NCBI GenBank assembly: GCA_023511835.1
Contig: JAIMAT010000009.1
Location: 1-48,029 of the forward strand
Length of the DNA: 48,029 nucleotides
Reading direction: 5' to 3'
Origin: Bacillota bacterium
GTDB taxonomy: Bacteria; Bacillota; Sulfobacillia; JAIMAT01
This document shows positions 1 to 48,029 of the stretch, in pieces. Position 1 is the stretch's first letter, and every line of letters starts with the position of its first letter. A program made the translations under genes and the position numbers. A model generated the notes under the pieces. It had not been told where the DNA came from. It was given only the letters and a program-made list of their open reading frames with translations, and made no database searches.

Positions 1-47
1 GATGGTACTCGGCGGGCGACCGCCCGGGAGAGTAGGTCGCTGCCGTC
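1..47 (+). rRNA. 5S ribosomal RNA, 3' end only
   Basis: The window opens inside a 5S rRNA gene. The segment beginning GATGGTACTC, followed by a GGCGGGCGACCGCCC hairpin and GAGAGTAGGTCGCTGCC, matches the conserved 3' third of bacterial 5S rRNA (loop E and helix IV, then the start of the 3' strand of helix I). The 5' part lies outside the window, and the exact 3' end is uncertain by a few bases. It is followed 18 bases later by tRNA-Asn, a common arrangement at the end of an rRNA operon. Confidence 0.85.
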
Positions 48-65
48 GCCGGTCCGGAGTTTCCT

Positions 66-140
66 TCCTGGTTAGCTCAATGGTAGAGCATCCGGCTGTT
101 AACCGGAGGGTTGCAGGTTCGAGTCCTGCACCAGGAGCCA
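66..140 (+). tRNA. tRNA-Asn (GTT anticodon), CCA encoded
   Basis: A complete cloverleaf can be drawn by hand. The acceptor stem TCCTGGT (66-72) pairs with ACCAGGA (130-136), the D stem is GCTC/GAGC, and the anticodon stem is TCCGG/CCGGA with loop CTGTTAA. This places anticodon GTT at 98-100. The T arm is GCAGG-TTCGAGT-CCTGC. The discriminator base G137 is followed by an encoded CCA (138-140). It lies just after the 5S gene and before a strong hairpin, so it is probably the last gene of the rRNA operon. Confidence 0.97.
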
Positions 141-149
141 ATTTGGTAA

Positions 150-175
150 GGGCCCCTGCCTTTGGGCAGGGGCCC
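150..175 (+). terminator. hairpin terminator of the rRNA/tRNA operon
   Basis: A perfect 11-bp inverted repeat, GGGCCCCTGCC / GGCAGGGGCCC, with a TTTG loop begins ten bases after the tRNA CCA. It is followed by GTTCCGTATT, which is only modestly T-rich. Its position and strength fit an intrinsic terminator closing the 5S-tRNA transcript before tmk. Confidence 0.75.
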
Positions 176-215
176 GTTCCGTATTCCGCGGGCAGGGGGC
201 CGTTCTATATTCCGG
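164..215 (+). repeat. imperfect 26-bp tandem repeat between terminator and tmk
   Basis: Two adjacent 26-base units (164-189 and 190-215) agree at 22 of 26 positions. Each begins GGGCAGGGG and ends TATTCCG. The first unit forms the 3' arm of the terminator hairpin; the second repeats that arm without the 5' partner. The second copy contains TATATT (206-211), a possible -10 element for tmk, but no good -35 is seen at the right spacing. It looks like a local duplication; a function is not evident. Confidence 0.7.
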
Positions 216-287
216 TGGGGGGATGGGGGGTGCCGTCGGTGCGAGTGGTAGTGCGATTCTGGTACGTTACGCGGGGAGGCAGGTGCC

Positions 288-935
288 ATCGAGGGGCTCT
301 TCCTGAGCTTTGAGGGCGGCGAAGGCGCCGGCAAGTCGACGCAGGCGGCGCTCCTGGCCGAGGCGCTGGCGGCGCGGGGCGTGCCGGTGCTGCGCGTGCG
401 GGAACCGGGCGGCACGGCGCTGGGGGAGAAGGTGAGGGAGCTCCTGCTGGGGACGGGTGAGCCGCTCGCAGCCGCGGCGGAGAGCTTCCTCTACCTGGCG
501 GCGCGGGCGCAGCTGGCCCGCGAGCGGATCCTGCCGGCGCTGGCGGAGGGGCGGTGCGTCATCGCAGACCGATACGCCGACTCGACGGTGGCCTACCAGG
601 CCTTCGGGCTGGGGGAGCCGCTGGCCGCAGTGCAGGCGGCCAACGAGTGGGCCACCGCCGGCAGGAAGCCGGACCGGACCTACCTGCTGGATCTGCCGCC
701 CGAGGCGGGACTGGAGCGACGGCGCAAGGGGCCGCTTCCGCCGGACCGGATCGAGCGGCGCGAGCTGGAGTACCACAGGCGGGTGCGCGAGGGGTACCTG
801 GAGCTGGCGCGCGGCGAAGGCGGGCGCTTCCTGGTGCTGGAGGCGGGGAGGCCGCCCGGGCGGCTGCACGCTGCCATCCTGGAGGACGCATGGCGGCTCT
901 GGCGCTCGAGGCAGGAGGGAGGTGGGGCGACGTGA
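288..935 (+). CDS. tmk: thymidylate kinase (dTMP kinase), apparent ATC start
   Basis: It phosphorylates dTMP to dTDP with ATP for dTTP synthesis. The P-loop GGEGAGKST (residues 10-18 counted from 288), the DRYADSTVAYQ motif and the basic LID stretch are typical, and 215 residues is a normal length. The in-frame region upstream back to the TAG at 249 has no ATG, GTG or TTG. ATC at 288 lies 8 bases after GGGGAGG (273-279), and the following residues EGLFLSFEG align with the normal N-terminus of the family (M-x-GLFI-x-FEG). The likely start is therefore ATC. A GTG at 283 is in another frame and reaches a stop after seven codons. A sequencing indel at 283-290 is the alternative. The stop overlaps the darA start as GTGA. 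Confidence 0.9.
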   Translation: MEGLFLSFEGGEGAGKSTQAALLAEALAARGVPVLRVREPGGTALGEKVRELLLGTGEPLAAAAESFLYLAARAQLARERILPALAEGRCVIADRYADSTVAYQAFGLGEPLAAVQAANEWATAGRKPDRTYLLDLPPEAGLERRRKGPLPPDRIERRELEYHRRVREGYLELARGEGGRFLVLEAGRPPGRLHAAILEDAWRLWRSRQEGGGAT

Positions 936-1261
936 AGCTGGTGATCGCCGTCGTCCAGGACAAGGATTCGGGCCGCCTGCTGGCGGCGCTGGTCGACCGC
1001 GGCCATTCCGCGACCAAGCTGGCCAGTACGGGTGGTTTTCTCCGGGAGGGGAATACGACGCTCCTGATCGGCGTCCAGGACGACGAGGTGGCGGACGTGC
1101 TGGGCCTGATCGGCGAGGTCTGCCAGTCGCGCCAGCAGATGGTCAACCCCATGCCGCCGGCGGCCGGGCAGGTCGAGAGCTACATGACCTATCCGGTGGA
1201 GGTGACGGTCGGCGGTGCCACCGTCTTCGTCCTCGACGTGGAGCACTTCGCCAAGTTCTAG
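932..1261 (+). CDS. darA: cyclic-di-AMP receptor, DarA/PstA (YaaQ) family
   Basis: This 109-residue PII-like protein corresponds to Bacillus YaaQ/DarA, a trimeric cytoplasmic receptor for c-di-AMP. Visible family features are the N-terminal KLVIAVVQDKDSG strand and loop, the TKLASTGGFLREGNTT nucleotide-binding region, GVQDDEVADVL, and the C-terminal GGATVFVLDVEHF strand. The gene lies between tmk and holB exactly as in Bacillus. The GTG start overlaps the tmk stop by four bases (GTGA), suggesting translational coupling. What the protein controls after binding the nucleotide is not settled in the family. Confidence 0.93.
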   Translation: MKLVIAVVQDKDSGRLLAALVDRGHSATKLASTGGFLREGNTTLLIGVQDDEVADVLGLIGEVCQSRQQMVNPMPPAAGQVESYMTYPVEVTVGGATVFVLDVEHFAKF

Positions 1262-2138
1262 CGCCGCGGCCGGTGGCGCCGTCCGGCGGGCGCACGCCCT
1301 GCTGCTGGTGGGCGCCCGGGAGGCGACCGAGCGGGCGGCGCTGGACGAAGCGCGCCGGGCCCTTTGCCAGCGCGGCCACGGTTGCGGCGAGTGCGCTTCC
1401 TGCCGGCGGGCGGAGGCCGGCGCGCATCCGGACTGGCTCGCGGTGGAGCCACCCTCCACAGGGAGCCTGGGTGTGGAGGACGTCTACCGGGCGCTCCGCT
1501 GGCTGGCCCTGCACCCGGTGGCGGCGGCGCGCCGCGTGCTCCTCTTCCGACAAGCCGACCGCCTGAGCGGCGTCGCCCAGAACGCCCTGCTCAAGGCGCT
1601 GGAGGAGCCGCCGGGGGACGCCCTGCTGCTGCTGGCTACCGCCCTTCCGGACCGGCTTCTGCCCACCATCCGCTCGCGCTGCACGGAGCGGCACCCGGGG
1701 CGCGGGAGGGAGACGGAGAGCCGGGAGGGGTCGAGCCCCGGCGAGGACGGAGTCGGGGGCGGCGACCTGGCGGCGGCCTGTTTCGAAGCGCTCTTCTCGC
1801 CGCGACCGGCCGGGATCTGGGAGCTGGCCCGCGACTGGGCCACGCTCGGGCGCGAGGAGCTGGAGGCGCGCCTGGGGGCGGTGGAGGAGGCGCTGGCGGC
1901 CAGCTTCCGGCCGCCCTCGGGCCGCGACGGCGACGGCGGGCAGGCGTCGTGGCCCGCCCGGCTGCGGGTGGTGCCCGCGCGCCCTCGCCTGGAGGCCGCC
2001 CGCTCGCTGGCGCGGGCGGCGGAGGCGCTGCGCGCCAACGTGGGAGGCGAGCTGGTGCTGGACGTCCTGCTGCTTGAGCTGAGGCGCCTCTGGCTGGCTC
2101 GGGGGCCGGAGAGGATCGGCGGAGGGGCGCCAGAATAG
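1215..2138 (+). CDS. holB: DNA polymerase III delta' subunit (clamp loader)
   Basis: It is the delta' subunit of the clamp loader, helping to open and load the beta clamp. The AAA+ fold is recognised from HALLLVG, a four-cysteine zinc module (C51, C57, C60, C63 counted from GTG 1215), HPDWLAVEP, VEDVYRALRWLALHP and NALLKALEEPP. Walker A is absent: GAREATERAALDEAR replaces the usual glycine-lysine loop, consistent with a delta' that does not bind ATP. The first 30 codons overlap darA and look non-homologous, so translation may start nearer GTG 1308, which would however cut into the first strand. The C-terminal half is low-complexity and Arg/Ala-rich. Confidence 0.88.
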   Translation: MPPSSSSTWSTSPSSSAAAGGAVRRAHALLLVGAREATERAALDEARRALCQRGHGCGECASCRRAEAGAHPDWLAVEPPSTGSLGVEDVYRALRWLALHPVAAARRVLLFRQADRLSGVAQNALLKALEEPPGDALLLLATALPDRLLPTIRSRCTERHPGRGRETESREGSSPGEDGVGGGDLAAACFEALFSPRPAGIWELARDWATLGREELEARLGAVEEALAASFRPPSGRDGDGGQASWPARLRVVPARPRLEAARSLARAAEALRANVGGELVLDVLLLELRRLWLARGPERIGGGAPE

Positions 2139-2179
2139 GGAACCGGAACCGGCGCGGGCGGCGAAATGCGCCGCCGCCG

Positions 2180-2893
2180 GTGGAGGTGGAGGTCTTGGAC
2201 GAGGGCAGGGTTCGGGTGGTCGGGGTCCGGCTGCGCCCCGCCGGGCCGGTGACGCAGGCGGTCACCGGCGAGGTGGAGCCCGCGCTGGAGTCGGCCGTGG
2301 TGGTGGAGGGCGAGCACGGACTGGAACTGGGCTGGGTGGCACGGCGGGGGCGATGGAGCGCGGCCGCCGAGGCCTCGGAGCTGCCCCGGCTGGTGCGCCT
2401 CGCGACGGAAGCCGACCTGGAGGCGGAGCGGGAGAACCGGAAGCTGGCCGACGAGGCGTTCGCGGTCTGCGCGGGCCTGATCGAGGCCGAGAGCCTAGCC
2501 ATGCACCTGGTGGACGCGCGTTACACCCTCGACCGGTCACGGCTCCTCTTCTTCTTCACGGCCCCGGAGAGGGTCGACTTCCGCCGGCTCGTCCGCGAGC
2601 TGGCAGGCCGCTTCCGGACGCGGATCGAGCTGCGCCAGGTGGGGCCGCGCGACGCGGCGCGCATGTTGGGCGGCATCGGGCCGTGCGGGCGCATCCTCTG
2701 CTGCACCAGCTTCCTCCGGGAGTTCAGCAGCGTCACCATCCGCATGGCCAAGGAGCAGGCGCTGGCCCTCAATCCGGAGTCGCTCTCGGGCCTCTGCGGC
2801 CGTCTCAAGTGCTGCCTGCGTTACGAGTGGGCGGGCGCCTTGGAGACGGGTGGCGCGGAGGCGCGGGGCAGCCTGGTGGCGGGGGCGGAGTAG
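2180..2893 (+). CDS. ricT: RicT/YaaT, PSP1-domain protein of the Y (Ric) complex
   Basis: In Bacillus, RicT works with RicA and RicF in a complex with iron-sulfur clusters that assists RNase Y-dependent mRNA maturation and promotes phosphorylation of Spo0A. This 237-residue protein has the PSP1 fold and two C-X4-CC clusters (C169/C174/C175 and C206/C211/C212), which fit cluster binding. The N-terminal motif VVGVRLRPAG is typical of the family. GTG 2180 is the first start after the upstream stop; GTG 2186 is an alternative. ricA and ricF are not in this window. The gene sits in the conserved holB-ricT-rsmI order. Confidence 0.93.
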   Translation: MEVEVLDEGRVRVVGVRLRPAGPVTQAVTGEVEPALESAVVVEGEHGLELGWVARRGRWSAAAEASELPRLVRLATEADLEAERENRKLADEAFAVCAGLIEAESLAMHLVDARYTLDRSRLLFFFTAPERVDFRRLVRELAGRFRTRIELRQVGPRDAARMLGGIGPCGRILCCTSFLREFSSVTIRMAKEQALALNPESLSGLCGRLKCCLRYEWAGALETGGAEARGSLVAGAE

Positions 2894-2897
2894 CGCT

Positions 2898-3601
2898 TTG
2901 GCGGGAACCCTCTACGTGGTGGCGACGCCTATCGGCAACCTAGAGGACGTGACGCTGCGGGCGCTGGCGGTCCTCCGCGCGGTCGACCGCATCCTCTGCG
3001 AGGACACGCGCCACACCGCCCTGCTGCTTCGGCGCTACGCGATTCAAAAGCCGCTGGTCAGCTATCATGAGCACAACGAGCGGAGGCGGGCGGAGGAGGC
3101 GGTGGCCTGGCTGGAGGCCGGCGAGGAGCTGGCGCTGGTCAGCGACGCCGGGACGCCGACGCTGAGCGACCCCGGCTATCGCCTGGTCAGCCTGGCGGCC
3201 GAGCGAGGCTTGCGCGTGGTGCCGGTGCCGGGTCCCATGGCTGCCGTGGCCGCGCTCAGCGCCTCGGGCCTGCCCACCGACAGCTTCACCTTCGCCGGCT
3301 TCCCGCCGCGGCGGGCGGGCCCCCGCCAGCGCTGGCTACGGCAGCTGGCCGGGGAGCCGCGGACGGTGGTGCTCTATGAGGCGCCCGAACGGGTGGCGCG
3401 GACGCTGGCCGAGATGCGCGACCTCTTCGGCGGCGAACGGCGCGCCGTGGTGGCGCGGGAGCTGACGAAGAGCTTCGAGGAGTTCCGTCGCGGCAGCCTG
3501 GACGAGCTGGCGAGCGCGCTCTCCGGAGAGAGGGCGCGGGGCGAGTATGTCCTCCTGGTGGAGGGAGCAGGGCGGCGGCAGGCCGCCGGGGAGGGGACAG
3601 A

Positions 3602-3605
<4 letters not shown>
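2898..3605 (+). CDS. rsmI: 16S rRNA 2'-O-ribose C1402 methyltransferase
   Basis: RsmI methylates the 2'-OH of C1402 in the decoding centre of 16S rRNA using S-adenosylmethionine. The protein starts AGTLYVVATPIGNLEDVTLRA, a textbook N-terminus for the family. It continues with CEDTRHTALLLRRY, VSDAGTPTLSDPGY and VPGPMAAVAALSASGLP, all SAM-binding tetrapyrrole-methylase-fold motifs. TTG 2898 is chosen because homology begins at the next residue and GGGGCGGAG lies upstream. It starts four bases after ricT ends and overlaps metG by GTGA. The length of 235 residues is slightly short for the family. Confidence 0.95.
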
Positions 3606-5569
<1,964 letters not shown>

Positions 5570-5585
5570 AGGGCGGGGCGCGCGC

Positions 5586-6431
5586 GTGAGCGGCAAGGGT
5601 CGCCGAGCGGGCGGCCTGGATCCGGAGCGGCCGGCCGCGGGTCCGCTCTTCGACGCGCACGCGCACCTGGGCGACCCGGCCCTGGCGGGCGAGCGGCAAG
5701 CCGTCCTGGAACGGGCGGCCGCGGCGGGCGTGCTCTGGATCCTGGACAACGGCACTTCGCTGGAGGACTCGGACCGGGCGCTGGCAGAGGCTGCGGCCGG
5801 CGGCCTGCCGGCGGTCGCAGCGGCCGTGGGCGTCCACCCGCACGAGGCCGCCCGGGCGCCGGGCGACTTCCTGGAGCGACTGCGCGAGATGGCCGTGCGA
5901 GGTGCGGTGGCGGTGGGCGAGATCGGTCTCGACTACCACTACGATTTCTCGCCGCGCCCCGTGCAGCGGGAGGTGCTCCGGCGACAGCTGGAGCTGGCGC
6001 GGGAGCTGGGGTTGCCCGTGGTCCTACACGAACGCGAGGCGGCGGGGGAGATGCTGGAGATCCTGGACCAGGTCGGCCTGCCCGAACGGGGCGGGGTGGT
6101 CCACTCCTTCTCGGGGGGACCGGCGGAGGCGGAGGCCTACCTGGAGCGGGGCCTCTATCTGGGCATCTCGGGCATGGTCACCTTCCGCGGGTTGGACCGG
6201 TTGCGCGAGGCGGTCCGGCGGGCGCCGGCCGAGCGCCTGCTCTACGAGACCGACGCCCCCTACCTGGCGCCGCACCCCTTGCGCGGGCGACGGAACGAGC
6301 CGGCCCATGTCGCCTGGACGGTTGCGGCCGTGGCCGAACTGCGCGGCGAATCGCCGGAGGCGCTGCTGGCGGCGGCCTGGCACGGGCTGGCCCGCCTCTA
6401 CGGCCTCCGCCCTCCGGGCGGGGCGCGGTGA
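5586..6431 (+). CDS. tatD: TatD family metal-dependent hydrolase/deoxyribonuclease
   Basis: TatD enzymes are TIM-barrel metallo-hydrolases with 3'-5' exonuclease or DNase activity. The metal ligands are recognisable in FDAHAHLGD, GVHPHEA, GEIGLDYHYDFS, VLHEREA and ETDAPYLAPHP. The length of 281 residues is slightly above average because of about 20 extra N-terminal residues before FDAHAH. It follows metG as in many Bacillota and overlaps rsmA by GTGA. The rnmV (RNase M5) and yabE genes that lie between tatD and rsmA in Bacillus are missing here. Confidence 0.94.
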   Translation: MSGKGRRAGGLDPERPAAGPLFDAHAHLGDPALAGERQAVLERAAAAGVLWILDNGTSLEDSDRALAEAAAGGLPAVAAAVGVHPHEAARAPGDFLERLREMAVRGAVAVGEIGLDYHYDFSPRPVQREVLRRQLELARELGLPVVLHEREAAGEMLEILDQVGLPERGGVVHSFSGGPAEAEAYLERGLYLGISGMVTFRGLDRLREAVRRAPAERLLYETDAPYLAPHPLRGRRNEPAHVAWTVAAVAELRGESPEALLAAAWHGLARLYGLRPPGGAR

Positions 6432-7306
6432 GGGCGGTGCTGCCGGGCACCTCCGTCGCCCGCCTGAAGGCGCTGATGGCCGAGCTGGGGATCCGCCCCA
6501 ACCGGCGGCTGGGGCAGAATTTCCTCGTGGACGGCCGGCTGCTGGAGGCCATCTTGGAGGCGGCGGCCTGCGACCCGGAGACGGCGGTGCTGGAGGTGGG
6601 GCCGGGCGCGGGCACGCTGACCGCCGCCCTTCTGGAGCGCGGGTGCCGGGTGCTGGCGGTGGAGCGGGATCGCCGCCTGGCTTCCTGGCTGGCCGGAGAG
6701 CTGGCCGGAGAGGGACGCCTGCGGCTCCTGGAAGGAGACGTCCTCCGCCTCGACTGGCGGGCCGCCTGGTGCGAGGCGATGCGGGGAGCGACCCGGGAGA
6801 TGGTCGTCTCCAACCTGCCCTATGCGATCTCCGGTCCCCTGGTCCGCGACCTCCTGGGCCGGGAGCGGCCGGCCTGGGAGCGGATGGTGCTGCTGGTCCA
6901 GCGGGAGTTCGCCGACCGTCTGCTCGCCACCCCGGGGGAGGAGGCGTACGGTGCCCTGACGGTCCTGGTCCGGCGGTATGCGGCCGTGGAACGGCTGCGC
7001 CGAGTCCCGCCCACCGCCTTTTGGCCGGTCCCGGAGGTGGACTCGTCCCTGGTCCGGCTCTGGCCCCGGGCGGAACGGCCCCCGCGGGAGCCCTTCGACT
7101 CGCTGGTGCGTGCGGCCTTCGCCAGGCGGCGGAAGACGTTGGAGAACACGCTCCTCGCCTGGCCGGGATTCGCGGGGAGGGCCGACCGGGCGACGGTGCG
7201 GCGCCTCTGCGAGCGGGCCGGAATCCGGCCCTCGTCGCGTGCCGAGGAGCTGAGCGTCGAGGAGTTCGAGCGCCTGGCCCGGGAGGCCGGCGGGGCGGAG
7301 ATATAA
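6428..7306 (+). CDS. rsmA: 16S rRNA dimethyladenosine transferase RsmA (KsgA)
   Basis: It dimethylates A1518 and A1519 of 16S rRNA during small-subunit assembly. The motifs RRLGQNFLVD, VLEVGPGAGTLT, VLAVERDRRL, EGDVLRL and SNLPYAISGPLV (the NLPY catalytic motif) are all present. The C-terminal helical domain follows. The 292-residue length is normal. The GTG start shares four bases with the tatD stop. TATAAT at 7302-7307 sits on its stop codon and could be a -10 element for the next gene, but no -35 is convincing. Confidence 0.97.
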   Translation: MRAVLPGTSVARLKALMAELGIRPNRRLGQNFLVDGRLLEAILEAAACDPETAVLEVGPGAGTLTAALLERGCRVLAVERDRRLASWLAGELAGEGRLRLLEGDVLRLDWRAAWCEAMRGATREMVVSNLPYAISGPLVRDLLGRERPAWERMVLLVQREFADRLLATPGEEAYGALTVLVRRYAAVERLRRVPPTAFWPVPEVDSSLVRLWPRAERPPREPFDSLVRAAFARRRKTLENTLLAWPGFAGRADRATVRRLCERAGIRPSSRAEELSVEEFERLAREAGGAEI

Positions 7307-7312
7307 TGGGGG

Positions 7313-7329
7313 GGCGCCCTGAGGGCGCC
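7313..7329 (+). other. short perfect hairpin between rsmA and the YkuK-like gene
   Basis: GGCGCCC-TGA-GGGCGCC is a perfect 7-bp inverted repeat just after rsmA. No T-run follows, so it is weak as an intrinsic terminator. It lies between a TATAAT sequence and the Shine-Dalgarno region of the next gene and could mark a processing site or affect initiation there. Confidence 0.45.
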
Positions 7330-7366
7330 GGAGGAGGAATTGCCGGCGGGCGAGCCGGAGAGGGAG

Positions 7367-7840
7367 ATGGCGTTCTACAGCCCTACCCGGGGTCTGCTCG
7401 ACTTCCAGGGCGTCTTCGAGGAGATCGTCCGCTTCCTTGAGGAGGAGCCGGAGGCCGAGTACAACCTGATCGTCGGCAGCGACTCCCAGCTTCGCAGCCA
7501 CGAGGTGGTCTACGTCACGGCGGTGGTCGTCCACCGACGGGGCAAGGGCGGCCGCTACTTCTACGAGAAGCGCGTTCGGCGCAGGACGGAGAGCCTGCGC
7601 CAACGCATCTTGTACGAGGCCTCGCTCAGCCTCCAGCTGGCCGGTCGCCTGGCGGAGGAGCTGTCGGAGAACGGCTATGCCCGCCTCCATGTGGAGATCC
7701 ACCTGGACATCGGCGCCCACGGCGAGACCAAGGAGCTGATCCGTGAGATCGTCGGCATGGTGACCGGCAGCGGTTTCGGAGCCCGCATCAAGCCCGACTC
7801 GTTCGGCGCCTCCAGTGTGGCCGACAAATATACCAAGTAG
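7367..7840 (+). CDS. YkuK-like ribonuclease H-fold protein (DUF458)
   Basis: The 157-residue protein matches the YkuK/DUF458 family: an N-terminal FYSPTRGLLDFQGVFEEI helix, then NLIVGSDSQ, a first strand ending in an acidic residue as in RNase H folds, then VVYVTAVVVHRRGKGGRYFY and HLDIGAHGETKELI. No biochemical activity is firmly established for the family. ATG 7367 is chosen because GGAG lies six bases upstream and homology starts there; an upstream TTG at 7340 would add nine residues but has its GGAGG too close. In Bacillus this position holds yabG, a spore protease gene, so this is a local replacement. Confidence 0.8.
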   Translation: MAFYSPTRGLLDFQGVFEEIVRFLEEEPEAEYNLIVGSDSQLRSHEVVYVTAVVVHRRGKGGRYFYEKRVRRRTESLRQRILYEASLSLQLAGRLAEELSENGYARLHVEIHLDIGAHGETKELIREIVGMVTGSGFGARIKPDSFGASSVADKYTK

Positions 7841-7851
7841 CTCCGGCACCG

Positions 7852-7880
7852 TTGACGGATGGGCGGCGTCCGCCTATAAT
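7852..7880 (+). promoter_or_regulatory. near-consensus sigma-A promoter of veg
   Basis: TTGACG (7852-7857), a 17-base spacer and TATAAT (7875-7880) match the housekeeping consensus at 11 of 12 positions. It lies 72 bases upstream of the veg start and directly after the preceding stop codon. The veg promoter of Bacillus subtilis is one of the strongest known vegetative promoters, so strong expression is expected here too. Confidence 0.9.
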
Positions 7881-7951
7881 AGCTCGCCTTTGACTACCCG
7901 GCCCCCCCGTGGTAGATTTTCAATGTACGCACGGAGAGGGGTGGCGGCAGC

Positions 7952-8230
7952 GTGGCGGGCCAGAAGGAGATGCTGCAGATCCGCCGTGTCCTGGAGGCGC
8001 ACCTCGGCGAGCGGGTGAGGGTTCGGGCGAATAAGGGACGCCGCAAGTTCGTCGAGCGCGAGGGCACGCTGGAGAGCACCTACTCGAGCCTTTTCGTGAT
8101 CCGCCTCCAGGAAGGCATCGAAGGGCGTCATGTCTCCTACACCTACCAGGACATCCTCACCAGCGAGGTGGAGCTTCGCCTCCTGGATCGCGAGGGCGAG
8201 CAGCTGCTGGCGCCCTCCGGTGCGGTCTGA
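7952..8230 (+). CDS. veg: Veg family protein (biofilm/sporulation-associated)
   Basis: This is a 92-residue Veg protein. The conserved core is LEAHLGERVRVRANKGRRKF, followed by EGTLESTYSSLFVI and VSYTYQDILT-x-EVEL. In Bacillus, Veg stimulates biofilm matrix gene expression by interfering with SinR; its direct partner in other Bacillota is unknown. The GTG start follows AGAGGGG at a suitable distance. The gene stands alone between its own sigma-A promoter and a strong terminator, so it is monocistronic. No sspF-type spore protein gene is seen downstream. Confidence 0.95.
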   Translation: MAGQKEMLQIRRVLEAHLGERVRVRANKGRRKFVEREGTLESTYSSLFVIRLQEGIEGRHVSYTYQDILTSEVELRLLDREGEQLLAPSGAV

Positions 8231-8288
8231 GGGCTTCTCGGCCCCGGGCCGGGCGAGGGGATGCGCAGGAGTTTCGCGGTGAACCGGT

Positions 8289-8319
8289 ACCGGCCACTCG
8301 TGCGAGTGGCCGGTTTGTT
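8289..8319 (+). terminator. intrinsic terminator after veg
   Basis: A 12-bp perfect inverted repeat, ACCGGCCACTCG / CGAGTGGCCGGT, is followed by TTGTT. It ends the veg transcript before ispE. Confidence 0.85.
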
Positions 8320-8433
8320 CGTGGGCCAGGCCCCCGCCGCCGTGCTTGACGCGGGGCGGCGGAGCGCCCATCTTCACGTTGGACTCCGGGACGCCGGCCT
8401 GCCGGGGCCGGCGGCGGCGGGAGGGGGCGCGGG

Positions 8434-9351
8434 GTGACGATCCGGCTGGAGGCCAGGGCCAAGCTGAACCTCTCGCTCCACATCGCCGGGCGCGCCGGCG
8501 ACTTCCACCGCATCACCTCGCTGATGCAGTCGCTCGCCCTGGCCGACCGGCTGGAGTGCGAGGCGGCGGAATCCACCTCCCTGAGCGTGGACGACGAGAG
8601 CCTGGCCAACGGGGCCAACCTGGTCTGGAGGGCGCTGGCCGAGCTGGAGGCAGAGGTCGGTCGCCCGCTGCCCATGGCGGTCCGGCTGGCCAAGCGCATC
8701 CCGGTGGCGGCCGGCTTGGGCGGGGCCAGCGCCGACGCCGCCGCCGTGCTGCGAGCCGCGGAGCTTCTCTACGGGCTGGAGCTGGAGGCCGGGCGGCGGC
8801 TGGCGGTGGCGCGGCGCGTCGGTTCCGACGTACCCTTCGCCCTGCGGGGCGGGACCGCGTTCGTGGCGGGAACGGGCGAGGAAGTGGTCCCGCTGGCCTT
8901 CCTGGGCGACCTGGAGGTGCTCCTGGCGGTTCCGGAGCCGCCGCTGCTCACCCGGGAGGTCTACGCCGCCTGGGACGAGCTGGCGGCGGCCGACCCCGGG
9001 CTGCGGCACGACGACCCCCACGGAGCCTTGGGCGCCCTGCGTCCCGGGCGGGCGGAGAGCCTGGCCCGGCTGATCCACAACGACCTCCTGGAACCGGCGG
9101 CGCGCCGCGCGCCCCGCATCCGCGCGATCCTCGAGTCCTGGCGCCGGGTGACGCCGCTTTGCGGCATGAGCGGCAGCGGGCCGACACTCTTCGCCCTGCC
9201 TGCCGGCGACGCGGAACGGGAGGAGCTGGAGCGCCTGGCGCGGCGGCAGGGCGCGCGGCTCTTCCGCAGCCGGTTCGCCCCCTCCGGCCTGGCCGTCCTC
9301 CCGGCGGGGAGGAGCGGCCAGGCCGCGGCGGCGAGCCCGTCCAAAGGGTGA
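8434..9351 (+). CDS. ispE: 4-diphosphocytidyl-2-C-methyl-D-erythritol kinase
   Basis: It performs the ATP-dependent 2-phosphorylation step of the MEP isoprenoid pathway. GHMP-kinase motifs are visible: RAKLNLSLHI near the N-terminus, PVAAGLGGASADAAAVL as the phosphate loop, and CGMSGSGPTLFAL near the C-terminus. The usual DGYH segment reads GDFHRI. It runs to 305 residues with an Ala/Ser-rich tail. The GTG start follows GGGAGGGGG. A TTGACG at 8346-8351 could be its -35, but the -10 region is poor. It overlaps nothing and is followed five bases later by an NTP transferase gene. Confidence 0.94.
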   Translation: MTIRLEARAKLNLSLHIAGRAGDFHRITSLMQSLALADRLECEAAESTSLSVDDESLANGANLVWRALAELEAEVGRPLPMAVRLAKRIPVAAGLGGASADAAAVLRAAELLYGLELEAGRRLAVARRVGSDVPFALRGGTAFVAGTGEEVVPLAFLGDLEVLLAVPEPPLLTREVYAAWDELAAADPGLRHDDPHGALGALRPGRAESLARLIHNDLLEPAARRAPRIRAILESWRRVTPLCGMSGSGPTLFALPAGDAEREELERLARRQGARLFRSRFAPSGLAVLPAGRSGQAAAASPSKG

Positions 9352-9355
9352 AAGG

Positions 9356-10126
9356 GTGAAGCGGTTGGTTCACGCGATCGTCCTGGCCGGTGGCGCCAAT
9401 ACGGGGCCGTTGCGCGAGGTGGCCGACGTCGCCTTCGAAGCCGAGATACCGCTGGCCGGCAAGGCCATGGCCGTCTGGGTGGTGGAGGCGCTCCGCCAGT
9501 CGGAGTGGGTGGAGGGGATCCGGGTGATGGGGCCGCCCGCTCTGGCGCCCGCGCTGGAGGGGCTGGCGGAGCTGCGGGAACCGGGGACCACATTCGCCGG
9601 CACCATACTCCGCTCCCTGGAGGGCCTGGAGAGCCGGGAGCGGCTGCTCTTTGCCACCGCCGACATCCCGCTGGTGACGGGGCCCATGATCGACCGCTTC
9701 ATCTCCGCCGCCGTGGAGGCGGGCGCCGACCTGGCGGCTCCCGTGGTACTGCGCCAGGTCTGCGAGCGGGCCTATCCGGGGGTCCACCGCACCTACGTCC
9801 GCCTGCGCGAGGGCGCGGTCACGATGGGGAATCTCTTCCTGGCGCGACCGCAGGTGATGCCGCGGGTGATCGAAGGCGTGCAGCGCCTCTACGACGCCCG
9901 CAAGAACCCTCTCCGCCTGGCCGCACTCTTCGGACCAGGCATGATCTTCCGCCTGCTCACCCGCTCCGCCAGCCTGGCCGAGCTGGAAGCCTACTTTTCG
10001 CGGCGGCTGGGGGGTGCCCGAGGGGTGGCGGTCGTCTCGCCCGACCCGGAGATCGGCATCGACGTCGACAAGGTGTCGGACTGGAGGCTGGCCGAGGAGA
10101 GGCTGGCGGGGAGGAGGCCGGCTTGA
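9356..10126 (+). CDS. NTP transferase domain protein (MobA/GT-A-like fold)
   Basis: The 256-residue protein opens with HAIVLAGGANTGPLR, the nucleotide-binding loop of sugar- or cofactor-nucleotidyltransferases. FATADIPLVTGPMIDRF, carrying the metal-binding aspartate, follows. The region PEIGIDVDKVSDW near the C-terminus resembles other MobA-like proteins. The substrate cannot be told from sequence. It lies between ispE and purR, starting at GTG 9356 just after the ispE stop and overlapping purR by TTGA, so the three genes are probably one transcript. Confidence 0.75.
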   Translation: MKRLVHAIVLAGGANTGPLREVADVAFEAEIPLAGKAMAVWVVEALRQSEWVEGIRVMGPPALAPALEGLAELREPGTTFAGTILRSLEGLESRERLLFATADIPLVTGPMIDRFISAAVEAGADLAAPVVLRQVCERAYPGVHRTYVRLREGAVTMGNLFLARPQVMPRVIEGVQRLYDARKNPLRLAALFGPGMIFRLLTRSASLAELEAYFSRRLGGARGVAVVSPDPEIGIDVDKVSDWRLAEERLAGRRPA

Positions 10127-10998
10127 GCGGAGAGGACGGGGGGCGGGGCCTGGCGCACCCGCGGCGCAGCCGTCGGCTGGTGGCCCTGACCTGGAGCTTC
10201 CTGGAACGACCCTCCCGGCTGATCTCGCTCTCGCGCCTGGGCGAGGAGCTGGGCGTGGCCAAATCGTCGCTCAGCGAGGACGCCGCCATCATCGACGCGA
10301 CGCTCGCCTCGCTGGGCATCGGCCGCCTGGAGACGGTGGCCGGGGCGGCCGGCGGCCTCCGCCTGCGCCCGGAGTTGTCGCCCGCGCTGGAGCGGGTGTG
10401 GCTGGACGAGCTGGCGCGACGCCTGGCCGATCCCGAGCGGATCCTGCCGGGCGGCTATCTCTACATGAGCGACATCATCTTCGATCCCCTGTGGGCCGGA
10501 CGGATCGGCTGGATGCTGGCCAGCCGCTTCCGGGAGGCGGGGGCGGACCGCGTGGTGACCGTCGAGACCAAGGGCATCCCGCTGGGGCTGATGACGGCGC
10601 GGGCGCTGGACCTGCCCCTGGTGGTCATCCGGCACGGCTCGCGGGTCAGCGAGGGCTCCTCGGTCAGCGTCAACTACCTGTCGGGTTCGGGGCCGCGCAT
10701 CCAGACCATGTCCCTGGCGCGGCGGGCGCTGGCGGGAGCGCGCAGGGCGCTGGTGGTGGACGACTTCCTGCGCGGGGGCGGGACGGCGCTGGGGGTCCGG
10801 CAACTGCTGCGCGAGTTCGACTGCGAGGTGGCCGGCCTGGGGGTACTGGCGGCCGCGCGGGAGCCGCGGGAGAAGCGGGTGGAGGAGTTCGTGGCGCTGA
10901 TCGAGGTGGAGCGGGTCGACGAGGCGGCGAGGCGCGTGGAGCTCCGCCCTCTGGCAGCCACAGGGACGGGAGGCGGAAGAGAGCGTGGAGAGGGATGA
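10123..10998 (+). CDS. purR: pur operon repressor PurR (PRPP-binding)
   Basis: PurR of Bacillota is a winged-helix DNA-binding domain joined to a phosphoribosyltransferase-like domain. It represses purine genes and is relieved by PRPP. Here residues about 15-80 form the winged helix (SRLGEELGVAKSSLSEDAAII). The PRPP loop is ALVVDDFLRGGGTA, preceded by VVTVETKGIPLGL and VVIRHGSRVSEGSSVSVNYLSG. At 291 residues it is full length. The TTG start follows GGGGAGGAGG and overlaps the upstream stop. The 3' end overlaps the next gene by 14 bases. Confidence 0.95.
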   Translation: MSGEDGGRGLAHPRRSRRLVALTWSFLERPSRLISLSRLGEELGVAKSSLSEDAAIIDATLASLGIGRLETVAGAAGGLRLRPELSPALERVWLDELARRLADPERILPGGYLYMSDIIFDPLWAGRIGWMLASRFREAGADRVVTVETKGIPLGLMTARALDLPLVVIRHGSRVSEGSSVSVNYLSGSGPRIQTMSLARRALAGARRALVVDDFLRGGGTALGVRQLLREFDCEVAGLGVLAAAREPREKRVEEFVALIEVERVDEAARRVELRPLAATGTGGGRERGEG

Positions 10999-12241
10999 GG
11001 CGAGCGTCCTGGAGCCGACGCCGGAGCTGGTCCGCGAGGTGGCCCGCAGGCTGGCGGGCGTGGCCGAGCGGACGCCGCTCTTGCGCTCGGTGACGCTCTC
11101 CGAGCGGTACGGGATGGAGGTCTTTCTCAAGGCGGAGAACCTGCAGCGGACGGGCTCCTTCAAAGTCCGCGGCGCCTACGCCCGCATGAGCGAGCTGGCG
11201 CCGGGCGAACGGCGGCGGGGGGTGGTGGCCGCCTCGGCCGGCAACCACGCCCAGGGCGTCGCCTTCGCAGCCCAGGCGCTGGGCGTCCCGGCCACCATCG
11301 TCATGCCCGTGGACGCGCCCATCACCAAGCGCTCCGCCACCGAGCGGTACGGGGCGCGGGTCGTCCTCTACGGCGAGAGCTTCGACGAGGCCTTCACCTG
11401 GGCGGTCCAGGTGGCGGAAAGCCAGGGTGCCACCCTGATCCACGCCTTCGACGACCCCTGGGTGATCGCGGGACAGGGGACGGTGGGGCTGGAGATCGCG
11501 GAGCAGCTGCCGGAGGCGGACACCGTGCTGGTGCCCATTGGCGGCGGCGGCCTGGCGGCGGGTGTCGCCCTGGCCCTGAAGGAGGTCAGACCCTCCGTTC
11601 GCATCGTTGGCGTCCAGTCGGCCAGCGTTCCCGCCGCCTACGACGCCCTGCGACGGCGGCGCAGCGGAGGGCCGGAGGCGGCTCCGCCCCCGGCCGCGGG
11701 CCATCCGCCGACGCTGGCCGACGGGCTTGCGGTGAAGCGGCCCAGCGAGCGGACGCTCTCCATCCTGGAGCGCTTCCTGGACGACGTGGTGCTGGTGGGC
11801 GAAGAGGAGATCGCGCGGGCGATCCTCCACTACCTGGAACGTGAGCGCCTGGTGGTGGAGGGGGCGGGCGCCGTGACGCTGGCCGCGCTGGCGGCCCACG
11901 AGCGCCTGCGCAGCGGCGCCCGCCGGGTGGTGCTGCTGGTCAGCGGGGGGAACATCGACGTCAACCGCATCGCCCGCATCATCGACCGCGGCCTCTACGA
12001 GGAGGGGCGCGTGGTCCGCTGGAGCGCCCTCCTCGACGACCGGCCGGGGGCGCTGGAGCAGTTCCTGCACGTCATCGCCGAGTCCGGCGCCAACGTGCTG
12101 GACGTGGTCCACGACCGGCTGGACGCGCGCATCCCGGTGGGGCGGACGCGCGTGACGGTGACGCTGGAGGTGCGCGACGCCGCCCACGGTGCCGAGATCC
12201 ACGGCCGGGTGACGGCCGCCGGCTACGACGTGACGGGCTGA
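10985..12241 (+). CDS. ilvA: threonine dehydratase (PLP, C-terminal ACT domain)
   Basis: A fold-type II PLP enzyme that deaminates threonine to 2-oxobutanoate. The PLP lysine is K60 in GSFKVRGAY, the phosphate-binding glycine loop is GGGGLAAG, and SAGNHAQGVA is the substrate loop. Residues about 330-418 form a single ACT-type regulatory domain, as in shorter catabolic/biosynthetic forms. A Pro/Ala-rich insert near residue 220 interrupts the conserved core. GTG 10985 overlaps the purR end by 14 bases. Whether it serves isoleucine synthesis (IlvA) or catabolism (TdcB) is not clear. Confidence 0.88.
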   Translation: MERDEASVLEPTPELVREVARRLAGVAERTPLLRSVTLSERYGMEVFLKAENLQRTGSFKVRGAYARMSELAPGERRRGVVAASAGNHAQGVAFAAQALGVPATIVMPVDAPITKRSATERYGARVVLYGESFDEAFTWAVQVAESQGATLIHAFDDPWVIAGQGTVGLEIAEQLPEADTVLVPIGGGGLAAGVALALKEVRPSVRIVGVQSASVPAAYDALRRRRSGGPEAAPPPAAGHPPTLADGLAVKRPSERTLSILERFLDDVVLVGEEEIARAILHYLERERLVVEGAGAVTLAALAAHERLRSGARRVVLLVSGGNIDVNRIARIIDRGLYEEGRVVRWSALLDDRPGALEQFLHVIAESGANVLDVVHDRLDARIPVGRTRVTVTLEVRDAAHGAEIHGRVTAAGYDVTG

Positions 12242-12263
12242 GCGCCGGCGGGGAGGCGGGGCG

Positions 12264-12785
12264 ATGGGCCTCGGGCTTGGGCTGCTGGTGGCGGGCGTCC
12301 TCTTTCTGCTGGCCGTGCGCTTTCTGGCCGGCCTGCTCTCCTGGGTGGTCCGCATCCTGGTGGTGCTGGCGGCCCTCCTCTTCGCCGTCCAGGCGCTGCG
12401 CCGCGGACTGGAAGGAAATGGAATTCCCCTGTCGAACCCCTCCGCAGCGGGGGAGGCCTGGCGAAGCCGGGAGGAAGCCCCCGAACGGGGAGGGATCGCG
12501 GTGGAAGTGACCGAGGTGCGCATCCGCAGGCTGGCCGGGCAGGGGAGAGTGCGGGGCAGCGCCAGCGTCACCTTCGACGACGCCTTCGTCGTCCACGACA
12601 TCCGCGTGGTGGAAGGCGAGCACGGCCTCTTCATCGCCATGCCGAGCCGTCGCACGCCGGCCGGGCAGTATCTGGACGTGGCGCATCCCATAACCGCCAG
12701 CATGCGCGAGCGGATCCAGGGCGCGGTCCTGGCCGCCTTTCAGGCCGGGGAGGAGGCGGGGGAGCCCCGGGAGGAGACGGCCTGA
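12264..12785 (+). CDS. spoVG: SpoVG-domain protein with N-terminal membrane segment
   Basis: Residues about 80-160 are a complete SpoVG domain: EVTEVRIRRL, ASVTFDDAFVVHDIRVVEG, GLFIAMPSRRTPAGQYLDVAHPI. SpoVG is a site-specific nucleic-acid-binding regulator of sporulation, septation and other processes, normally a soluble protein of about 95 residues starting at that EVT. Here ATG 12264, with GGGAGG seven bases upstream, opens a 173-residue protein. Its first 50 residues are strongly hydrophobic (about 3-23 and 27-46), then a polar linker follows. An internal GTG at 12501, in frame, has GGGGAGGG six bases upstream and matches the normal SpoVG start. The ORF may therefore yield a membrane form, a soluble form, or both. 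It lies where spoVG lies in Bacillus, upstream of glmU. Confidence 0.85.
   Translation: MGLGLGLLVAGVLFLLAVRFLAGLLSWVVRILVVLAALLFAVQALRRGLEGNGIPLSNPSAAGEAWRSREEAPERGGIAVEVTEVRIRRLAGQGRVRGSASVTFDDAFVVHDIRVVEGEHGLFIAMPSRRTPAGQYLDVAHPITASMRERIQGAVLAAFQAGEEAGEPREETA
12487..12503 (+). promoter_or_regulatory. internal ribosome binding site and GTG of the SpoVG domain
   Basis: GGGGAGGG (12487-12494), a six-base spacer and GTG (12501-12503) form a good initiation site inside the longer ORF, exactly at the normal SpoVG N-terminus. It is in the same frame as ATG 12264, so both starts end at 12785. Confidence 0.6.
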
Positions 12786-12824
12786 GGGGCGTGGGAGGCC
12801 GCTACGCGCGCTTCCGCGGCTCGC

Positions 12825-12853
12825 CGGACGGCCCTGGTCGAGCTGTGTATAAT
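12825..12853 (+). promoter_or_regulatory. candidate sigma-A promoter for the glmU transcript
   Basis: TATAAT (12848-12853) is a perfect -10 element. CGGACG at 12825-12830, 17 bases upstream, keeps only the central GAC of the -35 consensus. It begins 40 bases after the spoVG stop and would give a 5' leader of roughly 400 bases before glmU. Confidence 0.4.
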
Positions 12854-13268
12854 GGCGCGGGCCGCCGCTCGGACGGGCCGGGCGGCGGAAGGCCCCTCTG
12901 TGGCCGGAAGCCCGCCGAGGTGCCGGAGGCCGCCTCCGGCAGCCCCGGCGGGCGTCGCGGCGACGGGCCCTCCCGCCTGGTGGCTGCCGGACGCCTCTTC
13001 GCCGCGCTTGCTGCCGGATGTCGCCTCTCCTCCCGCCTCCCTACCGGGGTGCGCGCAGGACGGCGGCGGGCCGTCCGCAGGCGGCTGGCGCCTGCCGACG
13101 GGGCCGGTGCGCCGGGAGATCCGGCCCGTCGGCCCCTTTCCAGGCCGGCGGACGTCTCTCTCCGCTCCATCGGGGCGCGGAAGAGTTCTAATGTGAACGG
13201 AGAGCAACGGGCGGGAACCCGCGGCCGCCGCGGGGACCGACGAGTCCAGCGGACGGGGGCGGAGACGG
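12854..13268 (+). other. long non-coding, hairpin-rich leader upstream of glmU
   Basis: No convincing gene is present between spoVG and glmU. The region starts at a TATAAT element and holds strong inverted repeats. One is 12910-12953, where GCCCGCCG pairs with CGGCGGGC around a perfect inner 9-bp hairpin (TGCCGGAGG / CCTCCGGCA). Another lies at about 13070-13103 (CCGTC-CGCAGGC...GCCTGC-GACGG). High GC makes chance folding likely, but the nested 12910 hairpin is unusually regular. No T-box, PRPP/ykkC or RNase P hallmark was found by eye. The ORF starting at ATG 12852 overlaps the -10 element and has no recognisable protein features. Confidence 0.45.
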
Positions 13269-14660
13269 GTGGATCGGATGGTGGCGGTCATCCTGGCCGC
13301 CGGCCAGGGGAAGCGGATGAAGTCGGCGCAGCCCAAGGTGATGCAGCCGCTGCTGGGCCTGCCCATGATCGAGTACGCCGTCCGCGCGGCGGAGCGCGCG
13401 GGCGCGGAGCAGGTGCTGGTGGTGGTGCCGCCGGAGGGGGAGGCCATCCAGGCCTACCTGGGAGAGCGCTGCACCTACGTGGTTCAGCCGGAGCCCCGCG
13501 GCACGGGCGACGCGCTGCGGCAGGTGGAGCCGCTCCTGCCGCAGGGGGCCACGCTCTGGGTCCTCTACGGGGACATGCCGCGGCTCGAGCCGGCCCTCCT
13601 GGAGGCGGTGCGCGCGGAGCACCGGCGCACGCGCGCGACGGCCACGCTGACCAGCATGGAACCGGCGGACCCGCACGGGTACGGGCGCATCGTTCGCTCG
13701 GCGGAAGGGGACTTCCTGGCGGTGGTGGAGGAGGCGGACGCGGACGAGCGGACCCGTTCGATCCGCGAGGTCAACGCCGGCCTCTACGTCTTCGAGAGCG
13801 GGCCGCTCTTCCGGGCGCTGGGCGAGGTGGAGCCGCGGAACGCCCAGGGCGAGTACTACCTGGTGGACGCGCTGCCGCGCATCCGGCAGGCGGGCGGGCG
13901 CGTGGAGGTCTGGCGGGCGGGCCGGCGCGAAGAGTTCGAGGGCGTCAACGACCGGCGTCAGCTGGCCGAGGCGGAGAGGTGGCTGCGCCGACGCATCGCG
14001 GACTCCTGGATGGAGCGGGGGGTCACCGTCGTCGACCCGGAGAGCACCTGGATCGGCCCCGACGTGGAGATCGGGCCGGACGCCCGCATCGAACCCATGT
14101 GCTGGCTCCTGGGCAGGAGCCGGGTGGGCGCGGGCGCGCGCGTCGGCCCCGGCGTCCACCTGGTGGAGAGCGAGGTGGGCGCGGGTGCGCAGGTCTTCTT
14201 CTCGGTGGTGGAGTCGAGCCGGATCGGCCCCGGCGCGCAGGTGGGCCCCTTTGCGCACCTGCGGCCGGGGAGCGAGCTGGCCGAGGGCGCGCTGGTCGGC
14301 AACTTCGCCGAGGTGAAAAACAGCCGCGTCGGGCCGGGTACCAAGATCCACCACCACAGCTACATCGGCGACGCGCGGCTGGGCGCGGGGGTCAACATCG
14401 GCGCCGGCGTCGTCACGGTCAACTACGACGGGCGGAAGAAGCATGTGACCGAGATCGGCGACGGTGCCTTCATCGGCTGCAACGCCAACCTCGTCGCGCC
14501 CCTCCACGTGGGCGAGCACGCCTACGTGGCGGCCGGCTCGACGCTGACCCGGGACGTGCCGCCCTGGGCGCTGGCCATCGCCCGGGAGCGGCAGACGAAC
14601 AAGGCGGAGTGGGCGCGCCGGCGCGCGGACGACGCCGGCTCCGGGGAGGAGTCGCGGTGA
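13269..14660 (+). CDS. glmU: bifunctional GlmU (uridylyltransferase / acetyltransferase)
   Basis: It makes UDP-GlcNAc from glucosamine-1-phosphate in two steps for peptidoglycan and other envelope polymers. The N-terminal pyrophosphorylase shows LAAGQGKRMKSAQPKVM (from residue 9), QPEPRGTGDAL and LYGDMPRLEP. A left-handed beta-helix with hexapeptide repeats (IGPDVEIGPDARI onward) occupies about 250-445, including NYDGRKKHVTEIGDGAFIGCN. Length 463 is normal. GTG 13269 or ATG 13278 may be the start. It overlaps prs by GTGA. SpoVG-GlmU-Prs order matches Bacillus. Confidence 0.96.
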   Translation: MDRMVAVILAAGQGKRMKSAQPKVMQPLLGLPMIEYAVRAAERAGAEQVLVVVPPEGEAIQAYLGERCTYVVQPEPRGTGDALRQVEPLLPQGATLWVLYGDMPRLEPALLEAVRAEHRRTRATATLTSMEPADPHGYGRIVRSAEGDFLAVVEEADADERTRSIREVNAGLYVFESGPLFRALGEVEPRNAQGEYYLVDALPRIRQAGGRVEVWRAGRREEFEGVNDRRQLAEAERWLRRRIADSWMERGVTVVDPESTWIGPDVEIGPDARIEPMCWLLGRSRVGAGARVGPGVHLVESEVGAGAQVFFSVVESSRIGPGAQVGPFAHLRPGSELAEGALVGNFAEVKNSRVGPGTKIHHHSYIGDARLGAGVNIGAGVVTVNYDGRKKHVTEIGDGAFIGCNANLVAPLHVGEHAYVAAGSTLTRDVPPWALAIARERQTNKAEWARRRADDAGSGEESR

Positions 14661-15649
14661 ACCACCACGAGGAAGCCGAGGACCGGCCTTTCAGCGGCCT
14701 GAAGATCTTCTCGGGATCGGCCAACCCGCGGCTGGCTCAGGAGATCTGCGACCACCTGAAGGTGCCCCTGGGCCAGGTCGACGTGGGGCGCTTCTCCAAC
14801 GGGGAGATCCGCGTCTCCATCGGCGAGAACGTGCGCGGCATCGACGTCTTCGTCGTCCAGCCGACGAGCCAGCCCGTCAACGACAACCTGATGGAGCTCC
14901 TGATCATGATCGACGCCCTCCGCCGCGCCTCCGCGGGCCGCATCACGGCGGTCGTCCCCTTTTACGGCTACGCCCGCCAGGACCGGAAGACGCGCGGTCG
15001 GGAGCCCATCACGGCCAAGCTGGTGGCCAACCTGATCACCGTCGCGGGGGCGAACCGGGTGCTGACGGTCGACCTCCACGCCGGCCAGATCCAGGGCTTT
15101 TTCGACGTTCCGGTGGACAACCTGTCGGGCGTCCCTCTCCTCGCGCAGTATCTGCGTCAACGGGGCTTCGACCGGCAGACCGTAGTCGTCTCCCCGGACG
15201 CCGGCGGCGTCCCGCGCGCCCGGGACATGGCCGACCGCCTCGGCGTCGGCCTGGCCATCCTGGACAAGCGCCGGCCGGAGCCCAACGTGGCCGAGGTGAC
15301 GCACGTCATCGGCGACGTGGAGGGGCGCGACGCCATCATCGTCGACGACATGATCGACACCGCCGGCACCGTGCGCGAGGGGAGCCTGGAGCTGAAGCGC
15401 CGGGGAGCGCGGCGCGTCATCGCCTGTGCCACCCACCCGGTCTTCTCCGGCAACGCCTGGGAGAACCTGCGCGAGGCGGGCTTGGAGGAGGTGGTGGTGA
15501 CCAACACCATCGCCCAGCCCGAGCGAAGCGAGATCGACGGGAAGCTGACCGTCCTCTCCACCGGGCCCTTGCTGGCGGAGGCGATCCGGCGCATCCACAG
15601 CGACATGTCCGTCAGCGCCCTGTTCAACGAGCCGCTGGACATGCTGTAA
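14657..15649 (+). CDS. prs: ribose-phosphate pyrophosphokinase (PRPP synthetase)
   Basis: It forms PRPP from ribose-5-phosphate and ATP, feeding purine, pyrimidine, His and Trp pathways. Conserved segments are FSGSANPRLAQEIC, RFSNGEIRV, PFYGYARQDRK, VDLHAGQIQGFF, VVVSPDAGGVPRAR and the PRPP-binding loop IVDDMIDTAGT. It is 330 residues, with a short acidic N-terminal extension. PRPP is also the likely effector of the PurR encoded 4 kb upstream. The start codon GTG overlaps the glmU stop. Confidence 0.97.
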   Translation: MNHHEEAEDRPFSGLKIFSGSANPRLAQEICDHLKVPLGQVDVGRFSNGEIRVSIGENVRGIDVFVVQPTSQPVNDNLMELLIMIDALRRASAGRITAVVPFYGYARQDRKTRGREPITAKLVANLITVAGANRVLTVDLHAGQIQGFFDVPVDNLSGVPLLAQYLRQRGFDRQTVVVSPDAGGVPRARDMADRLGVGLAILDKRRPEPNVAEVTHVIGDVEGRDAIIVDDMIDTAGTVREGSLELKRRGARRVIACATHPVFSGNAWENLREAGLEEVVVTNTIAQPERSEIDGKLTVLSTGPLLAEAIRRIHSDMSVSALFNEPLDML

Positions 15650-15729
15650 GCTTGGTTTCCGCGGGCGTCCGGGCGGCTCCTGGCGCGCCGGCCGGGCCAG
15701 CGGCATAGGAGAAACGGAGGGTCGGTATC

Positions 15730-16341
15730 TTGGAGCGTCCCGTGTTGCATGCGAGACGGCGACTCGCCGGGCATCCCAACCGCGAGAGGCGGGAGGGGTG
15801 GCTGCCCGCGGTCGTCTACGGAGAGGGCGGGAGCGAGGCGATCGCCGTCCCCCGGCGCGAGTTCGACGAGCTGGTGGCGGCGGGCGGCGTGCGCGGCCTT
15901 CTGGACCTGGACCTGGAAGGAAGCCTCTCACCCGCCATGGTGGCGGAGGTGCAGCGGCATCCCGTCAGCGGCCAGCCGCTCCACCTCGACCTCCACCGCG
16001 TCGCCCTCGACCGGCCGGTCCGGGCGGACGTACCCCTGGTGGTGGTGGGCGAGGAGGAGCTCCAGAAGCGGCACGGCATCGTAGAGCGCCTGCTGGACGA
16101 ACTGGAGGTGGAGGCGCTCCCGGCCCGGCTTCCGGAGGAGATCCGGGTGGACGTCTCGGCGCTCGAGCCGGGGACGACCCTTACCGCCGGCGATCTGCAG
16201 CTGCCCGAGGGCGTGCGCAGGATCACGCCGGCGGAGGAGGCGGTGCTGACCATCGCCCTGCCGCAGGCGGAGGAGGCCGGCGCCACGGGCGGCGAGGCCG
16301 CCGAGGGTGAGGGCGCCGCCGGCGGGCAGGGTGGCGCCTGA
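15730..16341 (+). CDS. rplY: 50S ribosomal protein L25/general stress protein Ctc
   Basis: A 203-residue long-form L25 (TL5/Ctc type) that binds 5S rRNA. An N-terminal L25 domain (about 1-90, with WLPAVVYGEG and HPVSGQPLHLDLHRV) is followed by the C-terminal beta domain (VPLVVVGEEELQKRHGIVE..LPEEIRVDVSALEPG). It ends in an Ala/Gly/Glu-rich tail. TTG 15730 follows GGAGGG with eight bases between. In Bacillus, ctc is controlled by sigma-B; no sigma-B-like element was found here. It overlaps the predicted start of pth. Confidence 0.95.
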   Translation: MERPVLHARRRLAGHPNRERREGWLPAVVYGEGGSEAIAVPRREFDELVAAGGVRGLLDLDLEGSLSPAMVAEVQRHPVSGQPLHLDLHRVALDRPVRADVPLVVVGEEELQKRHGIVERLLDELEVEALPARLPEEIRVDVSALEPGTTLTAGDLQLPEGVRRITPAEEAVLTIALPQAEEAGATGGEAAEGEGAAGGQGGA

Positions 16342-16941
16342 CGCAGGCGGCCGCTGGCTGATCGCCGGCCTCGGCAATCCCGGGCCGGAGTATGCTGCTA
16401 CCCGGCACAACGCGGGCTTCCGGGTGGTGGAGGAGCTGGCCCGGGCGGAGGCCTCCCGCTGGCGGAGCGAGCGGCAGTACCTCTGGGCGGAGCTGGCCGC
16501 GCAGGGCGGCGGGGCGGCCGCCGTGCTGGTCAAGCCGCTCACGTACATGAACCTGAGCGGCCCGGCGGTACGGGCTGCCCTGGCGCGCTGGCGCGTGCCC
16601 GTGGAGAGGCTCCTGGTGGTGCACGACGACATGGGCCTGCCGCCGGGGCGCCTGCGCCTGCGCAGGGGAGGCAGCGCTGCGGGGCATCATGGAGTCGAGT
16701 CGGTGATCGAGGCCCTGGGGCGCTCCGACTTCGCCCGCCTGCGCGTCGGCATCGGCCACCCGGCGGCGAAGGAGGAGGTCGTCGCCTACGTGCTGGGCGC
16801 AGCCGCGGGGGAGGAGCGGGCCGTATTCGAGGAAAGCGTGACGCGGGCGGGCGAGGTGGTCCGCCTGCTGCTCACCCGGGGGCTGGAGCAGGCGATGAAC
16901 GAGGCCAACCGCTGGCGCGGAAGCGGAGGGATGCGACCGGA

Positions 16942-16945
<4 letters not shown>
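16307..16945 (+). CDS. pth: peptidyl-tRNA hydrolase
   Basis: It releases peptides from dropped-off peptidyl-tRNA. Motifs include LIAGLGNPGPEYAATRHNAGF with the catalytic His, KPLTYMNLSG, VVHDDMGLPPGRLRLRRGGSAAGHHG and the RLRVGIG strand. The normal family start is at about LIAGLGN. Here GTG 16307 (212 residues, overlapping rplY by 35 bases) or GTG 16331 (overlap 11) supplies a short N-terminal extension; neither has an excellent ribosome binding site, so coupling to rplY translation is likely. The mfd start overlaps its stop as TTGA. Confidence 0.94.
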
Positions 16946-20439
<3,494 letters not shown>

Positions 20440-20481
20440 CGCGGCGGCGAGGCCCGCCCGCCGCGAGCGGAGGCCCCCCGC

Positions 20482-20513
20482 CGCATAAACCGTCGAAACG
20501 CCCCCGTACACTA
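20482..20513 (+). promoter_or_regulatory. possible sigma-G-type promoter of spoVT
   Basis: CGCATA (20482-20487) and TACACTA (20507-20513) resemble the sigma-G -35 (TGAATA, 4 of 6) and -10 (CATACTA, 5 of 7) with a 19-base gap, one base wider than usual. Bacillus spoVT is transcribed by sigma-G. The region just after mfd is visibly more A/T-rich than its surroundings. Confidence 0.35.
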
Positions 20514-20546
20514 TCGGTGAGGGCGGTGCGGGAGAGGGGGGTAGAC

Positions 20547-21095
20547 ATGAAGGCTACCGGCATCGTCCGACGGATCGACGATCTGGGACGGGTGGTGATC
20601 CCCAAGGAGATCCGCCGGACGCTCCGCATCCGCGAGGGCGATCCCCTGGAGATCTTCGTCGACCGCGACGGCGAGGTCATCCTCAAGAAATACTCCCCCA
20701 TCGGGGAGCTGAGCGACTTTGCGAAGGAGTACGCCGAGTCGCTGCACGAGGTCTCCAGGCACGTGGCCCTGGTCAGCGACCGCGACGTCTTCATCGCGGT
20801 GGCTGGCGCGGCCAAGAGGGAGTTCATGGACAAGCGCATCGGCCCCGCCGTGGAACGGGCGATGGCGGAGCGCCAGGTGATCATCGGCCAGAACCAGCAG
20901 GAGCCGCTCCTGCCGGCCGACGACGAGGGCAATGCGCACCTGACCGTCTACGCCATCGCGCCTATCGTCGCCCTGGGCGATCCCATCGGGGCGGTCGTCC
21001 TCTGTTCGCACGAGGCGGGGGCCTCCATGGGCGAAACCGAGCAGAAGCTGGTGAGCGCGGCTGCCAGTGTGCTGGGCAAGCAGATGGAGCCGTGA
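20547..21095 (+). CDS. spoVT: stage V sporulation protein T, AbrB-type regulator
   Basis: SpoVT is a forespore regulator that modulates sigma-G-dependent genes. Residues 1-50 form the swapped-hairpin AbrB DNA-binding domain (MKATGIVRRIDDLGRVVIPK, IRRTLRIREGDPLEIFVD). Residues about 56-180 form the GAF-like sensor domain. The 182-residue length matches Bacillus SpoVT. ATG 20547 has GGAGAGGGGG upstream. It is flanked by its own promoter-like region and a strong terminator, so it is probably expressed alone. spoVB, which follows spoVT in Bacillus, is absent here. Confidence 0.96.
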   Translation: MKATGIVRRIDDLGRVVIPKEIRRTLRIREGDPLEIFVDRDGEVILKKYSPIGELSDFAKEYAESLHEVSRHVALVSDRDVFIAVAGAAKREFMDKRIGPAVERAMAERQVIIGQNQQEPLLPADDEGNAHLTVYAIAPIVALGDPIGAVVLCSHEAGASMGETEQKLVSAAASVLGKQMEP

Positions 21096-21110
21096 GCGCC
21101 AGGGGGGTGC

Positions 21111-21139
21111 GAAGGCCGGGGCGGGACGCCCCGGCCTTC
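21111..21139 (+). terminator. hairpin terminator after spoVT
   Basis: A perfect 13-bp inverted repeat, GAAGGCCGGGGCG / CGCCCCGGCCTTC, with a GGA loop starts 16 bases after the spoVT stop. Only a short T/C stretch follows. Confidence 0.8.
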
Positions 21140-21235
21140 TGGCGCGCTGCGCTTCCTGGGAGGACGGGCAGGAGGGGATGGCCGGCCCGGGTGGAATGAG
21201 GGGCGAAGGAGTCCGGGCGCGAAGGAGGGAGCGGT

Positions 21236-22060
21236 TTGGAGGCCGGGCGGGCGGAGCTGGGCGAGGCCTTCGCGGAGGCGGCGGAGACGGTCCGCCGCCT
21301 GCGCGCGCCGGGCGGCTGCCCCTGGGACCGCCGGCAGGATCACCGGAGCCTCCGCCGCTACGCCATCGAGGAGGCCTACGAGCTGGCGGAGGCGGTCGAC
21401 CGGGGCGAGGCCGGCGCCCTCCTTGACGAGCTGGCGGACCTCCTCCTGCAGGTGCTGCTGCACGCCGCCATCGCGGAAGAGGCGGGCGAGTTCTCGCTGC
21501 TGGACCTCCTGCACCACTTCACGCGCAAGCTGATCCGGCGCCATCCCCACGTCTTCGGGGAGGCCGAGCTGCGCACGGCCCGCGAGGTGGAGGCCAACTG
21601 GGAGCGTATCAAGCGGGCGGCCTCCGGCGGGGGGCCGGAGTCGGCCCTGGGCCGGCCGCCGCTGGAGCAGCCGGCGCTGGCGGCTGCCCAGGAGCTGGGA
21701 GAGCGGGCGGCGGCGGCGGGCTTCGACTGGGATAGCGTCGAGGCCGTCTGGGAGAAGCTGCGCGAGGAGGCCGGCGAGCTGCGGCAGGCCGACGAGCCGG
21801 CGACGCGGGAGGAGGAGGCGGGCGATCTCCTCTTCACCGCGGCCCAGCTCTGCCGATGGTACGGGGTGGATGCGGAAGTGGCCCTGGCGCGAGCCAACCG
21901 CAAGTTCGTGCACAGGTTTCAGGTCATGGAGGGCCTCTCCGGAGGCGGCCTGACGAATTTCGACGCCCCGGGGTTGGACAGGCTCTGGCAGCAGGCCAAG
22001 CGGGGGCTGGCCCGAGGCGGCGGGGAGGCGGAGAGGAGCGATCTCAAGCCGGGCGGCTGA
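21236..22060 (+). CDS. mazG: nucleoside triphosphate pyrophosphohydrolase MazG
   Basis: An all-alpha NTP pyrophosphohydrolase that hydrolyses (d)NTPs, acting in nucleotide-pool cleaning. Two MazG halves are seen. The first has CPWDRRQDHRSLRRYAIEEAYELAEAV and DELADLLLQVLLHA; the second has EEAGELRQAD and EEEAGDLLFTAAQL. EExxE and DE metal motifs are intact. The Bacillus homologue YabN carries an N-terminal tetrapyrrole-methylase domain that is missing here, so this is the stand-alone 274-residue form. TTG 21236 follows GAAGGAGGGA. Confidence 0.94.
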   Translation: MEAGRAELGEAFAEAAETVRRLRAPGGCPWDRRQDHRSLRRYAIEEAYELAEAVDRGEAGALLDELADLLLQVLLHAAIAEEAGEFSLLDLLHHFTRKLIRRHPHVFGEAELRTAREVEANWERIKRAASGGGPESALGRPPLEQPALAAAQELGERAAAAGFDWDSVEAVWEKLREEAGELRQADEPATREEEAGDLLFTAAQLCRWYGVDAEVALARANRKFVHRFQVMEGLSGGGLTNFDAPGLDRLWQQAKRGLARGGGEAERSDLKPGG

Positions 22061-22134
22061 CGGATTTGGGAGGAATGTGGGAAACGGGCGCGAATACCGC
22101 CTCCGAAAAACTCTGACGGGGGAGCGAATCGACC

Positions 22135-22413
22135 TTGAACAAGAACGATCTGGTGGCTGCCGTGGCCGATAAGACCGGCCTGACGAAGAAGGATTCCGAG
22201 CGCGTGATCAACGCCGTCATCGACGGGATCCAGGAAGCGCTGGCCGGCGGCGAGCGGGTCTCGCTGGTGGGGTTCGGCACCTTCGAGGTCCGGCAGCGCA
22301 AGTCGCGCGTGGGCCGGAACCCGCGTACCGGCGAGACCATCCAGATCCCCGGCAACGCGGTGCCCACCTTCAAGGCCGGCAAGACGCTCCGCGAGATGGT
22401 CACCAAGCGCTGA
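22135..22413 (+). CDS. hup: HU family DNA-binding protein
   Basis: A 92-residue histone-like protein that bends and compacts DNA as a dimer. NKNDLVAAVADKTGLTKKDSE forms the helical base, GFGTFEVRQRKSRVGRNPRTG the arm leading to the DNA-inserting beta ribbon, and AVPTFKAGKTLREMV the C-terminal helix. TTG 22135 is preceded by GGGGGAG at about ten bases. The Arg/Asn-Pro tip that intercalates DNA is present. It is followed by a strong terminator. Confidence 0.97.
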   Translation: MNKNDLVAAVADKTGLTKKDSERVINAVIDGIQEALAGGERVSLVGFGTFEVRQRKSRVGRNPRTGETIQIPGNAVPTFKAGKTLREMVTKR

Positions 22414-22442
22414 AGGCGCCGGACCGGAAAGCGAAGAGGCGG

Positions 22443-22472
22443 CAGGCGGGCCGGAGGGCCCGCCTGTTTCTT
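22443..22472 (+). terminator. intrinsic terminator after hup
   Basis: CAGGCGGGCC / GGCCCGCCTG is a perfect 10-bp stem with a GGAG loop (22443-22466), followed by TTTCTT. Confidence 0.88.
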
Positions 22473-22492
22473 GCCGGACGGGGGTGGTGGCG

Positions 22493-22759
22493 TTGCGCCT
22501 CGACAAGTGGCTCAAGGAGAGCCGCCTCGTCAAGCGGAGGGCGGTGGCCCAGGAGCTTTGCCGGGCGGGGCGGGCATGGCTGAACGGACGCCCGGCCAAG
22601 CCGGGAAGCGAGGTGCGCGAGGGGGACCGCCTGCGTCTCCTGCTGGGAGGACGGCTCCTGGAGGTGACCGTCCTGGAGGGCGAGCCCCGTCCCGGGAATG
22701 CCCAGCCGGTCTTCCGTCTCGAGGAGGAGCGGCAGCCCCCTCCGGGCGAGGCGGGCTGA
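22493..22759 (+). CDS. rqcP: RqcP (YabO), S4-domain ribosome quality control factor
   Basis: RqcP is a small S4 RNA-binding protein. With RqcH it supports poly-alanine tailing of stalled nascent chains on 50S subunits. The S4 domain is clear: RLDKWLKESRLVKRRAVAQE, CRAGRAWLNGRPAKPGSEVREGD. TTG 22493 gives the usual RLDK start (88 residues); GTG 22484 would add three. It was formerly annotated Hsp15-like. It leads a small group with yabP and yabQ as in Bacillus. Confidence 0.93.
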   Translation: MRLDKWLKESRLVKRRAVAQELCRAGRAWLNGRPAKPGSEVREGDRLRLLLGGRLLEVTVLEGEPRPGNAQPVFRLEEERQPPPGEAG

Positions 22760-22786
22760 GGAGCGTGCTTGCGCCCGTCTGTCCGA

Positions 22787-22794
22787 CATAGGAT
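22787..22794 (+). promoter_or_regulatory. possible sigma-E -10 element before yabP
   Basis: CATAGGAT matches the sigma-E -10 consensus CATACAAT at 6 of 8 bases and lies 31 bases before the yabP start. The matching -35 region about 14 bases upstream is poor. yabP is sigma-E-dependent in Bacillus, so the element is plausible but not certain. Confidence 0.25.
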
Positions 22795-22825
22795 GCAACG
22801 ATCACGCCCGGACGGGGGTGCGGGC

Positions 22826-23107
22826 ATGGAGAGGACGGAGCAGGGCCGGCACGAACTCCACCTGGTGGACCGGAGCAGCCTGCGCGTCGTCGGGGTCCAG
22901 AACGTGGAGAACTTCGACGAGAACCAGGCGCTCCTCGCCACGCCCCTCGGTCTGCTCTACATCCGCGGGAGCAACCTGCACATCCGCCAGCTCGACCTCG
23001 ACGCCAGCGAGTTCGCCATCGAGGGCGAGATCGCGGCCCTGGAGTACCGCGAGTCGCGGGCCCTGCGGCACCGCGGCCGGGGCCTGCTACAGCGCATGAC
23101 ACGGTGA
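22826..23107 (+). CDS. yabP: sporulation protein YabP
   Basis: YabP is made in the mother cell and is required for spore cortex formation together with YabQ. The 93-residue protein shows the family core HELHLVDRSSLRVVGVQNVENFDENQALLATPLGLLYIRG and the sequence LHIRQLDLDASEFAIEGEI. ATG 22826 has GGGGGTG five bases upstream and fits the family start; an in-frame start at 22769 would add 19 unrelated residues. It is followed by yabQ after six bases. Confidence 0.93.
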   Translation: MERTEQGRHELHLVDRSSLRVVGVQNVENFDENQALLATPLGLLYIRGSNLHIRQLDLDASEFAIEGEIAALEYRESRALRHRGRGLLQRMTR

Positions 23108-23113
23108 GCGGCC

Positions 23114-23644
23114 GTGCCGTCTCCCGCTTCCCCGGCGGCGCTGGGCGGCCAGGTCTACGTCTTCTTTCTCGCGCTGCTCGCGGGTGACGCCGTCGGTCTG
23201 CTCTATGACCTTTTCCGCGCCACGCTGCGCCCGGCCCGGAAGCGCGGCTGGGGCGACCTGCTCGACCTGCTCTTCTGGCTGCCCGCCTCCCTCCTCCTGG
23301 CGACCGCCATGGTCCTGGGCAACTGGCTCGAGTTCCGGTTCTATCCCCTGCTGGGTGTGGGCGCCGGCCTGGTTCTCTACTTCACCCTCGCCAGCCCGGC
23401 CGTCTACGGCTCGCTCCTCGCCCTTCGCCGAGCGACCGGAGCGGGGGCGCGGCGCGTCGTCCTGGGTGGGCGGCGTCGCCTCTCCCCGGTCGCCCGGCGG
23501 GTGGGGGCCGGGCTTCGCCGTCTCACCACCGCCCTGCGGCGGCCTCTCTCCCGGGCCAAGCGGCGCCGGCTGGGGCGCCTGCGGCGCCTGGTACGTCTCG
23601 GCCGCCTGCGTCGCCTGCGTCGCCGGCCACCGCGCAGGCGCTGA
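23114..23644 (+). CDS. yabQ: spore cortex biosynthesis membrane protein YabQ
   Basis: YabQ is an integral membrane protein of the mother-cell-derived outer forespore membrane needed for cortex synthesis. Three hydrophobic segments are visible at about 12-34, 48-70 and 75-100. The motif GLLYDLFRA after the first is typical. The last 65 residues are exceptionally Arg-rich, ending in an RRLRRRPPRRR-like tail; this is longer and more basic than usual and may lie on nucleic acid or anionic lipid. The GTG start follows the yabP stop by six bases. Confidence 0.9.
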   Translation: MPSPASPAALGGQVYVFFLALLAGDAVGLLYDLFRATLRPARKRGWGDLLDLLFWLPASLLLATAMVLGNWLEFRFYPLLGVGAGLVLYFTLASPAVYGSLLALRRATGAGARRVVLGGRRRLSPVARRVGAGLRRLTTALRRPLSRAKRRRLGRLRRLVRLGRLRRLRRRPPRRR

Positions 23645-23797
23645 CCGATCCCCCGAACGGCCCGCCCCGCCGGTTCTCCTCCACGCAGCCCGTCGTCTCC
23701 CTGCCCGGTGCCGTCGGGCACCCGGGCCGGCGGCTCGGCCCGCGGGACGGGAAGGCGCGGCCCGGCAGGGATCGGGCCGCCGCTCGCGAATGGCACC

Positions 23798-23853
23798 ATG
23801 TACACAGCTTGTACTAACTTTGTACACAGACTTCTCCACAGCTGTGTACAAGC
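23798..23853 (+). repeat. 11-bp-phased TGTAC repeat array upstream of the HTH gene
   Basis: Five consecutive 11-base units start at 23799, 23810, 23821, 23832 and 23843. Units one to three begin TGTAC; units one and three share TGTACACAG and lie 22 bases apart. TTGTACACAG (23820-23829) and CTGTGTACAA (23842-23851) form a perfect 10-bp inverted repeat with a 12-base gap. The stretch is far more A/T-rich than its surroundings. It lies 19 bases upstream of the small HTH gene. Four of its nonamers (TTGTACACA twice, ATGTACACA, TTCTCCACA) also resemble the high-GC DnaA box TTGTCCACA within one or two bases. Upstream (23645-23797) only a bulged GC hairpin near 23703-23727 is seen after yabQ. Confidence 0.75.
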
Positions 23854-23871
23854 GGCCCGGGAGGCTGTGGG

Positions 23872-24111
23872 GTGCGGATCGAGATCCGCGGCGTGGAGCG
23901 TCTCAGCTTTCGGGAGCGCCAGGTGGTGACGCTGAAGGAGATGGGCCGTTCGACGGAGGAGATCGCGGCCACCCTCTCCCTGGCGCCCGCCACCGTCTCG
24001 ACGCTGCTCAACCGCGCCCGCAGCAAGGGCTACCAGGTCGTGATCGTGCTCGAGGGCGACCCGCTTGGCCTCTCCGCTGCGGAGGGAGCCGGGAGCGAGG
24101 CGGAGCCGTAG
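23872..24111 (+). CDS. small LuxR/sigma-region-4-like helix-turn-helix protein
   Basis: The 79-residue protein is almost entirely one DNA-binding domain. LSFRERQVVTLKEMGRST, EEIAATLSLAPATVSTLLNR and ARSKGYQ follow the LuxR/GerE or sigma region 4 pattern of four helices. No receiver or ligand domain is attached. A short tail ending EGAGSEAEP follows. GTG 23872 lies 19 bases after a phased TGTAC repeat array that could be its own operator. It precedes a DivIC-like gene by 16 bases, so the two may be co-transcribed. No specific family role is recognised. It has no evident counterpart at this point in the Bacillus order. Confidence 0.75.
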   Translation: MRIEIRGVERLSFRERQVVTLKEMGRSTEEIAATLSLAPATVSTLLNRARSKGYQVVIVLEGDPLGLSAAEGAGSEAEP

Positions 24112-24127
24112 GGTGAGGTGAGGCTCG

Positions 24128-24619
24128 ATGGATGCCGCCTGGGAAGAGGCGCAGGAGCCGGTGCGGGGAGCGGGGGCGGTCGTCCCGGCCGAACGGGGCG
24201 GGCTCCCGCGCCCTCTTCGCGCGCCCCGGGAGCGGGAGCGGCCGCGCATACGCCTGGCGCGGCCGGAGCGGCTCCTGGCGGTGGTCGTGGGGAGCGCCCT
24301 CCTGGCGCAGATCGGGTGGTCGGGCCTCCGGCTCCTTGAGGCCCAGAGGCAGCTGGCCACGGCCCAGGCGATGATCGCCGAGCAGGAGGCGGCCAACCGG
24401 GCGCTGGACCGGCAGGCGGCGGAACGCCAGAGCCTCGCCTACGTGGAGCGGATGGCCAGGAGCGAGTTCGGGCTCGCCCGGCCCGGCGAGACCGTCTACC
24501 GCATGACGGGGAGGCAGGGCGGCGGCGACGTGGGGGCCTCCGGCGCGGGGGGCGGACCGTCGCTCCCGGGGGACGCTTCCTCGCTGGGGTCGGCGCTGGG
24601 GGCCGTCCTGGCCCGCTGA
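24128..24619 (+). CDS. DivIC/FtsB-family septum formation protein
   Basis: The 163-residue protein has a cytoplasmic Pro/Arg-rich N-terminus, one transmembrane segment (about 48-69), and an extracellular coiled coil (RLLEAQRQLATAQAMIAEQEA onward). The FtsB/DivIC end motif YVERMARSEFGLARPGETVYRM follows. A Gly/Ser-rich tail of about 35 residues follows, which is unusual. DivIC works with FtsL and DivIB in the divisome. Its place after yabQ and before the S1 gene matches divIC in Bacillus. ATG 24128 has GGTGAGGTGAGG upstream. Confidence 0.88.
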   Translation: MDAAWEEAQEPVRGAGAVVPAERGGLPRPLRAPRERERPRIRLARPERLLAVVVGSALLAQIGWSGLRLLEAQRQLATAQAMIAEQEAANRALDRQAAERQSLAYVERMARSEFGLARPGETVYRMTGRQGGGDVGASGAGGGPSLPGDASSLGSALGAVLAR

Positions 24620-24636
24620 GCGCACCCCGGCGCCTT

Positions 24637-24665
24637 TTGACCCCCGCCGGCGGCTAGGCTAGAAT
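24637..24665 (+). promoter_or_regulatory. sigma-A promoter of the S1-domain gene
   Basis: TTGACC (24637-24642), a 17-base spacer and TAGAAT (24660-24665) match the housekeeping consensus at 10 of 12 bases. The -10 overlaps a TAGGCTAG octamer (24655-24662) also found upstream of the genes at 28059 and 44492. Confidence 0.8.
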
Positions 24666-24701
24666 CGGTGCAAAAGGAGCTGGAGGAGGAGAGCCGACCG
24701 C

Positions 24702-25097
24702 ATGGCGTTGGAAGTCGGCAGCGTGGTGGAGGGCGTCGTAACGGGCGTGACCAATTTCGGCGCCTTTGTCCAATTGCCGACCGGGGAGACGGGCCTCGTC
24801 CACATCTCGGAAGTCTCGGACGAATACGTCGAGAACATCGAGGACTTCGTGAAGAAAGAAGACCACGTGCGGGTCAAGGTGCTCTCCATCGACCCCGTGG
24901 CCAAGCGGATCGGTCTCTCCATCCGGCAGGCGCAGGAGGGCTGGAAGCCGAAGCCCAAGGGCGGACGGCGGGGAGGACCCCGCCGGGGACCCCAGAGCTT
25001 CGAGGAGAAACTGGCCCGGTTCATGAAGGAGAGCGAGGAACGGCAGCGGGACGCCCGGAAGCGCGCCGAGGGGAAGCGTGGCGGGCGCGGTCACTGA
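24702..25097 (+). CDS. S1 RNA-binding domain protein (YabR-like)
   Basis: Residues 1-75 are one S1 domain: VGSVVEGVVTGVTNFGAFVQL, ETGLVHISEVSDEYVENIEDFVK, VRVKVLSIDPVAKRIGLSI. A basic, Gly/Arg-rich tail follows (131 residues in total). The family binds RNA or ribosomes; its exact role is unknown. It follows divIC as yabR does in Bacillus but has its own good promoter. ATG 24702 is preceded by GGAGGAGGAG. The gene ends 17 bases before tRNA-Leu. Confidence 0.93.
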   Translation: MALEVGSVVEGVVTGVTNFGAFVQLPTGETGLVHISEVSDEYVENIEDFVKKEDHVRVKVLSIDPVAKRIGLSIRQAQEGWKPKPKGGRRGGPRRGPQSFEEKLARFMKESEERQRDARKRAEGKRGGRGH

Positions 25098-25114
25098 GCG
25101 GACCTGATCCTGCC

Positions 25115-25201
25115 GCCGGGATGCTGGAAGAGGCAGACAGGGGCGACTTAAAATCGCTTGCCCGAGAGGGCGTGGGGGTTCGAGGCCCCCTCCCGGCACC
25201 A
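25115..25201 (+). tRNA. tRNA-Leu (TAA anticodon), CCA encoded
   Basis: The acceptor stem GCCGGGA (25115-25121) pairs with TCCCGGC (25191-25197), with discriminator A25198 and encoded CCA. The anticodon loop CTTAAAA places TAA at 25149-25151. The long variable arm GCCC-GAGA-GGGC is typical of a class II tRNA, and the T arm is GGGGG-TTCGAGG-CCCCC. It is read from the same direction as the S1 gene and is followed by a classical terminator. Confidence 0.97.
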
Positions 25202-25207
25202 AATTTC

Positions 25208-25235
25208 GCCCGCGGCGTTCGCCGCGGGCCTTTTT
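25208..25235 (+). terminator. intrinsic terminator after tRNA-Leu
   Basis: A perfect 9-bp stem GCCCGCGGC / GCCGCGGGC with a GTTC loop is followed by CTTTTT, the clearest T-run terminator in the window. Confidence 0.95.
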
Positions 25236-25368
25236 GTCGGCGGCTCCGGCGGCGAGGGGGCGGGCGCATAGGCCATCGTCCGCGGGGAAGACTGGAAGCG
25301 GTCACGAGATGCGGCAGCGGCGGCGGGTGACGCCAGCCCGACGTCGCTCCGGTGTGGGGGGATGTTGC

Positions 25369-25560
25369 TTGGCGATCACGTACACCGAGAGCTGGTGGCT
25401 GGAGGAGTGTGCCAAGGCCGAGGAGGAGGCTGCCAGGAAGTACCTCGCCTACAGCGAGCTGGCCACCGACGTGGAGCTGAAGCGCGTCTGCGACGACCTG
25501 GCGAGCATGCACCGGCACCACTTGGACATGTTGGCCTCGGCGGTCACCACCATGATGTGA
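25369..25560 (+). CDS. small CotF-like helical protein, probable spore coat
   Basis: A 63-residue protein starting AITYTESWWLEECAKAEEEAARKYLAYSE, a two-helix pattern ending HRHHLDMLASAVTTMM. It resembles the short helical proteins found beside CotF-type coat genes in spore-formers, and lies 25 bases before one. TTG 25369 is chosen because GGGGGG lies eight bases upstream and the recognisable sequence begins there. A CATAGGCCA sequence at 25267 is reminiscent of a sigma-K -10, but without a -35. The assignment is by resemblance and position; no enzyme motif is present. Confidence 0.6.
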   Translation: MAITYTESWWLEECAKAEEEAARKYLAYSELATDVELKRVCDDLASMHRHHLDMLASAVTTMM

Positions 25561-25585
25561 GATCCCGGCGGGCGAGGTGAGAGGA

Positions 25586-26059
25586 ATGCCAGCGCTTCCC
25601 ATCGGCGACAAGGAGATCGCCAGCGACGTCATCATGACCGAGAAGCGGACCGCCGAGATGCTGCTCTCGGCCACCCTCGAGGCGATGCCGGGGCGCGTCC
25701 GCAGCGAGCTGCAACGGGTGACGGACGAGACGGTGCGCGCGGCCGAGCACATCTTCAATTACATGAACCGGCACAACTGGTACAATCCGCGGAACGCCGA
25801 CCCCCAGACCGTCGCCTGGTTCCGCAGCGCCCTCGACCGCATGCGCAGCGACCTGGGCAGCGTCTGGGCGAGCCGGGCCGGCCGCTTCGCCGGCGTGCCC
25901 GCCGGGCCGGGCCCCATCGGCGACGGCGGCTGGGGAGCGCCCGCGCCGCAACCGTGGGGCCGGCCGGACGTCCGCTCGGGCGAGCCGGCGCCGGCGGCCG
26001 GGCCGGGTTACGGCTGGAACGAGCCGGGCGGCTTCCGCCCCGGTGGCGCAGGCAGCTGA
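25586..26059 (+). CDS. CotF-domain spore coat protein
   Basis: Residues 1-72 form a coat F domain: IGDKEIASDVIMTEKRTAEML, LLSATLEAMPGRVRSELQRV, and HIFNYMNRHNWYNPRN, closely following the CotF pattern of four helices ending in a W-Y-x-P-x-N motif. The rest (about 90-157) is Gly/Pro/Trp-rich and probably disordered. Coat F proteins are assembled on the spore surface in the mother cell. ATG 25586 with GGTGA five bases upstream is preferred over GTG 25577. It probably shares a transcript with the small helical gene upstream. Confidence 0.85.
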   Translation: MPALPIGDKEIASDVIMTEKRTAEMLLSATLEAMPGRVRSELQRVTDETVRAAEHIFNYMNRHNWYNPRNADPQTVAWFRSALDRMRSDLGSVWASRAGRFAGVPAGPGPIGDGGWGAPAPQPWGRPDVRSGEPAPAAGPGYGWNEPGGFRPGGAGS

Positions 26060-26082
26060 CCGGGTAGCCCGCGGGGCGCGAC

Positions 26083-26120
26083 GGGGGCCGGCGGCGGTCC
26101 CCCGGCCGCCCTCGGCCCCC
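26083..26120 (+). terminator. large GC hairpin after the coat gene
   Basis: GGGGGCCG (26083-26090) pairs with CGGCCCCC (26113-26120), enclosing GCGGC / GCCGC. It lies 24 bases after the coat gene stop. No T-run follows, so termination is likely but not certain. Confidence 0.5.
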
Positions 26121-26171
26121 CTGTGCAACCGGTGAAGGGAGGGAAGGGCGGCGCTGCCAGGGAACTTCCTT

Positions 26172-27917
26172 GTGGGCGGCCGGCCGCCGACGGGGCGGAC
26201 CGGGCCGCGCGGGGAGGGGGGCTCGGGGACGAACCGGGAAGACGGACGGGAAGAGGCGCGCCGCGAGCTGGAGGAGCTGGCGGCGCGCGTCATCGACCAC
26301 CAGCTGGACTGGACGCCCGCCATGGCCACCGATCTGGGGATCCACGACCGCGACGACCGCCTCGGCGACTTCCGCCGCGAGGCCGTCGCGGAGGCGGCGC
26401 GCAAGACGCGCCAGCTCCTCCACCAGCTGGAGGCCTTCGACCCCGCCGGGCTGGAGCCCCGGGAGCGAGCCGACTGGCAGACGCTGCGCATGGCGCTGGA
26501 GAGCCTCCGCCTCCAGCTGGAAGAGGAGCGGCCCTGGGCCACGGATCCCTCGTTCCCCATGGAGATGGCCGCCTGGTCCGTGCTCGGACTGGCGCGGCGC
26601 GACTTCGCCACGCCGGAGAGACGGCTCGCCGCCCTGGTGGCGCGCGAGGAGGCGATGCCGGCGCTTTTCGAAGCGGCGCAGGACCAGCTGGAGAACCCGC
26701 CCCAGGTGCGGGCGCGCATCGCCCTGGAGCAGCTGCCGGCCACCACGGCCTTCTTCGAGCGCGACCTCCCCGCCGCCTTCCGGGGGGTGGGCGACGCGGC
26801 GCTGCGCTCCCGTTTCGAGGAAGCCAATCGCCGCGTGGTCGACGCCTTCCGCCGCTACACCGCCTGGGTACAGGAGGAGCTCCTTCCGCGGGCGCACGGC
26901 AGCTTCGCCCTGGGCGAGCAGCTCTTTCGGGCCAAGCTGCGCTGGGAGGAGGGGGTGGAGGAGCCGCTGGAGCTCCTGGAGCGGCGCGGCCGCGAGGAGC
27001 TGCGCCGGCTGCAGGAGCTCTTCCGCGAGGCCGCCGGGCGCATCGACCCGGGCCGCGACCCGCTGGAGGTGTTGCACGAGCAGGCCCGCCAGCACCCGGC
27101 CGCCGGCGAGGTGCTGGACTTCACGCGCGGGCTCCTGGCGGGGCTCCGCCGCTTCTGCGAGGAGCGGCAGATCGTCACCATCCCCAGCCCCGTCGACCCG
27201 GCGGTGGTGGAGACGCCTCCCTTCATGCGCTCCACCACCCTCGCCTCCATCGATCCCCCCGGCCCCTTCGAGCGGGAGTCCGACCGGGCCTTCTTCCAGG
27301 TGACGCTCCCCGACCCGCGCTGGAGCGCCGAGGAGCAGGAGCAGCACCTGGGGACGCTCAACCGCTACACCGCCGAGATCATCGCCGTCCACGAGGTCTT
27401 CCCGGGCCACTACGTGCAGTTCCTCCACCTGCCGGCCTCGTCGAGTCGCGTGCGCAAGGTCTTCGGAGCCACCACCTTCACCGAGGGATGGGCGCACTAC
27501 ACCGAGGAGATGATGCTGGACGAGGGGCTGGGCGAAGGCGACCCGCGCCTTCGCCTGAGCCAGGCCATGGAGGCGCTGGAGCGGGCGGGCCGCTACCTGG
27601 TGGCCATCGGCCTGCACGTGGGCGGCATGCGCTTCGAGGAGGCGGTCGACCTCTTCCGCAGCGAGTGTCACATGCAGCCGGTGGCCGCACGTCGCGAAGC
27701 GTTGCGAGGCACGACCGACGCCATGTACCTCGCCTATACCCTGGGCAAGTTGGAGATCCTCGAGCTGCGCGAGGCCTGGCGGAGGAGGCGGCGGCAGGAG
27801 GGCCTCTCCGCCGACCTGCGCACCTTCCACGACCAGCTCCTGGCCCATGGGGCGCCGGCGCTGCCCGTTCTGCGCGAGCTGCTCCTGCCGGCGGGGGCGG
27901 CGGGTGCGGAAGGCTGA
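26172..27917 (+). CDS. DUF885 family protein (putative metallo-peptidase)
   Basis: The 581-residue protein is a DUF885 member, a helical family with gluzincin-like motifs. HEVFPGHYVQFLH (HExxxGH) and EGWAHYTEEMMLDEG are the expected zinc-ligand segments; EVLHEQARQHPA and MHL-like helices surround them. Members are annotated as putative peptidases; the substrate is unknown, and no signal peptide is visible, so it is probably cytoplasmic. GTG 26172 has no good ribosome binding site, and the first 25 residues are low-complexity, so the true start is uncertain. It stands alone between the coat genes and an OYE-type reductase. Confidence 0.85.
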   Translation: MGGRPPTGRTGPRGEGGSGTNREDGREEARRELEELAARVIDHQLDWTPAMATDLGIHDRDDRLGDFRREAVAEAARKTRQLLHQLEAFDPAGLEPRERADWQTLRMALESLRLQLEEERPWATDPSFPMEMAAWSVLGLARRDFATPERRLAALVAREEAMPALFEAAQDQLENPPQVRARIALEQLPATTAFFERDLPAAFRGVGDAALRSRFEEANRRVVDAFRRYTAWVQEELLPRAHGSFALGEQLFRAKLRWEEGVEEPLELLERRGREELRRLQELFREAAGRIDPGRDPLEVLHEQARQHPAAGEVLDFTRGLLAGLRRFCEERQIVTIPSPVDPAVVETPPFMRSTTLASIDPPGPFERESDRAFFQVTLPDPRWSAEEQEQHLGTLNRYTAEIIAVHEVFPGHYVQFLHLPASSSRVRKVFGATTFTEGWAHYTEEMMLDEGLGEGDPRLRLSQAMEALERAGRYLVAIGLHVGGMRFEEAVDLFRSECHMQPVAARREALRGTTDAMYLAYTLGKLEILELREAWRRRRRQEGLSADLRTFHDQLLAHGAPALPVLRELLLPAGAAGAEG

Positions 27918-27921
27918 GAGA

Positions 27922-27964
27922 ACCGGGCTCCCACCCGCAGGGTCCGCCGGCCTGGGAGCCGGGT
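27922..27964 (+). other. imperfect hairpin after the DUF885 gene
   Basis: GGCTCCCA pairs with TGGGAGCC, extended by three more pairs after one mismatch, with a 19-base loop. It starts five bases after the stop codon. There is no T-run, so it is a weak terminator candidate. Confidence 0.4.
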
Positions 27965-27984
27965 GTCGCGCCCGTCGGCCGTCG

Positions 27985-28019
27985 GTCCCGCCTCTCACCC
28001 GAACCTGCTAGGCTAGGGA
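27985..28019 (+). promoter_or_regulatory. shared CCCGCCTC-N14-TAGGCTAGGG element before namA
   Basis: CCCGCCTC and TAGGCTAGGG separated by 14 bases lie about 40 bases before the start codon. The same two blocks, 13 bases apart, occur before psuG on the other strand (44555-44528). The octamer TAGGCTAG also overlaps the promoter of the S1 gene. It does not fit a sigma-A -35, so an alternative sigma factor or an operator is possible. Confidence 0.45.
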
Positions 28020-28058
28020 ACGGTTTCGAACTCGCGCCGAACGCAGGAGGGTGAGCGC

Positions 28059-29138
28059 GTGACCCATCTCTTCCGTCCCTTCCGGATGCGCGGCCTCGAG
28101 CTGCGCAACCGCATCGTCATGTCCCCCATGTGCCAGTACATGGCCGCCGAGGACGGGCTTGCCCGCGACTGGCACCTGGTCCACTACGGTAGCCGGGCGG
28201 CCTACGGGCCCGGCCTGATCGTGCTCGAGGCGACCGCCGTGGAGGCGCGGGGGAGGATCACCGAGCACGACCTCGGGCTCTGGAGCGACGAGCAGGTGGG
28301 ACCGCTCCGCCGGATCGTCGACTTCCTCCACGCCCAGGGCGTGGCGGCGGGCGTCCAGCTCGCCCACGCCGGCAGGAAGGGCCGCGCCCGCGGGGAGCGG
28401 ATCATCGGGCCGACCGCGGAGCCTTTCCGGCCGGGCGATCCCGTCCCCGTGGCGATGGACGCCCGGACGCTGGCCGAGGTGGTGACCCGCTTCGCCGAGG
28501 CGGCGCGGCGGGCGCTCCGCGCCGGTTTCGACTGGATCGAGATCCATGCCGCCCACGGCTACCTTCTCCACGAGTTCCTCTCGCCGCTGGTCAACCGGCG
28601 CGAGGACGCCTACGGCGGTTCGGAGGAGGGGCGGCTCCGCCTCGCCCGCGAGGTGGTGCGCGCGGTCCGCAGCGAGGTGGGAAGCGAGTTCCCCCTGGCC
28701 GTCCGCCTCTCCGCCAGCGACTACGCCCCCGGCGGGCTGGACGCGGCGGAGACGGTGCGCATCGCGCGTGCGCTCCACGAGGAGGGCGCCGACCTGTTCG
28801 ACTGCTCCTCGGGGGGAGCGGTCCCGCTCCAACCGGAGGAGTACCCCGGATACCAGCTGGAGGCGGCCATGCGCGTGCGGCGGGAGCTGTCGCTTCCGGT
28901 GGCCGCGGTGGGCCGCGTCACCGAGCCGGAATTCGCCGAGGCCATCGTGGCCAACGGCTGGGCCGACCTGGTGGTGCTGGGGCGCGAGCTGCTCCGCCAC
29001 CCCAGCTGGCCGCAGGAGGCCGCCCTCCGCCTGGGCGTGTTGCCGGAGCCGCCGCACCCGTACGAGCGCGCCTACCGGGCCTGGGAGCACGGCCAGAGGC
29101 ACGTGGGCGCCGGCCAAGCGCTGGAAGCGCCGCGCTGA
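28059..29138 (+). CDS. namA: NADPH dehydrogenase, YqjM-type old yellow enzyme
   Basis: A class III old yellow enzyme (FMN) that reduces activated C=C bonds of enals, enones and nitro compounds, thought to handle electrophile stress. C25 in SPMCQYM is the redox-tuning cysteine of YqjM-like enzymes. H163 and H166 in HAAHGYLLHEFLSP bind substrate. QLAHAGRKGRA and RLSASDY are further family motifs, and AVGRVTEPEFAE and LGRELLRHPSWP complete the barrel. It is 359 residues, starting at GTG 28059 with AGGAGGGTGAG upstream. The gene ends one base before the convergent zinc-ribbon gene. Confidence 0.93.
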   Translation: MTHLFRPFRMRGLELRNRIVMSPMCQYMAAEDGLARDWHLVHYGSRAAYGPGLIVLEATAVEARGRITEHDLGLWSDEQVGPLRRIVDFLHAQGVAAGVQLAHAGRKGRARGERIIGPTAEPFRPGDPVPVAMDARTLAEVVTRFAEAARRALRAGFDWIEIHAAHGYLLHEFLSPLVNRREDAYGGSEEGRLRLAREVVRAVRSEVGSEFPLAVRLSASDYAPGGLDAAETVRIARALHEEGADLFDCSSGGAVPLQPEEYPGYQLEAAMRVRRELSLPVAAVGRVTEPEFAEAIVANGWADLVVLGRELLRHPSWPQEAALRLGVLPEPPHPYERAYRAWEHGQRHVGAGQALEAPR

Positions 29139-29139
29139 G

Positions 29140-29382
29140 CTACTCGCGGACCAGCTTCCATGGACCCTGCCAGAAGCCTTGGCGATCCCAGCCGTAGGCC
29201 TGGCGGTAGACGGCGCCGCAGCGGGGACAGACCGCCTGGCGCTGGCCGTGGCCGGGGGTGGGGGGGAGCGGCTCCACGGGGAAGGCTTCCTGGCAGAGGA
29301 GACAGCGGAGCGACTCGGCCGGTCCCCGGCGGCGGCGCCAGATGCGACCCAGGAAGCCCGACACGCCTCCATCACCCCCCAC
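29140..29382 (-). CDS. small zinc-ribbon protein of unknown function
   Basis: An 80-residue protein with two CxxC pairs (CLLC and CPRC) about 25 residues apart, enough for a zinc ribbon. The C-terminal half is aromatic-rich (GWDRQGFWQGPWKL). No specific family is recognised. It is convergent with namA, one base apart. GTG 29382 has only a loose GGGGTAGG upstream, and the low-complexity flanking sequence leaves some doubt about the start. The regular CxxC spacing argues that it is a real gene. Confidence 0.6.
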   Translation of the reverse strand: MGGDGGVSGFLGRIWRRRRGPAESLRCLLCQEAFPVEPLPPTPGHGQRQAVCPRCGAVYRQAYGWDRQGFWQGPWKLVRE

Positions 29383-29412
29383 TGAGCCTACCCCAGGACG
29401 GGGGCGATCCGG

Positions 29413-29441
29413 TTGACCCCCCGCCGGCGTCGTCGTACATC
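29413..29441 (+). promoter_or_regulatory. weak sigma-A-like promoter of hsp20
   Basis: TTGACC (29413-29418) and TACATC (29436-29441), 17 bases apart, lie about 100 bases before the hsp20 start. The -10 is poor (3 of 6). No CIRCE or CtsR operator is seen. Confidence 0.35.
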
Positions 29442-29541
29442 AAAGGCGGTGACGGCGGAAACCATCTTTGACCGGCGGGCTTCCGGCCGGCCGCGGGGCG
29501 CGGCGGCCGTCCCGCCCCGAGACGGGAAGGAAGGATCGCCC

Positions 29542-29997
29542 ATGTTCGAAGATCGTCCGCTTCCCAGGCGCTGGCGGGCCCGCAGGATGTGGAGCTCCTT
29601 CGATGAGCTGGAGAGGATGCGGGACGAGCTGATGCGCCTCTTCGAGGAGCCGGCGCTGGCCTGGACGCGGCTCTGGGGCCCGCGCAGCGACGTCTACGAG
29701 AGCGGCGACGAGCTGGTGGTCAAGGTGGAGCTGCCGGGCGTCGACCCCAAGAACCTGGACGTCCGGGTCTACGAGGACCGGGTGGTGATCCGCGGCAGCA
29801 GCGAGGAGGAGACGACGGTGGAGGAGGGCCAGTTCTACCGGCGCGAACGCCGCCAGGGCAGCTTCCACCGCGTCATCCCCCTGGAGGTGGCGGTGGTGCC
29901 GGAGAAGGCGCGGGCCACCTTCCGCCACGGGCTTCTGGAGCTGCACATCCCGCGGGCGGAACGGGAGGACGACGGGCACCGGGTGCCCATCGAGTAG
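29542..29997 (+). CDS. Hsp20/alpha-crystallin small heat shock protein
   Basis: A 151-residue holdase chaperone that binds unfolding proteins without ATP. The alpha-crystallin domain spans about 48-140: DVYESGDELVVKVELPGVD, KNLDVRVYEDRVVIRG, GSFHRVIPL and the A-x-x-x-n-GLLEL-x-IPR motif (ARATFRHGLLELHIPRAE). The C-terminal IxI/V oligomerisation motif is weak (VPIE). ATG 29542 follows GGAAGGAAGGA. It is monocistronic, flanked by a large hairpin downstream. Confidence 0.95.
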   Translation: MFEDRPLPRRWRARRMWSSFDELERMRDELMRLFEEPALAWTRLWGPRSDVYESGDELVVKVELPGVDPKNLDVRVYEDRVVIRGSSEEETTVEEGQFYRRERRQGSFHRVIPLEVAVVPEKARATFRHGLLELHIPRAEREDDGHRVPIE

Positions 29998-30030
29998 GTC
30001 GCCCGGCGCCGGGGGCGCAGGGCGGGCGAG

Positions 30031-30073
30031 CGGGGCGGCGGGGCCGGCCGGGGCCTCCGCCGCCCCGCCGTTT
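30031..30073 (+). terminator. hairpin terminator after hsp20
   Basis: CGGGGCGGCGG pairs perfectly with CCGCCGCCCCG (11 bp, 30031-30067), followed by CCGTTTC. It begins 33 bases after the hsp20 stop. Confidence 0.7.
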
Positions 30074-30157
30074 CGTGGCCCTGGAGGAGCGCGGCCACGC
30101 GGCGCGAAAATGGTCCGGCAAGTTTCCGGCGGCTCCGGAGCGGCGGGGAGGGACGGG

Positions 30158-30889
30158 GTGACCAGCGGCTCGGAGGACTACCTCAAGGCCATCTACATCC
30201 TGGAGGACGAGGGCGTCCATGTGATCGCGGCCCGTGTCGCCGACTTCCTGGGGCTCTCGGCGCCGGCGGTGAGCGAGGCGCTCCACCGGCTGGAACGCGA
30301 GGGCTTTGTCCGGGTGGGCGGCGACCGGCGCATCGAGCTGACCGAGCGCGGCCGGCGCGAAGCCGAGCGGGTCGTGCGCCGCCACCGGCTGGTGGAGCGC
30401 TGGCTGACCGACCGGCTGGGCCTGGACTGGGCGACCGCCGACGAGGAGGCGGGGGCGCTGGAGCACGCCGTCTCGCCGGTGGTGGAGGCGGCGCTCGACC
30501 GCCACCTGGGCTCGCCGGCCACCTGCCCGCACGGGAACCCCATCCCCGGCAACGCGCCGCGCGCGCGGGAGCGGGGGGCGCCCCTCAGCGAGGCGGCGCC
30601 CGGCCGGCTGCGCGTGGAACGGATCCGCGAGCGCGCGGAAGAGATCCGGCCGCTTCTGGAGTACCTTGGGGCGCTGGGGCTGGTGCCCGGCGCCGAGCTG
30701 GAGCTGCTCACCTCGGATCCCTACCAGGGCTGCGTCATCCGCCGGGGCGACCAGGTATACACGCTGACCGAGGCGACGGCGGCCGAGGTCTGGGTGGTGC
30801 CGGCGCCCGCCGGGCGGGGCGCGACGGGGCGGGCGGCCGGGACGGCGGCAGCGGACGACTCCTCGAGGGAGGCGGAGAGGCGGCGATGA
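30158..30889 (+). CDS. DtxR/MntR-family metal-dependent regulator with FeoA-like domain
   Basis: A metal-sensing transcriptional repressor. Residues 1-65 form the winged helix (SGSEDYLKAIYILEDEG, VADFLGLSAPAVSEALHRLER). The dimerisation and metal-binding domain follows (HRLVERWL, EAGALEHAVSP, CPHGNPIPG), and a C-terminal SH3-like FeoA domain (about 160-220, LGALGLVPGAELELL) is present. That layout resembles DtxR/IdeR more than short MntR. GTG 30158 with GGGGAGGGA is preferred; ATG 30110 would add 16 residues. Its stop overlaps the aminotransferase start as ATGA, so it probably regulates its own operon. Whether it senses iron or manganese is undetermined. Confidence 0.88.
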   Translation: MTSGSEDYLKAIYILEDEGVHVIAARVADFLGLSAPAVSEALHRLEREGFVRVGGDRRIELTERGRREAERVVRRHRLVERWLTDRLGLDWATADEEAGALEHAVSPVVEAALDRHLGSPATCPHGNPIPGNAPRARERGAPLSEAAPGRLRVERIRERAEEIRPLLEYLGALGLVPGAELELLTSDPYQGCVIRRGDQVYTLTEATAAEVWVVPAPAGRGATGRAAGTAAADDSSREAERRR

Positions 30890-32124
30890 GGGGTACGGGG
30901 GTGACGGGGCGCCAGGAGCGGCTGGCACGCCGCGCCCTGGCGCAGGAGCTGCCCGGCGCCGCCCTTCCGGGCGGCGAAGGGGTCTCCGGCGACCGGATCA
31001 GCCTGGGCTGGGGATACCCGGATCCGGCCACCTTCCCGGTGGCGGAGCTGGAGGCCGCCCTGCGGCAGGCGCTGGCCGCCGAACCGGACCGGCTGCTGCA
31101 GTACGGGGGAGGGAGCGCCCCGTCGCGCGCGCGGCGGGCGCTGGCGGAGCTCCTCGGCCGGCGCGGGCTGGCGGTGGAGCCGGAGGAGCTCTTCCTGACG
31201 GCGGGCAGCACGCGCGGCTTCGACGCGGTGGCGCGGCTCTTCCTCGACCCGGGCGATCCCGTCTGGGTGGAGCAGCCCGCCTACTATGGGGCGCTCCGCG
31301 TCTTCGGGTTGCACGAGGCGCGTCTCCGGGGCGTGCCCTGCGACGAGCAGGGGGTGGACGTGGAGCGGCTGGAGGAGGCGCTGAAGGAGGCGGCACCGGC
31401 GGAGCGGCCCAAGTTCCTCTATGTCGTCCCCAGCTTCCAGAATCCCACCGGCGCCCTCCTGCCGGAGGAGAGGCGCCGGCGGCTGGCGGAGCTGGCGGAG
31501 GCGTACGACTTCTACCTGGTGGAGGACGACGCCTACGCGGAGCTCTGGTTCGACGAGCCGCCCCCGCCCCGGCTGAAGGCGCTGGCGCCCGAGCGGGTGG
31601 TGCTGCTGGGCACCTTCTCCAAGCTGGTGGCGCCCGGGCTGCGCCTGGGCTGGTGCCTGCCGCCGCGCCACCTGCGCGAGGCCTACGCGCGGGTGCAGCC
31701 CGGCGGCGAGGGGGTGGCGCTGGCGGCCGCGGCGGTGGCCGGCTATCTGGAGGCGCGCGACGGGGAGGGCGTGCCGCTCTTCGAACGGCACGTGGCCGAG
31801 CTGCGCCGGCACTACGGCGCGCGGCGCGACGTCCTGGAGGCCGCGCTCGGCCGGGAGCTGGGCGGAAGGCTGCACTGGTCGCGCCCGGGCGGCGGCTTCT
31901 TCCACTGGGTGACGCTTCCGCCTGGCGTCCAGGCGGAGGCGCTCCTGGAGGCGGCGCGCCGGCACGGCGTCGACTTCGTCGCCGGGGAAGCCTTCTTCCT
32001 CGGGCGCGAGGGGGGCGACCGGGCCCGCCTCTGCTTCTCCTTCGTGCCCGCGGAGGCGCTGGAGGAGGGGGCGCGGCGGCTGCGCGCGGCGCTGGACGAG
32101 GTGGAGGGGAGGCGGGCGGGATGA
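30886..32124 (+). CDS. PLP-dependent aminotransferase, class I/II (LysN/2-aminoadipate-like)
   Basis: A 412-residue fold-type I aminotransferase. Features are LLQYGGGSAPSRARRALAELL, EELFLTAGSTRGFD, VEQPAYYGALRVF, VVPSFQNPTGALL and the PLP lysine K246 in GTFSKLVAPGLRLGW. The SFQNPTG motif and C-terminal RLCFSFVPAE place it in the MocR-like/2-aminoadipate subgroup. The substrate is unknown. It is coupled by ATGA overlaps to a metal regulator upstream and a DapA-family gene downstream, so it is probably metal-responsive and works with the aldolase on an oxo- or amino-acid. Confidence 0.87.
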   Translation: MRGTGVTGRQERLARRALAQELPGAALPGGEGVSGDRISLGWGYPDPATFPVAELEAALRQALAAEPDRLLQYGGGSAPSRARRALAELLGRRGLAVEPEELFLTAGSTRGFDAVARLFLDPGDPVWVEQPAYYGALRVFGLHEARLRGVPCDEQGVDVERLEEALKEAAPAERPKFLYVVPSFQNPTGALLPEERRRRLAELAEAYDFYLVEDDAYAELWFDEPPPPRLKALAPERVVLLGTFSKLVAPGLRLGWCLPPRHLREAYARVQPGGEGVALAAAAVAGYLEARDGEGVPLFERHVAELRRHYGARRDVLEAALGRELGGRLHWSRPGGGFFHWVTLPPGVQAEALLEAARRHGVDFVAGEAFFLGREGGDRARLCFSFVPAEALEEGARRLRAALDEVEGRRAG

Positions 32125-33032
32125 CGGGGAACGGGAAGGCGCCGGAGCTCCTGCCGGCCATGTTGACGCCCTTCGACGCGGCGGGACGGCCGCAGACGGG
32201 GAGGCTGCGCGCCTACGTGGACCGGCTGCTGGAGGGCGGGGCGGACGGCCTCTTCGTCGGCGGCAGCAACGGCCTCTTCCCGCTGCTGGAGCCGGGCGAG
32301 CGCGAGGAGCTGGCGCGGGCCGTGGTGGAGGCGGCCGCCGGCCGGGTGCCCGTGGTGGTCCACGCGGGCGCGGCCACCACCGCGGAGGCGGTCCGGCTGG
32401 CCCGCGCGGCGCGGGCTGCGGGCGCCTCGGCGGTGGCCGCGGTGACGCCCTACTACTATCCGTACGACGAGGAGGCGCTGCGCGACCACTTCCTGGCCGT
32501 GGGCGAGGCGGCCGACGGGCTTCCCTTCTACGTCTACAACATCCCCAGCCACGCGCGGAACGAGGTGACGCCGGCGCTCCTCCGCCGCCTGGTGGGCGAA
32601 CTGCCCAACCTGGCCGGTGTCAAGGACTCCAGCCGCGACTTCGCCCACGTGCAGGCCATGCTGGCGGCGGTCAGCGAGGCGTCCCGACCGCTGGCGCTCT
32701 ACGTGGGGACGGAGAGCCACCTGCTGCCCGCGCTGGCGCTGGGCGCCACGGGCGCCGTCTCGGGCGTGGCCAACGTCTTCCCCGAGGCGCTCCGCCGCGT
32801 GCTGGACGCCTGGCACGCCGGCCGCCCGGTGGAGGCGGCCGAGGCGCAGCGCAGGCTGGACCGCCTGCGGGTCCTGCTGGGCGAGGGGCCGGCCGTCTCC
32901 ACGCACTACGCGGCCTTGCGCCTGCGCGGCCTCGACCTGGGCGAGCCGCGCCGCCCGCTGCGGCCGCTGGCGGCCGACGAGGGCCGGCGGCTGGAGGACC
33001 GCCTGCGCGCCGAGGGCTGGCTGGAGGGGTGA
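32121..33032 (+). CDS. dihydrodipicolinate synthase/N-acetylneuraminate lyase family aldolase
   Basis: A 303-residue Schiff-base TIM-barrel enzyme. K168 (AGVKDSSRD) is the catalytic lysine and Y139 (YVYNIPS) the conserved tyrosine. LFVGGSNGLFPLLEPGER replaces the usual GTTGE-type substrate loop, with GSNG instead of G-T-T/S-G, hinting at a substrate other than aspartate semialdehyde. The reaction is pyruvate aldol addition or cleavage. The gene is the third member of the metal-regulator operon, so true DapA function in lysine synthesis is less likely. It converges with the M20 gene. Confidence 0.85.
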   Translation: MTGNGKAPELLPAMLTPFDAAGRPQTGRLRAYVDRLLEGGADGLFVGGSNGLFPLLEPGEREELARAVVEAAAGRVPVVVHAGAATTAEAVRLARAARAAGASAVAAVTPYYYPYDEEALRDHFLAVGEAADGLPFYVYNIPSHARNEVTPALLRRLVGELPNLAGVKDSSRDFAHVQAMLAAVSEASRPLALYVGTESHLLPALALGATGAVSGVANVFPEALRRVLDAWHAGRPVEAAEAQRRLDRLRVLLGEGPAVSTHYAALRLRGLDLGEPRRPLRPLAADEGRRLEDRLRAEGWLEG

Positions 33033-33070
33033 ACGTCCGCGACCGTGCGCCCGCCCGGCCGCGCCGGCCT

Positions 33071-34300
33071 TCAGCGGCGCCGCCGGCGGCGGAGCTCCTC
33101 CCAGGCCTGGTCCACCAGGCTCGGGGTGAAGAGGAGGTCGAGCGCCGTCGCCGCCAGCAGCTTGGCGGCCGTCCGCGCCACCGCCAGCCCGCGCGGCGAG
33201 ACGGCCGCCTCGGCAAAGGCGCGCGAATGGTTGGGCTGGTCGGCGGGCGCGATGGCCAGGTAGGGGTGGAGGGTCGGGAGGACGCGGCTGACGTTGCCGA
33301 TGTCCGAGGAGCCGGAGCCCGCGGGATCGGGCTCGCCCAGGCGGAGGCCCAAGCGGGCGGCGTTGCGGGCGAAGAGGCCCTCCAGCACCGAGTTGGGGAC
33401 GCGTTCGGCGTAGACCCGCCCCTGCTCCACCTCCAGGCGGCAGCCCGTGGCCTGGGCCGCGCCGCGGGCGCAGGCGTGGACCCGCTCCAGCAGGGGCAGG
33501 AGCGACTCCACGTCGCGCTCGCGCACGATCCAGGTGGTCTCGGCCAGGTCGGGTATGACGTTGGGCGCGTCGCCGCCGCGCGTGATGATGCCGTGCAGGC
33601 GGGCGGAGGGGGAGGTCTGCTGGCGGAGCGCGTTGACGGCGTCGTAGAAGAGGAGGACGGCGTCCAGCGCGTTGATCCCCTGCTGCGGCGCGGCGGCGGC
33701 GTGGGCGGCCCGGCCGTGGAAGCGGTAGCGCACGTCCACGCAGGCCAGGGCGTCGCTGCCCGCCACGTCCTGGGTGGCCGGGTGGAACATCATGGCCGCG
33801 TCGAAGTCGCGGAAGGCGTCCGCCTCCACGAGCAGGATCTTGCCCCCGCCCTCCTCCTCCGCGGGCGTGCCGAAGACGGCCAGACGGCCGCGGAAGCGTT
33901 CGCCCAGCGGCTCCAGCGCCCGCTTGAGGGCGACGGCGGCCGCCCAGCTGGCGGCCGAGATCAGGTTGTGCCCGCAGGCATGGCCCAGACCGGGGAGGGC
34001 GTCGTATTCGCAGAGGAGGGCGACGGCCGGCCGGGCGCGGTCGCCCGCGGGGCTCCAGTCCGCGAGGAAGGCGGTGGCCATGCCCGCCGCGCCCCGGCGC
34101 ACGCGGAAGCCCGCCGCCTCCAGGCGACCCGCCAGCAGGGCGGCGGAGCGCTCCTCCCGGAAGGCGGTCTCGGCGTAAGCGTGGATGGAGCGGGCCACCT
34201 CTTCCAGCGGGGCGGCCAGCTCGTCGACCAGCCGCTCGACCTCACCCTTCAGCTGCGCCAGGGGGAGCTGCGCGTTCGCCCTCTCCGGGCCGGGCTCCAT
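33071..34300 (-). CDS. M20-family amidohydrolase (AbgB/M20D-like)
   Basis: A 409-residue zinc-dependent amidohydrolase of the M20 dimeric group that cleaves N-acyl or p-aminobenzoyl amino acid amides. Metal-binding motifs CEYDALPGLGHACGHN, GTPAEEEGGGK and MMFHPAT are present; HGRAAHAAAAPQQGINALDA belongs to the dimerisation domain. The end GSSDIGNVS and NHSRAFAEAA complete the active site. It has no signal peptide and is probably cytoplasmic. ATG 34300 has AGGAGG at the right distance. It is divergent from the MFS transporter, which may export or import its substrate or product. Confidence 0.9.
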   Translation of the reverse strand: MEPGPERANAQLPLAQLKGEVERLVDELAAPLEEVARSIHAYAETAFREERSAALLAGRLEAAGFRVRRGAAGMATAFLADWSPAGDRARPAVALLCEYDALPGLGHACGHNLISAASWAAAVALKRALEPLGERFRGRLAVFGTPAEEEGGGKILLVEADAFRDFDAAMMFHPATQDVAGSDALACVDVRYRFHGRAAHAAAAPQQGINALDAVLLFYDAVNALRQQTSPSARLHGIITRGGDAPNVIPDLAETTWIVRERDVESLLPLLERVHACARGAAQATGCRLEVEQGRVYAERVPNSVLEGLFARNAARLGLRLGEPDPAGSGSSDIGNVSRVLPTLHPYLAIAPADQPNHSRAFAEAAVSPRGLAVARTAAKLLAATALDLLFTPSLVDQAWEELRRRRRR

Positions 34301-34391
34301 GCGGACGCCTCCTCTCGAAGATGGCGCTCCTTTCGCCGCCGGCGGGCGCCGCTCCTCTCCCGGCGGCGGGGGAGGGGGAGGCCGGGAGGCC

Positions 34392-34420
34392 GTGAAAAAA
34401 GAAGCCGGACGCTATAGAAT
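34392..34420 (+). promoter_or_regulatory. sigma-A-like promoter of the MFS gene
   Basis: GTGAAA (34392-34397), a 17-base spacer and TAGAAT (34415-34420) match the consensus at 9 of 12 bases. ATG 34419 lies inside the -10, which argues that translation starts further downstream. Confidence 0.55.
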
Positions 34421-34511
34421 GTCGCGGTCGCCGGGGAAGGGGAGCAGAGAGGGGGTGGGGGCGGCGTCCGAGGGCGTCCCGGCGGGCGGCGCCGCCGGAA
34501 GGGGCCGGAGC

Positions 34512-36131
34512 ATGGTGACGGTGGCGGTGATGGTGGCCACCTTCCTCACCGCCATGGACATGAGCGTGGTCAACACGGCCATCCCCACCATCGTCGGCAG
34601 CCTTGGCGGGGTCGAGCTCTTCTCCTGGCTGATCTCGGCCTACCTGCTCACCTCGGCCGCCACGGTGCCGATCTACGGCAAGCTGGCCGACCTGTACGGG
34701 AGGAAGCGGGTCTTCGTCACCGCCACGCTCCTCTTTCTGGCGGGCTCGGCGCTCTCCGGGCAGGCGCACTCCATGGCGCAGCTGATCGCCTACCGCGCCC
34801 TGCAGGGCCTCGGGGCGGGCGGCGTCCAGCCCATCACCGCCACCATCATCGGGGACATCTTCTCGCTCCGAGAGCGCGCCCGCATGCAGGGCCTCTTCTC
34901 GGGCGTCTGGGGCGTCTCGGCCATCATCGGCCCCGCCGTGGGCGGCTTCCTGGTGGACGCCCTCAGCTGGCGCTGGATCTTCTACGTCAACCTGCCGCTG
35001 GGCGTCGCAGCGGTCCTGCTGGTGGCCCGCTTCCTGGAGGAGCCGTCGCGGGTACGCCGGCGGCCGCCCGTCGACGTGGCCGGCCCCGTGACGCTGGTCG
35101 CCGCGGTGGTGGCGCTCCTGCTGGCGCTGACACTCCTCGGTCAGGGGCAGGCGGCCTCCCCGGGACCGGCGGTCGCCCTGCTGGCGGCCTCCGCCGCCGC
35201 CGGCGCCGCCTTCGTCGCGGCCGAGCGGCGCGCCGCAGAGCCCATGCTGCCCTTCGACCTCTTTCGCAACCCCATCGTCCTGGTCGCCAGCCTGGTGGGG
35301 CTCCTCTCGGGCGCGGCCATGACGGGCATGACCACCTTCGTGCCCATGTTCGTGCAGGGGGTGCAGCTGGGGACGGCCGCCACCGCCGGATCGGTGGTGG
35401 CGCCCATGTCGGTGGGCTGGCCGCTGGGCTCCATCCTCTGCGGCCGGGTGGTGCTGCGGTCCGGCTACCGGCGCATGGTGGTGCTGGGCATGCTCCTCGA
35501 CTTGGCGGCCAGCCTGCTGGCGCTGGGGCTCCACGCGGGAACGCCGCTCGCCTTCACCGTCGCGCTGATGGTGGTCATGGGCCTGGGGCTGGGCTTCAGC
35601 TCGACGGCACTCCTCATCGGCGTGCAGAGCTCCGTGCCCTGGGGAAGGCGCGGGGTGGCGACGGCGCTCAACCAGTTCGTGCGCAACCTGGGCTCCACCG
35701 TCGGCGTCGCCGTCCTCAGCCTCCTCCTGGACGCGCGCCTTCTCGGTCTTCTGGGGCCGCTGGCGGCGGCGGGCCGTCTCCCCGCCGCCAGTCGACCGCT
35801 GGCCGACGTCAACCTTCTCCTCGATCCCTCGCGCCGGGCGGAGCTGGGAGCGGCCTACCTGGGCGTGCTGCGAGGCGCCCTGGGCTCGGCGCTGGGCGCC
35901 GCCTTCTGGGGGATCGTGGCGGCCGGGGGGCTGGCGCTTCTCTTCGCGCTCCGGACGCCAGGCGGAGATCCGGCCGCCTACGCGGTGGCCGACGAGGAGG
36001 GCGCGCCCAGGACGCGGGGGGAGGGAGAGGAGGCGGCGGAGACGGAAGCGGAGCGGGCGGCGGGCCCCGGGCGGCCGGGGTGGGGCGAGCCGGTGGCCGA
36101 GGGCTGCGGTCCGGGAAGGGAGGGAGCCTGA
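34512..36131 (+). CDS. MFS drug exporter, DHA2 (EmrB/QacA) family
   Basis: A proton-driven efflux transporter with about 14 transmembrane segments. Motif C-like AIIGPAVGGFLVD, motif A ADLYGRKRVF, and LTAMDMSVVNTAIPTI in helix 1 (motif D1) identify DHA2. SWRWIFYVNLPLG is the usual fifth-helix motif. The cytoplasmic tail is Glu/Arg-rich. ATG 34512 is chosen because helix 1 begins there and GGAAGGGG lies upstream; longer starts (GTG 34455, ATG 34419) would add a polar leader. Its substrate cannot be predicted. It probably shares a transcript with the downstream HAD gene. Confidence 0.9.
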   Translation: MVTVAVMVATFLTAMDMSVVNTAIPTIVGSLGGVELFSWLISAYLLTSAATVPIYGKLADLYGRKRVFVTATLLFLAGSALSGQAHSMAQLIAYRALQGLGAGGVQPITATIIGDIFSLRERARMQGLFSGVWGVSAIIGPAVGGFLVDALSWRWIFYVNLPLGVAAVLLVARFLEEPSRVRRRPPVDVAGPVTLVAAVVALLLALTLLGQGQAASPGPAVALLAASAAAGAAFVAAERRAAEPMLPFDLFRNPIVLVASLVGLLSGAAMTGMTTFVPMFVQGVQLGTAATAGSVVAPMSVGWPLGSILCGRVVLRSGYRRMVVLGMLLDLAASLLALGLHAGTPLAFTVALMVVMGLGLGFSSTALLIGVQSSVPWGRRGVATALNQFVRNLGSTVGVAVLSLLLDARLLGLLGPLAAAGRLPAASRPLADVNLLLDPSRRAELGAAYLGVLRGALGSALGAAFWGIVAAGGLALLFALRTPGGDPAAYAVADEEGAPRTRGEGEEAAETEAERAAGPGRPGWGEPVAEGCGPGREGA

Positions 36132-36133
36132 AG

Positions 36134-36943
36134 ATGGGCGAGGAGCGCCGGGAGGAGCCGCTGCGTGGCGTCATCTTCGATCTCGGCGGCACGCTGATGC
36201 GGGCGGACGGCTACTGGGAGGCCTTCCTGGAGCCCGGCCTGGCGGCCCTGGAGGGGTATGCGGCGGCGAGGCTGGACGCCGCCGCGGCGCGGGCGCTCCG
36301 CGACACCTTCGGGCGGATCTGGCGGGCGACCTGGCAGACGTACCAGCACGGCGAGCGCGAGGTGACGGCGGAGGAGCTGCTGGCCCGGGCGCTGCGCGAG
36401 GCGGGGCTGGAGCGGGTGGCCGGCTCGGCCGGCTTTTCGCCCGGCGAGGCGCTGGACGCCTTCTTCGAACCGGAGCTGCTGGGCTGGCGGCCGCTGCCCG
36501 GGGCGGTGGAGGTGCTGCGGGCGCTCCGCGCCGAGGGCCTCCACGTCGGGCTAGTCTCCAACGCCTCGCGCCACCGCTTCGTCCAGCAGGAGGTGGAGCG
36601 CCTGGGCTTCGCCCCCTACCTCGACCCGGTGGTCAGCTCGGCCGGCTTCGGGCTGCGGAAGCCGGCGCCGGCCATCTTCCAGCACGTGGCGCGCCGGTGG
36701 CGGCTCCGCCCCGGGGAGGTGGCGGTGGTGGGCGACCTGCTGCCCGCCGACGTGGAGGGCGCGCGCCGCGCCGGCATGCGCGCCGTCTGGCTGACGCAGG
36801 TGCCCAACGCCTGGAACGAGCCGTACGTGGGCCGCGTCCTGCCCGACGCCACGGCGGCCACGCTGGCCGACGTGCTCCGGCTGCTGCGCCGCTGGCGCAC
36901 GGCGCCGGAGGCGGAGCGGGAGGAGGCGGCCGGCGGCGCCTGA
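36134..36943 (+). CDS. HAD-superfamily hydrolase
   Basis: A 269-residue phosphatase-like protein. Motif I is FDLGGTLM, lacking the second aspartate of the usual DxDGT (as in several HAD hydrolases where it is replaced), motif II is GLVSNAS, and motif III/IV are GFGLRKPAPAIF and VVGDLLPADVEGARRAGM. A large helical cap (about 20-130) lies between I and II. The replacement of the acid/base aspartate by glycine may mean weak phosphatase activity. Its ATG lies two bases after the MFS stop with GGGAGGGAGCC upstream. Confidence 0.87.
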   Translation: MGEERREEPLRGVIFDLGGTLMRADGYWEAFLEPGLAALEGYAAARLDAAAARALRDTFGRIWRATWQTYQHGEREVTAEELLARALREAGLERVAGSAGFSPGEALDAFFEPELLGWRPLPGAVEVLRALRAEGLHVGLVSNASRHRFVQQEVERLGFAPYLDPVVSSAGFGLRKPAPAIFQHVARRWRLRPGEVAVVGDLLPADVEGARRAGMRAVWLTQVPNAWNEPYVGRVLPDATAATLADVLRLLRRWRTAPEAEREEAAGGA

Positions 36944-36993
36944 ACGCCGCCGGCGCGGGATGGCAGGCGGGCGCCCCGGCGCAGGCCTCCGCC

Positions 36994-38199
36994 TCAGGCG
37001 GGGCCGGAGGCGGGGGCAACGGCGGGGCCGGCGCCGACAGGAGGAAGCCAGCGCGGGAGGTCGTCGCGGGGCTGCGCCCGCCACTCCTCCTCCAGAATGG
37101 CCATCCAGACGGCGTCGTGATAGCGACCCTCGCGGAAGACGGCCTCGCGGCGGCGCCCTTCCTCGCGGAAGCCGGCGCGCAGGTACATGCGGTAGGCGCG
37201 CAGGTTGTAGGCGAAGACTTCCAGCTCGACGCGGTGCAGGTTGAGCTCGCCGAAGGCGAAGTCCAGCGTCAGACGTGTCGCCTCCAAGCCGTAGCCCTTC
37301 CCCCGCGCCGCCGGATCGCCCAGGGCGATGCCGAAGGTGGCCGAGCGGTTCTTGGGCTCGTGCAGGCGCAGGGCGACCGATCCCAGCAGCTGGCCCGAGC
37401 CGCGCAGGCGGACGGCGAAGGTGTACTCTCGGCCGGCCGCTCGGGCCTCGCGCTGGCGGCGGTACCACTCCTCCTCGTCCTCCTCGTTGTTCGGCAGGAG
37501 CGGGCCGGGGTAGAGGAGCGCCAGCAGCTCCGGCTCCCGGAACCAGCGGGCGAAGAGCGGCAGGTCCTCGCGCCGGACGGCGTCCAGTTCGACGCGCACG
37601 GCTTCAGGCACCCCCTCGGGCAAGATCTCGTCCAGCGCCGCCTGGTAGACGGCGGCGTCGGCGTCGCTGAAGAGGACGAGGCGCACCTCCTCGACGGCGG
37701 GAAGCCCGCGGCCGGCCGCCTCGCGCAGGTCCTCCACCAGCGCGCGCAGCGCGACGCGCGCCGCCTCGGCCACGGGGTAGCCGTAGGCGCCCGTGCTGAT
37801 GGAGGGGAAGGCGACGCTCCGGTCGCCCGCCTCGCGCGCGCGGGCGAGTGCCTGGCGATAGGCGCTGCTTAGCGTCGCCGCCTCGCCGCGGCCGCCTCCA
37901 TGCCAGACGGGGCCGACGGCGTGGATCACGTGGCGCGCCGCCAGGCGGCCCGCGGTGGTGACCACCGCCTGGCCTGGCGGGCAGCCTCCCAGCTCGTCGT
38001 GGAGGCGGCGGCACTCGGCGTCCAGCTCGGGCCCCGCCGCGCGGTGGATGGCGCCGTCGACGCCGCCCCCGCCGAGGAGGCTCGGGTTGGCGGCGTTGAC
38101 GACGGCGTCGACATGCTCGCGCGTGATGTCGCCCCGGACCAGGCTGAGCCGGCTGGCCGTGCCCGGCACGGGGCGGCGGACGAGGAGCCGGTTCTCCAT
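36994..38199 (-). CDS. macro domain fused to GNAT acetyltransferase
   Basis: Residues about 15-190 form a macro domain of the O-acetyl-ADP-ribose deacetylase type: RGDITREHVDAVVNAANPSL, LLGGGGVDGAIHRAAG, HAVGPVWHGG, FPSISTGAYGYP. Residues about 205-390 form a RimJ/RimL-like GNAT domain: GSVALRLHEPKNRSATFGIAL, GKGYGLEATRL, NLHRVELEVFAYNLRAYRMY, GFREEGRRREAVFREGRYHD. ATG 38199, with GGAG six bases upstream, gives 401 residues; GTG 38229 would overlap the ybaK stop (GTGA). The frame is continuous through both domains. The macro part could remove acetyl from O-acetyl-ADP-ribose or ADP-ribose from proteins, and the GNAT part acetylates an amine. The partner proteins are unknown. Confidence 0.9.
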   Translation of the reverse strand: MENRLLVRRPVPGTASRLSLVRGDITREHVDAVVNAANPSLLGGGGVDGAIHRAAGPELDAECRRLHDELGGCPPGQAVVTTAGRLAARHVIHAVGPVWHGGGRGEAATLSSAYRQALARAREAGDRSVAFPSISTGAYGYPVAEAARVALRALVEDLREAAGRGLPAVEEVRLVLFSDADAAVYQAALDEILPEGVPEAVRVELDAVRREDLPLFARWFREPELLALLYPGPLLPNNEEDEEEWYRRQREARAAGREYTFAVRLRGSGQLLGSVALRLHEPKNRSATFGIALGDPAARGKGYGLEATRLTLDFAFGELNLHRVELEVFAYNLRAYRMYLRAGFREEGRRREAVFREGRYHDAVWMAILEEEWRAQPRDDLPRWLPPVGAGPAVAPASGPA

Positions 38200-38225
38200 C
38201 GGGCTCTCCACCCCCTTCGGTCGCC

Positions 38226-38714
38226 TCACTCCACCAGGTCGGCCACCGTCGCCCCCGTCAGCCGGACGAGGTCGCGCGGGTCGAGGAGGAGCTGGAGGCC
38301 GCGGGCGCCCGCGCTGACCATGATCCGCCCGTAGAGAAGCGCCCGCTCGTCGACGAGGAGGGGGAGCGGGCGCCTGGAGCCGAGCGGCGAGCAGGCGCCG
38401 CGCACGTAGCCCGTCAGCCGCCGGAGGTCGGCCTCGGGCGCCATCTCCGCCCGTTTCAAGCCGAGCAGCCGCGCCGCCTTCTTCAGCGAGAGGCGGGCGT
38501 CCCCCGGCAGGCAGGCGAGGAAGTACGCCCCGCCGCGCCCGCCCGGCTCGGGTACGGCGCGCGCCAGCAGGGTCTTGAAGGTCTGCTCCAGCGGCCAGCC
38601 CACCTTGGCCGCCGCCTCTCCGGCCGTCCGCTCCACCTGCTCGAAGGCGCGCAGCTCGTAGGTGACGCCGGCCCGCTCCAGCACTTCCAGGGCGGCCGTA
38701 CGCACGCCGCTCAC
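38226..38714 (-). CDS. ybaK: Cys-tRNA(Pro) deacylase YbaK family
   Basis: A 162-residue trans-editing domain that hydrolyses Cys-tRNA(Pro) and related mischarged tRNAs. The family core is seen in AGVTYELRAFEQVERTAGEAA, TFKTLLARA, YFLACLPGDARLSLKKAARLLG, TGYVRGACSPLGSRRPLP and DERALLYGRIMVSAGARG. The active-site lysine of the family lies in the FKTL motif. GTG 38714 overlaps the S9 peptidase stop by GTGA, and its own stop overlaps or nears the macro-GNAT start, so the three genes form one translationally coupled operon. Confidence 0.92.
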   Translation of the reverse strand: MSGVRTAALEVLERAGVTYELRAFEQVERTAGEAAAKVGWPLEQTFKTLLARAVPEPGGRGGAYFLACLPGDARLSLKKAARLLGLKRAEMAPEADLRRLTGYVRGACSPLGSRRPLPLLVDERALLYGRIMVSAGARGLQLLLDPRDLVRLTGATVADLVE

Positions 38715-41068
38715 CGCCCGCCGCCGGCCCCGGCCCGGCCGGCCTCCGCCTCGCCTGTCTCGGGCAGGCGGCGGTCCTCCTCGGGCACGCGCTGGCCGCC
38801 CCACCGCTCCAGCCAGAGGGCGGCCCGCCTGAGTCGGTCGACGGCGCGGCGCGGTCGCGAGACGGCGTGGTGCTCGCCGGGCCAGACGACCAGCTCCGCG
38901 GGCAGGCCGCGCTTCCTGAGCGCCACGTACATCATCTCCGCCTGATCCAGCGGGCAGCGCCAGTCCTCCTGCCCGGCCATGATCAGAACCGGCGTGCGGA
39001 TGGAGGCGACGGCCTGCGCCGGCGCGATGCGCCGGTAGCCCTCGGGGTTCTGCCAGGGGACGCCCAGGTCGTCCTGCCACCAGAGGTGCGAGTCATCGGT
39101 GCCGAAGGCGGCCGCGTACTCCCACATGCCGTGCTCGGAGACGGCGGCCCGGAAGCGGTCGGTGTGGCCGATGGCCCAGTTGGTCATGATCCCTCCCTGG
39201 GAGAAGCCGGTGACGAAGAGGCGCTCCGGGTCCGCCCAGCCGCGCCGGACCAGCTCCTCCACGCCGCACATGACGTCGTCGTGCTCGCGCGGCCCCCAGT
39301 CGCCGCGGATCACCTCGCAGAAGCGCTCGCCGTAGCCGGTGGAGCCCCGGTAGTTGACCTGCAGCACCAGGTAGCCCAGCCCCGCCCACCACTGGACGTC
39401 GAAGCGGAAGGCCGGCTGGTCGTAAGCCATGGGGCCGCCGTGAATGACCACCAGCAGGGGACGCGCGCCCCGGGCGGGCTCCCACCCGGGAGGAAGCGTC
39501 ACCAGCCCTTCCACCTCCCAGCCGTCCCCGTCGCGGAAGGCGATGCGCTCCATGCGCGCCGCCTCGCACTCGGCAAGGAGCTCCGCCTGCGGGCGGAAGA
39601 GCGGGATCCAGGCCGTCTCCTCCGGCCGCTCAGCCGCCTCCAGCGGCCCGCTGACCACCTCTTGCCCGCCCTGGGGGCTGTCCAGGAGGAGCAGAAGGCG
39701 GCCGGCCGCCGCCTGCGCCTGCAAGAGCGTCCGGTCACGCCGGAAGGGCAGGAGGAGCTCGGCCGCCGGCGCCCCCTCTTCGCGGGCCGCCTCCGGCGCC
39801 CGGCCGGCGACGCCGGAGGGCTCGGCCGCCAGCGCGGGCGCCGTCTCCAGACGGAGGCGCGCCAGCCGCCGCTGGCCGCGGTCGGCCACCGTGGCCAAGA
39901 GGATGCCCCCGTCCAGCCAGAGGGGCGGCCCCTCCACCGGCCGGTCCAGCCCGGCCGTCAGGAGGCGCGCGGGCGTCCGCTCCAGCGGCTCGGGGTAGCG
40001 CCGCGCGTTCCGGACCCGCTCCTCCTCCGGGAGCGCGCCCGGGCCGGCGAGCGCCGCCGGCGGCAGGTCGGGGACGACGCCCCCGATGCTCCGCCAGCCC
40101 TTGCCGACGTGGCCGGCCAGGTCCTCGACCGGGCGCGCCTCCTCCACCGGGACCGCCAGCAGGTGGCTCAGCTTGTAGACGTTCTCGGGCTCGAGCGGGG
40201 AGACGAAGGCCACCCAGCGCCCGTCGGGCGAGAAGCGGGGCCAGCGGGCGTCCACGTCGCCGAGGGTGAGCCGCCTGGCCTCGCCGCCGTCGACGGCCAC
40301 CATCCAGAGGTCGTTGCGCCGGTTGTTGTCGGGATCCCCGGTCCGGTTGGAGACGAAGGCGACCCAACGGCCGTCCGGCGAGAAGCAGGGCTGGCGCTCG
40401 TCGGAGGGCCCGGAGGTGAGGCGGCGGACCCGGCGCGTGGCCAGGTCCAGCAGGAACAGATGCGTGCGCACGTCGTCCAGGAAGCCCTGCCCGTCGAACT
40501 TGTGCTGCACGCGGTCGATGACCACCGGCCCGCGGCCCTCCCGCAGCGCCGCCAGGTAGCGGCGCTCCTCCTCGGAGGGGTCGCGTGCGGCGAAGGCCAG
40601 CGTCCGGCCGTCGGGCGACCAGGCGAACTCGGCCACGCCCTCCGGCCGGTCGGTCAACTGGCGCGGCTCGCCCCCCAGGCGCAGGTCCAGGCACCAGATC
40701 TGCGCTCTGGCCTCGCCCCGCCGGCCCTTCCCCGGTGGCGAGCCGGCATCGGCCGCCGGCCGCTCGTCACCCTCCCCGGACGGACGCGCGTCGGCAACCT
40801 CCACCTCGTCCGCGCGCGAGGAGAGAAAGGCGAGATACCGCCCGTCGGGCGACCAGGCGGGGGCGCGGTCGTGCGTGGCGCCGCGGGTGAGACGATGGGG
40901 CGGCTGGGAGCCGTCCGTCGCCAGCAGCCAGAGGCTCTGCTGGTGCTCGTCGGGGCGCCGCCGGGCGTAGCGGACGACCACGGCCGCCAGCCGCCCGTCG
41001 GGTGACAGGGCCGTCTCCAGCACGCTGCGGTGCAGGTAGTAGTCCTCGAGGCGCAGGCGCCTGCCCAT
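38711..41068 (-). CDS. S9 family (acylaminoacyl/prolyl oligopeptidase-like) peptidase
   Basis: A 785-residue serine peptidase. The N-terminal half is a beta-propeller with repeated SPDGR-W/Y-x-AF motifs. The C-terminal alpha/beta-hydrolase domain has HGGPMAYDQPAF, GSTGYGERF, the nucleophile Ser623 in GFSQGG, Asp702 in AGQEDWRCP and His733/734 in GEHHAVSRP. These proteins remove N-acylated residues or cut peptides. No signal peptide is seen, so it is cytoplasmic. ATG 41068 lies before RRLRLEDYYLHRSVLETALSPDG, the normal N-terminus. It is the first gene of an operon with ybaK and the macro-GNAT protein. Divergent from a SufR-like gene. Confidence 0.92.
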   Translation of the reverse strand: MGRRLRLEDYYLHRSVLETALSPDGRLAAVVVRYARRRPDEHQQSLWLLATDGSQPPHRLTRGATHDRAPAWSPDGRYLAFLSSRADEVEVADARPSGEGDERPAADAGSPPGKGRRGEARAQIWCLDLRLGGEPRQLTDRPEGVAEFAWSPDGRTLAFAARDPSEEERRYLAALREGRGPVVIDRVQHKFDGQGFLDDVRTHLFLLDLATRRVRRLTSGPSDERQPCFSPDGRWVAFVSNRTGDPDNNRRNDLWMVAVDGGEARRLTLGDVDARWPRFSPDGRWVAFVSPLEPENVYKLSHLLAVPVEEARPVEDLAGHVGKGWRSIGGVVPDLPPAALAGPGALPEEERVRNARRYPEPLERTPARLLTAGLDRPVEGPPLWLDGGILLATVADRGQRRLARLRLETAPALAAEPSGVAGRAPEAAREEGAPAAELLLPFRRDRTLLQAQAAAGRLLLLLDSPQGGQEVVSGPLEAAERPEETAWIPLFRPQAELLAECEAARMERIAFRDGDGWEVEGLVTLPPGWEPARGARPLLVVIHGGPMAYDQPAFRFDVQWWAGLGYLVLQVNYRGSTGYGERFCEVIRGDWGPREHDDVMCGVEELVRRGWADPERLFVTGFSQGGIMTNWAIGHTDRFRAAVSEHGMWEYAAAFGTDDSHLWWQDDLGVPWQNPEGYRRIAPAQAVASIRTPVLIMAGQEDWRCPLDQAEMMYVALRKRGLPAELVVWPGEHHAVSRPRRAVDRLRRAALWLERWGGQRVPEEDRRLPETGEAEAGRAGAGGGR

Positions 41069-41291
41069 GCTCCACCATCCTTTCGCGCCGGCCCCGGCAG
41101 GGGCGGCGCCGACCTCTGGAAGGTTCCGCGCGCGGGCGGCGGCCCCTTCCCGGCGGCTCCGTCCGGCGGCCGGCCCCGGGCGGGGCGGCGGGGCGGCGGG
41201 GCGACGGCGGGTCGCGCGCAAGGGTGATGGTCAGCCGGCGGGCCAAGAGGGTAATCTCAACAAAAGAGCTTCCCGCCCGCCAGGACGGGGG

Positions 41292-41951
41292 GTGGAGGGG
41301 GTGGCCGGCACGGAGGGGACGCGATCGACGCGGGCGGAGATCCTCGGCCTTCTCCAGCAGCATCCGGGCGCCACGGTGGCGGAGCTGAGCACGCAGCTGG
41401 GGATCACGGCCATGGCGGTCCGCCAGCACCTGGCCATCCTGGAGCGGGACGGCCTGGTCCGCGTCGGCCGCCGGCGCGGCGGCGCGGGGCGGCCGGCGCA
41501 CGTCTACTTCCTGACCGAGGCGGGGCAGGAGACCTTCGGCCAGGCCTATGACGCCTTCGCCCTGGAGTTCCTGCGCGCGGCCGAGCGCGTCGGCGGACGG
41601 GAACTGGTCGACCGGCTCTTCGCCGAGCGCGCGGGCGAGATGGGGGCGCTGCTGGCGCGCCGCCTGGGCGAGGAGCAGGGGGCGGGCCGGCTCCGCAAGC
41701 TGATCGAGGCGGAGCGGGAGGGCGGCTACCGGGGCGAGCTGCGCAGCGAGGGCGAGAAGTTCGACTTCCTGCAGTACAACTGCCCCATTGCCAGGGTGGC
41801 CGCCCGCTACCCGGAGGCCTGCGCCCACGACCACGCCCTTTACGAGCGGCTGCTGGGGGTGCGACTGGAGCGGACCGGCTGCGCGGCGGTGGACGACGGT
41901 CCCTGCGTCTACAGCGGCCGCTGGGGATCGGGCCGGCAGGGCGCTTCCTGA
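41292..41951 (+). CDS. SufR-like winged-helix regulator with C-terminal cysteines
   Basis: The 219-residue protein has a DeoR/ArsR-type winged helix (STRAEILGLLQQHPGATVAEL, LGITAMAVRQHLAILERDGLV, GRPAHVYFLTEAG). The C-terminal domain carries C164, C177, C197 and C205 (NCPIARVAARYPEACAHDHA...CAAVDDGPC), the arrangement of SufR/COG2345 regulators that hold a [4Fe-4S] cluster and sense iron-sulfur status or redox stress. No suf or isc genes are nearby. GTG 41292 is preferred because AGGA lies six bases upstream. It is divergent from the S9 peptidase operon and precedes a copper lipoprotein. Confidence 0.85.
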   Translation: MEGVAGTEGTRSTRAEILGLLQQHPGATVAELSTQLGITAMAVRQHLAILERDGLVRVGRRRGGAGRPAHVYFLTEAGQETFGQAYDAFALEFLRAAERVGGRELVDRLFAERAGEMGALLARRLGEEQGAGRLRKLIEAEREGGYRGELRSEGEKFDFLQYNCPIARVAARYPEACAHDHALYERLLGVRLERTGCAAVDDGPCVYSGRWGSGRQGAS

Positions 41952-42082
41952 GCGGCGTTATGCCGGTTTGACAATACGCAATAGCCCAAAGTGGTGATAG
42001 TCGCGACCGCCTCCGCAGTGCAGACTGCCATCGTGGGGTAGCCTGCCCCGCCTATCCAGGTTCTAGGAGGGTTCGGGCTTCG
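41952..42082 (+). promoter_or_regulatory. A/T-richer intergenic region with TTGACA before the cupredoxin gene
   Basis: A perfect -35 TTGACA (41968-41973) lies in an unusually A/T-rich patch. GATAGT (41996-42001) is -10-like, but the 22-base gap is too long for sigma-A without an activator. AGGAGG (42065-42070) precedes the next start by 12 bases. The stretched spacing would suit a MerR-type or other activated promoter, but the operator is not evident. Confidence 0.35.
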
Positions 42083-42502
42083 ATGCGTGCTGCGTGGAGG
42101 CAGGGATGGCGGCCGCTCCTGGCCGCATGGGCCGTCGTAGCCGCCCTGGCGCTGGTGGCCGCCGCCTGCGGCGGCGGCTCGGCCGGGGCCGGCGGCGGCT
42201 CCAACACGGCCCAGGTCTCGTTGCAGGAGTACAAGATCGTCATCAACGGCACGGCGCTGACCAAGGGCAGCTCGATGCAGATGAAGCCGGGCCAGGTCAC
42301 CTTCAAGGTGACCAACGACGGCACCATGGCGCACGACTTCGCCATCCAGGGGCCGGGCGTCGACCAGAGCAACCCGCAGGCGCTCCAGCCGAAGCAGTCT
42401 ACCAGCGTCACCGTCACGCTGCAGAAGGGGACCTACCAGGTCTGGTGCACGCAGCCGGGACACAAGGACCTGGGTATGTACGGCCAGATCGAGGTCCAGT
42501 AA
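42083..42502 (+). CDS. lipoprotein cupredoxin (blue copper protein)
   Basis: A 139-residue exported lipoprotein. The signal peptide ends in VAAAC with lipidated C29, followed by a Gly/Ser linker. The mature domain is plastocyanin-like with type 1 copper ligands H84 (AHDFAI), C122, H127 and M132 (WCTQPGHKDLGM). The C-X4-H-X4-M spacing is that of auracyanin, sulfocyanin and rusticyanin rather than plastocyanin. It is a candidate electron carrier or copper-binding protein on the outer face of the membrane. No oxidase genes are adjacent. Confidence 0.93.
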   Translation: MRAAWRQGWRPLLAAWAVVAALALVAAACGGGSAGAGGGSNTAQVSLQEYKIVINGTALTKGSSMQMKPGQVTFKVTNDGTMAHDFAIQGPGVDQSNPQALQPKQSTSVTVTLQKGTYQVWCTQPGHKDLGMYGQIEVQ

Positions 42503-42597
42503 AAGGCTTCCATCGTCCCGCCTCCGCCTGCACCCGCGCGGGCGCCGGCGCCGGGACGGAACGGGAGGGAGCCCGGTCGGGGCGAGGCGCCGGAGGC

Positions 42598-43545
42598 TCA
42601 CCCCGGCCGGGCTCCCACCGTCTGCACCGCCTTGGCCGCCAGGGCCAGCGCCGCATCCAGCGACTCCGCGGGCGTCGCGCCGTGCAGGCGGGCGGCCAGC
42701 CAGCCGGCGGCGAAGGCGTCGCCGGCGCCCGTGGTGTCCAGGACGTCGGCCGGCGCGGCCGGAGCCCGCAGAAGCCGCCCGTCGGCCGAGGCCCAGACGG
42801 CGCCGGCGGCGCCCAGCTTGACCAGCGCCTCCCCGTAGCGGGCGGCCAGCGCCCGCGCCGCTGCCTCGGGCGTCGGCGCCTCCGGGCGGAGGACGGCTGC
42901 CTCGGCCTCGTTGGCGAAGAGGAGGCCCGCACCGCCCGTCCAGGCGAACCAGGCGGGAGCGCCCGCCGCCGCCAGCAGGGGGGCCGAGGCGGCGTCGACG
43001 CTGATGCTCATGCCCCGTGCGCGGGCGCGGCGGATGGCCTCCCGGCCGGCGGCGCGCGGGCCCGGATCGAGCAGCACGTAACCGGAGAGGTGGAGGTGGC
43101 CACCGGGCGCGAAGAGCTCCGCGGGCAGGTCGGAAGGCTGGAGAGCCAAGCCGGCGCCGCGGTCGGTCAGCATCGTGCGTTCGCCGCCGGGTTCCACCAG
43201 GACCACGATCAGGCCGGTGGGCCTGCCCCGATCCCTGGCCAGGTGGGTGTGGACCCCCAGCCGGCGCAGCTCGCGCTCCTGGAAGCGCGCCCAGGGGTCG
43301 CTGCCGACGCGGCCGGCGAAGTGGACCTCCAGCGGCCGGCCCGAGCGGGCCAGCCAGGCTGCGGTGTTGGCCGCGGAGCCGCCCGCCCGCGGCTCGATGC
43401 GCGCCGGGGTGTCACCGCCGCGGGCGACGGGTCCCGCCAGCCGTACGACCAGGTCGGTGGCCGCGTCGCCGACGCAAAGGATGACGGGCCGGTGCCGCCG
43501 CCTCCGTGCTCCCGCCGCCTGGGCAGGGTGCCCGGGACGGCTCAC
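42598..43545 (-). CDS. psuK: PfkB-family kinase, probably pseudouridine kinase
   Basis: A 315-residue ribokinase-like sugar kinase. It has the N-terminal [13 protein letters not shown], the [15 protein letters not shown] substrate motif and the PfkB signature [17 protein letters not shown] with its catalytic Asp. The GTG start overlaps the psuG stop by GTGA. Because psuG encodes pseudouridine-5'-phosphate glycosidase, the kinase most likely phosphorylates pseudouridine to feed it. A ribokinase or other PfkB role is less likely given this coupling. The protein starts with a short Arg-rich segment. Confidence 0.85.
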
Positions 43546-44492
43546 GGCCGGGGCCGCTGCCGCGCCCGCTCGGCCCAGGCGCGCGCGATGCGGGCGGCCA
43601 GGCGCGCGTTGTGCAGCACGATACGGCGGTTGACACGCAGGCTCTCGCCGCCGGTGGCCTGGTGGAAGCGTTCCAGGAGGAAGGGCGTGACCCCCTTCCC
43701 GCGGATCCCGCGACGTTCCAACTCGGCCAGCGCCTCGCGCAGGACGCGGTCGTGGAGCGCCGGGTCGAGCTGCTCCTCCTCCGGCACCGGGTTGGCGACG
43801 AGCAGCGCCGACTCGCAGGCCAGCTCCGTCTGCGCCGCCATAATGGCCGCCACCTGCCCCTCCTCCTCCACGCTCCAGTCGAGCGCGAGGCCGCTGTCGC
43901 GGACGTAGAAGCCCGGAAACCGCCGCGTCCGCCAGCCCACCACGGCGACGCCCAGCGTCTCCAGGCGTTCCAGCGTGGCGGCCACGTCCAGGATCGATTT
44001 GACGCCGGCCGCCACCACGGTCACCGGTGTCCGCGCCAGGGTGACCAGGTCGTTGGACTCGTCCCAGCTCTCGCGCGCGTCGCGGTGGACGCCGCCCAGG
44101 CCACCGGTGGCCATCAGCCGGATGCCCGCCTTGGCGGCCAGCCAGGCGGTGCTGGCGACGGTGGTGGCGCCGTCGCTGCCCAGCGCGGCGGCGACGGGCA
44201 GGTCGCGTACGCCCAGCTTGGGCACGTCGGAACGGCCGACGCGCTCCAGCTCCGCGGCGTCGAGGCCGACCGTGGGAAGGCCGGCGACGACGCCGACGGT
44301 GGCCGGGACGGCACCCTCGCGGCGGACCGCTTGCTCCACCTCGCGGGCGACCTCCAGGTTGTCCGGATACGGTAGGCCGTGGGCGATCAGGGTCGATTCG
44401 AGCGCCACCACCGGGCGCCCGCGCCGCAGGGCTTCCTCCACCTCGGGGGCGACGTGGACGACCCGGTTGGTCGGTTGCATCGCGCGGTTCAC
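43542..44492 (-). CDS. psuG: pseudouridine-5'-phosphate glycosidase
   Basis: It splits pseudouridine-5'-phosphate into uracil and ribose-5-phosphate, allowing recycling of modified RNA. The family motifs are [64 protein letters not shown] and AAGVKSILD with the Schiff-base lysine K165. GFYVRDSG and [11 protein letters not shown] are further signatures. GTG 44492 has AAGGAGG nine bases upstream; ATG 44480 is possible. The upstream TAGGCTAGGG element is shared with namA. It forms an operon with psuK. Confidence 0.95.
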
Positions 44493-44527
44493 CTCCGGCC
44501 GCCTCCTTGCCGGGGCGGCGAATTCCG

Positions 44528-44555
44528 CCCTAGCCTATCATCGCCACGCGGAGGC
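44528..44555 (-). promoter_or_regulatory. CCCGCCTC-N13-TAGGCTAGGG element before psuG
   Basis: Read on the minus strand, CCCGCCTC and TAGGCTAGGG lie 13 bases apart and about 35-60 bases before the psuG start. The same pair (14 bases apart) lies before namA. It is not a typical sigma-A promoter. Confidence 0.45.
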
Positions 44556-44574
44556 GGGCCGGCGGTCGGGTGGA

Positions 44575-45051
44575 TCAGGCGGAGGAGCGGGACGACTCGA
44601 TGGCCAGGACCTCGAAGCGGACGATCTCCCCGCCGGGGAGGCGCGCCTCGGCCACCTCGCCGGGGCGGCGGCCGAGGAGGGCGCGGCCGACGGGCGAGTC
44701 GGCGGAGACCAGCTCCTCCACGGGGCCCGTCTCGGAGGCGCCCACGACCCGGAAACGAAGATGTTCGCCGGTGGTGAGGTCGCGGACCTCGACGCGCGAG
44801 CCGAGGCCGACCGTCCCCTCGGGGGCGGCGGTCACCACCTCCGCCGCCTGTAGGAAGGCCTCCAGCTCGGCGATGCGGCGCTCGAGGCGGTCGTGTTCGG
44901 CCAGGGCCTGCTGGTAGTCCTCGTTGTTGACCAGATCGCCGAGCTGTCGGGCGGCGCGCAGGGCGTCGGCCACCTGTCGGCGGCCGGCGGTCTTCAGGCG
45001 GTGCAGCTCCTCCTGGAGCTGCTGCAGACCCTCGGGCGTGATCCGGGGCAT
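44575..45051 (-). CDS. greA: GreA/GreB-family transcription elongation factor
   Basis: GreA rescues backtracked RNA polymerase by stimulating transcript cleavage. The 158-residue protein has the N-terminal coiled coil (ITPEGLQQLQEELHRLK to ERRIAELEAFLQ), including the acidic tip NNEDYQQALAEHD. The C-terminal FKBP-like domain has VGLGSRVEVRDL, FRVVGASET and SPVGRALLGRRPGE. ATG 45051 has GGTGATC upstream. It is divergent from the ABC exporter genes. Confidence 0.95.
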   Translation of the reverse strand: MPRITPEGLQQLQEELHRLKTAGRRQVADALRAARQLGDLVNNEDYQQALAEHDRLERRIAELEAFLQAAEVVTAAPEGTVGLGSRVEVRDLTTGEHLRFRVVGASETGPVEELVSADSPVGRALLGRRPGEVAEARLPGGEIVRFEVLAIESSRSSA

Positions 45052-45075
45052 TCGATCACCGCGGTTAAATTTCAG

Positions 45076-45104
45076 GGGGTGCGCCGGCGCTCCTGCCGGC
45101 CCCC
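45076..45104 (+). repeat. inverted repeat between greA and the ABC genes
   Basis: GCCGGC (45083-45088) and GCCGGC (45095-45100) form a stem, extended by GGGG / CCCC outside a three-base bulge. On the minus strand it is followed by TGAAATTTAA, giving a terminator-like look just upstream of greA; on the plus strand it lies in the 5' leader of the ABC ATPase gene. Confidence 0.45.
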
Positions 45105-45177
45105 GAGGGGGGACGAGCCGATCGAGGAGGCAGAGGTCCGGGGCTCCTGGCGGAACGGGGAGAGGGCCGGCCCCGCG

Positions 45178-46113
45178 GTGGAGGCGCGGGGGCTGGTCAA
45201 GCGCTATGGCGAGCTGACGGCGGTGGCGGGCGTCGATTTCCGGGTGGAGCGGGGGGAGTGCTTCGGCTTCCTGGGGCCCAACGGGGCGGGGAAGAGCACC
45301 ACGATTCGCATGATCACCTGCCGCGTCCCGCCGAGCCGGGGCGAACTGCGCGTGCTCGGCCTGGACGTGCGCGGCCCGCTCCGGCCCATCAAGGCGCGCA
45401 TGGGCGTGGTCAGCCAGGAAGACAACCTGGACCAGGGGCTGACTTCGCTGGAGAACCTGGTCCTGCACGGCCTCTACTACGGCTTGCGGCGCGCCGAGGC
45501 GGAGCGGCGGGCGTGGCGGCTGCTGGACTTCATGTCGCTGGGCGAGAAGGCGGCCGTCCGGCCGCAGCACCTCTCCGGCGGGCAGCGGCGGCGCCTGGCC
45601 ATCGCCCGCGCCCTGGTCAACGAGCCGGAGCTGCTGGTGCTGGACGAGCCCACCACCGGCCTCGATCCGCAGGCGCGGGTGCTGGTCTGGGAGCGGCTGG
45701 CGGAGCTGCGTGACCGCGGCGTCACCATCGTCCTCACCACCCATTACATGGAGGAAGCCCGCCGGCTCTCCGACCGCCTGGTGCTCATGGACCACGGGCG
45801 GATCATCGCCCGCGGCCGCCCCGAGGCGCTGGTGCGGCGGGAGCTGGGCGGCGAGGTGGTGGAGCTGGACGAGCCGCTCGCCGGAGGCGACGGCCTGGGC
45901 GGCCGGCTGGGCGGCTTCGCGCGCCGCCACCCGCAGCTGGTGCGCCGGCTGGAACGGACGCGGAGCGGCTGGCAGCTCTTCACCCCGGCGGGCGAGGAGC
46001 TGCTGCGTGCGCTGACCGAGGAGGGTTTGCGGACGCGCCACTACCGCCTGCGGGAGGCCGATCTGGAGGATCTCTTCCTGGCCATGACGGGGAGGGAGCT
46101 GGAGGAGGAATGA
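45178..46113 (+). CDS. ABC transporter ATP-binding protein (NodI/CcmA-like)
   Basis: A 311-residue ATPase of an ABC-2 exporter. Walker A is GPNGAGKST, the Q-loop is VSQEDNLD, the signature is LSGGQRRR, Walker B is LLVLDEPTTGLD and the H-loop TTHYMEE. It has a C-terminal regulatory extension of about 80 residues as in NodI. GTG 45178 gives EARGLVKRYGELTAV, the normal N-terminus; GTG 45079 would add 33 residues. The stop overlaps the permease start by ATGA. The family exports lipooligosaccharides, polysaccharides or drugs; the substrate is unknown. Confidence 0.93.
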   Translation: MEARGLVKRYGELTAVAGVDFRVERGECFGFLGPNGAGKSTTIRMITCRVPPSRGELRVLGLDVRGPLRPIKARMGVVSQEDNLDQGLTSLENLVLHGLYYGLRRAEAERRAWRLLDFMSLGEKAAVRPQHLSGGQRRRLAIARALVNEPELLVLDEPTTGLDPQARVLVWERLAELRDRGVTIVLTTHYMEEARRLSDRLVLMDHGRIIARGRPEALVRRELGGEVVELDEPLAGGDGLGGRLGGFARRHPQLVRRLERTRSGWQLFTPAGEELLRALTEEGLRTRHYRLREADLEDLFLAMTGRELEEE

Positions 46114-46937
46114 GCGGCGAGACCGGACGGGGACGCGAAGAGTGGCCGCGCCTGGGCGACTGGGCCTGGCCGCGCCCGACACGGGGGGCGCTGACGGTCT
46201 GGCTGCGCGACTGGACGGCATGGAGGAAGTTCTACGTCTCCAGCCTGCTGGCGCATTTCGGCGAGCCGGTGCTCAGCCTGCTGGCGCTGGGGCTGGGACT
46301 CGGCCTCTACGTCACCCGCATCCAGGGGATGAGCTTCGTCGAGTTCATGGGCCCGGGCCTGGTCGCCTCGACGGCCATGAACGCCGTCTCCTTCGACCTG
46401 GTCTGGGGCGGCTACGACCGCCTCCACTGGACGCGCGCCTACGACGCCATGATGGCCTCGCCGCTGGCGCCGGAGGAGATCACGGCCGGCGAGCTCCTCT
46501 GGCAGGCGACGCGGGCGGTCCTCTACGGCGGCTTCTTTCTGCTGGTCCTGGCCGCCTTCGGCCTGGTCCGCTCCTGGTGGGCGCTGGCCGTCCTGCCGGT
46601 CCTGGCGCTGACCGGCGTCATCTTCGGCGGGCCGGCGCTGGCGGTGGCCTCGCTGGCGCGCGCGGAGGAGCAGCTCTCCTACTACTTCAGCCTGGTGGTC
46701 CAACCCATGTTCCTCTTCTCGGGCATCTTCTTCCCCGTCGAGCGGTTGGGGCCGGTGGTGCGGACGGCGGCCGAGTTCCTGCCGCTCTACCACGTGGTCC
46801 GCCTCTGCCGCGCGCTGGTGACCGGCCGATGGACGCCGGAGCTGGCGCCCAGCCTTCTGGCCCTGGCGGCCTTCGCCCTCCTGGCGGCGCTCCTGCCCGT
46901 CGGCTTCTTCCGCAAGGCGCTGGAGCGGATCGCCTGA
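46110..46937 (+). CDS. ABC-2 type transporter permease (NodJ-like)
   Basis: A 275-residue membrane protein with six hydrophobic segments. The N-terminal WRKFYVSSLLAHFGEPVLSL and VTRIQGMSFVEFMGPGLVAS match ABC-2/NodJ permeases. EMAVEEQ-like charged loops and the late PMFLFSGIFFPVERL-x-P motif are typical. The start overlaps the ATPase stop as ATGA, so the two subunits form a complete exporter half-pair. It converges with the rlmD gene. Confidence 0.92.
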   Translation: MSGETGRGREEWPRLGDWAWPRPTRGALTVWLRDWTAWRKFYVSSLLAHFGEPVLSLLALGLGLGLYVTRIQGMSFVEFMGPGLVASTAMNAVSFDLVWGGYDRLHWTRAYDAMMASPLAPEEITAGELLWQATRAVLYGGFFLLVLAAFGLVRSWWALAVLPVLALTGVIFGGPALAVASLARAEEQLSYYFSLVVQPMFLFSGIFFPVERLGPVVRTAAEFLPLYHVVRLCRALVTGRWTPELAPSLLALAAFALLAALLPVGFFRKALERIA

Positions 46938-47002
46938 ACGGTGCCGCCCGACCCCGCCCGACACCCGGCCCCGGGGGCTCGCGCGCGGCGTGTCGCGGCG
47001 CC

Positions 47003-48029
47003 TCAGCCGGCTCCGCCTGCCCCGGCGGGGCGGAGGAGCGCCACCGTCTCCACGTGGGGCGTCTGGGGGAAGAGGTCGACCGGGCGGGCGACGTCCAGCT
47101 CCCAGCCCAGCGGCAGGAGGACCGCCAGATCCTCCGCCAGCGCCACCGGGTTGCAGGAGACGTAGAGGACGCGCCGCGGGCGGAGCGCCGCGATGCGTTC
47201 CATCACCCTGCGGCCCGCTCCCGAGCGGGGCGGGTCGAGGAGCACCAGGTCGGGGTGCCAGCCGGCGGGCAGCGGCGCCTCGCCCAGCACGGCCGACCAG
47301 GGGCGCTCGCCGCTCAACCCGGCCAGGAAGCTCCGTACCTTGGCGGCCACCCAGCGCGCGTTGGCCACGCCGTTGGCGCGGGCGGCGGCACGACCCGCCT
47401 CTACGGAGGCCTCCACCACCTCCACGCCCACCGCCTCGCCGTCCGGACCGACCGCGCGCGCCAGCGGCAGGGTGAAGGTGCCCATGCCGGCGAAGAGGTC
47501 GAGCACCCGCTCGCCTGGCGCCGGCGCGGCCAGCTCCAGGGCCGCCTCCAGCAGCCGTTCCGCCTGGGCCGTGTGGGTCTGGAAGAAGCTCTGCGGGGCC
47601 AGGGCGAAGCGGAAGCCGCCCAGCCGTTCCTCGACGGCGGCGACGCCCCGCACGAGCCGGGGTGCCCCGGCGAAGTGGAGCGCGTCGCCGGGCTCCTCAT
47701 CCTCCACCCACTGCAAGGAAGCGAAGCCCTCCACGGCCGCCAGCCGCTCGCCCAGCCGCTCCAGCGCCCCCCGCCAGCGCTCCTCCCCGCCCTCCAGCGC
47801 CGCCGGAGAGGTGGTGGCCAACACCGCCATCCAGCGGCCGCCGGCCTCGGAGGCGCGGAGGAGCAGGTGGCGGAGGAATCCCCGGTTGGCTTCCTTGTCG
47901 TAGCCCGGCAGCGCCTCGGCCTCGGCCCAGCGGGCGACGGCGCCCAGCGCCTCCTGGATGGGGGGGAGCGCGATGGGGCAGCGCTCCAGCGGCAGCACCT
48001 CGCGCCAACGGCCGCGCCGGTGGAGGCCG
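47003..48029 (-). CDS. rlmD: 23S rRNA (uracil-5-)-methyltransferase RlmD/RumA family, 5' end missing
   Basis: The reading frame runs off the right edge of the window. The residues nearest the edge (GLHRRGRWREVLPLERCPI) match the middle of RlmD/TrmA-type enzymes, so more than the N-terminal TRAM domain is missing. Motifs present are FQTHTAQAERLL, VLDLFAGMGTFTLPLA, LVLLDPPRSGAG and the catalytic cysteine in VLYVSCNPVALAEDL. It transfers a methyl group from SAM to C5 of a uridine in 23S rRNA (U1939 type), though a tRNA role is not excluded. No iron-sulfur cysteines are visible in this part. Confidence 0.93.
   Translation of the reverse strand, partial: GLHRRGRWREVLPLERCPIALPPIQEALGAVARWAEAEALPGYDKEANRGFLRHLLLRASEAGGRWMAVLATTSPAALEGGEERWRGALERLGERLAAVEGFASLQWVEDEEPGDALHFAGAPRLVRGVAAVEERLGGFRFALAPQSFFQTHTAQAERLLEAALELAAPAPGERVLDLFAGMGTFTLPLARAVGPDGEAVGVEVVEASVEAGRAAARANGVANARWVAAKVRSFLAGLSGERPWSAVLGEAPLPAGWHPDLVLLDPPRSGAGRRVMERIAALRPRRVLYVSCNPVALAEDLAVLLPLGWELDVARPVDLFPQTPHVETVALLRPAGAGGAG

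Follow-up and report, generated by a model that had tools for sequence, protein, structure and literature searches.

In Bacillus subtilis, chromosome replication is coupled to sporulation through SirA and through sda, a gene activated by DnaA (PMC4447404, PMC8203912). Both sda and sirA are genes of the Bacilli and are absent from clostridia (PMC3533761). For the coupling of replication to sporulation outside the Bacilli, the array described here offers a testable candidate.

The DnaA-controlled promoters of B. subtilis (sda and dnaA; PMC4447404, PMC8203912) carry a DnaA-box cluster at a small regulatory gene, in a sporulation-related setting. DnaA boxes are 9-mers, given as TTWTNCACA or TTATNCACA (PMC7561715, PMC4447404). 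Promoters of SigH have an AGGA −35 element and a GAAT −10 element, separated by 17–18 nt (PMC12456013). The locus studied here resembles sda and dnaA in its box cluster, its small regulatory gene and its setting. On the other hand, it differs from them in its target, a 79-aa protein designated HTH79, in the strict 11-bp register of its TGT words, in its TTGT forward boxes, in the presence of TTGTANTAA units and in its SigH-type promoter. The combination of a SigH-type promoter and a DnaA-box array names a specific promoter, a candidate binder and an uncharacterized gene. No description of the array was found in the literature searched, which had most subscription journals outside its coverage.

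The window, i.e. the whole stretch of 48,029 nucleotides that was analyzed, contained five units in exact 11-bp register at 23798–23852, as read directly from the sequence. Unit 1 (ATGTACACAGC, 23798–23808, forward) included a forward DnaA-box-like sequence, ATGTACACA, with one mismatch to TTRTNCACA. Unit 2 (TTGTACTAACT, 23809–23819, forward) was of the TTGTANTAA type and not a DnaA box. Unit 3 (TTGTACACAGA, 23820–23830, forward) contained an exact forward TTRTNCACA box at 23820–23828, and Unit 4 (CTTCTCCACAG, 23831–23841, forward) a forward box-like sequence with one mismatch (TTCTCCACA, 23832–23840). Unit 5 (CTGTGTACAAG, 23842–23852) was oriented on the reverse strand, with an exact reverse TTRTNCACA box at 23843–23851 (TTGTACACA). 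Two exact boxes and two with one mismatch were found within 54 bp, and TGTAC occupied positions 2–6 of Units 1–3.

The original prediction had described five 11-base units, an inverted repeat and an A/T-rich patch, all of which were confirmed by direct reading. The array stretch was among the most AT-rich 55-bp windows (fraction 4e-5), the whole window being 74% GC. The window had a single occurrence of three TGTA words in 11-bp phase, and 60 Markov-1 random copies had none. The inverted repeat, formed by TTGTACACAG (23820–23829) and CTGTGTACAA (23842–23851), was perfect. It was rejected as the key feature, because the window held 34 comparable repeats (perfect, 10 bp, with gaps of 0–40).

Both exact boxes were of the TTGTACACA type, a subtype not seen at the oriC of the same genome. 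This sequence had exactly two copies in the 2.36-Mb genome, both inside the array. No box in the window array matched the stricter TTATNCACA consensus exactly; exact matches were present in many relatives. The boxes and the promoter match of the window copy were weaker than those in many relatives.

The candidate SigH-type promoter was located on the forward strand at 23767–23791, with AGGG(AT) as the −35 element (23767–23772), GAAT as the −10 element (23788–23791) and a 17-nt spacer. It was one base off, with AGGG in place of AGGA, and thus a weaker match. Most relatives had a SigH-type promoter ahead of the array: AGGAWW-N15/16-GAA was present in 72 (54 + 18) HTH79 upstream regions, compared with about one in shuffled sequences. 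In Sulfobacillus, a SigA-like TATAAT replaced the SigH-type promoter. The array mostly started within about 30 bp past the −10 element. With the presumed start and leader lying under the array, repression is more likely than activation.

The protein-coding genes described here were all on the forward strand. The array was preceded by yabP (22769–23107; PF07873, 2.8e-16) and its immediate upstream neighbor yabQ (23114–23644; PF09578, 2.5e-14), and followed by the HTH79 gene (23872–24111; Sigma70_r4_2, 4.7e-9; GerE, 2.7e-7), a divIC-like gene (24128–24619; PF04977 (DivIC), 9.2e-12) and an S1-domain (YabR-like) gene (24702–25097; PF00575, 1.1e-20). This yabP-yabQ-divIC-S1 cluster is known from B. 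subtilis. Here, HTH79 was inserted ahead of divIC, and at most HTH79 loci DivIC and/or S1 came after HTH79. The tiny LuxR/sigma-4-like gene that had been predicted 19 bases past the last unit was indeed found, with a GTG start at 23872. A GGAGG sequence (23860–23864, forward strand), 7 bases before the GTG, is likely its ribosome-binding site. A tRNA-Leu (TAA) gene was present directly past the S1-domain gene (25115–25201).

HTH79 was predicted to fold as strand-HHH-strand (model mean pLDDT 87), and an alignment of 41 sequences had 22 invariant columns. In Foldseek, the core resembled GerE, NarL-type proteins and sigma region 4 over about 43–46 aligned residues. None of these structure matches was below E 0.001, and they covered the HTH core alone. 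GerE of B. subtilis (1fse), a small LuxR-type sporulation regulator, is likewise a small free-standing LuxR/sigma-4-type HTH protein. The likeness to it extended over about 43 residues (rmsd 0.6–2.0, E about 0.07–0.13) and to the Pfam GerE model. Unlike GerE, HTH79 has flanking β-strands and a conserved KGYQVVIVxxGDPL tail. No NCBIfam model matched HTH79 at cut-off. A phage origin of the protein was also considered and rejected, as a phage match was not found.

HTH79 was present in 54 of 61 relatives in the class and, in a sample of 250 genomes from the phylum, in 104 (about 40%). Among GTDB genomes, taken one per species, 349 stretches contained it, including stretches from Desulforamulus, Carboxydocella, Syntrophomonas, Sulfobacillus and Formimonas. 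In one single-contig genome of 3,566,135 bp (L107, G023:C1:3441000-3442300), HTH79 was split by a frameshift and the array was intact. The copy in G054, of the same genus, was intact, and the frameshift may be a sequencing error or a real loss.

The 11-bp phase was conserved in relatives. In a chain model of 50 HTH79 loci of the class, which favored 11 bp and permitted 10, 12, 22 and 23 bp, 164 of 177 unit spacings were exactly 11 bp. An alignment-free check agreed: of the 98 TGTA words in the 60 bp ahead of the first forward box at the relatives' loci, 91 were at −11, −22 or −33 from that box. The evidence is comparative throughout, and the sequences counted are related, so that these counts do not represent independent events. 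At seven loci (L020, L090, L098, L106, L195, L217 and L231), the TGTA units were in phase, with no DnaA box matching exactly. Despite these box-free HTH79 arrays, ordinary box pairs were present at oriC in the genomes of L090 (G016) and L098 (G004).

The array is real, not a product of chance, and widely conserved, being shared by many deep-branching spore-formers; the strongest evidence for this is that both its phase and its sequence are kept in relatives. The original prediction of a phased operator of the HTH gene, which had been staked in part on conservation of the spacing in relatives, was borne out.

That prediction had assigned the operator to both the HTH and the divIC-like genes, and only the former assignment held. 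In six relatives without HTH79, yabQ was directly followed by divIC and the array was absent. At L162, L186 and L205, the array was kept at HTH79 genes without a recognizable yabQ or divIC neighbor. The array therefore belongs to HTH79, and divIC was rejected as the controlled gene. Control of divIC would probably come by read-through. The restriction of the array to loci with the HTH gene fits autoregulation, but is not proof of it.

The operator call stood, but the original prediction had not recognized the units as DnaA boxes with the type and pair spacing of oriC. In 113 non-redundant HTH79 upstream regions, 200 exact TTRTNCACA boxes were found, compared with 0.8 in shuffled sequences, and 97 of the 113 contained at least one. 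The forward units were mostly TTGTCCACA or TTGTACACA. The gene-proximal units, in the slot of Unit 5 of the window, were mostly TGTGGATAA, the reverse of the consensus DnaA box. Units fell into the forward-box and reverse-box classes two to three times as often as independent positions would predict.

A pair of boxes 12 bp apart, TTRTNCACA-N3-TGTGNAYAA, was found at 34 places in the 61 genomes, and the reversed-pattern control at none. Classified against the positions of HTH79 and dnaA, 19 of these places were at oriC, 10 at HTH79 and 5 elsewhere. The pair was also present at oriC in G022, a genome without HTH79. A wider arrangement, TTGTNCACA-N13/14-TGTGNAYAA (forward-23-reverse), was found at 24 places in the 61 genomes, 23 at HTH79 and one at oriC. 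In the 250 phylum genomes, 31 of 36 such places were at HTH79.

Across the class, the box type of the HTH79 arrays matched that of the organisms' own oriC. The oriC of the window's own genome contained TTGTCCACA and CTATCCACA, with TTATCCACA after dnaA. At position 5, the reverse boxes of the arrays had mainly C, with a spread of bases like that of oriC. The oriC clusters have the 9-mer consensus and the forward-12-reverse pair in common with the HTH79 arrays of the same genomes, but they prefer TTAT forward boxes. TTGT accounted for 101 of 109 forward boxes at HTH79 versus 5 of 41 at class oriC (p = 1.5e-21, an optimistic value, as the sequences are related). The TTGTANTAA units were nearly absent from oriC (one at class oriC versus 26 at HTH79 arrays). 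The spacing also differed, being an 11-bp TGT register at the arrays and 12 and 24 bp at oriC.

We consider it reasonably probable that the array is a DnaA-box operator of HTH79 on a SigH promoter, with divIC affected by read-through. Several of its units would be DnaA boxes, in both orientations and in one 11-bp helical register. The promoter directly upstream of the operator would be of the SigH type, or SigA-like in Sulfobacillus, and the operator would span the presumed transcription start and the 5′ leader. From the box type and the pair spacing common to oriC and the HTH79 arrays, the parsimonious and most likely reading is that DnaA, the binder of oriC, would also bind here. Binding would be cooperative, and bound DnaA would set the transcription of HTH79 by replication status, a control that read-through would extend to divIC and the S1 gene.

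The TTGT forward boxes, the 11-bp phase and the TTGTANTAA units differ from oriC, and this suggested a second, overlapping reading of the array. It may be a low-affinity DnaA array mode or come from HTH79 at its own promoter. HTH79 is the natural candidate for a second protein, since the array goes with it, and it perhaps reads TGT on one face of the helix. Autoregulation by HTH79 might be a second layer, given the 11-bp TGT constraint, which was not seen at oriC. A more elaborate version, about which we are doubtful, is that DnaA and HTH79 both read the 11-bp register on the SigH promoter. The two would then form a feedback switch by which division or early sporulation is coupled to replication in spore-formers outside the Bacilli, filling the role of Sda and SirA in Bacilli by means of a DNA-binding protein.

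HTH79 autoregulation might also account for the array by itself, with monomers on head-to-tail TTGTNNNNA units along one helix face repressing their own gene, and with an incidental likeness to DnaA boxes. This is consistent with the array being always with HTH79 and absent without it, with the single orientation of TGT at 11 bp in all units of either box class, with the genomes that have TTGTA-type units alone, with the high conservation of the HTH79 residues, and with the TTGT bias of the forward boxes. We judged it rather unlikely, as it leaves the slot classes, exact DnaA boxes in both orientations above the expectation from independent positions, and the pair syntax shared with oriC, even in the HTH79-less G022, to coincidence. 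It was improbable that the array serves as a reservoir for DnaA or as an element of a secondary origin (datA-like, or a DnaA-box cluster) and is beside HTH79 by accident. The boxes of such an element would be oriC-like, as observed, and the cluster was about 60–210 kb from dnaA in single-contig genomes, but the array moved with HTH79 to other loci, was lost with it, and sat between the promoter and the start codon.

Tandem Spo0A 0A boxes are head-to-tail sites near early sporulation promoters, and in this they resemble the HTH79 array. A Spo0A operator of this kind (TGTCGAA) would suit the SigH-type promoter and the tandem direct repeats, and two arrays of the TGTA type, at L195 and L217, did contain TGTCGAA. 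This core was not enriched, with 4 occurrences in the 113 upstream regions versus 1.3 in shuffled sequences (maximum 4), making Spo0A a very improbable reader. Chance or base composition might produce a single 10-bp inverted repeat, as such repeats are common in the window, but almost certainly not the array: it is refuted by the conservation of the phased units in dozens of families.

With the DnaA-box operator as the preferred reading, the SigH-type promoter, the boxes and the place beside division and sporulation genes suggest that HTH79 could be in a position to tie septation or early sporulation to replication. The analogy to sda and SirA would be a functional one, and is speculative. Sda (PF08970) was found in none of the 61 class genomes, and HTH79 itself matched Sigma70_r4_2 and GerE, not Sda. 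Mutual exclusion of HTH79 and Sda was dropped as evidence: five of the 250 genomes had Sda, none of them with HTH79, for which the chance was about 0.07 and confounded by phylogeny.

DnaA-box clusters away from dnaA were also observed in one family, at L242, L243 and L244 (G037:C1:41771, G017:C39:24194 and G052:C260:3319). They adjoined an ORF that by eye resembled a NUDIX hydrolase and, in two of the three genomes, also a sigma-factor-like ORF. They are possibly a further DnaA-controlled promoter or a reservoir. Another cluster, at L256 (G049:C158:9620), had several further box-like sites, and its contig was not the one with dnaA. In the window, a single TTATACACA on the reverse strand at 12844–12852 matched the DnaA-box consensus exactly.
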